A stretch of 64,000 nt of DNA from Rubrobacter tropicus (GTDB lineage Bacteria > Actinomycetota > Rubrobacteria > Rubrobacterales > Rubrobacteraceae). A program made the translations under genes and the position numbers. Of this stretch, positions 1 through 64,000 are shown piece by piece. Numbering within the stretch: the first letter of the stretch is position 1; every line of letters starts with the position of its first letter. The notes beneath the pieces are model-generated. The model was not told the DNA's origin and ran no database searches. It worked only from the letters and a program-made list of their open reading frames with translations. The stretch covers positions 1,426,001-1,490,000 of the forward strand of contig NZ_CP045119.1 of NCBI RefSeq assembly GCF_011492945.1, in the 5' to 3' direction.

Positions 1-270
1 GTCTCGGCGGCGCTCTGCGTGCTGGCGCTCGCCGTCCTCTCGACCGCGGTCGCGTACCTGCTGTTTTTCCACCTCATCGCCAGCGCGGGGCCCACGGCCA
101 CCTCAACCGTCACGCTCATAGTGCCGGTCTTCGGCCTGATCTTCGGGGTCCTGTTTCTCGGCGAGCCGGTAGGCTTCGGTACGCTGGCCGGCCTCGCCGT
201 GATCCTGTTCAGCGTCGTCCTCATCACGGGTATCGGTCTCGGAAGGGCCGAAAAAGCCCCGGCCCACTAA
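1..270 (+). CDS. EamA/DMT-family transporter, C-terminal part
   Basis: The reading frame is already open at the left edge, so only the last 89 residues are seen. They form about three hydrophobic segments. The last pair is joined by the phrase FLGEPVG, which is typical of the end of the second EamA repeat of drug/metabolite transporters, where a glutamate-proline pair precedes the final helix. The protein ends with a short basic tail. These are inner-membrane exporters of small metabolites; the substrate cannot be read from this fragment. Its stop lies next to the convergent thioesterase gene, with a three-base overlap of the annotated spans. Confidence 0.75.
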   Translation, partial: VSAALCVLALAVLSTAVAYLLFFHLIASAGPTATSTVTLIVPVFGLIFGVLFLGEPVGFGTLAGLAVILFSVVLITGIGLGRAEKAPAH

Positions 271-707
271 CTCGGGTAGAGCACCATCTGCGTGCAGCGG
301 AAGAGCGCGAGGGTCTTCTCGGGTCCTTGTACGGTGGCGTCCCACACCTGGGTGGTGCGACCGCCGTGGACGAGCCGCGCTTCGCACCAGATGGTCCCCT
401 CGCGGGCCGTGCCGAGGAAGTTGCTCTTAAGCTCTATCGTGGTGAAGCCCGTCGATCCCTCGGGAAGGTGTACGAACGTGCCGTAGCCGCAAGAGGTGTC
501 CGCGAGCGCCACGACCGTCGCCGCGTGCAGGTAGCCGTTCGGCGCCAGAAGCTCGTCCCTCAATTGCAGCCGGCTGGAGATGGAACCCTCCGCCGCCTCC
601 ACTATCTCCAACCCGATAAGCCCCGGCAGCGCGCCCTCGCCGCGCCTGTTCAGATCTTCAACAATCCCCACAGCTTGGTCTCCCACTCCCGCCGATAAGA
701 AGACCAT
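267..707 (-). CDS. PaaI-type hotdog-fold thioesterase
   Basis: A 146-residue protein of the size expected for a single hotdog domain. The central stretch LLAPNGYLHAATVVALADTS matches the PaaI/YbgC layout: the N-G-x-x-H-A motif followed by the long hotdog helix and an aspartate that usually activates water. The later FTTIELKSNFLGTA segment fits the conserved strand after it. Such enzymes hydrolyse acyl-CoA thioesters in the cytoplasm. The ATG at 707 has no clear ribosome site, and an internal GTG a few codons later is possible. It converges with the exporter fragment and diverges from mfd. The substrate is not deducible. Confidence 0.8.
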   Translation of the reverse strand: MVFLSAGVGDQAVGIVEDLNRRGEGALPGLIGLEIVEAAEGSISSRLQLRDELLAPNGYLHAATVVALADTSCGYGTFVHLPEGSTGFTTIELKSNFLGTAREGTIWCEARLVHGGRTTQVWDATVQGPEKTLALFRCTQMVLYPS

Positions 708-745
708 TGTCTCAAATAGCGGATAGCTGACGGCTTCTCTTCACA

Positions 746-772
746 TTGTTTTTGCTCGTGAGCGGGTAGAAT
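746..772 (+). promoter_or_regulatory. Promoter of mfd, apparently leaderless
   Basis: TAGAAT at 767-772 lies only six bases before the GTG start of mfd at 779, with a TTGTTT-like -35 at 746-751. Transcription would start at or within a base or two of the start codon, so the message would have no ribosome-binding leader. No Shine-Dalgarno sequence is present. Confidence 0.5.
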
Positions 773-778
773 CCCCCG

Positions 779-3700
779 GTGAGCGAGAAGACCAGAACCA
801 GGCTCCTGCGCGCCCCGCGCAGGGTTCGCTCTTACCTTGCGGCGAAAGCGGGTTCTCCCGTACTGCTGCTCGCGGCGAGCGAGGAGGCGGCGGAGCGTTA
901 CGCTGGCGAGGCCGCGGTGTTTACCGACGGGCCGGTGGTCCATCTTCCTTCGCGCGGCGTGGCGTTCGGGGACGTGTTCGAGCCGGCGGTCACGCGGGTC
1001 GGCCGGCGGCAGCGGGCTTTGAGGTCGTTCTCTTCGGCCAGGCTCGTGGTGGCCGGTCCGCTCGCTTTCATGGAGAAGACGCCGCTCCACGAGCCGCTAG
1101 CGCTCTCGGGTGGGACGGAGATCGAGCTCGACGAGACGCTCGAGAGGCTCGTCGGCCTGGGTTACGAGAGGGTTGACCGGGCCTCGCGTCCGGGCGAGTT
1201 CGCGGTGCGGGGTGGGATCGTGGACGTCTTCCCGAGCACCCGCCGCTCGCCCGTGCGGGTCGAGTGGTGGGGCGACGAGGTGGAGAGCGTCCGCGCCGTC
1301 TCCCTCGCCACCCAGCGCGTCGTGCGCGAGCTCGAAGGCGTTACCGTCTACGCCGCCCGCGAGGGGGACCTTGCCGGCCTCGCCGCCGCGGCCGGGGACG
1401 GCTACCCGGAGGAGGCCCGCCGCGGGGCGCGGGTGCCGGGCCTCGACCGCCTCCTCGCCGACCTCGACCCCGTCTCGCCGGCCGATCTCGTGCCGGACGG
1501 GTTCGAGGTGTGGCGCGAGGGGGCGCAGGAGGGGTTGCCCGAGGGGCTGGAGGACCTAGTCCGGGAGATGTACGACGAGGCGCCGCCCGCCGCGGACGTG
1601 GAGTTCTCGCTCGACGAGGAGGGGGAGGCAGTCGAGGCGCCGCCGGTCGCGGCGTTCGCCACCACTTTGCGCGAGGCGGCGCGAAGGCTGGACGCGCTGG
1701 TCGAGGGTGGGTTGGCCGTCTTCGTGGCGTGTGATTCCGGCGGGGAGGCGAGGAGGACCGTCTACGCGTTCGGGGAGATCCACCGCACCATGCGCGAGGC
1801 CGAATGGGTCGACCCGTCCCTCCCGCCGGGCCTCTACGCGGTGCCCGGCCCCGTCGAGGAGGGCTTCACGTACCCCGAGGACGGCGTCGCGGTCGTGCGG
1901 CGGGACGCGCTGCTCGGCCGCAGGCGCGAGCCGAAGCGCCGCCCCGGACGGGTGGTCTCATCCTTCGCGGACCTGAAAGTGGGCGACCTCGTCGTCCACG
2001 CGGCGCAGGGCATCGGGCGGTTCGAAGGGCTCGTCGCCAAGGAGGTCCTCGGGGCGACGCGCGACTACATGCAGGTCACCTATCGCGGGGACGACACGCT
2101 CTTCGTCCCCTACGAGCAGATGGAGCTCCTCCACAAGTACATAGGCGGCGAAGGCACGCGCCTGGACAAGCTCGGAGGCTCGACCTGGGCCCAGGTAACC
2201 GACAGGGTCCGCAAGAGGGTAAAAGCGCTGGCCGGTGAGCTCCTCCGTCTCTACGCTCAGAGAGCAGCGGCCCCGGGCTTCGCCTTCCCGCCCGACGCCG
2301 AGTGGGAGCGCGAGCTCGAGGAGAGCTTTCCCTACCAGGAGACCACCGACCAGGAGGCGGCCATAGCCGCCGTCAAGACGGACATGCAGAGGCCCCACCC
2401 GACGGACCGCCTGGTCTGCGGAGACGTCGGCTTCGGTAAGACCGAGGTGGCGGTAAGGGCCGCCTTCAAGGCGACGCTCGCCGGCAAACAGACCATGATG
2501 CTCGCGCCCACCACGATCCTGGTGCAGCAGCACGAGCGGACCTTCGAGAAGCGCCTCGGCTCCTTCGCCGTCAGGGTGGAGAGCCTCTCCAGGTTCACCA
2601 AGCCCGCCGAAAGGCGACGCATCCTCAAGGACTTCGCGGAGGGCGAGGTCGACGTGCTCATAGGGACGCACGCGTTGCTCGGGGCGGAGGTCTCGCCGAA
2701 GGACCTTGGCCTGATCATCGTCGACGAGGAGCAGCGCTTCGGGGTCAAGCACAAGGAGCGGCTCAAGGAGTTCAAGACCAGCGTGGACGTCGTGACGCTT
2801 ACGGCCACCCCGATCCCGCGCACCATGCAGATGGGCCTGGCTTCTTTGCGGGACATAAGCGTCATAGAGACGCCACCCGCCGGACGGCGCAGCATCCAGA
2901 CGCACGTGGGCCCCTACGACGAGGACCTGGTCCGGCGGGCCATCGAGCGGGAGGTGGCCCGTGGCGGGCAGACCTTCTTCGTCCACAACCGCGTCGAGAG
3001 CATAGACGAGGTCACGGAGAGGCTCCGCTCGCTGGTGCCCGACGCGACGTTCGTCACGGCGCACGGGCAGATGCCCGAGCGGGCGCTCGAAGGCGTGATG
3101 GGACACTTCCTCGAAGGCCGGGCAGACGTGCTCGTAACTACCACCATCGTCGAGAGTGGGCTGGACGTGGCGAGCGCCAACACGCTCGTCGTGGACCGGG
3201 CCGACGCGATGGGGCTCGCGCAGCTCTACCAGTTGCGGGGCAGGATCGGGCGCTCCAGCCAGCAGGGCTACGCTTACCTCTTCGCGCCCCTCGGCGCCAC
3301 CGTCGAGTCCCAGAAGCGCCTCGAAGCCCTCATGGACTTTACCGAGCTCGGCAGCGGCTTCGCCATCGCCATGCGGGATCTGGAGATCCGGGGCGCCGGC
3401 AACCTCCTCGGCGCCGAGCAATCGGGCCACATAGCGGCCGTGGGCTTCGAGATGTACCTGCAGCTCCTCGAAGAAGCCGTCGCCCAGGCCAGGGGAGAGT
3501 CGCAGAAGCGGGAGGAGGGGCGGCCCGTCATCGTGGAGTTGTCCCTGGACGCGTACCTGCCGCCCGAGTACGTGATGGACGAGATCGAACGCGTCGACCT
3601 CTACCGCCGCGCTTCGGGCACCTCGTCCCTCGCCGAGGTCGACGACCTCGCCGAAGAGCTAACGGACCGCTTCGGCGCGCTGCCCGAGCCGGCCATCAAC

Positions 3701-3937
3701 CTGCTCGGCATCTCCCGCGCGAAGGTCTTGGCCCGCAAGATCGGGGCTACCTCAGTGAACTTCCGATCCGGCACGCTCTCCGTCTCGGGCGTAACCGCCG
3801 GTCCCGTGGAGTCGGCCCGGATCAGGAAGCACACCGGCGGCACCGTCGGCGGCAGGGAGGGCCGGGTCACCGTCAAAGACTCCGACCTCGGCCCGCTGGA
3901 ACTCGCCGAGGCGACGTTGCGCCTACTCTCCGAGTAG
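779..3937 (+). CDS. mfd: Transcription-repair coupling factor Mfd
   Basis: A 1052-residue superfamily 2 translocase that removes stalled RNA polymerase from damaged DNA and recruits UvrA. Visible in order: an N-terminal UvrB-like half with the HEPL-containing strand near residue 104; a CarD-like polymerase-interaction domain beginning KVGDLVVHAAQGIGRFEGL near residue 400; the RecG-like motor with Walker A GDVGFGKTEVA and the DEEQ box in IIVDEEQRFG; TATPIPRTMQMG; and the Q-L-R-G-R-I-G-R-S motif VI. A C-terminal TRCF domain follows (YLPPEYV...DLYRR). Length is slightly below the E. coli protein. The GTG start is chosen because it sits directly downstream of a -10 element and the next residues match the family start. 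Confidence 0.97.
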   Translation: MSEKTRTRLLRAPRRVRSYLAAKAGSPVLLLAASEEAAERYAGEAAVFTDGPVVHLPSRGVAFGDVFEPAVTRVGRRQRALRSFSSARLVVAGPLAFMEKTPLHEPLALSGGTEIELDETLERLVGLGYERVDRASRPGEFAVRGGIVDVFPSTRRSPVRVEWWGDEVESVRAVSLATQRVVRELEGVTVYAAREGDLAGLAAAAGDGYPEEARRGARVPGLDRLLADLDPVSPADLVPDGFEVWREGAQEGLPEGLEDLVREMYDEAPPAADVEFSLDEEGEAVEAPPVAAFATTLREAARRLDALVEGGLAVFVACDSGGEARRTVYAFGEIHRTMREAEWVDPSLPPGLYAVPGPVEEGFTYPEDGVAVVRRDALLGRRREPKRRPGRVVSSFADLKVGDLVVHAAQGIGRFEGLVAKEVLGATRDYMQVTYRGDDTLFVPYEQMELLHKYIGGEGTRLDKLGGSTWAQVTDRVRKRVKALAGELLRLYAQRAAAPGFAFPPDAEWERELEESFPYQETTDQEAAIAAVKTDMQRPHPTDRLVCGDVGFGKTEVAVRAAFKATLAGKQTMMLAPTTILVQQHERTFEKRLGSFAVRVESLSRFTKPAERRRILKDFAEGEVDVLIGTHALLGAEVSPKDLGLIIVDEEQRFGVKHKERLKEFKTSVDVVTLTATPIPRTMQMGLASLRDISVIETPPAGRRSIQTHVGPYDEDLVRRAIEREVARGGQTFFVHNRVESIDEVTERLRSLVPDATFVTAHGQMPERALEGVMGHFLEGRADVLVTTTIVESGLDVASANTLVVDRADAMGLAQLYQLRGRIGRSSQQGYAYLFAPLGATVESQKRLEALMDFTELGSGFAIAMRDLEIRGAGNLLGAEQSGHIAAVGFEMYLQLLEEAVAQARGESQKREEGRPVIVELSLDAYLPPEYVMDEIERVDLYRRASGTSSLAEVDDLAEELTDRFGALPEPAINLLGISRAKVLARKIGATSVNFRSGTLSVSGVTAGPVESARIRKHTGGTVGGREGRVTVKDSDLGPLELAEATLRLLSE

Positions 3938-4250
3938 GCAGCACGCTCCGCCCTACGGGCAGCTTGTCAGCCCGGCGCCGTTGGCGCCTTTCAGCCCGCT
4001 GCAGCCTTCGGCTTCCGCTCTCGGCACGCCTCCCTGCGGGAGGCTTTCAGCCGGTCGTCTGTGCGCGTTACGCCTCCCGGTACCCAAACCGTCCCGCCCC
4101 GCGCTGCCCGCCCGGCCCGTGCGCAACAAGAAGCTGAAAGCGGAGGCGACAGCCGGAGCGTGCTGAGAGCGAGGACTGCGAAGCAGGCCGATGCGTGCCG
4201 AGAGCGGGGCCCATAGGGCGAAGCGTGCCGAGAGCCGGCGAAGCCGGCGT
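3938..4250. repeat. Mosaic TCAGC/CGCT intergenic repeat block
   Basis: This gap of over 300 bases has no gene. It is filled with short modules of the type TCAGC-cCGCT-hairpin-CGCT-TCAGC. The left part reads in one orientation (for example TTTCAGCCCGCT), and the right part in the opposite one (GCTGAAAGCGGAGGCGACAG, then GCGTGCTGAGAGC). Small variable hairpins are built in, such as GGCGCCGTTGGCGCC and CCTCCCTGCGGGAGG. The convergent arrangement suggests a large folded structure at the 3' end of mfd. The same family recurs in at least ten other gaps in this window. Confidence 0.7.
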
Positions 4251-4255
4251 GCTGA

Positions 4256-4261
4256 TATAAT
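4256..4261 (+). promoter_or_regulatory. -10 element for the parvulin gene
   Basis: A perfect TATAAT follows the last repeat module. No convincing -35 is seen. It would start transcription near 4268, which argues for the TTG at 4310 rather than 4274 as the translation start of the downstream gene. Confidence 0.45.
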
Positions 4262-4309
4262 CTGCCGCGGTTCTTGGAAAGCTATCCCGACAGCGAGGTT
4301 CTCGTCGCT

Positions 4310-5317
4310 TTGAGCAAGCATCTATCTTTGAGGGCGGTCTTTGTCCTGTGCGCGTTGATTCTGGTCTCCGTGGTTGGCTGCCAGCCCGCCGACACGACCG
4401 CCAACTCCGATTCGGGGTCCAAGAAGGTGGCGACTTACGAGGGCGGCGAGGTGACGGAGGGCGAGTTGCAGCAGTTCGCCCAGCAGAGCGGGCTCGGCGA
4501 GCTGGACCCGAGCTCTCCAGAGTACGAGACGGCCGTCCAGCAGGTGATGCCGCAGCTCGTGGGCATCGAGATCGCCAAGACCTACGCCCAGGAGGAGGGC
4601 ATCACTGTCTCGGATAAAGAGGTGGACCAGGAGCTCGAGACCATAAAGCAGCAGGTCGGCGAGCAGGCCCGCGCCTCGGGGCAGAACCTGGAGAACCAGG
4701 AGGCCTTCGACCAGGCGCTCGAAGAGAACAACATCTCCGAGCAGGAGCTCCGCCAGGACATCAGGGAGAACCTCCCGGTCCAGCAGGTCCAGGAGCGGGT
4801 ATCCGGCAACGCCGAGCCTTCCCGGGACGAGGTCCAGAAGTTCTACGACGACAACAAGACCCAGTTCACCCAGCCGGCCCAGCGCTGCGCCAGGCACATC
4901 CTCTTCAACAAGGACCAGAAGGAGAAGGCCGAAGAGGTCAAGGCCGAGCTTGAGAACGGCGGGGACTTCGCCGCGCTCGCCAAGGAGAACTCGCAAGACC
5001 CCGGCAGCGCCGAGAAGGGCGGCGACCTCGGCTGCCTCGGCAAGGGCGAGACCGTGCCCCCCTTCGAGGAGGCCACCTTCGCCGCCGAGCAGGGTGAGAT
5101 CGTCGGCCCCGTAGAGACCGAGTTCGGCTACCATCTCATCGAGGTCACCGAGATCCGCGAGGAGCAGACCCAGCCCCTCGAGGACGTGGAGGCCCAGATC
5201 ACGGACCAGCTAGCCGCCACCCAGCAGGAAGAAGAGTTCACCAAGTGGCTCGACGAACAGAAGAAAGAGCGCAACGTGAAGTACCTGCCGGGCTACAAGC
5301 CTGCCAGCCAGGGGTAG
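4310..5317 (+). CDS. Parvulin-type peptidyl-prolyl isomerase lipoprotein (PrsA/SurA-like)
   Basis: About 335 residues. A hydrophobic N-terminal segment ends in LVSVVGC, a lipobox, so the mature protein should be lipid-anchored outside the membrane at that cysteine. A SurA-N-like helical region with many Gln/Glu residues follows. From about residue 200 comes a rotamase domain starting ARHILF, with the GG-DFAALAKENSQDPGSAEKGGDLG core and the terminal EFGYHLIEVTE. These proteins help fold secreted proteins by proline isomerisation. The TTG at 4310 has an upstream GCGAGGT and fits the TATAAT position; a TTG at 4274 would lengthen the N-terminus by 12 residues. The gene stands alone between two repeat blocks. 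Confidence 0.85.
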   Translation: MSKHLSLRAVFVLCALILVSVVGCQPADTTANSDSGSKKVATYEGGEVTEGELQQFAQQSGLGELDPSSPEYETAVQQVMPQLVGIEIAKTYAQEEGITVSDKEVDQELETIKQQVGEQARASGQNLENQEAFDQALEENNISEQELRQDIRENLPVQQVQERVSGNAEPSRDEVQKFYDDNKTQFTQPAQRCARHILFNKDQKEKAEEVKAELENGGDFAALAKENSQDPGSAEKGGDLGCLGKGETVPPFEEATFAAEQGEIVGPVETEFGYHLIEVTEIREEQTQPLEDVEAQITDQLAATQQEEEFTKWLDEQKKERNVKYLPGYKPASQG

Positions 5318-5335
5318 CGGTTCGCTGCGCGAACC

Positions 5336-6831
<1,496 letters not shown>

Positions 6832-6832
6832 C

Positions 6833-8263
6833 ATGGCCGCCCGCCGGACGAAGATAGTCGCCACTCTGGGGCCAGCCACCTCCTCCGAGGAGAACATAGC
6901 GAAGCTCGTGCGGGCCGGGGTGGACGTTACGAGGTTCAACTTCAGCCACGGCGACCAGAACATGCACCTCAAGAACGCCAAGGTCGTGAGGGACACGGCC
7001 AGAGAGCTCGGGCGCAACGTCGCCATCCTGCAGGACATCCAGGGGCCGAAGATAAGGACCGGTGAGGTCGAGGGCGGCACGGAACTCGTCGCCGGCAACA
7101 GGGTGACCATAGCCGCGGGGGACTTCCTGGGGGACGCGAGCCGGCTCGCGACCTCCTACGACGCGCTCGCGGAAGACGTGCGTCCGGGCCACAGGCTGCT
7201 CATAGACGACGGCCTGATCGGCCTTCGCGTCGAGAGCATCGAGGGCACGGACGTCGTCTGCGAGGTGCTGGAGGGCGGGCCCGTCTCCTCCCACAAGGGC
7301 CTGAACTTCCCCGACTCGAACCTCTCCATAAAAGGGCTCACGCCCAAGGACGTCGAGGACTTGAGGTTCGGGATGGAGGAGGTGCAGCCCGACTGGGTGG
7401 CCGTCTCGTTCGTCAGGACCGGGGACGAGGTGCGGGAGGTAAAGGAGAGGATCAAGGAGTTTGGCGGGAACGCGCCCGTGATCTCCAAGATAGAGAAGCA
7501 CGAGGCCATAGAGAACATCGAGGACATCATGAACGCCTCCGACGGCATCATGGTCGCCCGCGGCGACCTCGCCGTCGAACTCTCGGCCGAGCGGGTCCCG
7601 ATAGAGCAGAAGCGGATGGTAGCGAGGTGCCGCAGGCTCGGCAAGCCCGTAATAGTGGCGACGCAGATGCTCGACTCCATGATCCGCAACCCAAGGCCCA
7701 CCCGCGCCGAGGTCTCCGACGTGGCCAACGCGATCTTCGACCGCGCCGACGCGGTGATGCTCTCGGGGGAGACGGCCGTCGGACGCTACCCGATGCAGAG
7801 CGTGCAGGAGATGGAGCGCATCTGCCGGGCGGCGGAGGGCGCCATAAACTACGGCCGCGACATCCCGTCGTCCGCCTCCTGGGGCCGGGGCGACCGCTAC
7901 GACGCCGTCACCCACGCGGCCTGCGAGCTCGCCGAGGACCTGGAGACCGAGGCCATACTGACCTCGACCCAGACAGGGCTTTCGTGCATAAGGGTGGCGA
8001 GGTTCAGGCCGCCGAACAAGATCCTGGCGATAAGCCCCATAGAGCACACCGTTCGTATGCTCGCGCTCGTCTGGGGCGTTACCTCCATCCTCGGCGAGCA
8101 GGCCGGCTCCCTGGAAGACCGCTTCGCCGGGGCCATAAGGGCCGCCAGGGATGCGGGGCACCTGCAGGATGGCGACGAGGTGATCCTGACCGGCGGCACG
8201 GCGGGCTCGGTGCCGGGCTCGACCAACGTCGTCGAGGTAGTGACCGTGGGGGAAGAGACCTGA
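6833..8263 (+). CDS. pyk: Pyruvate kinase
   Basis: 476 residues of the compact bacterial form. It converts phosphoenolpyruvate and ADP to pyruvate and ATP, the step after enolase, whose gene ends one base before it. Seen in order: the N-terminal TKIVATLGPATSS; NFSHG; the B domain; the catalytic lysine block VISKIEKHEAIENI; the metal-binding GIMVARGDLAVEL; VIVATQMLDSMIRNPRPTRAEVSDVANA; and LSGETAVGRYP. The C-terminal regulatory domain closes with TGGTAGSVPGSTNVVEV. Downstream come cell-division genes, the usual actinobacterial order eno-(pyk)-divIC-DUF501. Confidence 0.97.
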   Translation: MAARRTKIVATLGPATSSEENIAKLVRAGVDVTRFNFSHGDQNMHLKNAKVVRDTARELGRNVAILQDIQGPKIRTGEVEGGTELVAGNRVTIAAGDFLGDASRLATSYDALAEDVRPGHRLLIDDGLIGLRVESIEGTDVVCEVLEGGPVSSHKGLNFPDSNLSIKGLTPKDVEDLRFGMEEVQPDWVAVSFVRTGDEVREVKERIKEFGGNAPVISKIEKHEAIENIEDIMNASDGIMVARGDLAVELSAERVPIEQKRMVARCRRLGKPVIVATQMLDSMIRNPRPTRAEVSDVANAIFDRADAVMLSGETAVGRYPMQSVQEMERICRAAEGAINYGRDIPSSASWGRGDRYDAVTHAACELAEDLETEAILTSTQTGLSCIRVARFRPPNKILAISPIEHTVRMLALVWGVTSILGEQAGSLEDRFAGAIRAARDAGHLQDGDEVILTGGTAGSVPGSTNVVEVVTVGEET

Positions 8264-8284
8264 GGGGAGGTTGAGGCCGGGCCG

Positions 8285-8562
8285 ATGAGCGTGCCCCGGA
8301 GATTAAGGCCGGTAGCGGTGCTTCTCTACGCCGCGTTCGTCGGCCTCCTCCTGGCCTCCTACATCTCCCTTTAGAGAGCATAATCTCCGGCCGCGCGGAC
8401 GTCGCCGCCCTGGAGCAAAAGCTCGAAGAAGCAAAGATCCACAACACCGAACAGCAACGCCTCGTAAAGGACCTAAACACCCCGGCCGGTATCGAGCGCG
8501 CCGCCCGCGAGCGGTACGGGATGATAAAGCCGGGCGAGAAGGTCTACATAGTCTCCGACTAG
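8285..8562 (+). pseudogene. Septum formation initiator (DivIC/FtsB-like), frame broken
   Basis: The ATG at 8285 opens a frame encoding a basic N-terminus and one transmembrane segment (VAVLLYAAFVGLLLASYISL), then stops at TAG 8372. One frame away the protein continues without interruption as ESIISGRADVAALEQ..., a coiled coil, and ends with the family signature ERAARERYGMIKPGEKVYIV before TAG at 8560-8562. Adding one base near 8371-8374 would join the halves into a typical protein of about 92 residues that helps assemble the divisome. No slippery sequence suited to programmed frameshifting is obvious. The neighbours eno upstream and DUF501 downstream support the identification. An assembly error or a real mutation are both possible. 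Confidence 0.75.
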
Positions 8563-8699
8563 GCTTCAGGTTGCAGGTTTCAGGCATTAGGGAAGGATCT
8601 TGAGGGCGATGACGCTAGTAGGAAACTGGCGCTTGTGATGGGCCGCCGTCTGCGGCTTGGTGCGGTGCCCGCCGGGGTTTACCTAAGAGCTGAAGCCTG

Positions 8700-9152
8700 A
8701 TGCCTGATGCCTCGCCTGATCGCGAAGCGGTCACGCGCCAGCTCGGGCGTGAGCCCAGACCTTTCCGGGTTGCGGCGCGGTGCCCGTTCGGGACGCCAAG
8801 CGTTATCGAGAACGAGCGGGCGCGGAACATGCCCACGAGCTTCTGGGTTACGTGCCCGAGCCTGGTCGCCGAGATCTCACGCGTCGAGTCCACGGGCGGC
8901 GTCAGGGAGGCGGGGGAGGCGGTCGGTGAGGAGGCCGTCGAGGCGATTCACGAGGAGCACCGCGCCCTCTACGGTACGCGGGTCGCGGGCGTCAGGGAGG
9001 GCGGAAACGTGAAGTGCCTGCACGCGTTCACGGCCCTGCAACTCTCCGGCGCCATCCCGAACGCCGTCGCGGAATGGACGCTCGGGCGGCTGGAGAGGCC
9101 TTATCCCGAGAACGCGTGTTGCACCCGGGTATTCGAAGAGCAGAAAAGCTGA
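8700..9152 (+). CDS. DUF501 family protein
   Basis: 150 residues. The sequence has the hallmarks of the actinobacterial DUF501 family: an early LGR-PR block followed by RCPFGTPSVIEN, then MPTSFWVTCP, the SRVESTGGV segment, and a late HAFTALQLSGAIPNAVAEWTL helix with a closing cysteine pair (NACC). The function is unknown. In actinobacteria it sits directly after the septum formation initiator and before an exopolyphosphatase, which is where it is here, so a division or envelope role is often suspected. The ATG at 8700 lies within a repeat-like GCCTGATGCCTGATGCC stretch and the exact start is uncertain. Confidence 0.8.
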   Translation: MPDASPDREAVTRQLGREPRPFRVAARCPFGTPSVIENERARNMPTSFWVTCPSLVAEISRVESTGGVREAGEAVGEEAVEAIHEEHRALYGTRVAGVREGGNVKCLHAFTALQLSGAIPNAVAEWTLGRLERPYPENACCTRVFEEQKS

Positions 9153-9186
9153 CTGCTATACTCGTGATGCGTTTCGCGGCGCGTGC

Positions 9187-9259
9187 GGGGGCGTAGCCCA
9201 ACGGCAGAGGCAGAGGACTTAAAATCCTCACAGTGTGGGTTCGAATCCCACCGCCCCTA
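9187..9259 (+). tRNA. tRNA with UAA anticodon (Leu by anticodon), short variable loop
   Basis: A complete 73-base cloverleaf without encoded CCA. Acceptor stem GGGGGCG pairs with CGCCCCT (one G-T at the tip), the D stem is GCC/GGC, anticodon stem GAGGA/TCCTC encloses loop CTTAAAA, and the T arm is GTGGG-TTCGAAT-CCCAC; the discriminator is A. The anticodon reads UAA, which should decode UUA leucine. The variable loop is only ACAGT, five bases, so this is a class I shape, whereas bacterial leucine tRNAs normally have a long variable arm. A TATACT -10 box lies at 9157-9162. Confidence 0.85.
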
Positions 9260-9319
9260 CTCAGCAATGGGACCTTTGGGCCGCCCCGTTTCCGAGATCT
9301 AAGGTAAGGAAGGCATCCA

Positions 9320-10279
9320 ATGACCCATCCCGTCAACCCGCTCGAGAGCGTACCCGACCTCGTTCGATCTGGGACGGTGTTCCTCTCCTACCGGGGTTCG
9401 GAGTCGCACGGGACTACGCTTCCGCCCGAGGACGAGTTCGGGACGGACGACGTGGACCTGATGGGCGCTTTCGTGCATCCTCTGGAGCACTACTTCGGTT
9501 TCGGACGCCGCCAGACGCTTGAGCGGTGGGTCGGGGAGTACGACATCGTCGAGTACGAGCTTGGCAAGTTCGTCTCGTTGTTGCTCAAGAGTAATCCGAA
9601 CGTGATCTCGCTTCTCTGGTTGCCGCCGAGAAGCATCCTCGTATCCTCACCGGCCCACGAGAGGCTGATCGAGAACAGAAGCCTCTTCGCTTCGAAGGCC
9701 GTCTACGATTCGTTCTGCGGCTACGCCAACGGCCAGCTTCGGCGTATGACCCGTCTGGTGGATAACAACCCGGAACGCGAGAGGGAGATGGAGGCGTTGA
9801 ACGCGGAGCTCCAGCACCGCAGAGACATGGAGCGGGTTCATGGCCCTGGCAACCACGCCCGCGGCATCTACGGGGAGTGGTCCGCGAAGAAGCTAAGGAA
9901 GCGGCTCAACGACCTGCGCGGAGTCTCCGGGTACATGGGGGAGAAGCGGCGCAGAAACGTAGAGCGGTTCGGCTACGACGTGAAGCACGGGGCCCACGCG
10001 ATCCGCCTCCTCCGCATGGGGGTGGAGTTCCTTCGCACGGGGGAGTTCCGGGTGGACAGGACCGGCGTAGACGCGGAGGAGCTCAAGGAGATCAAACGCG
10101 GACTGTGGACCCTCAAACGCGTCCAGTCGGTGAGCGAGCGGCTCTTCACCGAGGCCGAAGATGCCCTCCGCGCCTCGAACCTGCCGGAGAAGCCAAGCCG
10201 CGAGGGGGCCGAGGAACTGCTCGTCGGCATCCTCAAGGAGCAGTTCAAGGTCTCGCCCGAGGACGCCTCGTGGCGCTGA
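9320..10279 (+). CDS. Predicted nucleotidyltransferase (RlaP/YcgL, COG3541-like)
   Basis: 319 residues. The N-terminal 100 residues resemble the Pol-beta type nucleotidyltransferase fold of the RlaP/YcgL family: a serine-containing GSESHG turn, then DEFGTDDVDLMGAF with the metal-binding acidic pair, and YDIVEYELGKFVSLLLKSNPNVISLLW, a strongly conserved family block. The rest is a helical, basic region rich in Arg and Lys. Some relatives are associated with RNA ligases in RNA repair, but no ligase gene is next to this one; the only RNA neighbour is the odd tRNA 60 bases upstream. The ATG at 10-base distance from GGAAGG is a convincing start. The substrate is unknown. Confidence 0.7.
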   Translation: MTHPVNPLESVPDLVRSGTVFLSYRGSESHGTTLPPEDEFGTDDVDLMGAFVHPLEHYFGFGRRQTLERWVGEYDIVEYELGKFVSLLLKSNPNVISLLWLPPRSILVSSPAHERLIENRSLFASKAVYDSFCGYANGQLRRMTRLVDNNPEREREMEALNAELQHRRDMERVHGPGNHARGIYGEWSAKKLRKRLNDLRGVSGYMGEKRRRNVERFGYDVKHGAHAIRLLRMGVEFLRTGEFRVDRTGVDAEELKEIKRGLWTLKRVQSVSERLFTEAEDALRASNLPEKPSREGAEELLVGILKEQFKVSPEDASWR

Positions 10280-10379
10280 TTTTATCGCGGGGATGCGCCT
10301 GACCCGCCACGGGCGCACCATGATTCTGGGCGAAAGGATTGGCCCGCTCCCGCGGGAGCTGGGATAGGAGGCAAGCATC

Positions 10380-10580
10380 GTGTCGGGCAACGGAGAGATC
10401 AAGGAAGCCGCCGACCGCGTTTTGCGCGAGGTCGTCGAGCAGGAGGGCGGCGTGCCTGGCGTGGTTGCGATGGCTACGACAACCTGCGTTCCGTCGAGCG
10501 CCGTCAGCTATCAGCGCGCTGCGGCTTCGCCTCCGCTTTCAGCTGTCAGCGGTCAGCTTTTTGGTTTTGCTGAAAGCTGA
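10380..10580 (+). pseudogene. N-terminal remnant, probably of a serine hydrolase
   Basis: A good ribosome site (AGGAGG) precedes the GTG at 10380. The first 32 or so residues, including VLREVVEQEGGVPGVVAMAT, look like the start of a beta-lactamase-class serine hydrolase or esterase. After that the frame runs straight into intergenic mosaic repeat sequence (TCAGCGCGCTGCGGCTTCGC), so the tail of the 66-residue frame is repeat-encoded. No catalytic SxxK is present. I read this as a gene truncated by, or at, a repeat block; the downstream body of the gene is absent. Family assignment is tentative. Confidence 0.45.
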
Positions 10581-10600
10581 CCGCTGATACCTTTAGACCG
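10490..10600. repeat. Mosaic TCAGC/CGCT repeat block
   Basis: Contains TCAGCGCGCTGCGGCTTCGC followed by CCGCTTTCAGC, then the mirrored GCTGAAAGCTGACCGCTGA near 10570. It forms the tail of the truncated frame above and separates it from the convergent operon. Confidence 0.6.
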
Positions 10601-10609
10601 CTTTGGGGA

Positions 10610-10897
10610 TCAGGCTTCGCGCAGGACGGCGAGGCCCCGGGCGGTGATGCGGCGCGAATCGACGGCGGAGTAGGGGTCTCCCTCGATCCAGCCGGCGACC
10701 TCCATGAAGTCTTCCAGGGCCGCGGTGCGCGCGGCGTCGAGGTCGAGCTCTTCGGCGCCGACGCCGAGGTCCATCTGGGTTACCTTGCCCCAGATCTCGA
10801 CCTGACGCCTGTACGCGGCGCACAAGAGCTGCCGGGCCTCCTCCCTCATCCCGGCCTCCTGGGATACCCTCGTGTCTTTGCGCGTCTCTTCGGTCAC
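10610..10897 (-). CDS. Small hypothetical protein
   Basis: 95 residues from a GTG whose bases overlap the stop of the upstream gene (GTGA), so it is almost certainly translated with that gene. The protein is acidic and mostly helical, with a central YRRQVEIWGKVTQMDLG segment and a closing stretch SRRITARGLAVLREA that looks like the last helix of a winged-helix or HEPN-like small domain. I do not recognise a family. A longer reading frame continues upstream to 11623, but that part has the composition of an unused frame. Confidence 0.55.
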   Translation of the reverse strand: MTEETRKDTRVSQEAGMREEARQLLCAAYRRQVEIWGKVTQMDLGVGAEELDLDAARTAALEDFMEVAGWIEGDPYSAVDSRRITARGLAVLREA

Positions 10898-11211
10898 GCG
10901 GACCTCATGGGGAGCTGGTGGGCGGGGGCGTCGGAGATCGAGATGCGGTCCACAGGCCACGGCACGCCGACCGCCTCCCGGTTCGAACGCCAGGCGGCCC
11001 TGTACTCGTCCTCGGTGGCGACCCAGATCACCACCTCCCCGGTCTCGGAGGTGAGGGGGCAGGAGATCGCCCTGAACCCCTGCCGCCGCGAGCCGTCTTC
11101 CAGCAGCAGGCCCACGCACTGGCCGGGGTCCGGCACGCGGGTAACCTTCCCAAAGAAGGGGAGCCGTATCATCGCCACTTCGATCCCGTCTGAAACATCT
11201 GCCTCGCGCAA
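10894..11211 (-). CDS. Hypothetical protein
   Basis: Up to 105 residues from a TTG at 11211; a GTG or the ATG giving MIRLPFFGKV about 12 residues later are alternative starts. The protein is a predicted small beta-rich cytoplasmic domain with the run GLLLEDGSRRQGFRAISCPL and a later VVIWVATEDEYRAAW. Its stop overlaps the start of the following small gene, giving a two-gene operon. I cannot name a family. Confidence 0.5.
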   Translation of the reverse strand: MREADVSDGIEVAMIRLPFFGKVTRVPDPGQCVGLLLEDGSRRQGFRAISCPLTSETGEVVIWVATEDEYRAAWRSNREAVGVPWPVDRISISDAPAHQLPMRSA

Positions 11212-11573
11212 GAAACCCCACGTTTCGGTGCCACATCCCGGGCGCTCGACCGCATGATAACCCCCTCGCGAACCCCGCGAGACCGCCGAACGACGCGCGG
11301 AGACCGCCTTTGCACGAGATGTGGTGTAAGCCCGACCCCGCCCGCGCCACGCGTTGGGAGCCGAGAAAAATCCGCCTCGATGCGACGCCCCGCCGTCGTT
11401 GACGCCTGTTCCGGTCAGCCGCCGGCGACGTTCGAAGCTCCGAGCCGGCCCTCGCGCTCGGGCTCTCGCGGGACGCCTCGACCGGACGTATCGGCGGGTT
11501 GAGGGTAGCGTTTCGGTGCCGGTTCCGGCTGTGGGGCGATGTTGGCGTCTTTCCGGGATAGAATGGTCTTTCT
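11212..11573. other. Intergenic region without a recognised gene
   Basis: About 360 bases between the small two-gene operon and the LtrA gene, which diverge. I see no conserved protein, RNA fold or repeat. TAGAAT about 15 bases before the LtrA ATG may be its -10 element, but no -35 at normal spacing is visible. Confidence 0.5.
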
Positions 11574-12794
11574 ATGGACCATTCACGGCGGCGGACCAGC
11601 GGGGAGGGGCGGAGGGCTACCACGCTGGAGCTCTTCTACGACCTGGTGTTCGTGTTCGCGATCACGCAGGTCTCCCACCTCCTGCTGGAGCATCTGACGT
11701 GGGCCGGGGTCGGGCAGTCGTTGCTGGTCTTGCTCGTCGTGTGGTGGTCGTGGAACTACACGACGTGGGTCACCAACGAGCTCGACACCGAGGCAATCTC
11801 CGTGCGCCTGTTGATGATCTCCTTGATGCTCCTGAGCCTCCTGATGTCGGTCGCGATCCCGCAAGCTTTCGAGGAGCGGGCGCTGCTCTTCGCCGGCTCC
11901 TACGTGGCTATTCAGGTGGGACGCCACATCTTTCTCACGTTTATCGCGTACGGGCCGGGTACGGTAGAACGGGAGCGTGCCGGTCGCATCCTTACGTGGT
12001 TCGTCGTGGCGGGCGTGCTGTGGATAGCGGGCGCACTGGTCGACGGGCCCGCGCGCGTGGTCCTCTGGCTGGCGGCGCTCGCGCTAGACTACGTAGCGCC
12101 GCTCGTCCTCTACTGGGTGCCGGGACGCCGGCGGCTCGCGGGCGCCACGTGGAGCGTGGGGACGGAGCACTTCGCGGAGCGCTTCCAACTCTTTATCATC
12201 ATCGCGCTCGGGGAGACCATCGTCATCACCGGGGCGACGACCTCCGATCTGGACCTGGGATGGGCGAGGCTCGCGGCGTTCGGGATGGCCTTCGTCACGA
12301 CGGCCGCGATGTGGTGGCTGTACTTCAACTACGTGGCCAGGATCGCGCAGCGCAGGCTCGAGCTCTCCGAGGACCGCACCACGCTCGCCCGCGACGGCTA
12401 CACCTATTTGCACGTCCTCATGGTCGCCGGCATCATCGTCTCGGCCGTCGGCGACGAGCTGGTGATCGCGTACCCGAGAGAGGTCCTGGCTCTCCCCGAG
12501 ATCGCCGTGGTCGTGGCGGGGCCGGGGCTATACCTCCTCGCCCACGCCCTCTTCCGCCGCAGGATGACCGGCTCGTGGGGCAGCAAACGCCTCCTCGGGG
12601 CGGCAGGATGCCTCGCCGTGGGCGCCGCCGGGCCCTTAGTGCCGGCGCTCGTGCTTGCCGGGCTCGTCATCGCGGTGCTGGCGGCGGTGATCGCCTCGGA
12701 GCACGTCGCCGCCGTTCGTCGCACCCGCCGCGGCGAACCCACGCCCCTCGAACGCCTCGAAGCCTCCGCGAACAGGGGCGAGCCTACCCCCTGA
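11574..12794 (+). CDS. Low temperature requirement A (LtrA) family membrane protein
   Basis: 406 residues with roughly ten hydrophobic segments. The start TTLELFYDLVFVFAITQVSHLL is the LtrA family hallmark (an E-L-F-Y-D-L-V-F-V motif in the first helix), followed by WWSWNYTTWVTNELDTE and later GTEHFAERFQLFIIIALGETIVITG, also strongly conserved. LtrA was named in Listeria for growth at low temperature; its biochemical function is not established. The end is Arg-rich, with a short duplicated GEPTPLE/GEPTP phrase. The gene converges with the PadR-controlled membrane gene. Confidence 0.9.
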   Translation: MDHSRRRTSGEGRRATTLELFYDLVFVFAITQVSHLLLEHLTWAGVGQSLLVLLVVWWSWNYTTWVTNELDTEAISVRLLMISLMLLSLLMSVAIPQAFEERALLFAGSYVAIQVGRHIFLTFIAYGPGTVERERAGRILTWFVVAGVLWIAGALVDGPARVVLWLAALALDYVAPLVLYWVPGRRRLAGATWSVGTEHFAERFQLFIIIALGETIVITGATTSDLDLGWARLAAFGMAFVTTAAMWWLYFNYVARIAQRRLELSEDRTTLARDGYTYLHVLMVAGIIVSAVGDELVIAYPREVLALPEIAVVVAGPGLYLLAHALFRRRMTGSWGSKRLLGAAGCLAVGAAGPLVPALVLAGLVIAVLAAVIASEHVAAVRRTRRGEPTPLERLEASANRGEPTP

Positions 12795-12825
12795 CCCGAC
12801 CGAACTTCGACCGCCGGCGCGCGGG

Positions 12826-13587
12826 TCAACCCTCCGGCGCCGCGCCCGCGGGAGTCTGCCGCCGCGCGGCGTACCGGAACAACCACGCCGATCCTACGAA
12901 CAGCGCGACGAAGAACCCGTTGAGGGCCAGGATCTCTGCCGGCGGGCTCCACGGGGAGCCCAGCCCGAAGATCAGCGCGATCCCGGCGACCGACGCCTGA
13001 GCGAGCGCCGTCGCGAGCAACGCGCGTACCATCCCGCGCGGCCTGAAGCGCGCGACGATCGCGCCGATGATCCCGACGGCGAGCACCCCGACGTACATCG
13101 AGTTGGCAAGGTTGTCCTCAGACCCGATGACGCCAACGGCCAGGTTGATCCAGACGAGCATGAATGCCGCCGCGAGCGCGACGCCGACGGCGGCCCGGTA
13201 CGCGATATTACCGGCCTTCCTCGCTGCCAGCACGTACGTGAGACCGGTGCCGAAGATGAGGGCGCCGGCGATAACGAAATCGGCCAAATCCCAGGCCCAT
13301 TCCGCCAACAAGGGCAGCAACAATATGAACGCCGTCGCGAGCGCAAGACCGCCGACGGATCGGTACGCGTTTCTGGCCGACATGGTGCTCCTCTCCTTGA
13401 GCGCGGTGTAGAGCAACTCCGGCAGGGTGCGAACCCACAACGCCGCCAGGCCCAGGCCGCCGCCGTCCTCCAACTCCTCGCGGCACAGGTCCCGAAAAAG
13501 GCGGACCATCTCGTCGCCGTACTCGTCTCGAAGCCCGCGTGGGTAGGCCCGCAGGAGCGACCGGTAGGCCCGCCCCGAGACCCCCAC
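12826..13587 (-). CDS. Multi-pass membrane protein encoded with a PadR regulator
   Basis: 253 residues from a GTG at 13587 preceded by GGGAGG. The first 60 residues form a cytoplasmic domain (YRSLLRAYPRGLRDEYGDEMVRLFRDLCRE) that resembles the permease-prefix region often found in proteins encoded beside PadR regulators. About six transmembrane helices follow. The gene starts 44 bases after the padR-like gene on the same strand. Function is unknown; by analogy with similar pairs it may act in envelope stress or export, and the PadR protein probably controls it. Confidence 0.7.
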   Translation of the reverse strand: MGVSGRAYRSLLRAYPRGLRDEYGDEMVRLFRDLCREELEDGGGLGLAALWVRTLPELLYTALKERSTMSARNAYRSVGGLALATAFILLLPLLAEWAWDLADFVIAGALIFGTGLTYVLAARKAGNIAYRAAVGVALAAAFMLVWINLAVGVIGSEDNLANSMYVGVLAVGIIGAIVARFRPRGMVRALLATALAQASVAGIALIFGLGSPWSPPAEILALNGFFVALFVGSAWLFRYAARRQTPAGAAPEG

Positions 13588-13631
13588 GGCGCGTTCGCGC
13601 CCTCCCGGGCGCGGTCCCCCCGGAGGGGCCA

Positions 13632-14036
13632 CTACGCCCCCTCCGGGCTCGGCTTCGGCGCGGGGAAGGCGCCCTTCTCCCGCGCGGCGCGCACCAGGCC
13701 GTCGAGCCTTTCGACCTCCGCCGCCAGGACCTCGCCGCCGAAGCCGGTGAGGCGGTAGTAGCGGCGCCGCCCGTCGTCCGGGGCTTCGCCGGGGTCGGGT
13801 CTCTCCCCGGACTCCTCGATCACGCCGCCCTCCTTGAGGCGCTTGATCGCCCCGTAGAGCGTGCCCGGCCCCAGCCGCACCCTCCCGCCGGTCCTCTCCC
13901 TGACCTCCAGCATGATCCCGTATCCGTGGCGCTCCCCGTCGGCCAGCGCCAACAGGACGTTCAGCGCCACGGACGTCAGGGGCAGAAGGTCCCCCGGATC
14001 GCCCGAGCGTTCCCCTGGCACTTCCCCACCACCCAT
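13632..14036 (-). CDS. PadR-family transcriptional regulator
   Basis: 134 residues from an ATG at 14036 with a GAGGGG ribosome site. The winged-helix core is clear: LTSVALNVLLALADGERHGYGI, then the recognition region GPGTLYGAIKRLKEGGVIEE, and RRRYYRLTGFGGEVLAAE. These features are diagnostic for PadR regulators, which normally repress their own operon and release DNA on binding a small ligand. A perfect inverted repeat lies about 33 bases upstream of the start, suitable as its operator. Confidence 0.9.
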   Translation of the reverse strand: MGGGEVPGERSGDPGDLLPLTSVALNVLLALADGERHGYGIMLEVRERTGGRVRLGPGTLYGAIKRLKEGGVIEESGERPDPGEAPDDGRRRYYRLTGFGGEVLAAEVERLDGLVRAAREKGAFPAPKPSPEGA

Positions 14037-14068
14037 GACACCACCCCTCTGCGTCGCTCTGTCTCTCG

Positions 14069-14089
14069 ATGCATCGTAACACGATGCAT
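14069..14089. promoter_or_regulatory. Candidate PadR operator (perfect inverted repeat)
   Basis: ATGCATCG and its exact reverse complement CGATGCAT are separated by TAACA, giving a 21-base perfect inverted repeat directly upstream of the PadR start. PadR sites commonly consist of ATGN...NCAT arms, which fits. An autoregulatory role is inferred. Confidence 0.65.
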
Positions 14090-14240
14090 TTCCTACGGCA
14101 TGGTACGCAGCTTCGGGACGCCTGTCAAGACGCCCGGAACCGCGGCAGCGTGTCCGCTCTACGGGGGATGTATAGGTTTCACTCGCTCGCCCCGCTGCGG
14201 CGGTGGGCGGCATCGCACGGGGCCGTCGCGCGTTTGCGTT

Positions 14241-16037
14241 TTACAGGCCGGTCTTCGCCTCGACGATCTCCTGGATGTGACTCACGAAGGAGGACAGGTC
14301 GGTCATGCCCCGGTCTTCGTTCGTGCGGAGCCGCACGCTGACGCCTCTGGCTTCTTCCTCCCTGTCGCCGACGACGAGCATGTACGGGACCTTCTGTAGT
14401 TGGGCGTCCCGGATCTTGGCGTTCATCCTCTCCGGGCGGGCGTCGACCTCGGCCCGGAGGCCGGCGGTTGCCAACTCGTCGCTCACCTCGCGTGCGTAGT
14501 CCAGGTTGCGGTCCGAGACCGGGATGACGGTGGCCTGGGTCGGTGCCAGCCAGACGGGCAAGGCCCCCGCGTGGTGTTCGATCAGGAGCGCGAAGAAGCG
14601 CTCGATGGAGCCGTACAGCGCGCGATGCACCATGTAGGGGCGGTGCGGTTTGTTGTCCTCGCCCGCGTAGGTCAGGTCGAACCTCTCGGGCAGGTTGAAA
14701 TCGAACTGGATGGTGGAAGCCTGCCAGCGGCGGCCCAGAGTGTCGAGGATACCTATGTCTATCTTCGGGCCGTAGAAGACCGCCTCGCCTTCGACGCGCC
14801 TGTACGGAAGCCCGCGCGCCTCCAGGGCCGCGGCAAGCGTGGACTCCGCCACCTCCCAGTCGGCCTCGCTGCCCGCGTACTTCTCGGGCATCCCCGGGTC
14901 GTGGACGCTCAGCTCCATCTCCGGCTCCTCGAAGCCGTAGGCGGCCAAAAACGAGAGGCAGAACCCGAGGACGCGGTCGATCTCCTGGTACATCTGGTCG
15001 GGGCGGCAGAACAGGTGGGCGTCGTCCTGGGTGAAGCCGCGCACGCGCAGCAGGCCCCGCAGGGTGCCCGAGGGCTCGTAACGGTAGACGGTGCCCAGTT
15101 CCGCGAAGCGCAGGGGCAGGTCGCGGTAGCTTCGGGGACGGCTGTTGAAGATCAGCATGTGGAACGGGCAGTTCATGGGTTTGAGGTAGTACCTTTCGTC
15201 CTCGACCCCGATCGCCGGGTACATCCCTTCCGCGTACCACTTCAGGTGCCCGCTCGTCTCCCAGAGGCCGGAGCGCCCGACGTGGGGCGTAAAAACGAAG
15301 TCGTAGCCCCCGGCCCGGTGCCTCTCGCGCCAGTAGTCCTCCATCAGCACCCTTACCAGCGCGCCCTTGGGGTGGAAGAGGGCAAGGCCCGGCCCGACCT
15401 CCGGCCTGATGCTGAACAGGTCGAGCTCGGCCCCGAGGCGGCGGTGGTCGCGCTTCTCCTCTTCCTCGCGCCGACACAGGTAGCGCTCCAGCTCCTCCTT
15501 GCCGGGCCAGACCGTGCCGTGGACGCGCTGGAGCATCGGGTTCTCCCCGCTCCCGCGCCAGTACGCCCCGGAGACGTCAAGCAGCTTAAAGCCGTCCGGG
15601 GGGATCTGGCCGGTGCGTTCGAGATGGGGGCCCAGGCAGAGGTCTTCGAACGTATCCTGCCCGTAGGTTGAGATAACGGCGCCAGGGCGGGCCTCGCCGT
15701 ACTCGTCCTTGCCCTCGGCCAGATCCTCGATAGTCTGGAGCTTGTACGGTTGGTCTTCGAACAGTTCACGAGCCTCGTCGGCGCTGAGGACCCGGCGGCG
15801 GAACGGGTGGTCTTCCCGCACGATCCGGCGCATGCGCCCCTCGATCTCCGGCAAATCCTCTGGCGTCAGGGGGCTCGGAAGGTCGAAGTCGTAGTAGAAA
15901 CCGTTCTCGAAGCGGTCGTGCGGCGGCCCCCACCCGAGCTTCGCCTCCGGGAACATCTCGGTGACGGCCTGGGCCATCACGTGGGCCGCGGAATGGCGCA
16001 GCCCGTAGGTTGGATCTTCGCGGTCCACGGGGACCAT
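14241..16037 (-). CDS. thrS: Threonine-tRNA ligase
   Basis: 598 residues from an ATG at 16037 with an AAGGAG ribosome site eight bases upstream. It charges threonine onto its tRNA. The protein starts almost directly with the editing domain, whose H-x3-H signature is in GLRHSAAHVMAQAV; the usual N-terminal TGS domain is absent. The catalytic core shows motif 1, then YLKPMNCPFHMLIF with the zinc cysteine, the RYEPSGTLRGLLRVRGFTQ motif 2 loop, and HRALYGSIERFFALLIEH. The anticodon-binding domain ends the protein. The frame is open for 58 codons upstream of the chosen start, but that part has no family similarity. Confidence 0.95.
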   Translation of the reverse strand: MVPVDREDPTYGLRHSAAHVMAQAVTEMFPEAKLGWGPPHDRFENGFYYDFDLPSPLTPEDLPEIEGRMRRIVREDHPFRRRVLSADEARELFEDQPYKLQTIEDLAEGKDEYGEARPGAVISTYGQDTFEDLCLGPHLERTGQIPPDGFKLLDVSGAYWRGSGENPMLQRVHGTVWPGKEELERYLCRREEEEKRDHRRLGAELDLFSIRPEVGPGLALFHPKGALVRVLMEDYWRERHRAGGYDFVFTPHVGRSGLWETSGHLKWYAEGMYPAIGVEDERYYLKPMNCPFHMLIFNSRPRSYRDLPLRFAELGTVYRYEPSGTLRGLLRVRGFTQDDAHLFCRPDQMYQEIDRVLGFCLSFLAAYGFEEPEMELSVHDPGMPEKYAGSEADWEVAESTLAAALEARGLPYRRVEGEAVFYGPKIDIGILDTLGRRWQASTIQFDFNLPERFDLTYAGEDNKPHRPYMVHRALYGSIERFFALLIEHHAGALPVWLAPTQATVIPVSDRNLDYAREVSDELATAGLRAEVDARPERMNAKIRDAQLQKVPYMLVVGDREEEARGVSVRLRTNEDRGMTDLSSFVSHIQEIVEAKTGL

Positions 16038-16228
16038 AGGAGCGCTCCTTCGCCGGTTTTTCGACCCGGTTTCCATCTTACAGAAACCACGGTTTCGGGT
16101 ATACGACCGGGCGGGCAGTGGGTTCGTCCTCAGCCCCTGACCCACCGGCGGAGGTGTAACGATCCCGCCGCCCGCAAACGTCCAACCCCTTGAAGGCAAC
16201 GATTGGCGCAAGAAAGGTGGGCATCGCG

Positions 16229-16564
16229 GTGGGCAAAAAGAAGAAGAGCAGCGGCGAGAAGGTGGGGGACAGGATCACGGGCCAGTTGACCGAGACGGCC
16301 GGGATGATGTCAGGGAGTGCGGACCTCGAGGCCGAGGGCCGCACGATACAGAGAAGCGCGGACAGGACCACCTACACGGTGACGGCCCGGGACGACGGGA
16401 CCTGGGAGGTCCGAACCGAGGGCGCCACCCGCGCCACGAGCGTCCACGACCGCAAAGACGAGGCCGTCTCCAAGGCCAAAAAGCTCGCCGGAAACCGCGT
16501 CCCGAGCCAGCTCCTCGTCTACAAGCAGGACGGGACGGTACAGACAGAACAGACATACGGATAG
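16229..16564 (+). CDS. DUF2188 domain protein
   Basis: About 111 residues. The N-terminus is Lys-rich (VGKKKKSSGEK) and followed by a flexible segment. The last 60 residues, TYTVTARDDGTWEVRTEGATRA...DRKDEAVSKAKKLA...SQLLVYKQDGTVQTEQTYG, match the DUF2188 pattern of two short strands, a helix with conserved Lys/Ala, and a final strand. Function is unknown. The GTG at 16229 is preferred for its upstream AAAGGTGGG; a TTG at 16190 would add 13 residues. The gene diverges from thrS. Confidence 0.65.
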   Translation: MGKKKKSSGEKVGDRITGQLTETAGMMSGSADLEAEGRTIQRSADRTTYTVTARDDGTWEVRTEGATRATSVHDRKDEAVSKAKKLAGNRVPSQLLVYKQDGTVQTEQTYG

Positions 16565-16860
16565 AGCTTGTCAGCACGCTGCGCCCTTCGGGCTCCGCTC
16601 TCAGCACGTTTCGGCCTGCTTCGCAGTCCTCGCTTTCAGCTTGTCAGCTTTCAGCCGTGCGGGGCGCAACCGGGTAGCGACTTGCGAAGCGTTTCGGGTG
16701 TCGCTGGGCGTGACGTGTACAGACGACTGACTGACAAGTTGAAAGCGAGGGCCTGGCAAGGCCCGAAGCGTGCTGACGAGGCGCGAAGCGCCGGGCTGAA
16801 AGCCTGCAAAGCAGGCGTGCTAACCTGTAGGCGGTTCGTGGTCCGTCTTTCGGGAGGAGC
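16565..16860. repeat. Mosaic TCAGC/CGCT repeat block, fully inverted layout
   Basis: The left half has units in the TCAGC orientation, such as TCAGCACGCTGCGCCCTTCG and TCAGCACGTTTCGGCCTGCT. The right half has the mirror units, for example TTGAAAGCGAGGGCCTGGCA, GAAGCGTGCTGACGAGG and GCTGAAAGCCTGCAAAGCAG. The variable hairpin cores differ from unit to unit. The block ends in GCGTGCTAACCTGTAG, which may contain the -10 element of the next gene. No gene is present. Confidence 0.7.
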
Positions 16861-16863
16861 AGG

Positions 16864-17394
16864 ATGGGGCGTATGATGTTTTTTGCCGCGCTGACGGCGG
16901 GGTTGCTCGCCTTCGGCGGCGGGGCCGCGTTCGCCGCGGTCGTGCACGGGACGCCGGGCGTGGACGACCTCGTTGGCACCAACGGGCCCGACACGCTCCT
17001 CGGAGGGAGCGGGAAGGACTCGCTCGACGGCAGGGGCGGCGACGACCTGATCAGGGGCGAAGCCGGCGACGACACCCTTAGAGACCACGCGGGCGACGAC
17101 GTGCTTCGTGGGGGGTTCGGGAACGACACCTTCGGGGGCAACCCGGGCAAGGACGAGATCCACGGCGGACCCGGCAACGACGTCCTGCTGGACGACGCCG
17201 GGGTGGACGCCTTCTTCGGCGGCGAGGGGAACGACGTCATCGGCATCCCCGGCTTCGGACCCGGACCGCCCTCCCTGCCGTTCGAGTCGGACTCCATCGC
17301 CTGCGGCCCGGGCAACGATCGGGTGATCGCCCACGCCGTCGACCGGGTGGCCCGGGACTGCGAGGACGTGGACATCGTCGGGGCCGCACGCTAG
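16864..17394 (+). CDS. Secreted RTX-type calcium-binding repeat protein
   Basis: 176 residues. A signal peptide is clear: MGRMM, a hydrophobic stretch, and an Ala-x-Ala-like end (AAFAAVVHG). It is followed by about six glycine-aspartate nonapeptide repeats of the GGxGxDxLx type (GGSGKDSLDG, GRGGDDLIRG, GEAGDDTLRD, GGFGNDTFGG, GGPGNDVLLD, GGEGNDVIGI). Such repeats form a calcium-bound beta roll outside the cell. The end DSIACGPGNDRVIAH...CEDV contains two cysteines that could form a disulfide. There is no enzymatic domain, and its role is unknown. Its stop directly abuts the start of the next gene. Confidence 0.85.
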   Translation: MGRMMFFAALTAGLLAFGGGAAFAAVVHGTPGVDDLVGTNGPDTLLGGSGKDSLDGRGGDDLIRGEAGDDTLRDHAGDDVLRGGFGNDTFGGNPGKDEIHGGPGNDVLLDDAGVDAFFGGEGNDVIGIPGFGPGPPSLPFESDSIACGPGNDRVIAHAVDRVARDCEDVDIVGAAR

Positions 17395-18522
17395 ATGAGC
17401 CCTCTTATGGCCGGGGAGACCATCCGCGCCGACGTCGTGGGGAGCCTGCTCAGGCCGCCCGGGCTGCTCGAGGCCCGGGAACGGTACTCGGCCGGGGGGA
17501 TGACCGCGCCCGAGTTCAAGCGGGCCGAGGACCGGGCGGTGGACTGGGCCATCTCGTTGCAGGAACGCGCGGGCCTCCCCGTGGTGACGGACGGCGAGAT
17601 GCGCCGCGAGTCCTTCCAGAGCCAGCTCGTCGAGGCGGTCGAGGGCTTTTCGGGCCACACCATCGAAGCCTGGCTCTGGGGCGACTGGCACGGCGACGAG
17701 GCGGTAGGGGACAGGCGCACGGAGCGCCCCCCGGAGCTCGGCGTCGTGGGCCCGCTGCGCAGGCGCCGCCACCTCTGCGCCGAGGAGTTCGTCTACGCCA
17801 GGGCGCGCACGGAGAAGACCATAAAAGTGACGATCCCGAGCCCCAGCATGTACGCCAACCTCTGGTCGCCCGAGCTGTCGAAGGAGGCGTACCCCACCCT
17901 GGACCTCTTCCTCGAAGACGTCGCGGAGATCCTGCGCGAAGAGGTGGAAGAGCTGGTCCGCCTCGGCGCCGAATATATCCAGCTCGACGCGCCGCACTAC
18001 CCGCTGCTGCTCGACCCGAAGACGCGCCGCTTCTACGAGGAGCGGGGCTGGCCTTTTGAGCGCTGGATGTCCCGCGGCGTCGAACTCGACAACCACGTCA
18101 TTGGCGACCACCCGGGAGTCACCTTCGCCTTCCACCTGTGCCGGGGCAACCAGGGGAGCCGCTGGCTCGTCTCCGGTTCCTACGAGCCGCTCGCCAGGGC
18201 CCTCTTCGCCAACGTCCATGCCCACCGTCTCATGCTCGAGTACGACGACGAGCGGAGCGGCACCTTCGAGCCCCTCGCCCACGTCCCTGAGGACAAGACG
18301 GCCGTCCTCGGCCTCGTCACCACGAAATCCGGCAGGCCCGAGACACCCGAAGAACTCGAAGCGCGAATCCGCGAAGCGTCGCGGTTCGTCCCGCTCGAAA
18401 GGCTCGCGCTCAGCCCCCAGTGCGGCTTCGCCACTTCCGTCGTGGGCAACGCCCTGGGCGTCGAAGACGAAGAGCGAAAGCTCCGGGCAATCGTCCAGAC
18501 GGCTGAGAACGTCTGGGGTTAG
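17395..18522 (+). CDS. MetE-like (cobalamin-independent) methyltransferase family protein
   Basis: 375 residues, equal to the C-terminal catalytic half of methionine synthase MetE. It starts with RADVVGSLLRPP, the usual beginning of stand-alone members, and carries GLPVVTDGEMRR, the conserved QLDAPHY segment, and the zinc-site blocks FHLCRGN (His and Cys ligands), LEYDD (acidic ligand region) and LSPQCGFATS (last Cys). Such proteins use a zinc-activated thiol to accept a methyl group; stand-alone members do not always make methionine, and the donor is unknown here. The first ATG choices at 17395 or 17407 are close. The gene begins right after the RTX stop. Confidence 0.85.
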   Translation: MSPLMAGETIRADVVGSLLRPPGLLEARERYSAGGMTAPEFKRAEDRAVDWAISLQERAGLPVVTDGEMRRESFQSQLVEAVEGFSGHTIEAWLWGDWHGDEAVGDRRTERPPELGVVGPLRRRRHLCAEEFVYARARTEKTIKVTIPSPSMYANLWSPELSKEAYPTLDLFLEDVAEILREEVEELVRLGAEYIQLDAPHYPLLLDPKTRRFYEERGWPFERWMSRGVELDNHVIGDHPGVTFAFHLCRGNQGSRWLVSGSYEPLARALFANVHAHRLMLEYDDERSGTFEPLAHVPEDKTAVLGLVTTKSGRPETPEELEARIREASRFVPLERLALSPQCGFATSVVGNALGVEDEERKLRAIVQTAENVWG

Positions 18523-19061
18523 CCGGCACCGTACCCACGCTCCTCATAACCGGCCCAGGAGGAGTCGGCAAGACCACGGTTGCCCACGAGGTCTGCCGGC
18601 AGCTCCAGGCGGCGGACGTCGCCCACGCCATGATCGACACCGACGAGCTGGACCGCGTCTACCCGCCGCCGGGCGGTGATCCCCACAAGACGGACCTGAC
18701 CCGGAGGAACCTGGCGGCCGTGTGGTCGAACCTCCGCGATGCCGGCGCCCCGCGCCTGATCCTGACGATGGTCGCCGTCTCCCTCTCGGACGAGCTCGCG
18801 AATATCCGCGAAGCGATACCGGAGGCCCGCATCGTCGCGGTCCGTCTTTACGCTTCCGAGGATGCCCTGCTGGAGCGGGTCCGACGCCGGGAGGTGGGAT
18901 CCGGCTACGGCCACCAGGCGCCGCGCTCCATCGGGCAGTCCAGGGTCATGGGACGGGAGTGTGGCGGGGACCGGTCGGTCGTTGACACTACCGCAAGATC
19001 CGTCCCCGAAACGGCCCGCGAGGTGCTCGACCACGCCCGCCGGTCGGCCGGGTTCTGGTAA
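18513..19061 (+). CDS. P-loop kinase-like ATPase
   Basis: About 182 residues if read through the P-loop. TLLITGPGGVGKTTVAHEV is an unmistakable Walker A motif and AMIDTDELDRVYPPP a kinase-type aspartate block, followed by a lid-like RLYASEDALLERVRRRE region. This is the layout of small-molecule kinases (gluconate, shikimate or aminoglycoside-modifying kinase class). The frame is closed by TGA at 18504, and between there and the P-loop no ATG, GTG or TTG occurs; the only near-cognate start is CTG at 18513, inside the preceding gene. Starting at the ATG at 18630 would remove the P-loop. The substrate is unknown. Confidence 0.65.
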   Translation: MGLAGTVPTLLITGPGGVGKTTVAHEVCRQLQAADVAHAMIDTDELDRVYPPPGGDPHKTDLTRRNLAAVWSNLRDAGAPRLILTMVAVSLSDELANIREAIPEARIVAVRLYASEDALLERVRRREVGSGYGHQAPRSIGQSRVMGRECGGDRSVVDTTARSVPETAREVLDHARRSAGFW

Positions 19062-19104
19062 GCTGCGCACAGAACGTGCGGGATGCGAGGGAAAGGGTGA
19101 GTCT

Positions 19105-19767
19105 ATGCTGCGGGTAAGAGATTCCATGACGCGGGACGTCGTTACTCTGGGGCCGGACGCGAGCGCGGCGGAGGCGTGGCGCCTGTGCCGGGAGAAGAAC
19201 ATCCGGCACCTGCCCGTGGTGGACGAGGGACGGCTGGTCGGGCTCGTCTCGGACAGGGACCTCAGGGACACGAGCCCGCCGCGCGGCTCGACCGGGGAGC
19301 GGGACGCGCTCAACTGGAGCCGACTCGGGGACATCATGACCACGGGGCTCGCGACCATCCACCCCTTGGACACCATCGACCACGCCGCCAGGGAGCTCAA
19401 CGACCGCAGGATCGGCTGCCTCCCCGTCGTCGCCGACGGCGAGCTCGTCGGCATCATCACCTCCTCGGACATGATGCAGACCCTCATCGAGCTCGTCGGC
19501 GCGCGCGACCGCGGGAGCTGGGTCGAGGTCGAGGTCCCCAACGAGCCGGGCCAACTGGCCGACGTGACCGACGTCATCCGGGAAAAGAAAGTCAACATAG
19601 GCGGCGTCTTCCTCTCCCCGGCGGGACGCGCCAGCAACCGCCTGATAGTCCTCCGCCTCGAAACCACGAACCCATCGGGCATAGTCAAGGCGCTGGAGAA
19701 CGCGGGCTACAACGTCACCACGGTGGAGGCCTCCCGGAACCCCGAGCCGACGCTAGAGGAGAGCTAG
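19105..19767 (+). CDS. CBS-pair and ACT domain protein (AcuB-like)
   Basis: 220 residues from ATG 19105. The first CBS domain begins RVRDSMTRDVVTLGPDASAAEA and ends with LPVVDEGRLVGLVSDRDLRD; the second starts DIMTTGLATIHPLDTIDHAA and ends GCLPVVADGELVGIITSSDM. A C-terminal ACT domain follows (VEVEVPNEPGQLADVTDVIR...VNIGGVF). The pair of CBS domains should bind an adenosine nucleotide and the ACT domain an amino acid or similar, giving a cytoplasmic energy or metabolite sensor of the AcuB type. The partner is unknown; no acetoin or acetate genes are adjacent. Confidence 0.88.
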   Translation: MLRVRDSMTRDVVTLGPDASAAEAWRLCREKNIRHLPVVDEGRLVGLVSDRDLRDTSPPRGSTGERDALNWSRLGDIMTTGLATIHPLDTIDHAARELNDRRIGCLPVVADGELVGIITSSDMMQTLIELVGARDRGSWVEVEVPNEPGQLADVTDVIREKKVNIGGVFLSPAGRASNRLIVLRLETTNPSGIVKALENAGYNVTTVEASRNPEPTLEES

Positions 19768-20030
19768 TCAGCCCGCTCCGGCCTAAGGCCTCCGCTCTCA
19801 GCCCGCTTCGGCTTCGCCTCGCTCTCAGCAGTCAGCCAGTCGTCTTAGAGCGTCGTCTCTCTCGACGCTCGAACCGCCTCGCGTGGCGCCGCCCAGTAGC
19901 GCGTTGCACGGCCGAAAGCTGACAAGCTGAAAGCGAGGGCTTGCGGAGCAGGCCCGACGCGTGCTGAAAGCGGAGCCCATAGGGCGCAGCGTGTTGACAA
20001 GCGGAGGCGTTAGCCGGAGCGGGCGGATCA
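19768..20030. repeat. Mosaic TCAGC/CGCT repeat block between convergent genes
   Basis: The left side contains TCAGCCCGCTCCGGCCTAAG, with hairpin core GGCCTAAGGCC, then TCAGCCCGCTTCGGCTTCGC. The right side contains mirrored GCTGAAAGCGAGGGCTTGCG and GTGCTGAAAGCGGAGCCCAT. It lies between two convergent genes, so it may stop transcription from both sides. Confidence 0.7.
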
Positions 20031-20933
20031 GCTAAATAGACCGCTCACGCCCTGCTTCAACCTCCCGCGCTGATCCAGGTAGTCACTCCACGAGCGCTTC
20101 GGATCGTAGCCGAGCATGCGGCGGGCCTTTTCCACCGAGATGCCGGAGGCGTCTTCGCGGGGGAGGGGGGTCTTTACTTCTACCCTGTCCCCGTAGTGTT
20201 CGCGGACGGCCTGCTCGAAGGGGCGGGAGCCCACGTTGTCGGGGGAGGCTATGTAGAAGACCTCGTGGCCGGGGAGGTCGCTCTCGGCGGCGAGGACTAT
20301 GGCGTCCGCCAGGTCGTAGACGTCTATGTAGCTCCAGAGGCTCGGGCTCAGTTCGGATTCGTTCCGGATCATGGGCCCCAGGTTCCGCTCGTAGTTGCCC
20401 TCGTGCTGCACCCAGGATGGCCTTATGGAGATGCACCGGATGTCCGAGCGCCGCAAGGCGGCGTCCATTAGCTGCTCACCGAAGTGCTTGGCCGTCGCGT
20501 AAGGGTCCTGGGGCCTGATGGGATGCTCCTCATCGACCGGCACGTAGTCGGGCAGGAAGGGCCTCTCGGGGAAGAAGAACCCTGGCACGGTCTCGCTAGA
20601 CAGGTTGACGAACCTGCCGGCGCCGAATCGGATCGCGGCCTCCAGAGTGTTGAAGGTGGACATGAGGTTGTTCTGAAACACCACGTGCGGCGGGTTCTTC
20701 GTGGGCTCCGGAATGGCGGCCGCGTGAACCACCGCCTCGGCGCCCCGGACCACGGCGAAGGCGTCGCCGGCGTCCGTGAGGTCGGCCTGGTAGTAGTCGG
20801 CCTCGCCCTCGTCGGCCCGCTCGAAGACCGGCGGCAGGATGTCCGTCGCCCGCACGTCGTGGCCAGCCCCCTGCAGCGCCGCCACCGTCGCCCGACCGAC
20901 CTTGCCCCTCGCACCCGTTACCAGTACGCGCAT
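20028..20933 (-). CDS. NAD-dependent epimerase/dehydratase (extended SDR)
   Basis: 301 residues from an ATG at 20933. The N-terminal Rossmann motif is RVLVTGARGKVGRATVAAL (G-x2-G-x2-G), followed by an aspartate loop after the second strand and VVHAAAIPEP. The catalytic Tyr-x3-Lys is in DPYATAKHFGEQL, and SIRPSWV is the usual downstream strand. It acts on an NAD(P)-bound sugar nucleotide or similar substrate; which one is not evident. A frame continues upstream past the ATG across the divergent gene but shows no similarity there. The gene diverges from another SDR gene with about 90 bases between. Confidence 0.85.
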   Translation of the reverse strand: MRVLVTGARGKVGRATVAALQGAGHDVRATDILPPVFERADEGEADYYQADLTDAGDAFAVVRGAEAVVHAAAIPEPTKNPPHVVFQNNLMSTFNTLEAAIRFGAGRFVNLSSETVPGFFFPERPFLPDYVPVDEEHPIRPQDPYATAKHFGEQLMDAALRRSDIRCISIRPSWVQHEGNYERNLGPMIRNESELSPSLWSYIDVYDLADAIVLAAESDLPGHEVFYIASPDNVGSRPFEQAVREHYGDRVEVKTPLPREDASGISVEKARRMLGYDPKRSWSDYLDQRGRLKQGVSGLFS

Positions 20934-21024
20934 GACGCTCCCTTCCCGTATACGGTCCGGGCGATGGTACAACATCGCGCTTCGCCGCGTTTCGCGGGCG
21001 GGTGGTGGGGGTAAAGCCCGGTAC

Positions 21025-22080
21025 ATGAGGGTCGTCGTGGTAGGGGCAACGGGAAACGTCGGAACGAGCGTGCTGCGCTCGCTCTCGACGGAGCCGCGGG
21101 TCGAGTCCGTTCTCGGGCTGGCGCGCAGGAGGCCGGACCTCACGATCCCGAAGGTGGAGTGGACGGCGGCTGACGTCGTGAACGACGATCTCGCACCGCA
21201 CTTTCGGAAGGCCGACGCGGTGGTCTGCCTGGCCTGGATCATCCAACCCTCTAGAGACTTGAACAGGCAGTGGATGACGAACGTCGAAGGCACTACCCGC
21301 GTGGCGAGGGCTACCGCCGAGGCCGGCGTACCCGCCTTCCACTACGCCTCTTCCGTCGGGGCGTACTCGCCCGGACCCAAGGACCGGGCCGTCGACGAGG
21401 GCTGGCCCACGGGCGGCATCCCGACCTCGTACTACGGCCGCCACAAGGCGGAGGTCGAGCGCAGGCTGGACCGCTTCGAACAGGAATCCCCCGGGGTGCG
21501 GGTCACCAGGATGCGCCCCGGCCTCGTCTTCAAGCGCGAGGCGGCCGAGGGCGTTCGGCGCCTGTTCGCGGGGCCGTTCTTCCCGAACCTGCTCGCCAAC
21601 CCGAGCCTCATCAACCTGGTGCCGGAGATAGAAGACCTGCGCTCGCAGGTCGTCCACTCCTACGACGTGGGGGAGGCCTTCAGGCTCGCCATCCTCAACG
21701 AGGAGGCGCGGGGGGCCTACAACCTCGCGGCCGAGCCGGTCCTGGACGCGGCGGAGATCGGGCGGATACTCAACGCCAGGCCCGTCCCGTTTCCGGCGCG
21801 GCTGGCCAGGGCGGGCGCGGACCTCTCCTGGCGCCTCAGGCTGCAGCCGGTGCCGCCGGGGTGGTTGGATCTCTCGCGGCAGGTCCCGATCATGTCCACC
21901 CAAAAAGCCCGCGCGGATCTCGGCTGGGCGCCGCAATTCTCTGCCGACGAGACCCTGCTGGACATGCTCGAGGGCCTGCGGAGCGGGGCTGGCCTCGAAA
22001 CGCCGCCCCTTTCGCCGAAGACGGGCGGGCCCTTCCGCATCCGCGAGTTTCTGACGGGGGTGGGAGGCAGGGAGCCGTGA
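21025..22080 (+). CDS. NAD-dependent epimerase/dehydratase
   Basis: 351 residues from ATG 21025. It starts RVVVVGATGNVGTSVLRSL, a G-x2-G-x2-G Rossmann motif, with an arginine-rich loop (LARRRPD) that may favour NADP. The catalytic region is SYYGRHKAEVER, preceded by the SSVGAYSPG serine, as in SDR epimerases. The C-terminal third is unlike the divergent neighbour and probably holds the substrate. Its TGA overlaps the GTG of the next dehydrogenase gene, so the two are co-translated. The substrate is unknown. Confidence 0.85.
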   Translation: MRVVVVGATGNVGTSVLRSLSTEPRVESVLGLARRRPDLTIPKVEWTAADVVNDDLAPHFRKADAVVCLAWIIQPSRDLNRQWMTNVEGTTRVARATAEAGVPAFHYASSVGAYSPGPKDRAVDEGWPTGGIPTSYYGRHKAEVERRLDRFEQESPGVRVTRMRPGLVFKREAAEGVRRLFAGPFFPNLLANPSLINLVPEIEDLRSQVVHSYDVGEAFRLAILNEEARGAYNLAAEPVLDAAEIGRILNARPVPFPARLARAGADLSWRLRLQPVPPGWLDLSRQVPIMSTQKARADLGWAPQFSADETLLDMLEGLRSGAGLETPPLSPKTGGPFRIREFLTGVGGREP

Positions 22081-23246
22081 AAGCCGTAGTCTGGCACGGC
22101 AAGGAAGACGTCAGGGTGGACAACGTCCCCGACCCCATAATCCAGGAGCCGACGGACGCCATAGTCCGCATCACCTCGACCGCCATCTGCGGCTCGGACC
22201 TCCACCTGTACTCCAAGCTGTCCCCACTCATGCGCGAGGGGGACATCATAGGACACGAGCCGATGGGGATAGTCGAGGAGGTCGGCAGGGAGGTCGAGCA
22301 CATCTCCCCCGGCGACAGGGTAGTCATCCCCTTCAACATAAGCTGCGGCGACTGCTATTTCTGCGACCAGGACCTCTACTCCCAGTGCGAGACGACCCGC
22401 GACACGGGCAAGCTGGCCCAGGGCGTGAACCTGCTCGGGCGCGGACGCGGGGCGAGCCTGTTCGGCTACACCCACGTCTACGGGGCCGTCCCGGGCGGTC
22501 AGGCCGAGTACCTGCGCGTCCCGCAGGCCCATTTCGGCCCGATAAAGGTGCCGGAGGGGCCGGCCGACGAGCGGTTCCTCTACCTCTCCGACGTGTTGCC
22601 GACGAGCTGGCAGGCCGTGGCGTACGCGGACGTGCCGGAAGGCGGAACGGTCGGGATCTGGGGCCTCGGGCCCATAGGCCAGATGAGCGCCAGGATCGCG
22701 CTCCACCAGGGCGCAGGCCGCGTTATCGGGATAGACCGGGTGGCCGAGCGGCTGGCGATGGCATCAAGGCACGGGGTCCAGACCCTGGACTTCTCCGCGG
22801 TCGAGAACGTGCGGGACGTGATCCTGGACCTCACGGACGGCCGCGGCCTCGACGCCGCCATAGACGCCGTCGGCATGGAGGCTTCTGGCTCCGCCGTGGG
22901 CTCCCTCCTCCAGACCACGAAGCTGCAACTCGACAAGGCCACCGCCCTGCGCGCTGCGATGTCCTCCATCCGGCGCGGCGGGACGCTTTCCTTGTCCGGG
23001 GTCTACGCCGGACCCATACAGGCCTTCCCGTTAGGCGACCTCTTCGACATGCAGATACAGATCCGGATGGGCCAGGCGAACGTCCGCCAGTGGACCGACG
23101 AAATCATCCCGCTGCTCACGGACGAAGACGTCCTCGGCGTCGAGGACCTCAAGACCCACACGATGCCGCTCGAAGACGCCCCTTTGGGGTACGAGATCTT
23201 CCAGAAAAAGCAGGACGGCGCCATCAAGTGCGTCCTGAAACCGTAG
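22077..23246 (+). CDS. Zinc-dependent alcohol dehydrogenase (formaldehyde dehydrogenase-like)
   Basis: 389 residues. The GTG start overlaps the previous stop (GTGA). The medium-chain dehydrogenase layout is clear: ICGSDLHLY with the catalytic-zinc cysteine, GHEPMGIVEEVG with the zinc histidine and glutamate, and the structural-zinc cysteine series in NISCGDCYFCDQDLYSQCE. The nucleotide site is GTVGIWGLGPIGQMSARIAL, with an acidic residue (GIDR) that favours NAD. The long insert and the C-terminus resemble the glutathione-independent formaldehyde dehydrogenase subgroup. The true substrate is uncertain; the coupling to an epimerase gene suggests a shared pathway. Confidence 0.88.
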   Translation: MKAVVWHGKEDVRVDNVPDPIIQEPTDAIVRITSTAICGSDLHLYSKLSPLMREGDIIGHEPMGIVEEVGREVEHISPGDRVVIPFNISCGDCYFCDQDLYSQCETTRDTGKLAQGVNLLGRGRGASLFGYTHVYGAVPGGQAEYLRVPQAHFGPIKVPEGPADERFLYLSDVLPTSWQAVAYADVPEGGTVGIWGLGPIGQMSARIALHQGAGRVIGIDRVAERLAMASRHGVQTLDFSAVENVRDVILDLTDGRGLDAAIDAVGMEASGSAVGSLLQTTKLQLDKATALRAAMSSIRRGGTLSLSGVYAGPIQAFPLGDLFDMQIQIRMGQANVRQWTDEIIPLLTDEDVLGVEDLKTHTMPLEDAPLGYEIFQKKQDGAIKCVLKP

Positions 23247-23316
23247 CCGCGCCCTTGGGGAACGCGAGGTAGGACACCGGCACGTCCACGGCGGGCGACC
23301 AAAGTCCAGGACGGGC

Positions 23317-23517
23317 TCAGCCTTTGTGGGTACCCACGTAGGAAGCGATAAAGACCGCGCAGGCGAGAAGAAAAAACACCCCCCCGAGCAGGGCGACTAC
23401 GTCCCCGGTTCGGATGCTCGACGCTATAAAGAACAGCGCGGAGACGACGAAGAGGACCCAACCCCAGAAGTCGTGCTTACCCGCTCGCTTGGGGTCGTTA
23501 TCCGGCACGTTGGTCAC
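23317..23517 (-). CDS. Small two-helix membrane protein
   Basis: 66 residues. The GTG at 23517 overlaps the TGA of the upstream oxidoreductase gene by four bases, which supports this start over longer frames. A short charged N-terminus (NDPKRAGKHDF) is followed by two hydrophobic helices joined by a small RTGDV loop. It resembles YrhK-like small integral membrane proteins, but the match is weak. It ends with GTHKG. Function is unknown; coupled translation suggests a link with the LLM enzyme. Confidence 0.55.
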   Translation of the reverse strand: MTNVPDNDPKRAGKHDFWGWVLFVVSALFFIASSIRTGDVVALLGGVFFLLACAVFIASYVGTHKG

Positions 23518-24557
23518 GGGGCGACGGACTTTCCCGGGGTAGATTGGATCACGCGCCGCCAGAAGTCGTCCCTCTCGCCGGGCACGAATGGGACGTACAG
23601 CGCGACGCGGTCGATGAGGTCCTCGTAGCGCTCGCCGAGGACGGCTCCGATCTCTTCCGGCACGGCCTCGACGACGAAGGCTTCGAGCATCTCGTCGGTG
23701 ATGAGGGAAGGCATCTCGCGCCACTTCTTCTCCCGCGCCAGCCCGCCGAGCCTCTCGCCGACTTCCTCCCAGCCGTGGGCTTCGAGGACGGTTCGGTAGG
23801 TCGGGGTGGAGGCGTAGAAGGAGATCTGGGCCCGCACGGACTCGCGCTGATCCGAAACCTCTTCCTCGTTTTCGCCCGAGACGACGAAGACGCTAGTGGC
23901 GAGCTCCACGCTGTCGGAATTGCGGCCCGCCGCCCGCGCGCCCTCCGCCATGGCCGGCTTTACCGTCTGCCGGACGTACTCGGGGGAGTGGAAGGGGTGG
24001 ACGTGGAAGCCGTCGCAGAGCTCGCCGGCCAGGCGCGCGAGCTTCGTGTTGACGCCGGCTATGTAGACGGGGATCCGGGGGTGTTCTATGGGGCCGGGGT
24101 TGAAGAAGGGCGTCATCAGGGTGTGCCTGTAGAACTCGCCCTCGAACTTTAGCCGGCCTTCTGTCTGGAAAGACTCCCAGATCGCGCGCAGCGCGAGGAT
24201 GTACTCGCGCAGGCGGCTGGCCGGTTTGTCGAAGGGCATCGAGAAGCGGCGCTCGACGTGGGCCCTTACCTGGGTGCCGAGGCCCAAAATGAAGCGGCCT
24301 TCGGAGAGGGATTGCAGGTCCCAGGCGGTCTGGGCGGTCGCCATCGGCGAGCGGGAGAACGCTATGGCGACGGAGGTGCCGAGGTCTATCTTTTCGGTCT
24401 CGTTGGCGGCGACGGCGAGCGGGAGGAAGGCGTCGTGTTTTGTCTCGCTGGTCCAGAGGCCCGCGAAGCCGAGGTCCTCGGCGGCGCGGGCCGTCCGGTC
24501 CATGCCCTTCAGGTAGTCGCCCTCGGTGCCGAGGCCCGCGTCTATCTTGAGGGGCAT
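23514..24557 (-). CDS. LLM-class F420-dependent oxidoreductase
   Basis: 347 residues forming a luciferase-like TIM barrel. The sequence begins LKIDAGLGTEGDYLKGMDRTARAAEDLGF, with GLWTSETKHDAFLPLAVAA and SRSPMATAQTAWDLQSLSEGR, which match the F420-binding branch (TIGR03617-like) rather than FMN luciferases. A conserved PVYIAGVNTKLARLAGELCDG block follows. F420 use fits with F420 biosynthesis genes in this window. The substrate is unknown. It is transcribed with a quinone-oxidoreductase gene upstream and a small membrane gene downstream. Confidence 0.85.
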   Translation of the reverse strand: MPLKIDAGLGTEGDYLKGMDRTARAAEDLGFAGLWTSETKHDAFLPLAVAANETEKIDLGTSVAIAFSRSPMATAQTAWDLQSLSEGRFILGLGTQVRAHVERRFSMPFDKPASRLREYILALRAIWESFQTEGRLKFEGEFYRHTLMTPFFNPGPIEHPRIPVYIAGVNTKLARLAGELCDGFHVHPFHSPEYVRQTVKPAMAEGARAAGRNSDSVELATSVFVVSGENEEEVSDQRESVRAQISFYASTPTYRTVLEAHGWEEVGERLGGLAREKKWREMPSLITDEMLEAFVVEAVPEEIGAVLGERYEDLIDRVALYVPFVPGERDDFWRRVIQSTPGKSVAP

Positions 24558-24558
24558 G

Positions 24559-25529
24559 TTACGGGATCAGGATGAGTTTGCCCGTGGTCTTACGCCCTTC
24601 GAGGTCCCGGTGGGCCCGGGCGGCGTCTTCGAGGGCGTAGGTGCCGCCGATGCGAACGTCGAGGTTGCCCTGGCCGATCCAGGAGAACAGGCTCTCCGCC
24701 CGCCACAAAAGCTCCTCGCGGGTGCGGGTGTACTGGGCGAGGGCCGGGCGGGTCACGTAGAGGCCGCCCTTCTGGTTCAGGACCTGCAGGTCGAAGGGGG
24801 GGACCTGCCCGCTCGAACCCCCGAAGAGGACCATGTAGCCCCGGGTCTTCAAGCAATCCAGAGACCTGTCGAAGGTGTCCTTGCCGACGGAGTCGTAGAC
24901 CACGTCGACACCCTCGCCGCCGGTGATGCGGTTCGTCTCTTCGGCGAAGTCTTTCTCCCTGTACAGGACCACCTCATCGGCCCCCGCCTCCCTCGCGAGC
25001 GCGGCCTTCTCCTCGGTGCCGGCGGTGCCAATGACCCGCGCCCGCGCATCTTGGCCATCTGGCAGAGGAGCAGGCCGACGCCGCCCGCCGCGGCGTGAAC
25101 GAGGGCCGTCTGGCCCTCCTGGAGCGGGAACGTGCTGTGGGTGAGGTAGTGGGCGGTCATCCCCTGGAGCATGATGGCCGCGGCGACCCGCGCCTCCACC
25201 ATCGTGACGTTGAAGGGGACGAGCTTGTCCGCGGGCGCGACGACCTGTTCGGCGTAAGAGCTTGGCACGCCGGCCCAGGCAACGTGGTCGCCGACGGAGA
25301 CCTCGTCGACGCCCTCGCCGACGGCCTCGACCTCGCCCGCGCCCTCGAGCCCGAGGGTGAATGGGGTCTCGCCGGGGTAGATCCCGGTCCTCATGTACAC
25401 GTCTATGAAGTTGACGCCCGAGGCAGCGAGCCTGACGCGGGCCTGGCCCGGGCCGGGCTCCGCCACGTCCACGTCCTCGTACGACAGAGCCTCCGGTCCG
25501 CCGTGCTCGTTCACCCTGATCGCCTTCAT
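24559..25529 (-). pseudogene. Quinone oxidoreductase (QOR-type), frame broken once
   Basis: The N-terminal frame from 25529 gives [20 protein letters not shown], the NADPH:quinone reductase start, through [20 protein letters not shown], the nucleotide-binding loop. There the frame shifts: near 25041 one base seems lost in a G run, and the remaining frame continues as [20 protein letters not shown]... to the family end GKLILIP. With one base restored the protein would be about 323 residues and complete. Members transfer hydride from NADPH to quinones or enones and lack zinc. The otherwise perfect conservation suggests an assembly error or a very recent loss. It ends directly before the LLM gene. 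Confidence 0.8.
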
Positions 25530-25603
25530 CCCCGCTCCTCCCGTCCTACGCAGCTACAACGTTCGGACCATTCTACCGGGGACGAACCGGTAGGGGGCGC
25601 ATC

Positions 25604-27270
25604 CTATTCCTCGGCCTCTTTCCTGATCTCTTCGGCCCTGTCTTTGGCGGCTTCCCTGGCCTCTTTCTGCGCCTCCCTGGCGGCTTCCCTGGCCTCCTTC
25701 TGCGCATCTTTCTGCGCCTCTCCGGCGTCCGCGTTCGGCCGGGCCGAAGCCGAGGCGGAGGCCGGGTCCGCGGAGGCGCCGCCATCAGGCTGCTGGGAGG
25801 CGGAGGCGTCCGACGGGGACGGGGTTGTCGGCGCGGGGCCCGTGCTGAGACCGAGGTTCACGGCCGTGCCCTCTTCGACCTCGCTGCCGGCCGCGATGCC
25901 CTGCTCAAGGACGACCCCCGCGGCGACGTCGCTCGGCACGTCGTAGGTCTCGCCCACCACCAGGCCGGCGTTCGTGAGCTCTGCCTCGGCGTCCGCGAAG
26001 CCCAGATCCCTGACCTCAGGCACGGAGACGGTCCGGGCGCCGGCGCCGACGGTCAGTGTCACGGTCGAGCCCTCGGGAGCCCTCCCGCCGCCGTTGGGGG
26101 ATTGGTCGACCACGACTCCCGAGTCCTCTTCTCCGCTCTGGCGCGTCTGGATCTCCGCCCTGAAGCCGGCGTCCTGGAGGCGCGAGACCGCCTCGTCCCT
26201 CGCAAGCCCTTCCACGGAGGGGACCTCGACGGCCCCGCCCCCTGTCCCCTGACCCTGCGCCAGGGCCCAGCCCATACCGAGCAGGCCCAAAAGCAGGAGG
26301 AGCAGCCCGAGGATCAACGGTCCCCGGGTTCGTCTTCTCCGCGATCGGACCGCGGCCGGCTGGCGGGTGGTCGGGGCGGGCCTGCCGGGTGGGGGCGCCT
26401 TGACGGTCTTCGCCCCTCCCGGCACCGCCGCGACGACGGGCGGCGCCCCGCGCCGCACCCGCAGGAGGTCCTCGGCGAGCTCGTCCGCGTCGGCGTAGCG
26501 GTTGGCCGGGTCCTTGGCCAAAAGCTTCAAGATGACGGCGTTCATGCCGTCGGAGACGTCGGGGTTGAGTTCCCGCGGGGGGCGGGGCACCTCGTTGACG
26601 TGTTTCATGGAGACGGCTATCGGGTTCTCGGCCGTGAAGGGGAGCCTGCCCGTGACGGCCTCGTAGAGGACGACACCCAAAGAGTAGAGGTCACTCTTCG
26701 GGGTCGCCGACTCGCCGAGGGCCTGCTCGGGGACATGTAGCCGGCCGTACCCATCACCGTGCCCGTCTTCGTGTGGGAGTCGGTGGTGGCCGAGGCGGCG
26801 CGGGCGATGCCGAAGTCGGCAACCTTCGCCTCGCCCGAGGCCGTGATCAGGACGTTCTGGGGCTTGATGTCCCGGTGGACCACGCCCCTTGAGTGCGCGA
26901 CCCCCAACGCCCCCGCCACCTGGTAGCCGAACGAGGCCGCGGCCTCCGAGTCGAGCGGGCCGTCCCGAACTATACGGTCCTTGAGGGTGCCGCCGGGGAC
27001 GTACTCCATGGCTATGTACGAGGTGCCATCCTCAGTGTCCCCGCGGTCGTAGACCTGGACGATGTTCGGGTGGGAGAGCCTGGCGGCGCTCAGGGCCTCG
27101 CGCTTGAAACGCTCGGCCGACTCCCTGTCGTTGGCGAACTGGCTCCTGAGCAGCTTCAGGGCGACGTCGCGGCCCAGGGTCATGTCGTGGGCCAGGTACA
27201 CCTCTCCCATGCCCCCGCTGCCCAGAGGTCGCGCGATGTCGTACCGGTTGTCTACGACGCTTCCCTGCAA
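25604..27270 (-). pseudogene. PASTA-domain serine/threonine protein kinase (PknB-like), frame broken once
   Basis: The N-terminal frame shows a full Hanks kinase start: the glycine loop LGSGGMGEVYLA, the ATP lysine in DVALKLL, catalytic HRDIKPQNVL, DFG in VADFGIARA, and MGTAGYMSP. At about 26728 one base is missing; the other frame then continues EQALGESATPKSDLYSLGVVLYEAVTG. After the kinase come a transmembrane helix, two PASTA repeats (VEVPSVEGLARDEAVSRLQD and VPEVRDLGFADAEAELTNAG), and an Ala/Glu/Lys-rich, charged tail with EAREAAREAQKEAREAAKD repeats. PASTA kinases sense peptidoglycan fragments and control growth and division. Repaired length would be about 555 residues. Confidence 0.85.
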
Positions 27271-27420
27271 GTTTCGCTCTCTCTACATCCTGCCTCGAAG
27301 ACGCTGCCTGTGGGCCGCTATTCTACACACCAGACCCGCCCTCTCACGCCGCGGGCAGGGTTAGGCCGGGCCGGGGCGGGGTACGTCTGTCGCGACGGCG
27401 CAAACGACGACGGAGGTAGG

Positions 27421-27666
27421 ATGGGTCAGAGGCGCAGGGGCGACGGGGAAGGGCCCGGTGGCCGCGGTCAGGGCCGCGGGCGCGGCGAAGGACGCGACAG
27501 GCCCGGCGACCGCGGCGGGGCCGGGGACAGGCCCGGCGGGATGGACGATCTCAGGGAGCGCATGCGGGAGCACAGGGAGCGGACGGATGGGCGGCTCGAC
27601 CGCCTGGAGCAGCGCCTGGAGAGGATCGAAGCCCAGCTGGAGCGGCGCTCCGGGGGCGGACAGTAG
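27421..27666 (+). CDS. Small Gly/Arg-rich protein with coiled coil
   Basis: 81 residues from an ATG at 27421. The first half is low complexity: GGRGQGRGRGEGRDRPGDRG. The second half is a coiled coil with heptads, RERMREHRERTDGRLDRLEQRLERIEAQLERR. It looks like a small nucleic-acid- or membrane-associated protein; the function is unknown. It diverges from the kinase gene and lies 20 bases upstream of another hypothetical gene. Base composition alone can produce such frames in GC-rich DNA, so confidence is moderate. Confidence 0.5.
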   Translation: MGQRRRGDGEGPGGRGQGRGRGEGRDRPGDRGGAGDRPGGMDDLRERMREHRERTDGRLDRLEQRLERIEAQLERRSGGGQ

Positions 27667-27686
27667 GCCGGCGGGAGGAGCCGAGT

Positions 27687-28226
27687 TTGTCTGAGAGCGC
27701 GGTACAAGACGCGGCGATGAGGCTGCTGGCGGCGATCCACGACCTCTCCGGCGGCAAGCTCTACGAGCCCGTCCCGGTCGTGGTACCCGGGGAGGCCGAC
27801 AAGGGCGCGGCCCCGAAGGCCGGTATCGACCCGGGATCCACCGAGGACGAGGTCGCCATAAGATACCTCGTGGACCAGGGATACGTCCGGGCCGCGGGCG
27901 ACCCGTCCACCGGCGGCGGGCAGGACTACGAGCTAACGGTGGCGGGCCTGGACCGGGCGCGGCAATACCGCGGCCTCGGGGAACCCGAACGGCCGGAAAG
28001 GGGAGGCATGAGCGACGGGACGCAGAAGATGCTGGTGACGGTGCTTGGCATAGTGGGCTCCCAGATACTGGCCCGCCCGCTGACGAAGTTCATAGGAGAG
28101 CAAATCCCCGAACGCAGGGGCGTCAAAGACGACGTGATGGAAGCGGTCCTCAAGGGCCTCGCCCGCGCCGCGGCCCTCACCATCGCCTCGATAATCGTCC
28201 GGCAGTTGGCCCTCAGGCGCAGGTGA
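27687..28226 (+). CDS. Hypothetical protein with winged-helix-like N-terminus
   Basis: 179 residues from a TTG at 27687 with a GGGAGGAG ribosome site. The N-terminal part, AVQDAAMRLLAAIHDLS...EDEVAIRYLVDQGYVRAA...GGGQDYELTVAGLDRAR, looks like a winged-helix fold. The C-terminal part has two hydrophobic helices (MLVTVLGIVGSQILARPL and ALTIASIIVRQLALRRR). I recognise no family. It follows the small Gly/Arg-rich gene and is followed by a repeat block. Confidence 0.6.
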   Translation: MSESAVQDAAMRLLAAIHDLSGGKLYEPVPVVVPGEADKGAAPKAGIDPGSTEDEVAIRYLVDQGYVRAAGDPSTGGGQDYELTVAGLDRARQYRGLGEPERPERGGMSDGTQKMLVTVLGIVGSQILARPLTKFIGEQIPERRGVKDDVMEAVLKGLARAAALTIASIIVRQLALRRR

Positions 28227-28227
28227 A

Positions 28228-28331
28228 GAAGCTTTCAGCCGTCAGCGCGCTCCGGCCTGGCGGCCTCCGCTCTCAGCCTTCAGCTTTTTTCGGTTTAGCT
28301 GAAGACTGACCGCTGAAAGCTGATAGCTAAA
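28228..28331. repeat. Mosaic TCAGC/CGCT repeat block
   Basis: TCAGCGCGCTCCGGCCTGGC begins a unit whose variable hairpin is GGCCTGGCGGCC, followed by CTCTCAGCCTTCAGC. A mirrored GCTGAAGACTGACCGCTGAA ends just before the ribokinase start. Confidence 0.65.
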
Positions 28332-29234
28332 ATGGCCGACGTTTTCGTGATGGGTTCAATCAACCAGGATCTCGTCTTGAAGGTCGAGCGCCGCGCGAGG
28401 CCGGGCGAGACCGTTACGGACGCCGTGCTCTCTACCCACAACGGGGGTAAGGGGGCGAACCAGGCGGCCGCGGCCGCCCTTCTGGGGGCTTCCGTGGTGT
28501 TTTTGGGACGGGTCGGCGACGATGGGTTCGGCGACCCGCTGGTGCGGGCCCTCGGTGACAAGGGCGTGGATACGAGTCTCGTGGAAGAATCCGAAGGCAC
28601 GTCCACGGGCACGGCCTTCATAACCGTCACGGCGGATGGGGAGAACGCCATCACCGTGGCCCCCGGCGCGAACCGGAGCCTCACCCCGCAAGACGTGGAG
28701 GACGCCAGGGGGGCGATCGGGGGCTCGCGCGTCCTCGTCGCCCAGATGGAGATACCCAGGGAGACGGTCAGGCGGGCCGTGGAGGTGGCCGGGGAGGAGG
28801 GGACGCGCATGCTTATCAACCTGGCGCCGCCCTTCGAGGTGCCCCGGGCCGTGCTGGAGGGCGTGGACCCCCTGGTCGTCAACGAGCACGAAGCCGCTTT
28901 CTTGCTCGGCGAGAAGGTCGAGGGGTGGACGGCGCGTTGGACGCCGCCCGAGGCTGCTCTCGCTCGGCCCGAGGTCAGCCGTCGTCACGGTCGGGCCGAC
29001 GGCGCCGTCCTCGCCGAAAAAGGAGCCACAAGACACGTTCCCGCCCCGCGGGCCGAGGTCGTGGATACCACGGGCGCCGGCGACGCCTTCGTCGGGGCTT
29101 TGGCGTTCCGGCTCGCCAGGGAAGATACGCTGGAACAGGCCGTAGCATACGCCGTCAGGGCCGGCGCCGCCGCCGTTACGAAGGAGGGCGCGCAGGGCGC
29201 CCTGCCCACGCCCGATATTCTGGAGGCTCTATGA
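28332..29234 (+). CDS. rbsK: Ribokinase (PfkB family), with a garbled internal stretch
   Basis: The frame is open for 300 residues and begins ADVFVMGSINQDLVLKVERR, with NGGKGANQAAAAALLGA (the first PfkB signature) and VVDTTGAGDAFVGALAF with the catalytic aspartate (second signature). It phosphorylates ribose at O5. Between residues about 198 and 226 the sequence is unlike the family. Three one-base losses in G runs near 28922, 28952 and 29001 would restore GVDGALDAARG, LLSLGPRSAVVTVGPT and GAVLAEKG. Because the three losses sum to a codon, the frame stays open. The stop overlaps rbsD (ATGA). Confidence 0.85.
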   Translation: MADVFVMGSINQDLVLKVERRARPGETVTDAVLSTHNGGKGANQAAAAALLGASVVFLGRVGDDGFGDPLVRALGDKGVDTSLVEESEGTSTGTAFITVTADGENAITVAPGANRSLTPQDVEDARGAIGGSRVLVAQMEIPRETVRRAVEVAGEEGTRMLINLAPPFEVPRAVLEGVDPLVVNEHEAAFLLGEKVEGWTARWTPPEAALARPEVSRRHGRADGAVLAEKGATRHVPAPRAEVVDTTGAGDAFVGALAFRLAREDTLEQAVAYAVRAGAAAVTKEGAQGALPTPDILEAL

Positions 29235-29617
29235 AGCGCGGGGGCATCATAAACGCGCGGCTCGCAGGGGAGCTTGCCGGGCTCGGGCACACCGATCTGG
29301 TCGTGGTCTGTGATGCGGGGTTTCCGATCCCGCCGGGACCGTCCGTCGTGGACCTCGCCTTCCGCTTCGGCGTGCCGTCCTTCGGGACCGTGCTCTTCGG
29401 TTTGCTCGAAGAGATAGTCGTCGAGGGCGCCACCGCGGCCGAGGAGATCAAGGAAAACCCCGACGCCGGCAATCTCTTGCAGGAGGTACTGCCCGACCTC
29501 GGGCTGGTCTCCCACCACGACCTGAAGCGCATGTCCGCAGGCGCGAAGCTCGTGGTCCGAACCGGCGAGGCGACGCCGTTCTCGAACGTGATCCTGCGCT
29601 GCGGAGTCGCGTTTTAG
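29231..29617 (+). CDS. rbsD: D-ribose pyranase
   Basis: 128 residues from an ATG overlapping the rbsK stop. Conserved RbsD features: MKRGGIINARLAGELAGLGHTD with the histidine that is catalytic in this family, VVCDAGFPIP, and the C-terminal VRTGEATPFSNVILRCGVAF containing the substrate-binding Tyr/Asn region. The enzyme interconverts the pyranose and furanose forms of ribose and so feeds ribokinase, encoded just upstream. No ribose transporter gene is present in the window. Confidence 0.92.
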   Translation: MKRGGIINARLAGELAGLGHTDLVVVCDAGFPIPPGPSVVDLAFRFGVPSFGTVLFGLLEEIVVEGATAAEEIKENPDAGNLLQEVLPDLGLVSHHDLKRMSAGAKLVVRTGEATPFSNVILRCGVAF

Positions 29618-29715
29618 TTGAGAGCTGTCAGCGATCAGCCATCAGCAAAAACCAAGAGCTGAAAGCTGAGAGCGGAGGCCGACAGGCCGTAGCGCGCTGA
29701 CGGCTGTAGCCTGAA
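29618..29715. repeat. Mosaic TCAGC repeat block between convergent genes
   Basis: GAGCTGTCAGCGATCAGCCATCAGC on the left is mirrored by GAGCTGAAAGCTGAGAGCGG on the right, followed by GCGCGCTGACGGCTG. It lies between convergent rbsD and the methyltransferase gene. Confidence 0.6.
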
Positions 29716-29718
29716 ACC

Positions 29719-30546
29719 TTACCGGCGCGTGGCCGCGGCGAAGAAGACGGCGCCGTGGGTCTCCAATGGGTCCGGTTCGAAGCCGGCGGTGTCCAGGAGT
29801 TCTGTGAGTTCTTCTGGATCGAAGAACTGGATGCCGCCCGTGGAGAGGAAGCGCTGGAGACGGCGGCCGTTCGGGGTCGTGGCTTTGAGGATGCCCATGA
29901 CGGCGAGCCGGCCGCCGGGTTCGAGGGCGCGGCGGGTCTCGCGCAGGACGCGGGCCGGGTCTCCCAGCTCGTTCAGGGTGCCGCCGCAGACGGCGCCCGT
30001 CATGCAGGCGTCAGCGAAGGGGAGCGAGGCCGCGTCGGCCCGGACAAAAGAGGGGGAGACGCCGGAGTTCCGGGCGCGGCGGGCGGCCTCTTTCAGCATG
30101 GATGGGGAGATGTCGAGCCCGACCACGTCCCCCGAGTCGCCCAGGGCGCGGGCCAAATTTCGGGTGTAGAGGCCCGCCGAGCAACCGAGGTCGAGGTAGA
30201 GGCCGCCGCGATCGAGGCCTGCCTTTTCGGCGATGATCCCCAGCTCGCGTTCGTTCGGGAAGTCTTCGCCGGTGAGCAGGTTCAGGGAACGGACCCTCCA
30301 CAGCGGCTCGTAGCCGCGCCCGGCGCCCGGGAGGAAGTTGGTCAGGTTCGCCACGTTGCTCCCGCCGAGGCTTCCCTTGAGGAGGTCCAGGTAGCCGTTC
30401 TTTACGGGGTAGGTCTCGCCGGTGGCGGGGAGTCGGGTCCTGCCCGACAGGATCACTCCGTTCTCCTCGACCCCCTCGTCGTAGACGAGGCCCGGTTCGT
30501 CGGCCGGTCGGGGCCTGACGAGGGGAAGGAGGGAGCGGCGGAACAT
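29719..30546 (-). CDS. Class I SAM-dependent methyltransferase
   Basis: 275 residues. After a 50-residue N-terminal segment with a conserved-looking NGYLDLL block, the SAM site is GGLYLDLGCSAGLYTRNLAR (motif I) with the acidic residue in VVGLDISPSMLKEA, then FVRADAASLPFAD (motif II) and LNELGDPARVLRETRRALEPGGRLAVMG. It resembles the UbiE/Methyltransf_11 class. The methyl acceptor is unknown. The start codon directly follows the stop of the upstream flavin reductase gene, so they form an operon. Confidence 0.85.
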   Translation of the reverse strand: MFRRSLLPLVRPRPADEPGLVYDEGVEENGVILSGRTRLPATGETYPVKNGYLDLLKGSLGGSNVANLTNFLPGAGRGYEPLWRVRSLNLLTGEDFPNERELGIIAEKAGLDRGGLYLDLGCSAGLYTRNLARALGDSGDVVGLDISPSMLKEAARRARNSGVSPSFVRADAASLPFADACMTGAVCGGTLNELGDPARVLRETRRALEPGGRLAVMGILKATTPNGRRLQRFLSTGGIQFFDPEELTELLDTAGFEPDPLETHGAVFFAAATRR

Positions 30547-31170
30547 CTAGCGGCGGCTTCGGCGGCCGATGCGGGCGTCGAAGCCCCTGACGGAGTCCAT
30601 GAAGGCCCCCGTCTCTTCCGCCCGCGCCCTGGAGGAGAGCGTCGGGTAGTCTCCCTCGTGGAAGACGAGCGGGCCCTTGCGCGTGTCACCGAGCTTCACC
30701 CCGACCACGCGCCCCAGGAAGAGGTCGTGGTCGCCCCCGGCGTAGACCTCGGCCAACTCGCACTCGATGGCGGCCAGGGCCCCGGCCGCGAGCGGGTCTC
30801 CCGTAGAGCCGTACCCGCCGCCGAGGGAGTGCTCGGCCTGCGGGCCGCTCGACCGTTCGGGCGAGGAGAAGAGCCTGGAGAGGCCCTCCTGGTCGTCGGC
30901 GAGCAGGCTGACGGCGAAGTGGCCCTCCTCCCTGATGCGGCCGTTGAGCCGCGCGTCTTTGTGGACGCTGACCAGGAAGAGCAGCGGATCCAGGGAGACC
31001 GAGACCACGGCGTTCGCCGTCATGCCCTCGGCCCGCTCCCCTTGCCCGCTGGTCACGACCGTCACCCCGGTCGGGAAGTGGCCCATGGCCTTCCTGAGCG
31101 CGTCGGCATCGGCCCCGAGCGTCTCCCAGGGATATTCGTTTCCTGCTCTGTGACGGCCCTCGGGCGGCAT
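30547..31170 (-). CDS. Flavin reductase-like (FMN-binding) protein
   Basis: 207 residues from an ATG at 31170 with an AAGGGA ribosome site. The split-barrel fold is indicated by LRKAMGHFPTGVTVVTSG...GMTANAVVSVSLDPLLFLVSV, the flavin-reductase hallmark, followed by FAVSLLADDQEGLSRLFSS and ALAAIECELAEVYAGGDHDLFLGRVVGV with the conserved histidine. These enzymes use NAD(P)H to reduce free flavin, often for a partner monooxygenase. No oxygenase gene is adjacent. Longer frames upstream of the ATG overlap the hydrolase gene and are not credible. Confidence 0.88.
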   Translation of the reverse strand: MPPEGRHRAGNEYPWETLGADADALRKAMGHFPTGVTVVTSGQGERAEGMTANAVVSVSLDPLLFLVSVHKDARLNGRIREEGHFAVSLLADDQEGLSRLFSSPERSSGPQAEHSLGGGYGSTGDPLAAGALAAIECELAEVYAGGDHDLFLGRVVGVKLGDTRKGPLVFHEGDYPTLSSRARAEETGAFMDSVRGFDARIGRRSRR

Positions 31171-31207
31171 CTGGTTCCCTTCTCTTCTGCCGAACTTCTG
31201 GAGGCTA

Positions 31208-31923
31208 CTACGCGCCCGCCCCTCCCACAAGGAAACCCCTCGCAAGCAGCTCCTCCGGCCACCACCCCGCCACGGTCTCCGCGTCCGACCCGTACCAGCG
31301 CCCCAGCCTGCGGTTGTGGTGGACTCCCTCCAAGACCAGCGTCTTCGAACCGGGCAGCAAGGCCGCCTCCACGGGCACGACGCCGTCCCCCATGGTCCTC
31401 CCGTCCTCGACGAAGCCCTCGTAGCGCCGGCGGGCCTTCTTGGAGGAGGCCCCGTCCGCCGCGGCGCCGGCCACTGAGAGGTAGCGCAGGCCAGAGCCCT
31501 CATGGAGGGCGCCGGGAAAGAGGTCGTTTACGCGCGAGATCGGCCCCGCAAACCTTCCGCCGGGCGGGGAAGCGTGGGGCGTGCCGAGCGTGATCAGGCG
31601 CGACACCCGCCGGTGCCCCGAATACCGCCGTCCCCCGTAAGGCGGCTCCCCCCGATAAATACCCGGCAGGCCAACCCCCGGCCGAATGCCCGACAAGCAC
31701 CACCTTCTTCGCCCCGCTCTCGAGCAAAGCCCGGTCCACCGCCCCGGCCACCTCGAACACCAACTGCCCGAACCCCGGTAATACCCCGCAACCCAATCCA
31801 GCGGCGTTATCGGGGCGACGTGCACCCCCGCCCCGACATCCCGCCCAACACGTCAGCCAACCCCCGGTAACTCCCCGGCCACTGCGTAACACCACCCACG
31901 ATAACGACAGGCTCGACAGGCAT
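31208..31923 (-). pseudogene. Alpha/beta hydrolase (lipase-like), frame broken four times
   Basis: From ATG 31923 the protein starts PVVIVGGVTQWPGSYRGLADVL. The nucleophile elbow GHSAGG, preceded by ESGAKKVVLV, lies in one frame; LACRVFIGG in a second; and PPYGGRR...VSRLITLGTPHASPPGG in a third. Restoring one base at G runs near 31831, 31773, 31675 and 31648 gives one continuous protein of about 239 residues ending GFLVGGAGA. The C-terminal half, including a TMGDGVVPVEAALLPG acid-region motif and the VHHNRRLG histidine, is intact. The family includes membrane-associated lipases and esterases. Conservation outside the breaks is high, so assembly error is likely. Confidence 0.75.
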
Positions 31924-31934
31924 ACCAGCAGTAT

Positions 31935-32095
31935 ATCTAGAAAGCTGGTCAGCCCGTCAGCACGCGTCGGGCCTTGCGGCCCTCGCTCTCAGCCCGTCAG
32001 CCAAAACAAAAAAGCTGGAATGCTGACAGGCTGACGAGCGGAGGCGAAGCCGGAGCGTGCTGAAAGCCTGCGTAGCAGGCGTGCTGACGGGCTTC
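31935..32095. repeat. Mosaic TCAGC/CGCT repeat block
   Basis: TCAGCACGCGTCGGGCCTTG holds the variable hairpin GGGCCTTGCGGCCC, followed by CTCTCAGCCCGTCAGCC. The mirror half reads GAGCGGAGGCGAAGCCGGAG, then GTGCTGAAAGCCTGCGTAGC with hairpin GCCTGCGTAGCAGGC. It lies upstream of the hydrolase gene and downstream of MarC. Confidence 0.65.
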
Positions 32096-32711
32096 AGGCC
32101 AAACTGGCCTGAAGCCCGTCCAGTACGAATTGGACGGCCAGCGCCGCGAGGAGGACGCCGAGCACGCGGGAGAGGACGTTGGCGCCGGTCTCGCCGAAGA
32201 GGCCCATGATGCGGGGGGCGAGCAGGAGTGAGAGGAGCGTGAGGAGAAGGACGAAGAGGAGTACGGTGATGAAGACGCCGAGCTCTGCGGGGCTTCTCTC
32301 GCCCGTGTAGAGCAGGACCGTCGTTATGGCGCCCGGGCCGGCGAGAAGCGGGATGGCGAGCGGGAAGACCGAGACGTCCTGGCCGAAGTCGTCCTCCTCC
32401 TGCTCCCGCACCGTCCGCGACCGGAGGCCGGCCGGGCTCGCGAAGACCATGTCGAGCGAGAGGAGGAAGAGGAGCACGCCGCCCGCGATGCGGAACGCCG
32501 GGATGCCTATGCCCAGAGCCGAGAGAAGGACGTCCCCGGCGAGGGCGAAGATCAGGAGGATAATGGTCCCGAGGAAGGTCCCCCTGATGGCCGTCTCCCG
32601 CTTGCGCTTCTGGGGGTAGCCGCGGGTGAGCGCCGCGAAGATGGGGGCAAGCCCTAGCGGGTCGATCACCACCAGCAGCGTTACGAACGAGTTGAATACG
32701 AACTCCGGCAC
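32094..32711 (-). CDS. MarC family integral membrane protein
   Basis: 205 residues with six hydrophobic helices. The start FVFNSFVTLLVVIDPLGLAPIFAAL is the MarC hallmark, with the conserved proline-leucine turn, and SVFPLAIPLLAGPGAITTVLL repeats it in the second half. The protein was once linked with antibiotic resistance but later work did not support that; its transport role is unknown. The gene stands alone between the lipoate ligase gene and a repeat block. Confidence 0.9.
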   Translation of the reverse strand: MPEFVFNSFVTLLVVIDPLGLAPIFAALTRGYPQKRKRETAIRGTFLGTIILLIFALAGDVLLSALGIGIPAFRIAGGVLLFLLSLDMVFASPAGLRSRTVREQEEDDFGQDVSVFPLAIPLLAGPGAITTVLLYTGERSPAELGVFITVLLFVLLLTLLSLLLAPRIMGLFGETGANVLSRVLGVLLAALAVQFVLDGLQASLA

Positions 32712-32725
32712 GGCGAGACTCTACC

Positions 32726-33474
32726 TCACAGCGAAGACCCGGACTCCGGGATGAACCGCCACCTCTCCCGCAGGGCCACGGCCTTCTCCACGGTCCCCGA
32801 ACCCACGGTGCCCTCTTCCGCCCCGTAGCGCCCGCGCACCTCCCGACAAGAGCATCGACCACGTCCGGCACTCCGCGGGCAGATCGGCCACCCCGAGGGC
32901 CGGAACGGCAGACCGAGGCCGCCGTAGAAACGCGCGAGCGCCGCGCGGACGGGTGCCGTGTCTTCCACCAGGATCAGGGCTTCGAGACGCGCCGACCTCC
33001 TGGTCACCCTTTGCGCCAGCCCCGCGTGCTTGACTCCCGCGGCCCGCCGCTCCTCACGGAGTACGCGCCGGGGCAGAACTCCCCATCCACCTCCCCGCCC
33101 TCCGCCTCCACCCCGACCCTCCGGAGTGCCGAAGACACGAGATCCACACCCTCCGCGTACCGTTCGTAGAGCCCGTGCCTGAGGTCTTCCACGGGCACCG
33201 TCAGGGAGAAAGAGAGCGAGCCCTCGTTCGCCGCCACCGCCCCGCCGCCCGAGTTTCGGACGAGGACCGGGAAGCCGAGGTCTTCGACGGACCGCGCGGC
33301 CCGCGCGAAGCCGGGGAGGCGTGTCTCGGGTCTCGTCGCGCCGACGTAGGGGGAGGAGGACCAGATCAGGGCCGTCTGGCCGCGCTCCCCGGATGCCACC
33401 TCCTCCAGCACCGCCTGCTGCAGCCCGAACCCGTCCTCGGGGTTCTCGAAAGCGTCTGCGACCAGGATCTCCAC
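32726..33474 (-). pseudogene. Lipoate-protein ligase A family, frame broken four times
   Basis: The N-terminal 150 residues are intact: TALIWSSSPYVGATRPETRL, the Arg-Arg-like RSVEDLGFPVLVRNSGGGAVAANEG (G-G-G-A-V motif of lipoate/biotin ligases) and DGEFCPGAYSVRSGG. The next block, VKHAGLAQRVTRR with the conserved lysine and the A-Q-R motif, is in another frame, followed by LILVEDTAPVRAALARFYGGLGLPFRPS, VADLPAE, PDVVDALV and a last segment in yet another frame. One-base losses at G runs near 33043, 32891, 32871 and 32842 explain all. It would attach or salvage lipoyl or octanoyl groups on protein. Confidence 0.75.
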
Positions 33475-33528
33475 GGCGCTAACGGGGCGTGGGCACCGCG
33501 AAGTGATGTTCTCCGAACCGAAAATCCA

Positions 33529-33544
33529 CGATGCTAAGATAGCA
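33529..33544 (+). promoter_or_regulatory. Duplicated promoter element upstream of the GNAT gene
   Basis: CGATGCTAAGATAGCA contains a perfect small palindrome TGCTA-AGA-TAGCA and a -10-like TAAGAT. The identical 16 bases occur again at 34158-34173, upstream of the NUDIX gene. This may be a shared promoter with an operator; no good -35 is seen. Confidence 0.45.
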
Positions 33545-33590
33545 GGCGCGGCAGACGCCGGTCTGGATCAGACTCGACCCGAAGGACCCG

Positions 33591-34166
33591 ATGCCAAGCG
33601 ACAGGATACGCCTGATCTCCCCCGAGAAGGTGCTCGAGACGCGGCGTCTTCTCCTCGAACCCCTTACCGCGGCCCACGCCGCCATCCTCTACGAACCCCT
33701 GCTGAACAGCCGGCTCTACACGTTCATTCCGCAGGATCCTCCTGCCTCCGAGCGGGCGCTCGAAGATCGCTACCGGAAGCTGTCCACGCGACGCTCCCCC
33801 GACGGGAGCGAAGCCTGGCTGAATTGGGCCGCGCGCGAAAGGGAGACCGGACGATACGCCGGTACTCTGGAGGCAACGGTGCAGGAGGACGGGGCCGCCT
33901 TTGTCGCCTACATGGTCTTCGTTGCATGTCAGCGGAGGGGCTTCGCGGCGGAGGGTTGCGGACGTCTGCTCGCGCACCTGTTCGATGATTACGGGGTCTC
34001 GGTGGTCGTGGCGGAGATAGACACCCGCAACGCCGCGTCCGTCGCGCTGGTCGAATCCCTCGGCTTCCGGCGGGTCGCCCTCCGGAGGGACGCCGACCAC
34101 TTCAAGGGCGCGTCCAGCGACGAGTACCGCTACGAGCTGGGCCGGCCCGAACACAGGCGATGCTAA
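33591..34166 (+). CDS. GNAT-family N-acetyltransferase
   Basis: 191 residues. The RimJ/RimL-type layout is visible: LETRRLLLEPLTAAHAAILYEPL at the start, a central VAYMVFVACQRRGFAAEGCGRLLAHLF with the Q/R-x-x-G-x-A acetyl-CoA loop, and AEIDTRNAASVALVESLGFRRVAL, typical of the last strand and helix. It would acetylate an amine, possibly a protein N-terminus or an antibiotic; the substrate is unknown. The gene is bracketed by two copies of a 16-base element. An ATG at 33591 has a GAAGGA site. Confidence 0.85.
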   Translation: MPSDRIRLISPEKVLETRRLLLEPLTAAHAAILYEPLLNSRLYTFIPQDPPASERALEDRYRKLSTRRSPDGSEAWLNWAARERETGRYAGTLEATVQEDGAAFVAYMVFVACQRRGFAAEGCGRLLAHLFDDYGVSVVVAEIDTRNAASVALVESLGFRRVALRRDADHFKGASSDEYRYELGRPEHRRC

Positions 34167-34173
34167 GATAGCA
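34158..34173 (+). promoter_or_regulatory. Duplicated promoter element upstream of the NUDIX-cofDCE operon
   Basis: Second perfect copy of CGATGCTAAGATAGCA. It overlaps the stop region of the GNAT gene and would start transcription near 34176, about 70 bases before the NUDIX start. The TGCTA-AGA-TAGCA palindrome could hold a regulator. Confidence 0.45.
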
Positions 34174-34243
34174 ACCCGGAACGGACCAGAGCACGGAGGG
34201 CGATGCTCCAGCATAGAAACGAGACCGCGTGCCCGGAGGCCGC

Positions 34244-34807
34244 GTGAGCACGGACGAGACGTTCAACCCGTGGCGGGTGCTCGGGTCGAGGGCGGTGTAC
34301 GAGAACCCCTGGATCTCCGTCCGCGAGGACGAGGTGGTGCGCCCGGACGGTAACCCCGGAATCTACGGCGTCGTCCACTACAAGAACGTCGCCGTCGGCG
34401 TCCTGCCCGTCGAGGACGGCCACGTCTACCTCGTCGGCCAGTATCGTTACCCGCTCGGGCGGTACTCCTGGGAGATCCCCGAAGGCGGCTGCCCGGCGCA
34501 CGAAGACCCCCTGCAGGCCGCGCGCCGGGAGCTGAAAGAGGAGACGGGACTCGACGCCGCGAACTGGGAGAAGCTCGGCGAGGCCGACCTCTCGAACTCG
34601 GTCGCCGACGAGCGGGCCGTCTTGTACCTCGCCACCGGCCTCGTCCCCGGCGAACAGGAGCCGGACGGCACCGAAGTCCTCGGCGTCCGCCGGGTGCCGC
34701 TCGACGAGGCCATCTCGATGGCGCTGGACGGCAGGATGCGGGACGCCATCAGCCAGCTCGCCCTCCTCGGATACGCGATGAAGCGAACCGGCGGTAGCGC
34801 CTTGTGA
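34244..34807 (+). CDS. NUDIX hydrolase (ADP-ribose pyrophosphatase-like)
   Basis: 187 residues from a GTG at 34244 preceded by GGAGG. The Nudix box is GGCPAHEDPLQAARRELKEETGL, preceded by QYRYPLGRYSWEIPEG, which is typical of ADP-sugar pyrophosphatases. The early VYENPWISVREDEV segment also fits that subfamily. It hydrolyses nucleoside diphosphates linked to another moiety. Its TGA overlaps the cofD GTG (GTGA), so it is the first gene of the F420 operon; a housekeeping role for an F420 precursor is possible but not shown. Confidence 0.88.
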   Translation: MSTDETFNPWRVLGSRAVYENPWISVREDEVVRPDGNPGIYGVVHYKNVAVGVLPVEDGHVYLVGQYRYPLGRYSWEIPEGGCPAHEDPLQAARRELKEETGLDAANWEKLGEADLSNSVADERAVLYLATGLVPGEQEPDGTEVLGVRRVPLDEAISMALDGRMRDAISQLALLGYAMKRTGGSAL

Positions 34808-35737
34808 GGGTATGCGCGCTAGCGGGCGGGGTCGGCGGGGCGAAGCTCTCGGTCGGCCTGCAAGACGCCCTGGAACCCGGTGGGCTGTCCGTGGTGGTCA
34901 ACACCGCCGACGACTTCGAGCCGTGGGGCCTGCGCGTCTGCCCGGACCTGGACACCGTCATGTACACCCTGGCCGGCGTCGCCAACCCCGAGACCGGCTG
35001 GGGGCTCGCCGGCGAGTCGTTCGCCGCCCTGGAGGCCCTGGCCGGCTACGGCGAAGACACGTGGTTCAAGCTCGGCGACAAGGATCTCGCGACCCACGTC
35101 CTGAGGACCCAGAGGCTCCGCGCGGGCCACACGCTGACGGGGGTGACGGGCGGGTTGTCGCGCGCGCTGGGCATCCCCGGCGCCATCCTCCCGATGTGCG
35201 ACGAGAAGGTCTCGACGGTGCTCAAGACGCCGGCCGGCCTGCTCGAGTTCCAGGAGTACTTCGTGCGCAGGCGCCAGCGGGACGAGGTACTCGGCGTCGA
35301 GCTCAGGGGATAGAGGACGCCAGGCTAACCGGAGCGGCCCTCGAAGCCATTGCCGGGGCCGACGTCGTCGTGTTCTGTCCGTCGAATCCGGTGGTGAGCC
35401 TCGGCCCGATCCTGTCGGTCCCGGGATGCGCGAGGCGCTCGCCGCCGCCCGGCGCCGAAGGTGGCCGTCAGCCCGATAGTTGGGGGCAAGGCCCTGAAAG
35501 GCCCGGCCGACAGGATGCTCTCGTCCCTCGGCCACGAGGTCTCCGCCACCGGCGTCGCAGCCCTTTACGAGGGCCTCATCGACGGCATGGTCGTGGACCT
35601 TGCCGACGAGGGGAGAGGGAGGACATCGAGCGACTCGGGACGCGCGTCCTCGTGACGGACGCCGTCATGGGGCCGGTCCGGACCGCGAGCGGCTCGCGCG
35701 GGAGGTCCTCGACTTCGGCGCCGGACTCCGGGCGTGA
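34804..35737 (+). pseudogene. cofD: 2-phospho-L-lactate transferase CofD/FbiA, frame broken five times
   Basis: Starts RVCALAGGVGGAKLSVGLQD, the CofD signature, then VVVNTADDFEPWGLRVCPDLDTVMYTLAG, KLGDKDLATHVLRTQRL, and PMCDEKVSTVLKT...LEFQEYFVRRRQ. From 35306 the frame shifts repeatedly; restoring one base at G runs near 35306, 35423, 35451, 35610 and 35669 gives ADVVVFCPSNPVVSLGPIL, VAVSPIVGGKALKGPADRML, GTRVLVTDAVMG and a C-terminus LDFGAGLRA. The repaired protein of about 312 residues transfers the phosphoenolpyruvyl or lactyl phosphate group onto Fo to make (dehydro-)F420-0. The breaks are probably assembly errors, since F420 use is evident elsewhere in the window. Confidence 0.85.
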
Positions 35738-36347
35738 CGGACTCCGCAGGCGGGGCGTCTACGTCGTCGTGCCGGTAAAGGACCTGAGCGGCACCAAGAG
35801 CCGTCTCGCGCCCGTGCTCGACCCCGCCGCCCGCGCCGGGCTGACGCTGTACATGATGGGCCGCGTCGTCTCGCGGGCGCGGGAGGCGGGCCTGGAGAAC
35901 GTCGGGGTGGTCAGCCCCGACCCGATCGTGCTGGACGAGGCCCTCAAGCGCGGCGCCACGCCGCTCGCGCAGAAGAGCCGGGGCCTGAACCCGGCCCTGG
36001 AGGAAGGCCGCCTGTGGGCGACCAAGAACGGCGCCTCGGCCCTGCTCGTGCTCCCGGCCGACCTGCCCCTGATCGAGGCCGCAGACGTCAGGGACGTGCT
36101 CGCCGAGGCCGCGGACGGGTCGCCGGTGGTCATCTCGCCCGACGGCGCCCGCTCCGGCACGAACGCCCTGCTCCTCAGGCCGCCGGACGCCCTGCCCTTC
36201 CTCTTCGGCCCCGACAGCTTCGAGGCGCACCTGAAGGCGGCCCGCGACCTGGACGCGGAGGCGCGGGTCTGCGAGAACCAGCACATCTCCTTCGACCTCG
36301 ACACGGCAGGGGACCTGGCGGCGTACAGGGGAGAGGGTCGGCCGTGA
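35734..36347 (+). CDS. cofC: 2-phospho-L-lactate/phosphoenolpyruvate guanylyltransferase CofC/FbiD
   Basis: About 205 residues. The body begins GVYVVVPVKDLSGTKSRLAPVL, the nucleotide-binding start of CofC, and carries VVSPDPIVLDEA, LVLPADLPLIEAADV (the metal-binding DLPL motif), and SFDLDTAGDLAAY. It activates phospholactate or PEP with GTP for CofD. The likely start is a GTG overlapping the cofD stop, but one base seems lost at the G run near 35752, so the first residues are out of frame; the in-frame GTG at 35769 is a poorer alternative. Its stop overlaps cofE. Confidence 0.85.
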
Positions 36348-37087
36348 AGGGGATACAGCTCGTACCCGTCGAGGGCTTTCCCGAGATCCGGCCGGGCGAC
36401 GACCTGGACGCCCTGATCTCGGCTGCCGTGGAAGATACTTTGCGTTCCAGGGACATCCTCGTCGTGACGCACAAGATCATGAGCAAGGCCGAGGGCCGGC
36501 TCGTGGACCTGAACACCGTCGAGCCCTCCGCCCTGGCGAAGGGGTACGCGGCCCGGTGGGGCAAGGACCCGCGCCAGATCGAGGTCGTCTTTCGCGAGAG
36601 CCGCCGCGTCGTGCGCATGGACCGCGGCGTCGTCATCTCCGAGACCCACCACGGCTTCGTCTGCGCCAACGCCGGCGTCGACGCCTCCAACGTCCCGGGC
36701 GAAGACACCGTCTGCCTCCTCCCGGTAGACCCGGACAGGAGCGCGGCGAGACTGCGCGAGGCCCTGGCCCAAAAGCTCGGCGTGGAGGCGCCCGTCGTCG
36801 TCTCGGACTCGTTCGGGCGGGCTTGGCGCTTCGGCATAACGGATATCGCCATCGGCGTCGCCGGCATGGGCCCGCTGGCCGACTACCGCGGCCAGAACGA
36901 CCCGCACGGCTACCCGATGGAGGCCAGCGTTCTCGCCGTCGCCGACGAACTCGCCGCCGCCGCCGAGCTCGTGATGGGCAAGACCGACGGTGTCCCCCTC
37001 GCCATCGTCCGCGGCTACGCCTACGAAAAGGGCGCCGGCACGGGAAAAGACCTGCTCATGCCGCCCGAGAGGGATATGTTTAGGTAG
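36344..37087 (+). CDS. cofE: Coenzyme F420:L-glutamate ligase CofE
   Basis: 247 residues with a GTG overlapping the cofC stop. The order of conserved blocks is right: IQLVPVEGFPEIRPGDDL, ILVVTHKIMSKAEGR, GVVISETHHGFVCANAGVDASN, VVVSDSFGRAWRFGITDIAIG and MGKTDGVPLAIVRGY. It adds gamma-linked glutamates to F420-0 using GTP. This is the single-domain form; the nitroreductase domain that is fused to it in mycobacterial FbiB is missing here, but a similar domain occurs in the fused gene at 51443. It closes the NUDIX-cofD-cofC-cofE operon. Confidence 0.95.
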   Translation: MKGIQLVPVEGFPEIRPGDDLDALISAAVEDTLRSRDILVVTHKIMSKAEGRLVDLNTVEPSALAKGYAARWGKDPRQIEVVFRESRRVVRMDRGVVISETHHGFVCANAGVDASNVPGEDTVCLLPVDPDRSAARLREALAQKLGVEAPVVVSDSFGRAWRFGITDIAIGVAGMGPLADYRGQNDPHGYPMEASVLAVADELAAAAELVMGKTDGVPLAIVRGYAYEKGAGTGKDLLMPPERDMFR

Positions 37088-37200
37088 CTGTCAGCCCGCT
37101 CCGGCTTCGCCTCCGCTTTCAGCCCGGCGCTTCGCGCCTTTCAGCACGCTTCGGCCTGCTCCGCAGGCCTCGCTTTGAGCTTGTCGGCTTTTTGGTTTTG
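37088..37200. repeat. Mosaic TCAGC/CGCT repeat block
   Basis: Three units lie in tandem in one orientation: TCAGCCCGCTCCGGCTTCGC, TCAGCCCGGCGCTTCGCGCC and TCAGCACGCTTCGGCCTGCT. Their hairpin cores are GGCTTCGCC, GGCGCTTCGCGCC and GGCCTGCTCCGCAGGCC. This gives the clearest view of the module: constant ends, changing stems. Confidence 0.7.
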
Positions 37201-37445
37201 CTGGGGGGCTCTTCTTGACCGGCGTTTCGGGGTGGGGGTAGGATGGGCGGCATGACGATTCTTTCGTAGGCGGTGGAGATGGGGGCGAGGGGGTGCGGTT
37301 CCCTCCGGCTCCGCCGTACTTCCGTTAGCCCGTGCCCGGTTCTGCGCTGGGTTGGTTCGGGCCTTTAGGTTGGTAAGGGCGCGTTTCGCCCCACGGGTGG
37401 TGAACCGTGGATCGGCGAGGCTTGTGCGAAGAGGGCGGGATCTTT
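37201..37445 (+). promoter_or_regulatory. Promoter and long leader upstream of the MFS gene
   Basis: TTGACC (37215-37220) and TAGGAT (37239-37244) are spaced by 18 bases. The ATG at 37252 lies at the expected transcription start and opens a five-codon leaderless frame (M-T-I-L-S, stop at 37267-37269). The following 150 or so bases have several short G/C-rich palindromes but no riboswitch I recognise. No other gene is present. Confidence 0.4.
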
Positions 37446-38675
37446 GTGAACGGTTTTAGGGCTTATCCGGTGTACCTCGGTATCAAGGGGGCGTTCGCAC
37501 TCTTTTTCATGTTGTGGGCTACCGTGGCTTCCGTTTACAGGATCGAGGAGGTGGGCCTGGACCCCTTGCGGCTCGTGCTGCTCGGCACGGCGCTTGAGGT
37601 CGCGGTGCTCGTCTTCGAGGTGCCCACCGGGGTGCTCGCGGACACCTACGGGCGGAGGCGTTCCGTCATCGTGGGGTTCTTGTTGATGGGGTCGGGCTTC
37701 GCGCTCGAAGGTGCCGTTCCGACTTTCGCGGCCGTGCTCGTGGCGCAGGCGGTGTGGGGGGTTGGGTACACGTTTATCAGCGGGGCCCTGGAAGCCTGGA
37801 TCGCGGACGAGGCCCCCGAACGGAACCTAGGGCGGGTCTACCTGCGGGGCGAGCAGGCGGATTACGCGGGATCGCTCCTCGGCGTTATCCTTAGCGTGGC
37901 CTTCGCGACTTACGCCCTGAACCTGCCGCTCCTTCTCGGAGGCTTCCTCACCGTCGGGCTCGCCGTCGCGCTCTTTTTCGTTATGCCGGAGCGGAACTTC
38001 GACCCCTCGCCGCGCGAGGGGCGGACTTCCTTGCAGCAGGTGCGGGCCACGGCGCGGGGCGGGGTTCGGCTGGTGCGGGCCCGTCCGGTGCTCCTGATCC
38101 TGCTCTCCGTCGCCGTCTTTACCGGCATGTCCGAGGAGGGCTTCGACCGCCTCTACGCGAAGCACTTTCTGGACGGCCTCGGGCTCCCGTCCCTGGGCGC
38201 CCTTGATTCCGTGGTCTGGTTCGGGATCATAAACGCTGGAGCCTTGATTTTGAGCTACCTCGCCGCCGAGGTCGTCGGCCGCAGGCTGAACGTGGGGGAC
38301 CCGGCCGTCGTCGCCCGCCTGCTGCTCGTCTTGAACGCCTGCATGATCCTGGGTACGCTCTCCTTCGCCCTCGCGGGAAGCTTCGCGTTCGCGCTGGCGG
38401 CGTTCTGGTTCGCGAGCCTCGCCAGAACCCTCGCCGAGCCGCTCTACCTGACGTGGCTCAACGAGGGGTTGGAGCCCGGTATCCGGGCCACCGTAATCTC
38501 GATGGGCAGCCAGGCCGGAGCCTTCGGCGAGGCCTCCGCCGGACCCGTGATCGGGGCAATAGGCAACCTGGCAGGCGTCCGCACCGCCCTCACCGTCGCC
38601 TCCATCATCCTCTCCCCGGCCCTCCTGCTCTACGCCCGCGCCATCCGTCACCAGGGCAACCCGGACGCCAAATAG
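37446..38675 (+). CDS. MFS transporter
   Basis: About 409 residues with twelve likely helices. The loop between helices 2 and 3 reads VPTGVLADTYGRRRSVIVG, the major facilitator signature (G-x-L-A-D-x-x-G-R-R). VFEVPTGVLAD and the C-terminal ISMGSQAGAFGEASAGPVIGAIG match drug-efflux-like members of the family. The substrate is unknown. The GTG at 37446 has an upstream GAGGGCGGG; a GTG at 37407 would add 13 residues. It precedes the sulfur operon but has its own promoter and is probably unrelated. Confidence 0.85.
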   Translation: MNGFRAYPVYLGIKGAFALFFMLWATVASVYRIEEVGLDPLRLVLLGTALEVAVLVFEVPTGVLADTYGRRRSVIVGFLLMGSGFALEGAVPTFAAVLVAQAVWGVGYTFISGALEAWIADEAPERNLGRVYLRGEQADYAGSLLGVILSVAFATYALNLPLLLGGFLTVGLAVALFFVMPERNFDPSPREGRTSLQQVRATARGGVRLVRARPVLLILLSVAVFTGMSEEGFDRLYAKHFLDGLGLPSLGALDSVVWFGIINAGALILSYLAAEVVGRRLNVGDPAVVARLLLVLNACMILGTLSFALAGSFAFALAAFWFASLARTLAEPLYLTWLNEGLEPGIRATVISMGSQAGAFGEASAGPVIGAIGNLAGVRTALTVASIILSPALLLYARAIRHQGNPDAK

Positions 38676-38698
38676 CCCGCAGAGACCCGCCTCGCGAC

Positions 38699-38756
38699 CA
38701 ATTCCGATAAAAAGTGTCGGAATTGTATTGACGGAGTGGGGTTTACGTCCTACTAT
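38699..38756 (+). promoter_or_regulatory. Operator and promoter of the sulfate assimilation operon
   Basis: CAATTCCGA and TCGGAATTG form a perfect nine-base inverted repeat with a nine-base spacer (38699-38725). Two bases later comes TTGACG (38728-38733), then 17 bases and TACTAT (38751-38756): a near-ideal housekeeping promoter. The palindrome has the look of an Rrf2/CymR-type site, but that assignment is a guess. A related TCCGA-N9-TCGGG site overlaps the promoter of the sulfurtransferase gene at 59515. Confidence 0.75.
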
Positions 38757-38763
38757 CCCGCAC

Positions 38764-38850
38764 ATGGAGTTGCAAAGTACGCAGGGACAGGCGAAGAGGC
38801 GAATGTTCACGGCGCTTCTCGCGGGCGCTCGATGTAGCGTTCGCGTCTGA
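38764..38850 (+). CDS. Leaderless cysteine-containing leader peptide
   Basis: A 28-codon frame whose ATG lies eight bases after the -10 box, exactly where transcription should begin, so it would be translated without a leader. Near its end are the codons R-C-S-V-R before TGA at 38848. The single Cys codon TGT lies in the loop of a ten-base-pair hairpin (38820-38845). Actinobacterial sulfur operons are known to carry small Cys-containing leaders that act as attenuators. This peptide is placed for that role, 40 bases before cysH. Translation is not proven. Confidence 0.6.
   Translation: MELQSTQGQAKRRMFTALLAGARCSVRV
38820..38845 (+). promoter_or_regulatory. Attenuator-like RNA hairpin in the cys leader
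   Basis: CGCGGGCGCT pairs with AGCGTTCGCG (two G-U wobbles) around loop CGATGT, with CCCCCTTTT about eight bases later. A ribosome pausing at the Cys codon in the loop would disrupt this stem. The short T run makes it a weak intrinsic terminator; Rho or translation-coupling variants are possible. Confidence 0.5.
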
Positions 38851-38890
38851 CCCCCTTTTCCGAGTCTTACGATCCCGATGGAGGACCGCT

Positions 38891-39637
38891 ATGCCTGAAG
38901 CCCTGCGTTTCCAGCAAGACAAGACAATACTGCCAGACCCCGAGGGTCTCGACCTCGAGTCGAACCGGCTCGAAGGGTCGGACCCGAGGGAGATCATCCA
39001 GTGGGCCGTCGAGACTTACGGCGACGGGTTGGCCCTCTCGGCCTCCTTCGGGGGCGGGGAGGGGATGGCGCTCCTCGACATGATCTCCAAGATCACGAAC
39101 AAGGTTACCGTCCTCACCATCGACACCGGCTTTATCTTCAAGGAGACCGCGGAGTTTCGTGAGGAGGTCATGCGCCGGTACAAGCTGCCGGTCGAGGTTT
39201 TGAAGCCTGCGCTCTCGATCGAGGAGCAGGTCGAGCGCTACGGGGATCAGATGCGCACCTGCACGCCCGACCTTTGCTGCCAGATCCGCAAGATAGAGCC
39301 GCTCCAGAGGGCGCTCTCCCGCTACGACGCCTGGATGACCGGCATCCGCAGGGTCCAGACGCCCCAGCGGGCGAACACGAAGATCGCCGCCTGGGAGGAG
39401 CGCTACGGCGCCGCCAAGATAGCGCCGCTGGCGGGTTGGACGGACGAGCAGGTCTGGAACTACGTCCGCGAGCACGACGTCCCCGTCAACCCGCTGCTGC
39501 ACCAGGGCTACAAGAGCATCGGCTGCGAGCCCCAGACGAGGCCCGTCCACGACGACGAGGACCCGAGGGCCGGCCGCTGGTCCGGCACGGAGAAGACCGA
39601 GTGCGGCCTTCACTGGGTCAGCGCCGCCGGTTCGTAA
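38891..39637 (+). CDS. cysH: Adenylyl-sulfate (APS) reductase
   Basis: 248 residues from ATG 38891 with GGAGG. It reduces APS to sulfite with thioredoxin. LALSASFGGGEGMALLDMI is the P-loop-like SGGK-type start, followed by TVLTIDTGFIFKET. The iron-sulfur pair is C129-C130 in PDLCCQIRK, and the catalytic cysteine C238 is in KTECGLH. In typical APS reductases the second pair is C-x2-C; here it reads GCEPQT, so C212 is present but Q215 replaces the fourth ligand. The CC pair still points to APS rather than PAPS. First gene of the operon, agreeing with sat and cysC downstream. Confidence 0.9.
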   Translation: MPEALRFQQDKTILPDPEGLDLESNRLEGSDPREIIQWAVETYGDGLALSASFGGGEGMALLDMISKITNKVTVLTIDTGFIFKETAEFREEVMRRYKLPVEVLKPALSIEEQVERYGDQMRTCTPDLCCQIRKIEPLQRALSRYDAWMTGIRRVQTPQRANTKIAAWEERYGAAKIAPLAGWTDEQVWNYVREHDVPVNPLLHQGYKSIGCEPQTRPVHDDEDPRAGRWSGTEKTECGLHWVSAAGS

Positions 39638-39689
39638 TCCCGGGCTTTCGGACAGACACTCTCACCAACGGCTTCACAGGGGTTTCTCG

Positions 39690-41321
39690 ATGCGTTTTCT
39701 CAGGGAGGGCCAGACCCTCAACAAGGTTGAGCAGATAAAGCTCCAGCGCCACCCGCTGGAGGTCAAGCAGGCGATAATAGACACCTACTCCGAAGACCTC
39801 TCCAGGATGGACGAGGTTCCTGGTGAGGTCGAGCGCCTGAAGTGGGTAGGCATCTACCCGCAGAAGCAGGGCGGCGACGCCTTTATGATGCGCGTGAAGG
39901 TGCCCGGCGGCGTCCTGACGCCGGAGCAGACGAAGGTCATAGGCAAGATCGCCTCGGACTTCGCAAACGGCCCCATATCGAACCCCCACTTCGGCAACAA
40001 CTTCCTCGACATCACCACCCGCCAGGACGTCCAGATGCACTGGCTCAAGATGGGTGACATACCGGAGGTCTGGCGCAGGCTCGAAGAGGCCGGCATAACC
40101 ACCGTGCAGGCGTGCGGAGATTCCGCGCGCAACGTCCTCTGTTGTCCCGTCTCCGGCCTCGACCACGAGGAAGTCATAGACGCCTACCCGATAGCGCAGG
40201 CCATAAGCGACTACTTCACCGGCAACCGCGAGTACGCGAACCTGCCGCGGAAGTTCAAGATGAGCGTCACGGGGTGTCTGGAGGACTGCGCCCAGGCCGA
40301 GATCAACGACATAGGCCTCCTGCCCGCGCGCCTGGAGGACGGGACCATCGGCTTCAACCTCCGCGTCGGGGGCGGGCTGTCTGATGGGCCGCGGATGGCG
40401 TCCGACATAGACGTCTTCGTCAGGCCGGAGGAGGCCGTGGAGATCACGCGCGGCATAGCCCAGGTCTTTGGCGAGCTCGGCGACCGCGAGAACCGCTGGA
40501 CGGCCCGTATGCGCTACCTGGTCCAAAGAATAGGCCCCGAGGCCTTCCGCGACGAGCTCGAGAAGCGAGTCTCCGTCGAGCTCACGCCGGCCGGCGAGGA
40601 CCTGACCAAGCGGTACCGCGGCGACCACGTCGGCGTCCACGCCCAGAAGGACGGGCTTTTCTACGTGGGGCTCAACGTCCCCGTTGGCCGGATGAGCGGG
40701 GAACACTTTGTGGAGGCGGGGCGTCTCGCCGAGGAGTACGGCGGCGAGGTGCGGCTGGCGACGGACCAGAACCTGGTAATAACGGGCGTCCCCGAGGATA
40801 AGATCGACGACCTGCTCGCCGAGCCGCTGTTGGAGAGGTTCTCGCCCAAGCCCGGGGCCTTCGAGCGGGGTGTCGTTGCCTGCACGGGGAGCGAGTTCTG
40901 CCGGTTTGGGATAGTGGAGACCAAGATCCGGGCCGTCGAGTGGGCGAAGGAGATGGACGAGCGCGTGGGCGACGTCGGCCAGGACGCGGTTCGGATGCAC
41001 TTCTCGGGCTGCTCGGCTTCCTGCGCCCAGCCCCAGATAGGTGACGTCGGGTTCCGCGGCGAGACGGCCAAGACCCAGACCTCCATAGTCGAGGGCGTAG
41101 ACATCGGGCTTGGCGGATCCCTCGGCCGAGACGCCGCGTTTATAGACTGGGTCGAGGGGGCTAAGCCCGCCGAAGAGGTCCCCGACGCGCTCGTCTCGGT
41201 CTTCGAGCGTTTCAAGGAGGAGGGGCGACCCGGCGAGCGGTTCCACGAGTGGGCCCGGCGCAAGAAGAACAAAGAGCTGCGCGAGGCGTTGCGCAAGCCC
41301 GCGAAGGTGGGGGGCCGCTAG
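39690..41321 (+). CDS. Siroheme sulfite (or nitrite) reductase
   Basis: 543 residues. The C-terminal half has the siroheme/[4Fe-4S] ligand set: C398 and C404 in CTGSEFCRFGIVETK, and C441 and C445 in FSGCSASCAQPQIGDVG. The N-terminal half has a comparable group (C142, C151, C152, C196, C200) in CGDSARNVLCC and VTGCLEDCAQAEINDIG, reflecting the internal duplication of the family but with more cysteines kept than usual. It should reduce sulfite to sulfide with six electrons. Its TAG shares one base with the start of the FrhB-like gene, and the position between cysH and sat argues for sulfite rather than nitrite. Confidence 0.88.
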   Translation: MRFLREGQTLNKVEQIKLQRHPLEVKQAIIDTYSEDLSRMDEVPGEVERLKWVGIYPQKQGGDAFMMRVKVPGGVLTPEQTKVIGKIASDFANGPISNPHFGNNFLDITTRQDVQMHWLKMGDIPEVWRRLEEAGITTVQACGDSARNVLCCPVSGLDHEEVIDAYPIAQAISDYFTGNREYANLPRKFKMSVTGCLEDCAQAEINDIGLLPARLEDGTIGFNLRVGGGLSDGPRMASDIDVFVRPEEAVEITRGIAQVFGELGDRENRWTARMRYLVQRIGPEAFRDELEKRVSVELTPAGEDLTKRYRGDHVGVHAQKDGLFYVGLNVPVGRMSGEHFVEAGRLAEEYGGEVRLATDQNLVITGVPEDKIDDLLAEPLLERFSPKPGAFERGVVACTGSEFCRFGIVETKIRAVEWAKEMDERVGDVGQDAVRMHFSGCSASCAQPQIGDVGFRGETAKTQTSIVEGVDIGLGGSLGRDAAFIDWVEGAKPAEEVPDALVSVFERFKEEGRPGERFHEWARRKKNKELREALRKPAKVGGR

Positions 41322-42520
41322 TGGCGGGTTTCGACATCCGGGAGATGATGAACGACATCGACGAGGCCCCCGGGAAGGTCTGGTTCTGGGATTTGGAGCA
41401 GGCCGTCATCGACGCCGACCGCTGCGTGCAGTGCGGCGTGTGCGTGGCGGCGTGCCCGACCGACTCCATCGGGATCGGCTCGGACGACCTGCCGGAGCTC
41501 GTCAAGATGTGCACCGGCTGCTCTTTGTGCTGGGACTTCTGCCCTAGAGGCGGCCTGCAGTACGAGGCGACGTGGAAGATCTCGGGCAACGGCAACGGCC
41601 ACAGGGGCAACGGCCTCGGGCACGTCGAGGAGAGCTACACGGCGAAGGTGGACCCGGCCATAGAAGGCGTCCAGGACGGCGGGTTCGTGAGCGCGCTCCT
41701 GATCTCGCTTCTGGAGAACGACGAGATAGACGGCGCCCTGTTGGCCCGCGAGAGCGAGACCGAACGTTGGAAGGGCGAGGCGTTCCTTGCCACGACTCCG
41801 GAAGAAGTCCGCGAGTGCGCCGGCAGCTTCTATAACCAGACGCTTGCCTTGGGCCACGTGGACTTCAAGGGCTACGACCTGCCGCCGAACCCGCGGATAG
41901 CCGTCGTCGGCACGCCGTGCGAGATCGAGGGCATAAAGGCCATGCAGGCGAGGCCGTGGACCTGGGGCACCTCGCAGGTGGAGGCGATCACGCTGACCAT
42001 CGCGCTTCTGTGCACCAAGAGCTTCAACTACGAGAAGCTGATGCTGGAGGAGATCCGGGACAAGCGCGGCGTGGATCTGGACAACGTCGGGCGGGTGGAC
42101 ATCATCCGCGGCAAGATGATCGTGCAGGACCTGGAAGGCGAGTCTATCTTCGAGGAGCCGATCCGGGACTTCCACAACGCCGCCCTGAAGGGCTGCGACG
42201 AGTGCGCGGACTTCATGGGCCACGCGGCGGACATCTCCGTCGGCAGCGTCGGCAGCGCGGACGGCTACTCCAGCGTGCTGGTCCGTTCGGAGGAGGGCAG
42301 GGTTGCCTTCGAGCACGTAAGAGACCGTTTGTTAACCCGGCCGCTTGACAAACCGCAGGCATTGGATAAGCTTGACGCTTTGGACAAGAGGGTGGCCTTT
42401 AGCACCTTGAAGCGGGCCTTCGACCCCGACGCCCCGCTCTTTATAGACTTTGAGGACCACCTGAACGACTACGCCGGGACGGACCGCGCCCCGGTCGAGC
42501 ACGAAGCGGTGAGGTATTGA
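41321..42520 (+). CDS. F420 hydrogenase/dehydrogenase beta-subunit (FrhB/FpoF-like) with two [4Fe-4S] motifs
   Basis: 399 residues from a GTG that shares a base with the sulfite reductase stop. Two ferredoxin motifs come first: C35, C38, C41, C45 and C64, C67, C70, C74. A Gly/Asn-rich linker (SGNGNGHRGNGLGH) leads to the FrhB domain: VQDGGFVSALLISLLENDEIDGAL, VVGTPCEIEGIKAMQ, LCTKSFNY and CDECADFMGHAADISVGSVG. This class binds FAD and F420 and passes electrons from F420H2 through iron-sulfur clusters. Placement next to the reductase suggests F420H2 is its electron donor, as in the methanogen protein Fsr, where both parts are one chain. Confidence 0.88.
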   Translation: MAGFDIREMMNDIDEAPGKVWFWDLEQAVIDADRCVQCGVCVAACPTDSIGIGSDDLPELVKMCTGCSLCWDFCPRGGLQYEATWKISGNGNGHRGNGLGHVEESYTAKVDPAIEGVQDGGFVSALLISLLENDEIDGALLARESETERWKGEAFLATTPEEVRECAGSFYNQTLALGHVDFKGYDLPPNPRIAVVGTPCEIEGIKAMQARPWTWGTSQVEAITLTIALLCTKSFNYEKLMLEEIRDKRGVDLDNVGRVDIIRGKMIVQDLEGESIFEEPIRDFHNAALKGCDECADFMGHAADISVGSVGSADGYSSVLVRSEEGRVAFEHVRDRLLTRPLDKPQALDKLDALDKRVAFSTLKRAFDPDAPLFIDFEDHLNDYAGTDRAPVEHEAVRY

Positions 42521-42829
42521 TTGGCACGCGCCCTGCAGAATCTCCCCCTGCGAGAAGAGCCCGTCGAGCTACGGGCCGAGACCCGCGCCCTGCTGGAGGA
42601 GTCGCCCGAGGAGGGCTCGCGGCTCATAGGTGAGGCGGCCTTCGTCGCCGACCTTCTCTGGGAGGACTGGGGGGAGACGCTCGAACCGAAAGGGATGGGC
42701 CGGGACCGCTTCGTCGAGATCTCGCGCGGCTACGCCGACGAGCTGAGGCTCTGGGTGGTCGGAGAACGTCCCTGGGACCACTGCGCGGCCGGGCTGGCCG
42801 GCCGCGTCAAACGCAGGCTACCGGCCTAG
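42521..42829 (+). CDS. Small conserved-looking protein of unknown function in the sulfur operon
   Basis: 102 residues from a TTG immediately after the FrhB-like stop, with GAGG eight bases upstream. It is acidic and helical, with [45 protein letters not shown] in the middle and [14 protein letters not shown] at the end; one cysteine. I recognise no family. Its position between the F420/sulfite module and sat suggests an accessory role for the reductase complex, such as assembly or a small subunit. Confidence 0.65.
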
Positions 42830-42858
42830 ACCAGGCCATCCAAGCGGAGGTACAAAAC

Positions 42859-44058
42859 GTGACGACAGGCACCACGGAACACGGCATGATAGCCCCCCAC
42901 GGCGGCGAGCTAATCGACCGCCGCGCCCCCGAAGGCGAGAGGGACGACCTGCTCCAGAGGGCAGAGGGCCTCGCCAGGGTGACGCTAGGGCCGCGGGCGC
43001 TCTCCGACCTGGAGATGATCTCGACGGGTGTCTTCTCACCGCTTACGGGCTTCATGACCCGGGCCGACTACGATTCCGTGGTCGAGACGATGCACCTCGA
43101 GAACGGCCTCGTCTGGAGCCTCCCCATCACCCTCTCTGTGGACGACGCCGAAGCCGAGCCCATAAACGAGGGCGACGAGGTCGCGCTCGCCGACGGCGAA
43201 GGCCGCGTCCTCGCCACGATGGTCGTCGAGGACAAGTACTCCTACGACAAGGAGCGTGAGGCCAGGGAAGTCTTCGGCACCACGAACGACGAGCACCCCG
43301 GTGTCGCCGCCGTCTACCGCCAGAAGGACACCCTGATCGGGGGCGAGGTAACCCTCCTCGTGGACGACCCGAACCCGAAGCCCTTCCCCCAGTACCACTA
43401 CGAGCCGCGCGAGCTCCGCAAGGTCTTCGCCGAGAAGGGCTGGAAGCGCGTGGTCGGGTTCCAGACCCGCAACCCCGTCCACCGCTCCCACGAGTACATC
43501 CAGAAGAGCGCTCTGGAGATCGTTGACGGACTCCTGCTCAACCCCCTCGTCGGCGAGACCCGCGCAGAAGACATCCCGGCCGACGTCAGGATGCGCTCCT
43601 ACGAGGTCATCCTCGACAAGTACTACCCCAAAGATCGCACGCTCCTCGGCGTTTTCCCGGCTGCCATGCGCTACGGCGGGCCGCGCGAGGCGATCTTCCA
43701 CGCCGTCTGCCGCAAGAACTACGGCTGCACCCACTTCATAGTCGGGCGCGACCACGCGGGTCCCGGCAAGGACTCCAAGGGAAACCCGTTCTACGGTGAC
43801 TACGACGCCCAGCACATCTTCGACGAGTTCGAGGACGGCGAGATCGGGCTGACCCCCCTCTTCTTCGAGCACTCATTCTTCTGCCTGACCTGCCAGGGCA
43901 TGGGCACCACCAAGACCTGCCCCCACGACAAGGAGAACCACGTCTTCGTCTCCGGCACCAAGGTCCGCGAGATGCTCTCCAATGGCGAGTATCCTCCGCC
44001 GGAGTTCTCCCGCCCCGAGGTTATAGAGGTTCTCATGGAAGGCCAGAAAACCGCCTAG
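42859..44058 (+). CDS. sat: Sulfate adenylyltransferase
   Basis: 399 residues of the Sat (not CysDN) type, starting at a GTG with CGGAGGT. It makes APS from sulfate and ATP. Conserved blocks: [39 protein letters not shown] (Q-T-R-N-P-x-H-R-x-H, the ATP/sulfate site), [28 protein letters not shown] and [20 protein letters not shown] cluster [17 protein letters not shown] adds three cysteines that may bind zinc, as in several bacterial Sat proteins. It supplies APS to the reductase at the start of the operon. Confidence 0.95.
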
Positions 44059-44065
44059 AAGAATC

Positions 44066-44081
44066 TTTAACATTTGTTAAA
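44066..44081. promoter_or_regulatory. AT-rich inverted repeat between sat and cysC
   Basis: TTTAACA and TGTTAAA flank a TT centre in an unusually AT-rich 80-base gap. It could be an operator for an internal cysC promoter. No -35/-10 pair is convincing. Confidence 0.4.
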
Positions 44082-44140
44082 CTAGCTGCGTTAGCAACAG
44101 CAAGCAACGACAAGTAACTGAAAGTAAAGGAGAGGTGAGA

Positions 44141-44710
44141 GTGGAGAACGGGAAGCGGCGTGGGGGATTCACGCTATGGTTCACCGGGTTGTCCGGGGCA
44201 GGGAAGACGACGATCGCCGAGATCGTGGAGCACGAGCTCCGGATGCGTCGCGTCAAGATCGAGGTCCTCGACGGGGACATCGTGAGGACGAACCTCTCCA
44301 AGGGCCTCGGTTTCAGCCGGGAGGACAGGGACACGAACGTTCTCCGCATCGGCTTCGTGGCGGATCTTCTGACGCGCAACGGCGTCGGCGTTATCGTCTC
44401 GGCCATCTCTCCCTTCAAGGAGGTTCGGGACCAGGTTAGGCGCAACGTGGGCGAGGGCTTCGTGGAGGTCTTCGTGGACGCGCCGCTCGACGTGTGCGCC
44501 GATCGGGACGTCAAGGGGCTGTACAAGAAGGCTTTCAGCGGCGAGATCCCGCAGTTCACCGGCGTCTCCGACCCCTACGAGGCCCCCGTCGCCCCCGAGC
44601 TCCACATAAAGACCAACGAGGAAGAGCCGGCCGAGAGCGCCGCGCGGGTCGTCAGGTACCTCGAGGAGCAGGGCTTCCTACAGCCCGTTCCGGAATTCAA
44701 CCGGGTCTAG
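44141..44710 (+). CDS. cysC: Adenylyl-sulfate kinase
   Basis: 189 residues. FTLWFTGLSGAGKTTIAEIVEHEL carries the Walker A motif, VLDGDIVRTNLSKGLGFSREDRD the APS-binding region, and VEVFVDAPLDVCADRDVKGLYKKAFSGEI the lid and product-binding loop of APS kinases. It makes PAPS from APS. A GTG at 44141 is eight bases from AAGGAG and is preferred over the GTG at 44135. Because the reductase here looks APS-specific, PAPS may serve sulfation rather than assimilation. It is followed by the exporter-like gene after one base. Confidence 0.95.
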   Translation: MENGKRRGGFTLWFTGLSGAGKTTIAEIVEHELRMRRVKIEVLDGDIVRTNLSKGLGFSREDRDTNVLRIGFVADLLTRNGVGVIVSAISPFKEVRDQVRRNVGEGFVEVFVDAPLDVCADRDVKGLYKKAFSGEIPQFTGVSDPYEAPVAPELHIKTNEEEPAESAARVVRYLEEQGFLQPVPEFNRV

Positions 44711-44711
44711 C

Positions 44712-45515
44712 ATGTTCGACGCCACCCCCACCCTCTTTGGCCTGCTCGTCGGTTTCCTGGTCGGCCTCACGGGGGTGGGGGGCGGCTCTCTGATGACGCC
44801 GTTTTTGGTTGCCGGGCTGGGGGTTCCGGCGCCCACGGCCGTCGGGACCGACATGGTCTTCGCCACCCTCACCAAGTTCACCGGCTCCGTGCAGCACTAC
44901 CGCCAGCGGTCGGTCAACCTGGAGGTGGCTTTGTTCCTCGGGTTCGGGAGCATCCCCGCGGGGTTGCTCGGGGTGGCGACGCTCGAGTGGATCGAGGGCG
45001 CCTTCGACCCCGAGACGGTGAAGTCCATCATGATCACCGTCATAGCCTGCACGCTCGTGTTGGTCGGCGCTTCCCTGATCTACCGCAACTACTTCATGCC
45101 GAATCGGGACGCCAGCCCCAAACCGCACGTCTGGGACGGCAAGACGAAGATGAGCACCAGGCGACGGGCCTACACGGTCGTCTTCGGCGCCTTCGGAGGC
45201 TACCTCGTCGGCCTGACGTCCATAGGCTCCGGCAGCGTGATGGCCGTGATACTGCTGCTGCTCTACCCGCTGGCCCCGGCCGTCGTGGTGGGCACGGACA
45301 TAGCCCACGCCACCGTACTCTCCCTGGTCGTCGGCCTCGCCCACATGACCCAGGGCAACGTGGACTTCGGCCTCGCGGGTTCCCTGCTCCTCGGCGGCAT
45401 CCCCGGCGTCCTTATCGGCAGCCGCATCGCCCCCTGGCTTCCAGGCAAACCGCTCAAGACGGTCCTCGCCGTCATGCTCATCTTCGTCGGCGTCCGCCTG
45501 CTTCTGACCTACTAA
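44712..45515 (+). CDS. TauE/SafE (DUF81) family sulfur-compound transporter
   Basis: 267 residues with about eight helices. FLVGLTGVGGGSLMTPFLV and YLVGLTSIGSGSVMAVILLLL are the two TauE signatures, related by internal duplication, and each half ends with a GTD-x-x-x-A-T helix (GTDMVFATL; GTDIAHATV). These permeases move sulfite, sulfonates or sulfate-related anions. As the last gene of the sulfur operon, starting one base after cysC, it could bring in sulfate or expel excess sulfite; the direction is not determinable from sequence. Confidence 0.9.
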   Translation: MFDATPTLFGLLVGFLVGLTGVGGGSLMTPFLVAGLGVPAPTAVGTDMVFATLTKFTGSVQHYRQRSVNLEVALFLGFGSIPAGLLGVATLEWIEGAFDPETVKSIMITVIACTLVLVGASLIYRNYFMPNRDASPKPHVWDGKTKMSTRRRAYTVVFGAFGGYLVGLTSIGSGSVMAVILLLLYPLAPAVVVGTDIAHATVLSLVVGLAHMTQGNVDFGLAGSLLLGGIPGVLIGSRIAPWLPGKPLKTVLAVMLIFVGVRLLLTY

Positions 45516-45521
45516 AACGGT

Positions 45522-45548
45522 TTGCAAAGAGGCCCAACCTCTTTGCAA
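45522..45548 (+). terminator. Strong hairpin after the sulfur operon
   Basis: TTGCAAAGAGG and CCTCTTTGCAA form a perfect 11-base-pair stem with loop CCCAA seven bases after the TauE stop. No T run follows, so it is either a Rho-assisted end or a processing/stability element. A mosaic repeat block begins right after it. Confidence 0.55.
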
Positions 45549-45630
45549 GGCTATCAGCCATCAGCTTTCAGCCAGGAGCAAAAAGCTGAGAGCGGAGGCG
45601 AAGCCGAAGCGGGCTGACAAGCCGACCGTG
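45549..45630. repeat. Mosaic TCAGC repeat block
   Basis: CTATCAGCCATCAGCTTTCAGC is mirrored by AAGCTGAGAGCGGAGGCGAA and GCGGGCTGACAAGCC. It sits between the sulfur operon terminator and the next promoter. Confidence 0.55.
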
Positions 45631-45700
45631 CGGGTCGCGGTGGCTCAACCCCACTGCGATCCGCTTTAGGCAGCGTTTCGGCTTTCTCTTTTCGCAGAAG

Positions 45701-45728
45701 TTGTCTGGGCTGGCCCATCGTGTACCAT
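45701..45728 (+). promoter_or_regulatory. Promoter of a leaderless small gene
   Basis: TTGTCT (45701-45706) and TACCAT (45723-45728) are separated by 16 bases. The GTG at 45736 lies seven bases after the -10 box, so the transcript would start at its start codon. Confidence 0.4.
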
Positions 45729-45735
45729 ATCCACC

Positions 45736-46068
45736 GTGCTTGCGGTACGAAAGATGGCGCGGCGAATACTGCCGACGGTGGTCGTTCTTTGGGCCTCCCT
45801 GGCCATGATCGGCGGCGCCGTCCACCTGGTCAACGAGTCCGAGGCGGCGACGCAGGATACGGCGGCGAAGGCCGGGCTGGGGTTGTGCGCCGTCAGTTTT
45901 GCCTTTTTGGCCAGGAAAGCAGCCCGCCAGGCATTACCGTCGGTCCCCACCGGCGCCCTGATGCCGGAGCCCGCGCCTGTTATCCGCGCTTCGGTTCCTT
46001 ACGCCCATTTCGCCCCGCCTGTGGCGGGACCACCCTTACTCGTACTCCTTCGGGTCTCGCGCACGTGA
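45736..46068 (+). CDS. Small hypothetical membrane protein
   Basis: 110 residues from a GTG with no ribosome site but a well-placed -10 box, suggesting leaderless translation. ILPTVVVLWASLAMIGGAVHLV is a likely first transmembrane helix and GLGLCAVSFAFLARKAA a second. The last 40 residues are Pro-rich (VPTGALMPEPAPVIRASVP) and probably outside. No family is recognised. A start at ATG 45754 is possible but has no ribosome site either. Confidence 0.5.
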   Translation: MLAVRKMARRILPTVVVLWASLAMIGGAVHLVNESEAATQDTAAKAGLGLCAVSFAFLARKAARQALPSVPTGALMPEPAPVIRASVPYAHFAPPVAGPPLLVLLRVSRT

Positions 46069-46135
46069 GTTGGGCCGGCACTTTCGCCGGCCCCACCTAG
46101 ACGCGCAGATCATTCTCGAAGGAGGTGGCTCCCAC

Positions 46136-46240
46136 ATGGAGCAGAACAGACGCCCGCGCGCCGGGCGGCCCAGGACGTTGCCGTCCGCAGGCAGGCCAGT
46201 GTTCGAACCGGAGACCCGCTGGGAGGCCCGACGTGGCTAG
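46136..46240 (+). CDS. 34-residue upstream reading frame before VanW gene
   Basis: This short frame has a strong GGAGGTGG site seven bases before its ATG, much better than most starts in the window. It encodes an Arg/Pro-rich peptide (MEQNRRPRAGRPRTLPSAGR...) and ends at TAG 46238-46240, eight bases inside the next gene, whose GTG is at 46233. Such overlap usually means coupled translation. It may be a leader that sets VanW expression, or a small protein. Known homologues cannot be named. Confidence 0.45.
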   Translation: MEQNRRPRAGRPRTLPSAGRPVFEPETRWEARRG

Positions 46241-47978
46241 GGTCTCCGTGCGGGAAAAGAAGGTAGCGGGAAGGCGGGTGTCGCGTGGCCGGCGTCCCAT
46301 CCGCCGGGGCGGCGGCCGGGCCGTCCGGGCAGTGGTCCTGGCGTGCGCTGCGCTCTCCGTGCTGGTGGCCCTCGACCACCTTTCGAGCTCGGGGGAGATC
46401 CGACCCGGCGTCTCCGTCGGCGGCGTGGCGCTCGGAGGCAAGACGCCCGAAGAGGCCCGCGAAGCCCTGGGCTCTCTTGCCTTTTCGCGGGGTGAGGTCC
46501 GCATGACCGGCCCCGGCGAAGGTGCCGCCATACCGGCCCGGCGACTGGACCTTCGGTTCGACGCCGAGACCACGGTCGAACGGGCCTACGCCGTGGGCCG
46601 CGAGGGCGGTATCGCCGAACGCATCTCGGACCGGGCCGGTTCCCTGCTGGGGTTCGGCGTTCCGGCCGAGGTGGGCTACAGCCGCCAGGGCGCGAGGGTG
46701 TGGTTGCGGAACGTGGCCGAACGCGAAACCGCCGAAGTCAGGGACGCGTCTGTGGGCATCTCCGGCTCCGACGTCACCGTGACGCCATCCCGGCGGGGGT
46801 ACGCCCTCGACGTGCCAGCCTCGCTGGCCGCGTTGGACGAGGCCCTCCGCGCGCTGCGCAAGGAGACGGAGATGGTGGGAGAGGTAGAGCAACCGCGCGT
46901 GGACACGGCAGAGGCGAACGCCGCCGCGGGGGACGTCCGCGAGGCCGCTAGCGCCCCGATCCGGCTCACCTCCGGCGGGCAGGCCTGGTCCGTCCCGCGG
47001 TCCGGGATTACCTCGTCCCTGGAGGTGGTCGGGGGGGACGGAGGCTTGCGGGTCGAACTGGACCGGGACGCCATGGGAAAGAGTCTGGCCCGGGCCTACG
47101 CGCCGCTGACCGTCGAGCCGGTCGAGGCCGGGTACGCCGTCGAAGGCTCCTCCGTCGCCGTGACGCCCGGGAAGGAGGGACGACGGGTCGAAGAAGAGAA
47201 GCTTCTCGATGCCGTGGAGGATGGCCTCTTCCGGGGCGTGCGCGAGTACGAGGTCCCGGTAGCGGTGGCCCGTCCGGAGTTGACGACGGCGGAGGCGGAG
47301 TCGATGAAACCGACGGAGATGCTCGGTTCCTACCGCACCGACTACTCCGTCGTCCCGGACGACGGCACCAGGGTCGAGAACCTCGGCATCTCTTCGGAGG
47401 CGGTGAGTGGTACGTTGCTCGCGCCCGGCGAGACCTTCTCCATGCTGGATCACGTCGCGGGCCTCGACTACAACGACTCGAAGGTGATAGTGGGTGGCAA
47501 GGAGACCACGGCCGACGGCGGCGGCCTCTGCCAGGTCACCTCGACCCTCTACAACGCGGCCAACTTCGCGGGGCTGGACGTCGTGGAGCGGACGCCGCAC
47601 TCCGCGCAACTGCCGTACATCCGTCCCGGGATGGACGCGACGGTCTGGTGGGGAGGCCCCGGAACCTCCGACGACCTGGACATGAAGTTCAGGAACACCA
47701 CCGGGGGCTACCTGCTGCTGCGGGAGTACGTCGCCGGAGATGGGCACGTCTACGCCGAGATCTGGGGCAAGCCCGACGGCACCGAGGTCGAGATGCATTC
47801 GGAACCCGTCTACATGGACGGCACAGGTTCGGAGTGGGTCACCTACCAGACGGTCGAGCGGGACGGCGAGGTGGTCTTCGACGGGGAGCTTCACAGGGAC
47901 GCCTACGAGCCGCTGGTCGACGGTCGTGGCGAAGCCATACCGCCGACGGACGTGCCCGTGGCGCCCGTCGACCCCTAG
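46233..47978 (+). CDS. VanW-family protein with peptidoglycan-binding domains
   Basis: 581 residues from a GTG with GGGAGG six bases upstream. A basic N-terminus precedes one membrane helix (AVVLACAALSVLVALDHL). Two YoaR-like/peptidoglycan-binding domains follow, starting IRPGVSVGGVALGGKTPEEAREAL and recurring with VSVGISGSDVTVTPSRRGYALDV. The VanW domain is C-terminal: LAPGETFSMLDHVAGLDYNDSK, the cysteine-containing GGGLCQVTSTLYNAANFAGLDVVERTPHS, and MDATVWWGG. VanW is linked to glycopeptide resistance clusters, but its function is unknown; stand-alone proteins like this are common in soil actinobacteria and probably act at the cell wall. Confidence 0.88.
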   Translation: MARVSVREKKVAGRRVSRGRRPIRRGGGRAVRAVVLACAALSVLVALDHLSSSGEIRPGVSVGGVALGGKTPEEAREALGSLAFSRGEVRMTGPGEGAAIPARRLDLRFDAETTVERAYAVGREGGIAERISDRAGSLLGFGVPAEVGYSRQGARVWLRNVAERETAEVRDASVGISGSDVTVTPSRRGYALDVPASLAALDEALRALRKETEMVGEVEQPRVDTAEANAAAGDVREAASAPIRLTSGGQAWSVPRSGITSSLEVVGGDGGLRVELDRDAMGKSLARAYAPLTVEPVEAGYAVEGSSVAVTPGKEGRRVEEEKLLDAVEDGLFRGVREYEVPVAVARPELTTAEAESMKPTEMLGSYRTDYSVVPDDGTRVENLGISSEAVSGTLLAPGETFSMLDHVAGLDYNDSKVIVGGKETTADGGGLCQVTSTLYNAANFAGLDVVERTPHSAQLPYIRPGMDATVWWGGPGTSDDLDMKFRNTTGGYLLLREYVAGDGHVYAEIWGKPDGTEVEMHSEPVYMDGTGSEWVTYQTVERDGEVVFDGELHRDAYEPLVDGRGEAIPPTDVPVAPVDP

Positions 47979-47979
47979 A

Positions 47980-48014
47980 GCGGATCGCGGTGGCTCAAGG
48001 CCACCGCGATCCGC
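47980..48014 (+). terminator. Perfect 15-base-pair hairpin after the VanW gene
   Basis: GCGGATCGCGGTGGC and GCCACCGCGATCCGC flank loop TCAAG immediately after the VanW stop. A degraded relative (GGGTCGCGGTGGCTCAACCC...GCGATCCGC) occurs near 45626-45665, so it is a mobile or repeated element as well as a likely transcription end. There is no T run. Confidence 0.6.
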
Positions 48015-48092
48015 GCGGTCAGCTTTCAGCGCGCTCCGGCTTCGCCTACGCTTTCAGCGGTCGGCTTTTTGCTCCTGGCTGAAAGCCGACCG
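48015..48092. repeat. Mosaic TCAGC/CGCT repeat block
   Basis: GTCAGCTTTCAGCGCGCTCC, then GGCTTCGCCTACGCTTTCAG, are mirrored by GGCTGAAAGCCGACCGC. It separates the VanW gene from the convergent membrane regulator. Confidence 0.55.
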
Positions 48093-48155
48093 CCGTGAAA
48101 CGCCACGCTATCTGGCAGACGCGCGTCGGTGCTGTCGTTACTGGATGGTTCCTTG

Positions 48156-49502
48156 TTACGGGGATGGAGGGGCCGAAGCGCCCGCGGTCGAGCCGGCGCC
48201 CGCTGAAGCGCTCGTTGAAGCGCTCGCTGAGGCGGTCGCCGAGGAGGATGCGTTCGCTGATGCGGTGGCGCTTGCGGGGGATGCGCCCGTCGGACCGGTG
48301 CTCATGGTGAGGACGATGGGGGCGCCGCTTGGGGTATCGGTACCGGCTGAAGGCTCCGTGCCCGTAACCGTGCCCGGCTCCTCGGGTCCGGTCCGGGCGC
48401 GGATGGCCGCGACGGTGTATCCGGCATCGGAGATGTTCCTTGCGGCCTCCTCGACGGGTTGGCCGGTTACGTCGGGTACGCCCGCGTCGGGCTCCGGGGC
48501 TGCGGGCGCGGCTGCGGCGCCTTGTTGGGCCGGGGCTGGTCCGGATTCGGAATCTCCGTCTTCGCTGGCGGAGGCGACGTCGCCCGTGGTTTCGGTACCG
48601 CCGTCGTCGGTGCCGTTGTCAGCCTTGCCGTCGTCGCTGGCCGGGGCATCTCGTTCATCCTCTGCGCCGGCCGGCTGCTGGCCGGATGTCTTCCTGCCTC
48701 CGGCGTCGCCCGCGACGGATTGGTCGGTGGCGGCCGTTTCGCCGCCGCCCAGAGCCGGAAGGAACAGAACGAGTAGGAGCGCCAGCGCCGCCGCGCAGAG
48801 GAGGGCGAGGACGCTGCGCCTGCGGCGGCGTGCGAGGGCGCCGAATCTCGCGGGTGGCTCAGGGACCGTGGGAGGGAGGAGGGGGGGAGATTCGGCCTCG
48901 CGTACCGGAACTTGCTCGGCGACGACCGTTCCGGAGAGCTCGTTCCGCTCCTCCGCGGCGATGGTGATGGAGATGGCCCGGTCACCTTCGATCCTCTGGA
49001 CCGTCCGGCGGCGGGGCCTGCTGTTGGCGAGGAGCAGGTCCTCCACCATGCCGGTGAGGTTGAACATCGCCGAAAGCATCAGGCTCTGGCGGGCAAGGAC
49101 GGTCTGGAGGGCGGGGGAGAGGGCCACCTCTCCCGTGGCGGGCCGCTCGCGCAACTCGCCGCGCAGGTCCTCCAGCGTGTCGTGGAGGCTGTCGAGGCGG
49201 CGGTCGATATCTTCCGTATCCGGCCCGCCGCCCTCGCGGAGTTGCCTGCGGACGGAGTCCGTGCCGAGCCCCTCCTTGTGCAGGTCGCGGGCCTCCCGAA
49301 TGCGGTCGAAAGAGTCCTCGGGGATCTGGATCCTACCCCCCCGGCGCAGGTGCGGGATCGAATATTCCCTCAAGTAACGGTAGAGGGTTGGGCGTGGTAT
49401 GCCCAGAAGATCACTGACCTCATCGACGCTGTAGATGGACCCCTCCAGGATTTTCACGCGGATATTTTCGACGCTTTTCTCCGCCGGTGGGCATGTTAGC
49501 AT
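48156..49502 (-). CDS. Membrane-bound HTH regulator with external PASTA domain
   Basis: 448 residues from ATG 49502. The N-terminus holds a MerR/excisionase-like helix-turn-helix (YSVDEVSDLLGIPRPTLYRYLREYSIPHLRRGGRIQIPEDSF), then a helical linker (RLDSLHDTLEDLRGELRER) and a basic segment before one transmembrane helix (VLALLCAAALALLLVLFLPAL). Outside are a Gly/Asp/Glu-rich linker and one PASTA domain (VPDVTGQPVEEAARNISDAGYTVAAI). The tail is a long Ala/Ser/Thr run (ASATASANASSSATASASAS). PASTA domains bind peptidoglycan; linked to DNA binding through the membrane, this looks like a one-component cell-wall sensor. It diverges from the RlpA-LysM gene. Confidence 0.75.
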   Translation of the reverse strand: MLTCPPAEKSVENIRVKILEGSIYSVDEVSDLLGIPRPTLYRYLREYSIPHLRRGGRIQIPEDSFDRIREARDLHKEGLGTDSVRRQLREGGGPDTEDIDRRLDSLHDTLEDLRGELRERPATGEVALSPALQTVLARQSLMLSAMFNLTGMVEDLLLANSRPRRRTVQRIEGDRAISITIAAEERNELSGTVVAEQVPVREAESPPLLPPTVPEPPARFGALARRRRRSVLALLCAAALALLLVLFLPALGGGETAATDQSVAGDAGGRKTSGQQPAGAEDERDAPASDDGKADNGTDDGGTETTGDVASASEDGDSESGPAPAQQGAAAAPAAPEPDAGVPDVTGQPVEEAARNISDAGYTVAAIRARTGPEEPGTVTGTEPSAGTDTPSGAPIVLTMSTGPTGASPASATASANASSSATASASASTSASAGAGSTAGASAPPSP

Positions 49503-49621
49503 ATCCCGCCCGCGCCCTCGCGAAGCAAGAATGGGGCCCGTATCACGCGTTGTCAGGCGGATTCCGGACACGGGGCATGACAGGCTCTAGCATAATGCGT
49601 CCGAAGCCCGTTCTGGCCGGA

Positions 49622-49638
49622 TTATCACCCCGTGATAA
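49622..49638. promoter_or_regulatory. Inverted repeat between the HTH-PASTA and RlpA genes
   Basis: TTATCAC and GTGATAA form a perfect seven-base inverted repeat with a CCC spacer in the 248-base divergent gap. Its central position makes it a candidate operator for the HTH regulator. The rest of the gap shows no gene. Confidence 0.55.
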
Positions 49639-49750
49639 CGGCGATAAACCCCTTGAAATCGTTTTAGATGCCCACAATACTCCCTGCCGCTGCACCTTAA
49701 TGTGACATCGAGATATAGATAAAGCTAACGCTGACGGAGGGGGACGCGTT

Positions 49751-50335
49751 TTGCTCAAGGCGAGTCGTTTACTTTGGATTGCGCTTATTTTCGGGGCCTT
49801 TATGGCCTTCGGCAACGACCGCGCGGAGGCCGACACGGCCCTCGCTTCCTGGTACGGGCCGGGGTTCCACGGGCAGACCACGGCGAGTGGTGAGGTCTAC
49901 GACGCTTACGGGTACTCGGCTGCCCACAAGACGCTGCCGCTCGGGACGGAGATCACGGTCAGTTACGCCGGCCGGTCCGTCGACGTGGTAGTAAACGACC
50001 GCGGCCCCTACTCCGGCGGACGGGACCTGGATCTCTCCCAGGGCGCGGCCGAGTACCTCGGCCTGACGGCTGCGGGAGTGGACTACGTCGAGTACACCTA
50101 CGCTGGCGAGTCCGGCTACGCGGCGGACGGCGGTTACGCCGAAGCGGAGCAAACCGGGGCGGCCTATGAGAGCGGCTCCGAGGAGCAGGCGTCGGGCGGG
50201 TCCTACGTGGTCCAGGGCGGGGACACGCTCACGGGCATCGCCGCGGAGCTCGGGACGAGCGTGGACGACCTCATGGCGGCGAACGGGTTGACCGACCCCG
50301 ACTACGTGTACGCGGGACAGACCCTCGCCTACTGA
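49751..50335 (+). CDS. Secreted RlpA/3D-like and LysM domain protein
   Basis: 194 residues from a TTG with GGAGGGGG. A signal peptide (LLWIALIFGAFMAFGNDRAEA) leads to a double-psi beta-barrel domain: ALASWYGPGFHGQTTASGEVYDAYGYSAAHKTLPLGTEITVSYAGRSVDVVVNDRGPYSGGRDLDLSQGAAEYLGL, with the RlpA-type G-x-x-T-A-S-G and the catalytic-type D-R-G-P-Y. A flexible acidic linker precedes a LysM domain (YVVQGGDTLTGIAAELGTSVDDLMAANGL). It should bind and may cleave peptidoglycan outside the cell. The divergent HTH-PASTA regulator is a plausible controller. Confidence 0.88.
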   Translation: MLKASRLLWIALIFGAFMAFGNDRAEADTALASWYGPGFHGQTTASGEVYDAYGYSAAHKTLPLGTEITVSYAGRSVDVVVNDRGPYSGGRDLDLSQGAAEYLGLTAAGVDYVEYTYAGESGYAADGGYAEAEQTGAAYESGSEEQASGGSYVVQGGDTLTGIAAELGTSVDDLMAANGLTDPDYVYAGQTLAY

Positions 50336-50408
50336 TCCGCGATCCCTCCGACGGCGACGGGCCCGGGTGTAAACTCCGGGTGTGGGGCGACGGGCGGAGG
50401 AGGCGCGA

Positions 50409-51446
50409 TTGATCGGCAACGGTGATGGTCCGAGCTTCGGGCTGTGGTACGACTTCAGGCAGAGGCCGCCGCTAGGGGACTACGCGGCCTTCTACGCCGA
50501 GTGTTTGGAGGAGATCGAAGAAGGGGAGCGGCTCGGGTTCACGGGGGCCTGGCTGTCGGAGCACCACTTCGTAGACGACGGCTACCTGCCATCGCCCCTT
50601 GTCGTCGCCGCGGCGGTGGCCGCCCGCACGAAGAGCATGACCATTGGGACGAACATCCTGCTCCTACCGATGCACCATCCGCTGCGGGTCGCCGAGGACG
50701 CGGTCGCGGTGGACCTCATTTCGGGTGGGCGGTTCGTGCTCGGGGTCGGGCAGGGCTACGTCCAGCACGAGTTCGAGACTCTGGGGTACGAGAGGCGCTA
50801 CAGGCCCTCGCTCTTCGAGGAGGGCATCGAGGTAATCCGGCAGGCGCTGGAGGAAGGGCGCACCGGGTACGAGGGTAAGCGGTGGCGCTTCGACGATTTG
50901 CCTTTCGAGCCGCGGCCCTCCGGGAAGCTCCCGATCTACGCCGGCGCCTTCGCCGACCCGGCCATAGACCGGGCAGCCCGGTTGGCGGACGGGTTCCTCG
51001 CCTCGGCCGGGGGCGGGGCTTTCGGGGAGACGTACCGGAAAGTCCGCGGGGCCCTGGAGCGGCACGGGAGGGGCGACGAAGGGTTCCCGTACGTGGCTTC
51101 TGGCGTCGCGTTCGTGCACGAAGATGCGGGGCGGGCGCGGGAGATCGTGGGCCCCGCCATCTCCTACCAGCGCACGCGCTACGCGGAGTGGGGGACGGAC
51201 AGGGAGGAGCCACGTCCAGACCCCATCCAGGAGGAAGACCTCCCGTGGGAGCGCTACCTCGTCGGCACGCCCGGGGAGGTGGCGGAGGGCCTGATCGAAC
51301 TCCACGAAGAGGCCCCCTACGACCACTTCTGCTTCTGGGGCCGGCTCCCTGGCGTCACCCACGAGGAGGCCGTCGAAAACATGCGCCTGTTCTCCACCGA
51401 GGTCGCCCCCCGGGTCCGCGAGGCCGCGGGGGCCAGGCCCGCGTGA
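50409..51446 (+). CDS. LLM-class flavin/F420-dependent oxidoreductase
   Basis: 345 residues from a TTG with GGAGGAGG. The luciferase-like barrel is clear: FGLWYDFRQRPPLGDYAAFYAECLEEIEEGERLGFTGAWLSEHHFVDDGYLPSPLVVAAAVAARTKSMTIGTNILLLPMHHPLRVAEDAVAVDLISGGRFVLGVGQGY is the first half, and PIYAGAFADPAIDRAARLADGFL the later block. SEHHF resembles FMN-type luciferases more than strict F420 enzymes, so the cofactor is open. Its TGA overlaps the GTG of the next gene. The substrate is unknown. Confidence 0.85.
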   Translation: MIGNGDGPSFGLWYDFRQRPPLGDYAAFYAECLEEIEEGERLGFTGAWLSEHHFVDDGYLPSPLVVAAAVAARTKSMTIGTNILLLPMHHPLRVAEDAVAVDLISGGRFVLGVGQGYVQHEFETLGYERRYRPSLFEEGIEVIRQALEEGRTGYEGKRWRFDDLPFEPRPSGKLPIYAGAFADPAIDRAARLADGFLASAGGGAFGETYRKVRGALERHGRGDEGFPYVASGVAFVHEDAGRAREIVGPAISYQRTRYAEWGTDREEPRPDPIQEEDLPWERYLVGTPGEVAEGLIELHEEAPYDHFCFWGRLPGVTHEEAVENMRLFSTEVAPRVREAAGARPA

Positions 51447-52507
51447 CGGTGGCCTCCGGCGTCCTGACCCCGGAGCAGACGGCCTTCCTCGTCCGCCAGA
51501 GGGTCGCCCGCCTCGCCACGGCCGATGCCGAAGGCAGGCCGCACGCCGTCCCCGTCTGCTTCGCCCACGCGCCCGGCGCCGTCTACATAGCTCTGGACGA
51601 GAAACCGAAAGACGTGCCGGCCACGCGCCTCAAGCGCGTCCGCAACATCAGGGAGAACCCGGACGTCGCCCTGATCGCCGACCGCTACGCCGAGGACTGG
51701 AACCTCCTGGCCTTCGTGATGGTGCGCGGACGGGCCGGGTTGATCGAGCCCGGCGCCGGGGAGCACGCGGCCGCCGTGAGGCTCCTGCGCGGCAAGTACC
51801 ACCAGTACGAGGGGATGCGCATAGAGCAGAACCCGATCATCGCGATCCGGCCCGAGAGCGTGGCCGCCTGGGGTGCCCTCGACGAACCGCCCTCCAAGGA
51901 GCGGCCGGTCCTCGACGCCATAAGGGGCCGCCGCTCCGTGCGGCGCTACCTGCCGAAGCCGGTGCCGGAAGAGGCCGTCGGGCGGGTACTCGAGGCGGCG
52001 CGCTGGGCGCCTTCCCCGCACGGCCGCCAGCCCTGGCGCTTCGCCGTCGTCACGAAGGAGGAGACGAAGAGCCGCCTCGCCGGGGCGATGGGCGGGGAGT
52101 GGCGGTCGAACCTCGAGATGGACGGGCAGGACGCGCAGGTGGTCGAGAAGCGGCTCGAAGGCTCCAGGCGGCGTCTGTTCGACGCGCCGGTGCTGGTCCT
52201 GATCTGCCTCTACCCCGAAGACCTCGACGCCTACCCCGACCCCGCGCGGCAGCAGAGCGAGACGACGATGGCCGTGCAGTCTCTCGGGGCTGCTGCCCAG
52301 AACGCGCTTCTCGCGGCCTACGACCAGGGGCTCGACGCCGGCTGGATGTGCGCCCCGCTCTTCGCGCCGGAGAAGGTCGTGGAGGCGCTCGGCCTCGACC
52401 CGAAGCTCGTCCCGCACGCGCTGCTCACGCTCGGCTACGCGGAGGGTGATCCTCCAAAGAGGCGCGGTCGCACGCCGCTCGAGAACCTGATCGTGTACAA
52501 GGATTGA
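51443..52507 (+). CDS. Fusion of an F420/flavin split-barrel domain with an FbiB-type nitroreductase
   Basis: 354 residues. The N-terminal 135 residues are a pyridoxamine-oxidase-like split barrel of the F420-binding PPOX branch (TPEQTAFLVRQRVARLATADAEGRPHAVPVCFA...NPDVALIADRYAEDWNLLAFVMVRGRAGLIEPG). A nitroreductase domain follows (AIRGRRSVRRYLPKPVPEEAVGRVLEAARWAPSPHGRQPWRF...ALLAAYDQGLDAGWMCAPLFAPEKVVEAL), close to the C-terminal domain of mycobacterial FbiB, which reduces dehydro-F420-0. CofE in this window lacks that domain, so this fusion may supply it. The GTG overlaps the LLM stop. Confidence 0.8.
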   Translation: MTVASGVLTPEQTAFLVRQRVARLATADAEGRPHAVPVCFAHAPGAVYIALDEKPKDVPATRLKRVRNIRENPDVALIADRYAEDWNLLAFVMVRGRAGLIEPGAGEHAAAVRLLRGKYHQYEGMRIEQNPIIAIRPESVAAWGALDEPPSKERPVLDAIRGRRSVRRYLPKPVPEEAVGRVLEAARWAPSPHGRQPWRFAVVTKEETKSRLAGAMGGEWRSNLEMDGQDAQVVEKRLEGSRRRLFDAPVLVLICLYPEDLDAYPDPARQQSETTMAVQSLGAAAQNALLAAYDQGLDAGWMCAPLFAPEKVVEALGLDPKLVPHALLTLGYAEGDPPKRRGRTPLENLIVYKD

Positions 52508-52510
52508 TCC

Positions 52511-53139
52511 TCAGGCGCCGAGGCGGATGATCCCGCGCTCCAGGGCCACGGTGACGGCGGCCGTGCGGTCCGAGACGCCTAGCTTGGCGAAGACGTGGAT
52601 CAGGTGCGTCTTTATAGTAGCCTCGCTGAGGTGGAGGCTGCGCGCGATCTCCCGGTTGGAGAGCCCCCTGGCGACGAAGCCGAGCACCTCGGTCTCGCGC
52701 TCGCTGAGCTTCTCCTCCGCCGGCCGCCGCATCGTCTTCATCAACCGGTTGGTGACGGCGGGCGCGAGCACGGACCGCCCCCGGCGGTGGCGCGAACGGC
52801 CCCGTAGAGCTCCTCGCGCGGGGTGTCCTTTAGCAGGTAGCCCGTAGCCCCGGCCTCGATGGCCCTCAGGATGTCCGCGTCCGAGTCGTAGGTGGTGAGG
52901 ACCAGGACGTGCGTCCCGGGGTGTTCTTTCGAGATCCTGGCGATTGCTTCGACGCCGTCCATGCCCGGCATCCTGAGGTCCATCAGCGCAACGTCCGGGC
53001 CAAGCCTCTCGACCATGGACAGTGCCTCCGAACCGTCGCCCGCCTCCCCGACGACCTCGATGTCGGGCTCGCCGGAGAGCATGTCTTTGAGACCAGCCCG
53101 CACCACGGGATGATCGTCCACGATGAGGACGCGGATCAC
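52511..53139 (-). pseudogene. LuxR-type response regulator, frame broken once
   Basis: The receiver is complete: IRVLIVDDHPVVRAGLKDML, phosphoacceptor aspartate in VALMDLRMPG, TTYDSD and the lysine in GYLLKDTPREEL. After ATAGGG the frame shifts; with one base restored near 52775 it continues SVLAPAVTNRLMKTM and the LuxR HTH LSERETEVLGFVARGLSNREIARSLHLSEATIKTHLIHVFAKLGVSDRTAAV. The GTG at 53139 (after GGAAGG) gives the canonical start; the ATG at 53154 adds five residues. It pairs with the histidine kinase encoded just upstream. Both parts are so well conserved that an assembly error is likely. Confidence 0.85.
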
Positions 53140-53167
53140 ATATCCTTCCCGCATCAGGTTTCGGCTT

Positions 53168-54406
53168 TCAGGTCTTTCCCTGATGCCCGATGCCTGAAGC
53201 CCCTATCGGCATCTCCACGACCACGGTGGTGCCCTCGCCTTCGAAGCTCTCGATCAGGAGCCTGCCGCCGAGAAGCTCGACGCGTTCCCGCATCGCCCGC
53301 AGGCCGAAGCCGTCGTCGTTGTCGCCGCCGTTCGTCCCGAACCCCGAACCGTCGTCGTGGACGTCGAGCACGACGAGGTTGTCCATGCACGAGAGCGTGA
53401 GGTCCACAGAACGCGCCCCCGCGTGTCTCTGGACGTTCTGGAGCGACTCCTGGGCCGCGCGCAGCAAGGTAACCTCGACGGGCATGGGGAGCGGCTGCGG
53501 CGCGCCGGTGACGGAGAGGCGGGCCGGCGTTCCAGACGCCTCGGACCAGCGGGCGGCGAGGCGCTGGAGGGCCTCGGGCAGCGAGGCGCCTTCGAGTAGT
53601 TCGGGGCGCAGGGCGCGGACCAGGCGTCGGGACTCGTGGAGGCCCTCGCGGGCCGTTGCGCGGGCGCGGTCGAGTCGGTTTCGGACGGAGGCCTCGTCGG
53701 GGGAGAGGCGTTTATCCGCCGCCTCAAGCTGGGTCACGATGCTGACGAAGCCCTGGGCGAGGGTGTCGTGGATCTCCTGTGCCAGGCGGCTTCGTTCCTG
53801 TAGCACGCCGGCCTCGCGCTCGGCGGCGGCCAGGTCCTTTCGGGTCTCTTCGAGCTCTTCGATCAGGTTCTGTCTCTCCTCGCTCTGGTTGATGATCGAG
53901 TCGATCCACAGGGTCAGGAAGAGCGCGAACCCGAGCGTGAGAAGCCCCGAGATTGCGATTCCGAGAGCGTCCTCCGGCGACCGCCGGATACCGTCGGCGG
54001 CCACCAGGACGGCGAGCGAGACCGAGACGGGCACCGACCAGCGCGTAGGCAGGAACAGGAAGACCTGCATGAATACGGCGAAGTTGAGGATCTGGTAGAT
54101 CGGGTGTACCTGGTTGAGCGCGATGGCGAACGCCACGGCCGCCACCACGTAGAAGAGCATAAGGCCCGTAGACCTGGCCCGGCCCCTCACGGCCGCGAAC
54201 CAGTACAGGCCGCCCCAGGCGGCGCTCAGGAGGATGGCCGCGAGCCGCGCGGCTCCGGAGGTCCCGCCATCCACGAGGCTCAAGACCAGGGCCGCGGCCA
54301 GGAGCGCGTAGAAGATCAGGTCCCACGCCCACAGCCACCGCTCCCACGCGTGCGAGGGCCGGTCCCCGGCGCCAAGACCCGGCAGGATGAATCTCAAGAG
54401 CCTCAT
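53168..54406 (-). CDS. Sensor histidine kinase (NarL-partner class)
   Basis: 412 residues from ATG 54406. Six or so membrane helices form the sensor part, with no large outer domain. A coiled coil (NLIEELEETRKDLAAAEREAGVLQ) leads to the HisKA_3 box ERSRLAQEIHDTLAQGFVSIVTQLEAAD with the phosphoacceptor histidine, and then the ATPase domain (ESLQNVQRHAGARSVDLTL; DDGSGFGTNGGDNDDGFGLRAMRERVELLGGRL). It is transcribed with the response regulator downstream. The signal is unknown; a membrane-embedded sensor suggests envelope or drug stress. Confidence 0.92.
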   Translation of the reverse strand: MRLLRFILPGLGAGDRPSHAWERWLWAWDLIFYALLAAALVLSLVDGGTSGAARLAAILLSAAWGGLYWFAAVRGRARSTGLMLFYVVAAVAFAIALNQVHPIYQILNFAVFMQVFLFLPTRWSVPVSVSLAVLVAADGIRRSPEDALGIAISGLLTLGFALFLTLWIDSIINQSEERQNLIEELEETRKDLAAAEREAGVLQERSRLAQEIHDTLAQGFVSIVTQLEAADKRLSPDEASVRNRLDRARATAREGLHESRRLVRALRPELLEGASLPEALQRLAARWSEASGTPARLSVTGAPQPLPMPVEVTLLRAAQESLQNVQRHAGARSVDLTLSCMDNLVVLDVHDDGSGFGTNGGDNDDGFGLRAMRERVELLGGRLLIESFEGEGTTVVVEMPIGASGIGHQGKT

Positions 54407-54450
54407 CTCAGGAATCTTACCGCCACACGAACCCGCACCGGGAAGGTGGT

Positions 54451-55656
54451 TCATTTCGTCCCGCCCCTTGCGAACGGCGCCTCCGCCAGCTTTCGCCAGG
54501 CCATCTCCAGCGGGCCTGACGGGAAGCGGCGCAACCACAGGTTGGCGAGCAGGGCGAGGACCGCGCAGATCGCGAACCACACGGCTAGCGCGCCGGGCGC
54601 GCCGACCTTGCCCGTGAGGCCGAGGCCCCACCCGTAGAAGACGGCGGAGGCGAGGACGTTCTGGACCACGTAGCAGCTCAGGGCCGCCTTCCCGACCTCG
54701 GAGAGCCGGTCCGAGAGCCAGGGCAGGACGCTCCGCTCCGTCGCCAGCGCCACGAGGCCCGCGTAGCCGAGGGAGAGGATGGGGGCGAAAAGGTAGCGTA
54801 TCGGGAGCTCCGAGATCCCGCCGGGGACAAAATACAGCAGGTTGAGCGGGATGCCGAGAAGAAGACCCCAGCGCAGCATCTTTTCGCGGATGCGTCGTCC
54901 GTCGGCGTCAGGAGAGAAGGCGCCGGAGCGCATCAGGCGGACGCCGAGGAGGAACAGAAAGACGTTCATCGGGATTATGAAGACGGGCTCGGCCCGGTAG
55001 GTCGGCATGTTGTCCAGGCGGTAGAGGACCTGATCCCACCATGACCCTGATGTGTAGACCCTCGCCGCCTCGTCTGAAAAGATGCTGGTGCTGGCGAAAG
55101 CTTGCGGGTCGAGCAGCGCCACGGCGCCGACCAGCGCGGACAGCCCCCCGGCGAGCAGCAGGTGCAGCCCCCCGGAGATCCACATGGCCCTGCGGACGAT
55201 CTTCCCGCTCCTCCCGACGAGGAAGGCGACGACGAAGGCGGCGACCGCGTAGCCCATCAGGATGTCGAACTCGAAGACGAGCACGTAGTGGAGGAACCCC
55301 TCGAAAAAGAGCAGCGTCGTCCGCCACAGGTAGCGGCGGAGCCACGGCGGGCCGCGCCGCCTGGTGGACTGGTACTGTATCTCGAGCCCGACGCCGAACA
55401 GGATCGTCAGAAGCCCCAGAAACTTGCCGTTCGTTACGGCCAGCGTGAGCGTCGTCAGAAAGCCGTCCAGGGAGGCCCACCACCGCAGGCCGCCGCCGAA
55501 AAAGGTCGATGACCCCGCGTCCCCGACCGCGGCGAAGAGCCAGATGTTCGTCCCCAAAGTCCCGAAGATGGCGAGCCCGCGCAGCGCGTCCAGAAGATGG
55601 ATGCGCCCCTGATCTGGCCTGCCGGCCGGGGCCTGCATGGTTGCGGCCCGGCTCAC
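54451..55656 (-). CDS. DUF418 membrane protein
   Basis: 401 residues from a GTG overlapping the upstream stop; an ATG five codons later is also possible. The N-terminal GRIHLLDALRGLAIFGTLGTNIW is the family start, related to acyltransferase-3 proteins (R-x-L-D-x-L-R-G), and the DUF418 region near the end reads LSEVGKAALSCYVVQNVLASAVFYGWGLGL. About ten helices are predicted. Function is unknown. It is co-transcribed with a GAP-family gene. Confidence 0.85.
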   Translation of the reverse strand: MSRAATMQAPAGRPDQGRIHLLDALRGLAIFGTLGTNIWLFAAVGDAGSSTFFGGGLRWWASLDGFLTTLTLAVTNGKFLGLLTILFGVGLEIQYQSTRRRGPPWLRRYLWRTTLLFFEGFLHYVLVFEFDILMGYAVAAFVVAFLVGRSGKIVRRAMWISGGLHLLLAGGLSALVGAVALLDPQAFASTSIFSDEAARVYTSGSWWDQVLYRLDNMPTYRAEPVFIIPMNVFLFLLGVRLMRSGAFSPDADGRRIREKMLRWGLLLGIPLNLLYFVPGGISELPIRYLFAPILSLGYAGLVALATERSVLPWLSDRLSEVGKAALSCYVVQNVLASAVFYGWGLGLTGKVGAPGALAVWFAICAVLALLANLWLRRFPSGPLEMAWRKLAEAPFARGGTK

Positions 55657-56339
55657 GAGCCCCTCGGCGTGTCCGGGATCTCCACGAGGCCGAAGAAGCC
55701 GAGGCCGGCCAGGCTGTCCGAGAGCAAGAAGAAGCCGACGATGCCGAGGATCCAGAGCAGCGTCTCGCGTGACCCGCCCTCGAACCTCTCCCGCAGCCGT
55801 TCGAGACGATCCCGTACGCGCGTGCCGAACACGCCGTAGGCGACCATCAGCAGCAGCGGCGGCAGCACGAAGATTACGTTGTAGACGACGAGGATCGGAA
55901 GCCACCGCGCTGCGGCCAGGTCCGCGTCGGTAAGGAGGGCGATCGCGCCCAGGTACGGGAAGGCCGTCGTGAACTCGACGGCCGTAACGGTCACGCCGAG
56001 CAGGAAGATCCCGGCCAACCCACGGGAGCGCGGCGTCCGGGTCTTGTTCCTGCGGGGCTTGTTCGGCGCCAACAGCGCGTACCCCAACAGCAGCGCACCG
56101 GCGACGCCCTGCGCAGCGTCGGCGGCCGGACCTTCTACGTACCCCCACACGGAGCCGAGGCCGAACATTAGCAGCACGCCGATAGCGAGGTAGGATGCGA
56201 AGACGGCCGAGACGTATGTCAGAACCCGGGACCCGTAAGGTCTTCCTTGCAGGATCAGATAGACCGTCACGGCCAGCGCCGAAGGGTTGATGCTGTCGAG
56301 GAGCGCCAGCCCGAGCAGGGAGAGGAGGAGCGCCGTCAC
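55653..56339 (-). CDS. GAP (Sap)-like membrane protein
   Basis: 228 residues from a GTG at 56339 with GTGAGGGG upstream. LLLSLLGLALLDSINPSALAVTVYLIL is the conserved first helix with the D-S-x-N-P motif of the GAP/LysE-like superfamily, and GIFLLGVTVTAVEFTTAFPYLGAIALL is the corresponding fourth helix. About six helices in all. Members include the mycobacterial sulfolipid-addressing protein, with a role in moving lipids or small molecules. Upstream codons to 56495 are open but unlikely. It overlaps DUF418 by four bases. Confidence 0.75.
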   Translation of the reverse strand: MTALLLSLLGLALLDSINPSALAVTVYLILQGRPYGSRVLTYVSAVFASYLAIGVLLMFGLGSVWGYVEGPAADAAQGVAGALLLGYALLAPNKPRRNKTRTPRSRGLAGIFLLGVTVTAVEFTTAFPYLGAIALLTDADLAAARWLPILVVYNVIFVLPPLLLMVAYGVFGTRVRDRLERLRERFEGGSRETLLWILGIVGFFLLSDSLAGLGFFGLVEIPDTPRGS

Positions 56340-56566
56340 CCCGAACCCCTCACGGAGTCCTCGCGACGTGCGCGGAGGCTGTCGTGGGGCGACCGACCGC
56401 TGGAACCCGGGATGGCGCTCCTGACCCGACCAGGAAAACGATCCACCACTGATACCTCCCCAAACGTTCTCGAACCGCAACCCTTGTGCGTCCAAGTATC
56501 GTCTTCGGGCACCAGCGCCGGATCGCCCGTGAGGTTGGAACTCGAAGGGAAGAGCGGTCTAGGCCG

Positions 56567-56588
56567 GCATCAACCGGCCGGTTGATGC
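56567..56588. repeat. Perfect 22-base palindrome
   Basis: GCATCAACCGG is followed directly by its reverse complement CCGGTTGATGC. It lies 228 bases upstream of the GAP gene in gene-free DNA and could be a dyad operator or a stem with no loop. Confidence 0.55.
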
Positions 56589-56679
56589 TCCCTGACAAAG
56601 GGCGTCACGGTCGGGACCGGCGGACGGGGCGCTGATAGGCGGGCTTTCGTCCAGAAGTGCCTCTCGCCTGGACCCGTCC

Positions 56680-56865
56680 GGCCGGATCTCCGGCGGCGAG
56701 ATGGGAACCAACGCCCTCATGGCGCTCTCGCCGCGGAACCAGTCCGTCGTGGGCTTCTACGTGCGCCCGTTCTTCGGGATAACTGAGCTTCTTGAGCGGC
56801 GCCTTGAAGCTCTCCATCAAAGCCCGCGGGAGCACGGGCAGGGTAGTTCTCATCCCGTAAGTAAA
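56680..56865 (-). pseudogene. Possible N-terminal remnant of NADH dehydrogenase subunit I
   Basis: The minus-strand frame reads MRTTLPVLPRALMESFKAPLKKLSYPEE, which resembles the N-terminus of NuoI, including the Y-P-E-E turn before the first ferredoxin motif. A nearby frame gives WFRGESAMRALVPI, reminiscent of the RFRGEHALR segment that follows. The cysteine motifs are absent, so this would be a decayed fragment. No other nuo genes are present. The identification is tentative. Confidence 0.3.
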
Positions 56866-57083
56866 GGCACGCGCCGACAAAGAGCCGGTGATAAACGAGA
56901 AAACGGGCGGCTGTAAGGATAGAGCACAAGCTCTTGGAAGGGAGCTACGTCGCCCGACCGTCCTAAGTCTGCCGCCCGTAATACCGACATCTTACCACGG
57001 ACAAGTGCTGTGAGTAGCAATGCGCGGGGCGCCGATCCTCGGTGCAGGCAGGGATTTTGGCGCCAAGCCTTCAAGACCCGTTA

Positions 57084-59441
57084 CTAGACGGAGCGTGCGC
57101 GTTCCGGCACGCCGTAGAGGGTGTTGCGGCGGCGGGGGGTGCGGCCTACGTCCCGGATCATGGCCTCCAGATCCGAAGGCGTCATCTCCTGGCCGTGGTC
57201 GGCGCCGGCGGCCCGGCTGATGCTCTCGTTCATCAGCGTGCCACCGAGGTCGTTGCAGCCGGCCTGCAGGCACGCCTTCGCGCCCTCGGCGCCGAGCTTC
57301 ACCCACGAGACCTGAACGTTGTCTATGTGGCCGTGGAGCGCGATCCTGCCTACCGCGTGCATCTTGACCGTCTCGGTGAAGGTGGGGCCCCTGCGGGAGC
57401 GGCCCTGCAAGTAGAGCGGGGCTCCCATGTGGACGAAGGGCAGCGGCACGAACTCCGTGAAGCCGCCCGTGTCGGCCTGTATGTCCCGCAGGACCATGAG
57501 GTGCCGCGCCCAGTTCGCGGGACCGTCGACGTGGCCGAACATGATGGTCGTCGTGGCGGAGAGCCCGATGCCGTGCGCCTTTCGCATCACCTCCGCCCAT
57601 TGGGCGGTGTTGATCTTGTCCGGGCAGATGATGGCCCGGATCTCATCGTCCAGGACCTCCGCCGCCGTACCGGGTAAGGTCCCGAGCCCGGCCTCCTTTA
57701 GCTCCACGAGGAACTTCTCGACAGATATGCCCAGGGTGCGCGCGCCCTGCCACACTTCGAGGGGCGTGAAGGCGTGGACGTGCATGTCGGGCACCTCGTC
57801 TTTTACGGCCCGCAGGTAATCTATGTAGTTCTTGCCCGTGAAGCTGCCGTGGATGCCGCCGACCATGCAGACCTCGGTGGCGCCCTTCTCCCACGCCTCC
57901 CGCGCCCTTCGGGCCACCTCGGCCGTGTCCAGGAGGTAAGGGTCGCCGCGCAGGTTGAGGGACTTCGGCCCCTTGGAGAAGGCGCAGAAGCGGCACCGGA
58001 AGTAGCACTGGTTCGTGTAGTTGATGTTCCGGTTCACGACGTAGGTGACCTCGTCGCCGTTGACCTCGCGCCTGAGCCCGTCGGCCACCCGGCAGAGCTC
58101 CTCGAACTCCGTCCCCCGCGCCGTGAAGAGCAGGGCTATCTCGTCCTCGCGCAGGTCCCTGGTCCCGGCGGCCGCGAGCGCCCTCGCGAAGTTGGGCCGC
58201 ACCTTCGAAGGGCGCAGACCCCTCGCCTCGGCAAGGACCTTCGCCGGCACGGGCTCCGTGGTGCCCGGCGCCCAGTCTTCGGTCCTGGCGAAGCCCTCGG
58301 CGTCCTGGGCGGACAAGACGCCGGGGCGGAGGCGTTCGTCCACCCAGGTTCCGGCGTCGCGGGCGTAGGAGGGGTGGAGGGCGAGTCGTTCGAGGAGCAG
58401 GTAGCCCTTTGCCTGGGTGGCCTTTTCGAGCTCTTCCAGGTGGGGCCAGGGGCGTTCGGGGTTGACGTGATCCGGGGTTACGGGGGAGACGCCGCCCCAG
58501 TCGTTTATGCCGGCGTCGATGTAGCGGGCGTAGGAGGGCGTGCCGTTGACCTCTAGACCGGCAAGGTTCGGGGGCGCCTGGACGGTAACGTCGGAAGGCA
58601 GAAGGAGGCGGGCCAGGGCTATGGTGGCGAGCATCTCGTCCTCGGTCGGCTCGGACCAGCCCGCCATGCGGGTGCCCGGCTTGGCGCGGAAGTTCTGGAC
58701 TATGCACTCCTGGATGTTGCCGTGGCGCTCGTGGAGGTCGCGGATGGCGAGGATCGTGTCGACCCGCTCCTCGACGGTCTCCCCGATCCCGATAAGGATT
58801 CCCGTCGTAAACGGAACCTTGAGCCTTCCCGCCCCTTCCATCGTCTTCAGGCGCTTGGCAGGGACCTTGTCCGGGGAGGCCCAGTGGGCGAGGTTCGGGC
58901 CGAGCAGCCGGTCGGAGGCCTGCTCCAGCATGATCCCCTGCGAGACCGAGACGGGCCTGAGATCCCGCACCTCCCCCGCCGAGAGGACCCCGGGATTCGC
59001 GTGCGGCAGTAACCCTGTCTCCTCCAGCACGAGCCGGCAGCAGTGGGCCAGGTACTCGATGGTCGTCCCGAAGCCCATCTCTCTCAGCTCGCGCCTGGCC
59101 TCGGGGTAGCGCTTCTCGGGCTTGTCCCCGAGCGTGAACAGGGCCTCCTTGCAGCCGGCCTCTGCGCCTGCCCTCGCGACCTCGAGGACTTCTCCGGGTG
59201 TCAGGAACGCTTTTTCGCCGGGGCGTGGGCCGTGGGCGAAGGTGCAGTAGCCGCAGTTGTCGCGGCAGAGCTTGGTGAGGGGGATGAAGACCTTGCGGGA
59301 ATATGTGATCCTCGGCCCGAAGGCCCGGTCGCGGACCTCGGAGGCCGCCTTCATGGCCGGTTCCGGGTCGGCGTAGGCCGCCCATGCCAGCTCGTAGATC
59401 CTCTCGCGCCTCTCTTCGTCGCCCATCAGCGCGTCTACCAA
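57084..59441 (-). CDS. fbiC: FO synthase, fused CofG-CofH
   Basis: 785 residues, the length of actinobacterial FbiC. It makes the 5-deazaflavin FO from tyrosine and a flavin precursor by two radical-SAM reactions. The first cluster motif is C59-R-D-N-C63-G-Y-C66 in the N-terminal (CofG) half; the second is C479-Y-F-R-C483-R-F-C486 in the CofH half. Other conserved parts are PGVLSAGEVRDLRPVSVSQGIMLEQ and HVHAFTPLEVWQGARTLGIS. A TTG at 59441 is preferred for its GGGGGT site; ATG 59426 is possible. It is separate from the cofDCE operon, as in many actinobacteria, and is the first step of the pathway. Confidence 0.95.
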   Translation of the reverse strand: MVDALMGDEERRERIYELAWAAYADPEPAMKAASEVRDRAFGPRITYSRKVFIPLTKLCRDNCGYCTFAHGPRPGEKAFLTPGEVLEVARAGAEAGCKEALFTLGDKPEKRYPEARRELREMGFGTTIEYLAHCCRLVLEETGLLPHANPGVLSAGEVRDLRPVSVSQGIMLEQASDRLLGPNLAHWASPDKVPAKRLKTMEGAGRLKVPFTTGILIGIGETVEERVDTILAIRDLHERHGNIQECIVQNFRAKPGTRMAGWSEPTEDEMLATIALARLLLPSDVTVQAPPNLAGLEVNGTPSYARYIDAGINDWGGVSPVTPDHVNPERPWPHLEELEKATQAKGYLLLERLALHPSYARDAGTWVDERLRPGVLSAQDAEGFARTEDWAPGTTEPVPAKVLAEARGLRPSKVRPNFARALAAAGTRDLREDEIALLFTARGTEFEELCRVADGLRREVNGDEVTYVVNRNINYTNQCYFRCRFCAFSKGPKSLNLRGDPYLLDTAEVARRAREAWEKGATEVCMVGGIHGSFTGKNYIDYLRAVKDEVPDMHVHAFTPLEVWQGARTLGISVEKFLVELKEAGLGTLPGTAAEVLDDEIRAIICPDKINTAQWAEVMRKAHGIGLSATTTIMFGHVDGPANWARHLMVLRDIQADTGGFTEFVPLPFVHMGAPLYLQGRSRRGPTFTETVKMHAVGRIALHGHIDNVQVSWVKLGAEGAKACLQAGCNDLGGTLMNESISRAAGADHGQEMTPSDLEAMIRDVGRTPRRRNTLYGVPERARSV

Positions 59442-59514
59442 AACTTACCCCCCGTCGTTCTCGCGGAAGGGCAGTATACTCCCGATCCCCCCGGCCGGAA
59501 GCCTCTCGCCGAAA

Positions 59515-59546
59515 TCCGACAAAATTTATCGGGGATCGGATAGAAT
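59515..59546 (+). promoter_or_regulatory. Operator-promoter of the sulfurtransferase gene
   Basis: TCCGA-N9-TCGGG (59515-59533) is the same half-site and spacing as the cys operon palindrome. It overlaps the expected -35 position of a TAGAAT -10 box at 59541-59546, so a bound protein would block transcription. Co-regulation with sulfate assimilation is inferred. Confidence 0.55.
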
Positions 59547-59582
59547 ACCCTTTCGTGGATTGAAAGCAGAGAAGGGAGATTC

Positions 59583-60452
59583 GTGAGCGAGCAGCAGATA
59601 GAGCAGAAGGGTTACGCCCACCCGGAGGCGCTGGTCAGCACCGACTGGGTGGCCGAGCATCTGAACGACCTTGAGAACGTGCGCATCGTCGAGTCCGACG
59701 AGGACGTGTTGCTCTACGAGGTGGGCCATATTCCGAACGCCGTCAAGATCGACTGGGTAGAGGACCTCAACGACCCGCTCGTGCGCGACTACCTCGACCC
59801 GGAGCACTTCGCCCGCCTGATGGGCGAGAAGGGCATAGGCCCGGACACCAAGGTCGTCTTCTACGGGGACAAGAACAACTGGTGGGCCACGTATGCGTTG
59901 TGGGTCTTCCGGCTCTTCGGGCACGACAACGTCGCCGTTATGGACGGGGGCAGGATAAAGTGGGAGGCCGAGGGCCGCGAGATGACCCAGGAGGTCCCCG
60001 AAGTCCCGCAGAAGGACTACCCGGTGCCGGCCAGGGACGACTCGAAGATCCGGGCCTTCAAGGCCGACGTCGAGAGGCACCTCCAGTCGAACGGGCCCAT
60101 GGTCGACGTGAGGAGCCCCGGCGAGTACTCGGGCGAGCTTCTGCACATGCCCGACTACCCGCAGGAGGGCGCGCTCCGCGGCGGCCACATCCCCGGGGCC
60201 GCCAACGTGCCGTGGGCGCGGGCCGCGAGGGAGGACGGAACCTTCAAGAGCGCGGACGAGCTCAAGGAGATCTACGAGGGCGAGGCAGGCCTCTCGGGCA
60301 GCGACGACGTCGTCGCCTACTGCCGCATCGGGGAGCGCTCCAGCCACACCTGGTTCGTGCTCAGCTACCTGCTCGGCTACGACAACGTCCGCAACTACGA
60401 CGGCTCCTGGACCGAGTGGGGCAACTCCGTCGGCGCCCCCATCGAGCGGTAG
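59583..60452 (+). CDS. Thiosulfate/3-mercaptopyruvate sulfurtransferase (tandem rhodanese)
   Basis: 289 residues from a GTG with GAAGGGAG. Two rhodanese domains: the first, inactive, with [26 protein letters not shown]; the second with [14 protein letters not shown]...[16 protein letters not shown] and the active-site loop C-R-I-G-E-R-S in [39 protein letters not shown]. It moves a sulfane sulfur from thiosulfate or mercaptopyruvate to a thiol acceptor. A SufU-like gene lies 11 bases downstream, suggesting sulfur delivery for clusters. Confidence 0.92.
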
Positions 60453-60463
60453 GCCGCACGCCT

Positions 60464-60883
60464 TTGGACCGCAAAGAGCGCGTAGCCTACCTCGTCGACC
60501 ACTTCGGGAACCCCCGCCACAAGGGGGTTCTCGAAGGCGCGGACGTGGCCATGCCGGGCGGCAGCCCCGAGTGCGGCGGCTCCGTCGTCGTCTACCTCAA
60601 GGGCGACGGGAACGGCGGCATAGAAGACCTCGCCTGGACGGGCCAGGGAGACACCATCAGCATGGGCGCCACGTCTGTAATCGTCGGGCGCGTGCGCGAC
60701 GAGGGGCTCACGCTCCAACAGGTGCTCGACCTCGACTACGAGAAGTTCATGGACTCCATAGGCCGGGACGTCATCGGCAGCCGCACCCGCAACGCGACTT
60801 TGGGCCTCTCGACCATAAAGTCCGCCGTCAGGAAGTACCAGAGGGACCGGATCGCTGACACGGAAGACCGCGCCACGGCGTAG
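60464..60883 (+). CDS. SufU/NifU-like scaffold protein with missing ligands
   Basis: 139 residues from TTG 60464. The NifU-N fold is visible: VAYLVDHFGNPRHKGVLEGADVAMPGGSPECGGSVVVYLKG, then DLAWTGQGDTISMGATSVIVGRV, and LSTIKSAVRKYQRD at the end. A normal scaffold has three cysteines: one in the first block (kept, PECGG), one in the G-x-G-C block and one near the C-terminus. Here the second position is aspartate-like (GQGDTIS) and the third is absent. It may bind zinc or receive sulfur rather than hold clusters. It is transcribed with the sulfurtransferase. Confidence 0.75.
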   Translation: MDRKERVAYLVDHFGNPRHKGVLEGADVAMPGGSPECGGSVVVYLKGDGNGGIEDLAWTGQGDTISMGATSVIVGRVRDEGLTLQQVLDLDYEKFMDSIGRDVIGSRTRNATLGLSTIKSAVRKYQRDRIADTEDRATA

Positions 60884-60893
60884 CGGGGCCCGA

Positions 60894-61511
60894 CTAGTCG
60901 CCGGTCAGACGTTCGCGGCTGGTCCAGAGCGCGTATCCGGACCACGCGAGGCCGGCGCCCAAGAGCGTGTGGCCGACGATCAGAACGGCCTGGATTCCGA
61001 TGGGCGGCGAAAAGGCCACGATCGGGCCTCCGAGGGCCAACAGCAGACCGGCCGCGCGCGGTAGGACCCCGGCCCGGTACATCGAGATCCCGAGCAGGAC
61101 GTAACCGGCGCTAAAGACGAAGCTCGTGACGATAAGCTGCCACAGCCCGGCCGGCGTTCCCTGGCCGAAGTCTTGGGAGAAGAGGTGCTCCCTGCCTTCG
61201 AGGAGCATCATGGCCGTGCCGGCGAACGCGGCCAGGAAGCCCGCCAGGCCTGATGGGCCGGTCCGCGGTAGCTGGCGGGCGAAGATCCCGACCAGAACCA
61301 ACAGGACGGCCATGAGCGTGGCGAAGTGCAGAAGGTGCGCGGGGACCCATCCCGCGCTTGCGGGATCGTGCGGGTGAAGGAACGGGGCAAGGAACATGGA
61401 GACCCCCGCCGCCAGGGCCAGGAGCCCGGTCCCCCGAACAAGCGCGTTCGGCGAGACGCCGCGCTCCTCCCTGCGTCCGTTGGACGGCGTCGTCGCTCTT
61501 TCCGTGATCAC
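60894..61511 (-). CDS. Multi-pass membrane protein, unknown function
   Basis: 205 residues from GTG 61511; a region after ATG further upstream has no similarity. About six helices (LALAAGVSMFLAPFLHPHDP, LLHFATLMAVLLVLVGIFA, GLAGFLAAFAGTAMMLLEG, WQLIVTSFVFSAGYVLLGISM, RAAGLLLALGGPIVAFSP, AVLIVGHTLLGAGLAWSGYALW). Two histidines near helix ends (FLHPHDP; AHLLHF) might bind metal or heme. I do not recognise the family. It diverges from argH. Confidence 0.65.
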   Translation of the reverse strand: MITERATTPSNGRREERGVSPNALVRGTGLLALAAGVSMFLAPFLHPHDPASAGWVPAHLLHFATLMAVLLVLVGIFARQLPRTGPSGLAGFLAAFAGTAMMLLEGREHLFSQDFGQGTPAGLWQLIVTSFVFSAGYVLLGISMYRAGVLPRAAGLLLALGGPIVAFSPPIGIQAVLIVGHTLLGAGLAWSGYALWTSRERLTGD

Positions 61512-61650
61512 CTCGTTACCCCCAAACCTTCGGTCAAATGCGGCCGGAAGACCGCGTACCAACGCCTGCGATCGACACCCTAAAGGCAACGATGCCGGGC
61601 AGGATCGCGCAGATTGCGTATTTTCGGGTCTCATGGGGGCAGATCTGGGC

Positions 61651-61656
61651 TAAACT
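61651..61656 (+). promoter_or_regulatory. -10 element of argH, leaderless
   Basis: TAAACT lies eight bases before the argH ATG at 61665, and there is no ribosome site. The transcript would begin at or just before the start codon. No clear -35. Confidence 0.35.
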
Positions 61657-61664
61657 GCGCGACC

Positions 61665-63050
61665 ATGAGCGGTAAGGACAACGCGCCACTCTGGGGCGGC
61701 CGGTTCGGGACGAGCCCGGCCGGCGCCTTCGAGCGGCTGAACGCCTCCATCCCCTTCGACGTCCGGCTGGCCCCCCACGATATCCGGGGCTCCATCGCCC
61801 ACGCGAGGATGCTGGGAAGGCAGGCAATAGTCTCTGCGAAGGAATCGGAAGAGCTGGTCAGCGGCCTGGAGGCCGTGCTCAAAGAAGTGGAGGCCGGGGA
61901 GTTCTCGTGGACGCTCTCCGACGAGGACGTGCATACGGCAGTGGAGCGGCGGCTGCGCGAGATAGTCGGCGACGTGGCGCTGAAGCTGCACACGGGCCGG
62001 AGCCGCAACGACCAGGTAGCCCTCGACCTTCATCTTTTTGTCCGGGACGCGGCGGAAGGGATACGAGAGGGCGTTCTGGGGGCCATGCGGGCTCTCGTCG
62101 AGGTGGCGGCGGCGAACCGGGACGTCGTGTTGCCGGGGTACACGCATCTGCAGCGGGCGCAGCCGGTCCTGCTCGCGCATCACCTGCTCGCCCACTTCTG
62201 GGCCTTCGAGCGCGACGCGCGGCGCCTGGAGGCCGCCCGGGAGGCCGCCGGTCGATCCCCGCTCGGGGCCGCGGCGCTCGGCGGGACGCCGCACCCCATA
62301 GATCCTTCCCTCACGGCGCGAGATCTCGGGATGAGGCCCCTCGTCAACTCCCTCGACGCCGTCTCGGACAGGGACTTTGCCCTGGATCTTCTCTACGCCT
62401 GCGCCGTGCTCGGCGTCCACCTGAGCCGCCTCGGTGAGGAGTGGGTACTCTGGACGAGCGCCGAGTTCGGGTTTGCCAGCCTCGACGACGCGTACTCCTC
62501 CGGCTCGTCCATCATGCCCCAGAAGAAGAACCCGGACGCCCACGAGCTGATGCGCGGCAGGGCCGGAAGGCTCATCGGGGACTTGAACGCGCTCCTGATC
62601 ACCCTGAAAGGACTCCCGCTCGGTTACTCGAAAGACCTCCAGGAGGACAAGGAACCGCTATTCGACGCCGTGGACGCTGTAACGCCCATGCTCGCCGTCC
62701 TCCCCGAGATGCTCCGCACGGCCCGGTTTGACGCCGGGCGGATGCGCTCGGCGGCGGGCGGCTTCGCCCTGGCGACGGAACTCGCGGACTTCCTGGCAGC
62801 GCGCGGCGTGCCTTTCCGGGAGGCCCACCACGCCGTCGGACGGCTCGTGAAGAGGTGCGAGGAACTCGACCTGTCGCTGGAGGAGGTGCCGGACGAAGAA
62901 CTGGTCTCCGCGCACCCGACCCTGGCGGAGTTCCCCCGGACTTTGCTCACGCCGGAAGGTAGCGTCGCCAACAAGAAGAGCGGCGGCTCCACCTCGCCGG
63001 ATTCCGTCGAGGCACAACTGCGCGACGCCGGGCGGCTCCTGGGCGAATAG
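61665..63050 (+). CDS. argH: Argininosuccinate lyase
   Basis: 461 residues of the fumarase/aspartase superfamily. It cleaves argininosuccinate to arginine and fumarate, the last step of arginine synthesis. Conserved: LWGGRFGTSPAGAFERLNASI; EDVHTAVERRL; the TGRSRNDQVALDLHLF block; GYTHLQRAQPV with the catalytic histidine; and the signature SSGSSIMPQKKNPDAHELMRGRAGRLIG, whose serine is catalytic. The start is ATG 61665 after a -10 box. argG and other arg genes are not in the window. Confidence 0.97.
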   Translation: MSGKDNAPLWGGRFGTSPAGAFERLNASIPFDVRLAPHDIRGSIAHARMLGRQAIVSAKESEELVSGLEAVLKEVEAGEFSWTLSDEDVHTAVERRLREIVGDVALKLHTGRSRNDQVALDLHLFVRDAAEGIREGVLGAMRALVEVAAANRDVVLPGYTHLQRAQPVLLAHHLLAHFWAFERDARRLEAAREAAGRSPLGAAALGGTPHPIDPSLTARDLGMRPLVNSLDAVSDRDFALDLLYACAVLGVHLSRLGEEWVLWTSAEFGFASLDDAYSSGSSIMPQKKNPDAHELMRGRAGRLIGDLNALLITLKGLPLGYSKDLQEDKEPLFDAVDAVTPMLAVLPEMLRTARFDAGRMRSAAGGFALATELADFLAARGVPFREAHHAVGRLVKRCEELDLSLEEVPDEELVSAHPTLAEFPRTLLTPEGSVANKKSGGSTSPDSVEAQLRDAGRLLGE

Positions 63051-63178
63051 ACTTCAAGTGCGCCGTCCTGGAAGTAAACGCCGAGTTCGCCGAGGGGTAC
63101 GTCGAGCTCTACGAGGAAGAGGGCTACGGGGCCGTGGTCGGCGTCGGCCCCAATCCCGAGACGGAGTTCAACCCGTAA
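63051..63178 (+). other. Possible small frame or protein fragment after argH
   Basis: In one frame, ending at TAA 63176, the sequence reads FKCAVLEVNAEFAEGYVELYEEEGYGAVVGVGPNPETEFNP. It looks protein-like (acidic, evenly spaced hydrophobics), but no ATG, GTG or TTG precedes it in frame near argH's end, so it may be the tail of a lost gene or read by frameshift from argH. Not assigned. Confidence 0.3.
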
Positions 63179-63281
63179 GGTGTGGAGCCCCGGATAGGCG
63201 CGGAGCGGACGTTCGCGCCGCGGCCCCCTCCGTGTATAGTGTTGGCGCTGGTCGGCCAGAACCCGGGAGGGAGACTCAACC

Positions 63282-64000
63282 GTGCGGATCGTTCAGATGT
63301 CGGATGTCCACGTAGGCTCGGGACTGTTCAGGCAGGATCTCCTGGAGGCGACCGTCGAGGAGGCCAACGCCCTCGAGCCGGACCTGGTCGCCGTCGTGGG
63401 CGACCTGACGATGGAGGGCTACCGCTGGGAGTTCGAGGAGGCGAAGGGTTACCTCGACCGGTTGACCTGCCCGAACGTCGTCTACTCGATGGGCAACCAC
63501 GACGCCAAGAACGTGGGCTACAGGCACTTCGAGGAGTTCTTCGGCATCAGGGAGAAGTCGATCGAGATACCCGTGCCCGAGGGCGTCGCCAAGATAGTCT
63601 CGCTCGACTCGACGAAGCCCGACCTCGACGAGGGTGAGGTCGGGCGGGAGCATTACCGCTGGCTCGACTCGGAGTTCCGGGACTGGGACCGGGGGCCGAA
63701 GATACTCATGATCCACCACCACATCCTCGCCGTGCCCGGCACGGGACGGGACGTGAACAACCTGCGCGACGCCGGGGACGTCATGGCCATCCTGCGCGAG
63801 CTGAAGGTGGACATGGTCCTTTCCGGCCACCGGCACGTACCCTACGTGTGGAGCATCTCCGGCGTGCGCATAGTCCACTCCGGCACCGTCTCGACCATGC
63901 GCGTCCGCGGTACGATGCCGCCGTCGTACAACGTGATAGAGCTCGACGATAACTCGGTCTCTATCACGCTGCACGAACCCGGTAAGGGCGTCAAAGAACC
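63282..64000 (+). CDS. Calcineurin-like metallophosphoesterase, runs off the window
   Basis: Starts at GTG 63282 with GGGAGGGAG and remains open to the right edge (239 residues seen). The metal-ligand series is complete: RIVQMSDVHVGSG (D-x-H), VVGDLTMEG (G-D), YSMGNHDAKN (G-N-H-D), ILMIHHHILAVPG and VLSGHRHVPYVW (G-H-x-H). Such enzymes act on phosphodiesters or nucleotides with two metal ions, cytoplasmic or membrane-associated. The substrate is unknown and the C-terminus is missing. Confidence 0.88.
   Translation, partial: MRIVQMSDVHVGSGLFRQDLLEATVEEANALEPDLVAVVGDLTMEGYRWEFEEAKGYLDRLTCPNVVYSMGNHDAKNVGYRHFEEFFGIREKSIEIPVPEGVAKIVSLDSTKPDLDEGEVGREHYRWLDSEFRDWDRGPKILMIHHHILAVPGTGRDVNNLRDAGDVMAILRELKVDMVLSGHRHVPYVWSISGVRIVHSGTVSTMRVRGTMPPSYNVIELDDNSVSITLHEPGKGVKE

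Follow-up and report, generated by a model that had tools for sequence, protein, structure and literature searches.

A leaderless reading frame with an invariant CGA-TGT codon pair, a probable cysteine-responsive leader of the cysH operon in Rubrobacteraceae

What is the role of the short reading frame that separates the cysH operon of Rubrobacter tropicus from its promoter? Within the window, the whole stretch of 64,000 nucleotides analysed here, the sigma-70-like promoter TTGACG-17-TACTAT (38728–38756, + strand) is the sole site of its kind in 801 bases scanned (shuffles, mean 0.1), and it is also kept in the leaders of relatives. An ATG stands 7 nt after the -10 box TACTAT, at 38764, and, as an earlier note on this DNA had claimed, opens a leaderless frame of 28 codons ending ARCSVRV (38764–38850, + strand, ATG to TGA; MELQSTQGQAKRRMFTALLAGARCSVRV-stop), recognized as an open reading frame and from its relatives; its distance of 40 nt to the cysH ATG (38891) is also as the note gave it. 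The single Cys codon, TGT at 38833–38835, belongs to an Arg-Cys codon pair, CGA-TGT (38830–38835, + strand), which we presume to be a site of ribosome stalling. The frame probably encodes a leaderless leader peptide that serves as an attenuator, making the cysH operon responsive to cysteine. Beyond what the note described, we found that the rare CGA-TGT pair is invariant and that an operator-like sequence precedes the promoter.

The first gene of the operon, cysH (38891–39637, + strand), is preceded by the Shine-Dalgarno sequence GGAGG (38880–38884, + strand) and encodes a (phospho)adenylyl-sulfate reductase (NF002537, 258 bits with a cut-off of 154; TIGR00434, above cut-off). According to profile matches, the remaining genes of this apparent sulfate-assimilation operon (39690–45515, + strand), which are presumably co-transcribed, specify in order a sulfite/nitrite reductase-like protein, an FrhB/FdhB-like iron-sulfur protein, a small protein of unknown function, sulfate adenylyltransferase, adenylyl-sulfate kinase and a TauE-type permease. 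A cysteine/sulfate-assimilation operon thus lies directly 3' of the leader, as it does with the polycysteine attenuators of mycobacteria. The FrhB/FdhB-type gene (41249–42520; coenzyme F420 hydrogenase beta-like, with a ferredoxin domain) immediately follows the sulfite reductase-like gene, and its place in the operon hints that F420H2 may supply the electrons for reducing sulfite. The neighbour on the upstream side of the cysH promoter is an MFS transporter gene (37407–38675), whose nearest models, TetA(P) and Tet(40), score 336 and 293 bits, far under their curated cut-offs (750 and 800).

Comparison of the leader peptide with the NCBIfam profiles retrieved no family at E values up to 10, short peptides being hard to detect in this way. 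Likewise, among Rfam-type covariance models (T-box, riboswitches, leaders) run on the window, a single tRNA alone reached the gathering score, and the best hit in 38600–39000 (E 0.17) was below cut-off and positioned within cysH. The strict promoter-plus-ATG pattern occurs 22 times in the R. tropicus genome, and 15 distinct matches open frames of at least 88 amino acids. Most matches are long frames starting 6–8 nt after the -10 box, several of them resembling transcription regulators, so leaderless genes appear to be common in this organism.

The earlier note had proposed checking whether the frame and its Cys codon are conserved in relatives. We searched 60 genomes for cysH, obtaining a match in 43, and read the upstream DNA of the copies from the family. 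The family subset of this search comprised 36 genomes, of which four gave no match (G001, G025, G029, G034) and one (G035) contained only a fragment at a contig end (L137), which was left out; genomes G060–G062 were outside the cysH search and were included in later family searches. The resulting orthologous set contains 32 cysH loci from 31 genomes (G031 being represented twice). Among the near relatives of the window's genome are the named records uncultured Rubrobacteraceae bacterium AVDCRST_MAG01 (L031) and Rubrobacter sp. CP_BM_ER_31 (L032). One leader is cut by a contig end before the promoter (L014) and another is broken in frame (L015), and the structure statistics refer to the other 30.

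All 31 leaders with a promoter region, from 13 genera of Rubrobacteraceae, have the promoter and a start codon 7–9 nt past the -10 box, a geometry that predicts leaderless translation in every case, as in the mycobacterial attenuators. In 30 of these 31, the start codon opens a frame of 28–49 codons with Arg-Cys 2–8 codons before the stop, so both the frame and its Cys codon are kept. The distance from start to CGA takes seven values (66, 69, 72, 75, 87, 105 and 132 nt), each a multiple of 3, and the span of the uORF is open in the frame of the leader in 30/30 cases, the window included, and in the other two frames in 12/30 and 2/30. The exception, L015 (G030), has five G where a comparison by eye shows six in the in-frame L014, a break of 1 nt that is possibly a sequencing or assembly error or a natural loss. 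Cys-tailed short frames were found in 16 of the 32 family leaders, compared with 4.3 expected from shuffles. Conversely, 94 cysH loci that do not belong to the orthologous set (four family paralogs, 12 loci from other genomes of the phylum and 78 of 80 further loci) yielded seven such frames against a shuffle expectation of 9.5; in many outgroup genomes another gene may come before cysH. No leader of this kind precedes the paralogous cysH copies in genomes of the family (L131, L132, L134 and L135). Together, this comparative evidence indicates that the leader frame is real. One member of the set, L003, lies with its cysH on a short contig of G031 (genus g8) and is nearly identical to a leader of genus g1 (L005); this genome also contains a g8-like cysH copy (L133), and L003 is probably a binning contaminant, which we kept and counted among the ten leaders nearest to the window.

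The most interesting part of the leader is the fixed CGA-TGT pair, identical in the 30 in-frame leaders. Both codons are rare, CGA accounting for 12 of 297 Arg codons and TGT for 3 of 55 Cys codons in ten genes of the window. As a control, we examined cysH itself in the 32 loci, where TGT is used at four invariant Cys positions in 2–5 of 32 loci and CGA at eight invariant Arg positions in 0–2 of 32. Arg-Cys-Ser-Val is a common tail of the leaders, and the codon 3' of the pair is AGC in 23 of 30, AGT in two and others in five (the replacements being AGT, CGC, TGC, ATC and ATG). The 22 or more residues ahead of Arg-Cys are unconserved between genera, and among the ten leaders nearest to the window the ratio of nonsynonymous to synonymous changes was 2.37, with 2.45 expected, so that within this group the peptide, judged by its substitutions, evolves as if unconstrained. 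After the pair, Cys takes up 19 of 130 tail codons, compared with 55 of 4045 across ten genes of the window, and at least one extra Cys is present in 14 of 30 leaders. These extra codons are TGC in 15 of 19 cases, indicating that the TGT of the pair does not reflect a general preference. Contiguous Cys codons occur in two of 30 leaders (L013 and L021) and, by eye, in the contig-end-cut L014.

Both codons of this pair would be read by wobble. ARAGORN identified tRNA-Arg with anticodons ACG, CCG, TCT and CCT in R. tropicus, and one tRNA-Cys (GCA). A tRNA-Arg(UCG) was missing from the 46 tRNAs that ARAGORN read out of 48 tRNA matches in this genome (L217 and L218 remaining unread), which, with the usual editing of A34 to I34 assumed, would leave CGA to be read solely via an I34:A3 pair; UGU is read through G:U wobble by tRNA-Cys(GCA). 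Decoding by I34:A3 is described as inefficient in a passage of PMC3711424, and a part of PMC4046918 dealing with the his leader of Salmonella relates that inosine-containing tRNA reads CGA slowly and that Arg pairs containing CGA cause high de-attenuation. The CGA-TGT pair would thereby sharpen the response to scarce Cys-tRNA. We tentatively suggest, further, that the sensor might be one fixed wobble pair, CGA (I-A) in the P site and UGU (G-U) in the A site, slowing decoding such that a single Cys codon matches the sensitivity of a mycobacterial Cys cluster. On this same suggestion, slowing of A-site decoding by the I-A pair in the P site would lead selection to fix the synonymous codons while the peptide drifts.

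How could a ribosome waiting at this pair act on the operon? The earlier note correctly placed the sole Cys codon in the loop of a ten-pair stem, with arms 38820–38829 and 38836–38845 (+ strand), two G-U pairs and a loop of 6 nt, and 0.2% of shuffles (0.002) contained a stem as long. It also took this hairpin for the working part, followed by a T run. Classical attenuation of that kind, in which a stalled ribosome would open a stem resembling a terminator, can point to the stem of the window and to another of nine pairs in L004. However, the supposed T run is really CCCCCTTTT, with no terminator-like site; no intrinsic terminator was found in the region of the window scanned, and the same type of scan of the 30 leaders gave two weak ones (L016 and L025). 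Moreover, only four of 30 leaders (L001, L004, L019 and L023) enclose the Cys codon in a stem equalled by less than 1% of shuffles, and the uninterrupted stem comprises 3–5 pairs in 21 of 30. In an alignment of ten leaders of the genus, 83.0% of cells pair, compared with 82.2% in shuffles, and one pair has changed on both sides, a result that shows no covariation above shuffles; slid registers of the stem pair in at most 56%, as is to be expected for a structure taken from one of the aligned leaders. At the level of the family, the alignment gave an empty consensus structure, and the whole leader of the window folds no better than shuffles (z +0.38), its minimum-energy fold using other pairs. 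The hairpin as a conserved working part was thus rejected by shuffles, genus alignment and covariation, and an explanation built on it is mostly refuted by non-conservation and very unlikely to be right. A translational attenuator of mycobacterial style, where the ribosome-binding site of cysH is paired with the leader until a ribosome stalling at Cys releases it, is the reading published for M. smegmatis in sections of PMC13236596 and PMC9031893, and we consider it rather unlikely here. In the free fold, pairing of the Shine-Dalgarno sequence stands at about 0.66, and a few leaders do shift with a stalled ribosome, such as L006, in which the unpaired fraction rises from 0.13 to 0.65. Nevertheless, mean pairing over the 30 leaders barely depends on ribosome position (0.66 free, 0.66 with the ribosome at Cys and 0.64 at the stop) and shuffles give 0.68–0.69, so predicted pairing shows no signal of sequestration above shuffles; a stretch of at most 48 nt that runs as far as the start codon of cysH is less structured than shuffles (mean energy z +0.70).

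We also considered two other explanations. The decamer CGATGTAGCG could be a conserved nucleic-acid motif, contacted by protein or RNA, in a frame that is incidental; its nucleotides are indeed better conserved than the amino acids, and the peptide drifts neutrally in the genus. Against this stand the in-frame position of the motif in 30 of 30 leaders, the distances in multiples of three, the openness specific to one frame, the enrichment of the tail in Cys and the replacement of the AGC after TGT in seven of 30. As a free-standing motif, plain CGATGTAGCG is also too common, with 1–28 copies per genome, including copies beyond the leaders such as a second one in the window (58517–58526, inside the gene at 57084–59441, minus strand). 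Complementarity of CGATGT to sequence near the Shine-Dalgarno, inspected by eye in some members, proved inconsistent. We therefore find the motif explanation improbable. Still less probable is an arrest peptide, in which a nascent Arg-Cys-Ser-Val end would stall ribosomes and sense a ligand or the redox state: that tail is common, and part of PMC4633059 speculates on a redox influence on Cys-rich mycobacterial uORFs, but the variability of at least 22 residues before Arg-Cys between genera and their neutral drift within the genus speak against it, and the fixed synonymous codons would be left unexplained.

The spacer between the leader stop and the Shine-Dalgarno sequence (38851–38879, + strand) is G-poor and C/U-rich, which by composition makes it a candidate Rho-loading stretch. 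Over the 30 leaders, mean spacer composition is A 0.20, C 0.32, G 0.15 and T 0.34, with C exceeding G in 26, and within the uORF G is abundant (mean 0.35; G over C in 25 of 30). Leaders of four paralogous cysH genes have G contents of 0.28–0.40, and three other window genes have 0.20, 0.25 and 0.30, two of the three also with more C than G; this composition control is therefore small and goes partly against specificity. In the ten leaders nearest to the window the spacer measures 25–35 nt, short for a Rho-loading site alone, so that such a site would need to take in part of the uORF or of cysH. The genome contains a rho gene. Given this composition, and folding that offers no actuator, we tentatively favour Rho-dependent attenuation as the actuator.

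A cysteine-sensing role for the leader is likely on comparative grounds, since the sequence supports a leaderless start by its geometry, a frame kept among relatives, an Arg-Cys pair fixed near the stop and, in many relatives, extra Cys in the tail. In the attenuator that we favour, scarcity of Cys-tRNA would make the ribosome wait at UGU with a poorly decoded CGA in its P site, and this ribosome, at the very end of the frame, would prevent the default shut-off of the operon. With less confidence, we propose that this shut-off would be Rho-dependent termination in the G-poor spacer, in preference to a hairpin terminator or to sequestration of the ribosome-binding site. A counterpoint to attenuation is that most leaders have one Cys codon in the tail region, and amino-acid attenuators usually employ runs of cognate codons.

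A second control may operate at the promoter, through a regulator binding to the operator-like palindrome AATTCCGATAAAAAGTGTCGGAATT (38700–38724, unstranded), whose core of 19 nt stops 6 nt before the -35 box. The palindrome, with a consensus near AAATCCGACAAAAAATGTCGGATTT, stands 6–7 nt before TTGAC in all 31 leaders with a promoter, and its pattern was found in 26 of 39 genomes of the family, the reversed control giving 0 in every genome. In the window, the pattern matches a second copy (59515–59533, unstranded), located before a gene for a rhodanese/mercaptopyruvate sulfurtransferase-like protein (59583–60452) and a NifU_N gene (60452–60883). When second sites were fetched from other genomes, a rhodanese gene adjoined the palindrome in five of six; none was found at the remaining one, L225, because the fetched stretch ends just past the site. 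The rhodanese and NifU_N genes and cysH probably form one regulon. In sulfur regulons, operators of the CymR/Rrf2 type are palindromes upstream of sulfur genes. The arrangement seen here is similar, with one palindrome common to several sulfur genes and Rrf2-family genes in the genome, four scoring well above the cut-off and a fifth barely above it; an Rrf2/CymR-like protein is, as a guess, the candidate regulator.

At the RNA level, a parallel is offered by tnaC of E. coli, cited in PMC1262725, where Rho-dependent leader-peptide attenuation involves an arrest peptide and a ligand. As in tnaC, a ribosome stalled at the end of the leader would shield the RNA from Rho; unlike the tnaC arrest peptide, the Rubrobacteraceae leader conserves codon identity and not the peptide. 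Closer in kind are the polycysteine leaderless short ORFs that mycobacteria reportedly possess. We selected mycobacteria-like genomes through the PE family, from which their label is deduced, and found a short Cys-tailed frame before a sulfite reductase-like gene in seven of seven, with the motif RRH(V/I)D-x-x-RVC(S/T) followed by further Cys. In Serinicoccus (L107), a short frame ending in EVDLLRVSSMLMCPCR precedes the cysH match by some 344 nt; we take it to resemble the RHVDL-type leader peptides of other actinobacteria. The leaders of Rubrobacteraceae share with the mycobacterial frames the leaderless start, the short frame, Cys near the stop and the position before cysteine/sulfate genes. 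In contrast to the mycobacteria-like leaders, in which the Arg-Cys dipeptide is absent, they lack RRH(V/I)D-x-x-RVC, often have one Cys and carry the fixed CGA-TGT. As far as architecture shows, both types may work alike, with neither the peptide sequence nor the Cys run in common. Mycobacterial polycysteine leaderless sORFs upstream of cysteine/sulfate genes are cited in passages of PMC9031893, PMC13236596 and PMC9094748. Seliverstov et al. (2005; PMC1262725), in the portions of that article drawn on here, list candidate Cys leaders without terminators in Mycobacterium, P. acnes and B. longum and propose Rho-dependent termination for the mycobacterial ones; R. xylanophilus belongs to their genome set, and those portions name no Cys leader for it. 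The leaders described here resemble the candidates in these portions in having Cys codons near the stop, in preceding cys operons and in lacking a conserved hairpin. None of the titles and abstracts listed by our literature searches describes a Cys leader in Rubrobacter.

If this reading is correct, Rubrobacteraceae would join mycobacteria and related actinobacteria in using leaderless cysteine attenuation, with a different peptide that often has a single Cys, and with an RNA-level sensor paired with a conserved promoter operator that is common to a sulfurtransferase operon. The fixed synonymous rare wobble pair also raises the question of whether, in an amino-acid sensor, codon-pair context can substitute for the run of regulatory codons.

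Follow-up and report, generated by a model that had tools for sequence, protein, structure and literature searches.

The locus lies in a 64,000-nucleotide stretch of the genome of the soil bacterium Rubrobacter tropicus (the window, to which all coordinates refer), where open reading frame (ORF) calls place cysH, a siroheme reductase gene, an FrhB-type gene, a gene for a protein of 102 aa, sat, cysC and a tauE-type permease gene in one run on the forward strand. We refer to the reductase and the FrhB-type protein as alpha and beta of aFsr, the two-subunit enzyme predicted in haloarchaea by Susanti & Mukhopadhyay in 2012 (PMC3448663).

38891..39637, + strand: cysH, (P)APS reductase, which opens the operon (PF01507; NF002537 above cut-off)
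39690..41321, + strand: aFsr alpha, siroheme [4Fe-4S] sulfite reductase of the SirA/NirA type, 543 aa (PF01077/PF03460)
40881..41024, + strand: siroheme-[4Fe-4S] motif of alpha, C398-X5-C404 ... C441-X3-C445, invariant in 118/118 aligned alpha sequences
41321..42520, + strand: aFsr beta, predicted F420H2 dehydrogenase subunit of the FrhB/Fsr-N type, 399 aa (PF04422, PF04432, Fer4)
41423..41542, + strand: N-terminal ferredoxin domain of beta, two predicted [4Fe-4S] clusters (Fer4 matches)
41918..42205, + strand: predicted ligands of a third cluster in beta, P-C200-X30-C231-X60-C292-X2-C295, invariant
42245..42250, + strand: S309-V310 of beta in a GSVGS loop, equivalent to S209-V210 of FrhB
42521..42829, + strand: candidate gamma subunit, a small protein of 102 aa modelled as six helices (no Pfam/NCBIfam family)
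42859..44058, + strand: sat, ATP sulfurylase (PF01747; NF003166 above cut-off)
44135..44710, + strand: cysC, APS kinase (PF01583; NF002059 above cut-off)
44712..45515, + strand: TauE/SafE-family sulfite/sulfonate permease (PF01925)

Every ORF falls where the original prediction had placed it, with alpha, beta and the small gene in that order between cysH and sat. The ORF coordinates also bear out its one-base overlap and its gapless third gene. Alpha stops at TAG (41319-41321) and beta, whose N-terminus MAGFDIRE is kept in relatives, starts with GTG, so that the two share a single G; the small gene opens with TTG immediately 3' of the TGA of beta. Alpha and beta are thus two ORFs in different frames rather than the single polypeptide of Fsr. 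An Rfam scan near the operon found no riboswitch or other RNA.

Beta combines FrhB_FdhB_N and FrhB_FdhB_C domains, both above Pfam cut-offs, with Fer4, and so has the make-up of a separate Fsr-N homologue as in aFsr, namely an FrhB domain preceded by two ferredoxin clusters. The eight ferredoxin cysteines noted at the outset (C35, C38, C41, C45, C64, C67, C70 and C74) are correct and invariant in bacterial and haloarchaeal homologues, but they are not the full set: four further conserved cysteines of cluster type (C200, C231, C292 and C295) bring the total to 12, and beta is predicted to hold three [4Fe-4S] clusters rather than two. The third-cluster pattern is that of Fsr cluster 1, PC-X40-C-X54-C-X2-C (PMC10229431), and its cysteines are the equivalents of the FrhB cluster ligands C104/134/192/195 (PMC3591093). 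In FrhB, S209-V210 adjoin F420 (PMC3591093), and the spacing from C295 to S309 in beta equals that from C195 to S209 in FrhB; beta therefore has both the non-canonical cluster ligands and the F420-contact loop of the FrhB/FdhB family. Its top PDB matches, 8riu_B (8e-39), the Fsr entries 7np8, 9tn7 and 7npa, and 8rja, make F420 enzymes its nearest solved relatives. F420 enzymes also rank first in Foldseek with a low-confidence beta model (mean pLDDT 58, lacking the ferredoxin domain) that served only for fold ranking. Two observations were counted against an F420 function: the FAD-side Lys75 of FrhB is Phe170 in beta (8riu_B, a proven F420 subunit, has Asn there), and the FrhB fold is also found in Parabacteroides, which is not known for F420. 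The many FrhB proteins of other actinobacteria with about 33% identity were set aside as a different clade, with no adjacent sir in ten loci read.

The window also encodes F420 synthesis, as had been proposed.

34816..35613, + strand: cofD (F420 synthesis), three frame segments and one TAG in this assembly
35757..36347, + strand: cofC (F420 synthesis; TIGR03552 above cut-off)
36347..37087, + strand: cofE (F420 synthesis; TIGR01916 above cut-off)
57084..59441, - strand: fbiC (cofG-cofH fusion, FO synthase; NF006687, TIGR03550 and TIGR03551 above cut-off)

All but cofD exceed curated cut-offs; cofD is intact in other Rubrobacteria but frame-broken here, which we counted against the F420 reading, as we did the lack of cofE or fbiC matches above cut-off in one beta-positive genome (G032, 79% complete). 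Wherever linkage is readable, F420-biosynthesis genes lie 4-16 kb from the pair: FbiC is 8-16 kb from beta in 14/14 genomes with both on one contig, and cofD 5-10 kb in 10/10. Two proteins of the F420-dependent glucose-6-phosphate dehydrogenase family, above cut-off, could be the F420H2 source; F420:NADP oxidoreductase was discarded for that role, its match being below threshold only.

These data bear on the possibility that beta is a ferredoxin-linked flavoprotein like HCAR or BciB, in which case alpha-beta would reduce sulfite with ferredoxin through an additional flavin relay. Ferredoxin-dependent HCAR (5dqr) does use the FrhB fold, which we also counted against the F420 reading, and alpha is of the ferredoxin-SirA/NirA type. 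We nevertheless regard this possibility as unlikely, because SirA enzymes accept ferredoxin directly and the FAD domain would be superfluous, because beta is far nearer to F420 enzymes than to HCAR (4e-5), because its GSVGS loop is as in Frh/Fsr, and because F420 synthesis genes are linked to it.

Alpha contains NIR_SIR and NIR_SIR_ferr domains (Pfam/NCBIfam), and the solved structures closest to it are plant NiR and M. tuberculosis NirA. It matches SirA/NirA at 1e-79 to 1e-95 but Fsr at only 2e-10, while CysI-type models match distantly; it is a siroheme reductase of the assimilatory type (SirA/aSir), as in aFsr. A Pfam search found no Fer4 domain in alpha, as opposed to the Dsr-type half of Fsr with its inserted two-cluster ferredoxin domain. 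The original prediction described the electron path of Fsr split between two proteins. That description holds for beta, whereas alpha is of SirA/NirA type and the corresponding half of Fsr is Dsr-type; since only the beta half is common to both, the system is not simply an Fsr cut in two. C142, C152, C196 and C200 of alpha are invariant in 118/118 alpha sequences, and we considered whether they hold a second, N-half [4Fe-4S] cluster acting as a beta-specific relay. This was rejected, as they are present in most nearer actinobacterial SirA proteins without beta and lost in others (for example L156 and L157). Haloarchaeal alpha proteins are annotated in databases as 'ferredoxin--nitrite reductase', the usual mislabel.

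That name is one reason to ask whether the enzyme uses F420H2 with nitrite as its main substrate; others are the precedent of ANME-2c, whose group II Fsr reduces nitrite with F420H2 (PMC9295563), and the general ability of sulfite reductases to reduce nitrite as well. The setting and the active site make this improbable. Alpha shares an operon with cysH, sat and cysC, conserves the four-residue sulfite-type pocket (R68, R147, K188 and K190), has one pocket Lys where the NiR-specific Asn, N226 of tobacco nitrite reductase, would align, and scores 444 bits against an NiR equivalog cut-off of 594. The genome has a NirB of its own, its one NIR_SIR protein besides alpha, and alpha is its sole sulfite reductase.

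The search for the gene pair across actinobacteria that had been proposed found alpha and beta side by side in 77/80 named loci from Rubrobacter and Acidimicrobiia, the remaining 3 being cut at contig ends, and some 30 Rubrobacteria genomes share the order sir-frhB-small-sat; the neighbourhood is therefore not due to chance. Upstream of the pair, cysH lies on the same strand in 60/80 named loci. Haloarchaeal plasmids carry the pair too, and haloarchaeal beta proteins are 46-54% identical to the one here. Each subunit is monophyletic (support 0.993 for alpha and 0.992 for beta), bacterial and haloarchaeal pairs fall in the same clades in both trees, as expected of aFsr, and the two trees mirror each other (r = 0.936; 0/1000 permutations). 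A fusion of alpha and beta was also sought: long open frames surround beta, those checked are in different frames, and none was seen.

Mere co-transcription, with alpha served by free ferredoxin and with beta and the small protein acting elsewhere in sulfur metabolism, would fit the fact that the family of alpha works alone elsewhere. It is very improbable given the mirrored trees and the haloarchaeal pairs, which persist outside any cys operon with genes that often overlap. A partner gene kept beside alpha in 77/80 loci speaks against alpha acting alone in the manner of SirA/NirA. Least probable of all is NADPH or NADH as the donor to beta, since, although bacterial CysJI usually draws on NADPH and the FAD of beta calls for a hydride donor, a Pfam search found no nucleotide-binding domain in beta, no family member dependent on pyridine nucleotide was among the solved relatives listed, and the F420 genes are linked.

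The small protein is modelled by AlphaFold2 as six helices (pLDDT 92.7) and matched no Pfam/NCBIfam family; in fold searches Foldseek gave nothing below E = 4 and VIA no Z above 5.1, which is proof of neither a new fold nor a function. Its gene directly follows that of beta in 71/80 and 29/30 bacterial loci. The protein was not found without beta among 296 Acidimicrobiia-class genomes, nor was a small third gene found beside the haloarchaeal pairs examined. Its probable role is that of a structural or docking subunit peculiar to the bacterial form.

Taken together, the sequence evidence leads us to assign a probability of roughly 0.78 to the locus encoding a bacterial F420H2-dependent enzyme for assimilatory sulfite reduction, with two and probably three subunits, that is an orthologue of putative haloarchaeal aFsr. 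A split, assimilatory, F420H2-linked enzyme is the best reading because beta is nearest to proven F420 enzymes and conserves the cluster relay and the F420-contact loop, alpha and beta share their inheritance, F420 genes lie nearby, and alpha is the only sulfite reductase in the genome. We infer that F420H2 is the donor and that alpha and beta form a complex. With less assurance, though still on balance, we favour the broader view that two actinobacterial classes assimilate sulfate through an F420H2:sulfite oxidoreductase of three subunits, in which alpha and beta are joined by a helical gamma not described before. In such an enzyme, F420H2 would pass a hydride to the FAD of beta, from which single electrons would travel through the non-canonical [4Fe-4S] cluster and then both clusters of the N-terminal ferredoxin domain. 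This domain would dock on alpha at the site used by free ferredoxin in SirA and deliver electrons to the siroheme-coupled [4Fe-4S] cluster, where sulfite would undergo six-electron reduction to sulfide for cysteine synthesis, the earlier steps being supplied by sat, cysC and cysH of the same operon.

If this is true, F420 would feed the cell's sole sulfite reductase, tying cysteine supply to the cofactor and giving F420 a role beyond detoxification and secondary metabolism, in the central sulfur metabolism of aerobic bacteria. Assimilatory sulfite reductase would gain a further electron supply beside NADPH/CysJ, ferredoxin and fused Fsr, the modular ferredoxin and FrhB subunit known with Fsr, CODH and Fwd, and now SirA, would extend to bacteria, and many database entries naming alpha a 'ferredoxin--nitrite reductase' would be corrected. 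Cultured carriers (Rubrobacter taiwanensis, Haloferax mediterranei) make a direct test possible.

The original prediction knew of no described bacterial example, a claim of novelty that the literature does not support: beyond the haloarchaeal proposal of 2012, Rubrobacter xylanophilus beta (Rxyl_0964) already stood in the beta tree of that paper (PMC3448663), and Rxyl appears in an alignment figure of 2022 (PMC9295563). The additions made here are its distribution in bacteria, its link to F420 genes and a candidate for a third subunit. Putative haloarchaeal aFsr likewise pairs an assimilatory-type siroheme reductase with a separate Fsr-N/FpoF-type subunit encoded alongside; the bacterial form differs in its cysH-sat-cysC operon, its flanking F420 genes and its conserved small third gene. 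Group I Fsr of Methanococcales (7np8, 7npa; PMC10229431) resembles beta in its N-terminal ferredoxin and F420H2-oxidase part and its non-canonical third cluster, and six-electron sulfite reduction is likewise expected of alpha-beta. However, Fsr is one polypeptide with a Dsr-like half bearing the two-cluster ferredoxin insert, whereas alpha is a separate SirA-type pseudo-dimer without it. Actinobacterial ferredoxin-dependent SirA/NirA (M. tuberculosis, 1zj8) shares the fold, siroheme motif and pocket of alpha but uses free ferredoxin with no partner flavoprotein, and alpha forms its own clade. The proteins that beta matches best in sequence and fold, 8riu_B and 8rja_E, are the F420-reductase subunits of ethanotroph CODH and formylmethanofuran dehydrogenase (Fwd), for which coupled activity has been shown (PMC11493965). 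Like beta, they are stand-alone ferredoxin and FrhB subunits, and they dock on a partner oxidoreductase as beta is proposed to do, but their partners are CODH and Fwd and their electrons flow towards F420.

We predict, with a probability of roughly 0.78 and with good support from sequence comparison, that this locus works as an electron chain from F420H2 to sulfite of the kind known from Fsr, the fused F420H2-dependent sulfite reductase of methanogens, built on a SirA-type reductase. Gene calls and domain matches on the forward strand bear out the operon coordinates and reading of the original prediction:

38891-39637, + strand, cysH
39690-41321, + strand, sulfite reductase (alpha), in an operon with cysH
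41321-42520, + strand, FrhB-type protein (beta)
42521-42829, + strand, gene for a 102-aa protein
42859-44058, + strand, sat
44135-44710, + strand, cysC
44712-45515, + strand, TauE/SafE permease

Base 41321 ends the TAG stop codon of alpha and begins the GTG start codon of beta, and no base separates the beta stop from the start of the small gene. The surrounding genome comprises 4.58 Mb in two contigs, and homologues of the window with roughly 80-95% identity come from genomes of Rubrobacter and Rubrobacteraceae, by which we place it, as an inference, in the Rubrobacteraceae. An MFS transporter encoded upstream of cysH (37407-38675) is similar, at 1e-100, to efflux proteins of the TetA(P)/Tet(40) kind; it falls far below resistance cut-offs, so we make no resistance claim.

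Scanning 84,980 genomes of named species gave 257 relatives, the best 80 of which come from Acidimicrobiaceae/Acidimicrobiales, other actinobacteria and Rubrobacter. The sir gene sits directly upstream of beta in 77 of these best 80; at the other three loci the contig is cut upstream or beta is incomplete. Within Rubrobacteria, 33 of 39 genomes carry beta and the order sir-frhB-small-sat is recurrent, while only 6 of 296 sampled genomes of the Acidimicrobiia class are positive, so that its occurrence there is patchy. Beta is also found, at 46–54% identity, on haloarchaeal plasmids (Haloferax mediterranei pHME505, Haladaptatus, Salinirubellus, Halopiger, Natronococcus and Halomontanus), with sir immediately upstream in 6/7 and often overlapping it. 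In Natronococcus and Halomontanus (L147:3556-5955 and L148:3338-5878) the sulfite reductase partner has N-terminal rhodanese (sulfurtransferase) domains, and nosZ adjoins the Natronococcus pair. One Acidimicrobiaceae subgroup (L033:8877-12062) has the pair without cysH or the small gene, divergent from genes that by eye resemble siroheme synthesis (precorrin-2 dehydrogenase, uroporphyrinogen methyltransferase); another genome (G243, L037:3843-5138) carries a second NirA-type sulfite/nitrite reductase directly upstream of cysH-alpha-beta.

Trees of alpha, rooted with actinobacterial SirA, and of beta, rooted with FrhB paralogues, each place all paired sequences in one clade (support 0.993 and 0.992, respectively). 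Pairwise alpha and beta distances correlate at r = 0.936, a value reached by 0 of 1,000 permutations; this reflects joint inheritance rather than contact, because species relatedness inflates the correlation.

The small gene follows beta at 71 of the best 80 loci and at 29 of 30 Rubrobacteria loci, the one without it (L005) being cut at a contig end. Four of the 296 Acidimicrobiia-class genomes have it, all within the six beta carriers (Fisher p = 5e-8), and it was not found adjoining the haloarchaeal pairs. Its product matches no Pfam or NCBIfam family, and its model (six helices, pLDDT 92.7) gave no convincing Foldseek or VIA fold match. Invariant positions include W47, W50, E74, L77-W78 and a C-terminal G-L-x-G-R-x-x-R-R; lacking a conserved cysteine, the protein holds no cluster, and we propose it as a candidate docking or stability subunit.

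By sequence, alpha belongs to the SirA/NirA type of assimilatory siroheme reductases. Among solved structures it matches plant nitrite reductase and M. tuberculosis NirA best, with Fsr remote, and the siroheme-cluster motif C-X5-C...C-X3-C is present (C398, 404, 441, 445). All four substrate-binding basic residues (R68, R147, K188, K190) are invariant across aligned alpha sequences, two end gaps excepted. Residue 190 aligns with Asn226 of tobacco nitrite reductase, the column at which the N226K variant has Lys, as sulfite reductases do. No nitrite reductase or sulfite reductase equivalog model reaches its cut-off for alpha, and public records name the haloarchaeal alpha ‘ferredoxin--nitrite reductase’. 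As NirB is the sole other NIR_SIR protein of the genome, alpha is its only candidate sulfite reductase. Four further cysteines (142, 152, 196 and 200; window 40113-40289), which might bind a second cluster, lie in that half of alpha whose cluster is described as lost; many actinobacterial SirA proteins (L151-L167), beta-paired or unpaired, keep them, and some (L156, L157) do not.

The window encodes F420 synthesis, as had been claimed: CofC, CofE and FbiC each exceed curated cut-offs, and cofD is present in frame-broken form. The latter (34816-35613) is spread over three segments in different frames and contains a single in-frame TAG, between intact neighbours; relatives carry it intact at the same position, and the break represents either assembly indels or a recent pseudogene. 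Where both genes share a contig, beta lies 8–16 kb from FbiC (14/14 genomes), 5–10 kb from cofD (10/10) and 4–7 kb from cofE (4/4). Beta-positive genomes without FbiC above cut-off are mostly cofE-positive, the exception (G032) being 79% complete. Two proteins exceed the cut-off of the F420-dependent glucose-6-phosphate dehydrogenase family and could supply F420H2.

Beta joins an N-terminal two-cluster ferredoxin domain to an FrhB domain. Its five best PDB matches are 8riu_B (8e-39), Fsr 7np8, 9tn7, 7npa, and 8rja_E; 8riu_B is the F420-reducing subunit of a CODH and 8rja_E that of a formylmethanofuran dehydrogenase, both with coupled F420 activity (8RIU and 8RJA; PMC11493965). The predicted model is poor (mean pLDDT 58), and with it Foldseek ranked F420 enzymes first and HCAR, a ferredoxin-linked enzyme with the FrhB fold, lower. 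Stand-alone FrhB proteins with a ferredoxin domain (L040-L049, ~33% identity to beta), present in many actinobacteria, form a separate clade in varying contexts, with no sulfite reductase gene adjacent at the ten loci read.

Beyond its eight ferredoxin cysteines, beta has P-C200-X30-C231-X60-C292-X2-C295, matching both the non-canonical Fsr cluster (PC-X40-C-X54-C-X2-C; PMC10229431) and Cys104/134/192/195 of FrhB (PMC3591093). In FrhB, S209 and V210, 14 and 15 residues past Cys195, adjoin F420 in the cryo-EM map (PMC3591093); S309 and V310 of beta, 14 and 15 residues past C295, are their exact counterparts. Several F420 enzymes share the GSVGS loop of beta; in an FrhB-like protein of Parabacteroides the loop differs and is longer. 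At the position of the FAD-side Lys75 of FrhB, beta has Phe170, a change that is not decisive since 8riu_B has Asn.

The original prediction knew of no described bacterial example. We found no paper on the bacterial operon in the open-licence literature, where a search for aFsr with F420 gave nothing relevant beyond PMC3448663 and PMC9295563. The claim of novelty is not supported: the family itself was already described. The two-subunit haloarchaeal enzyme was named aFsr by Susanti and Mukhopadhyay in 2012 (‘first report for aFsr’; PMC3448663), whose Fsr-N homologue tree takes in Rxyl_0964 of Rubrobacter xylanophilus and Thermobaculum. Heryakusuma et al. 2022 (PMC9295563) include Rxyl and Tter in an alignment containing an aFsr-beta group, and Rxyl is likely labelled aFsr-beta there. 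Because two defining features of Fsr are absent, the enzyme of this locus is not an Fsr; it belongs to the putative aFsr family, of which it represents a bacterial variant that has one more, small protein.
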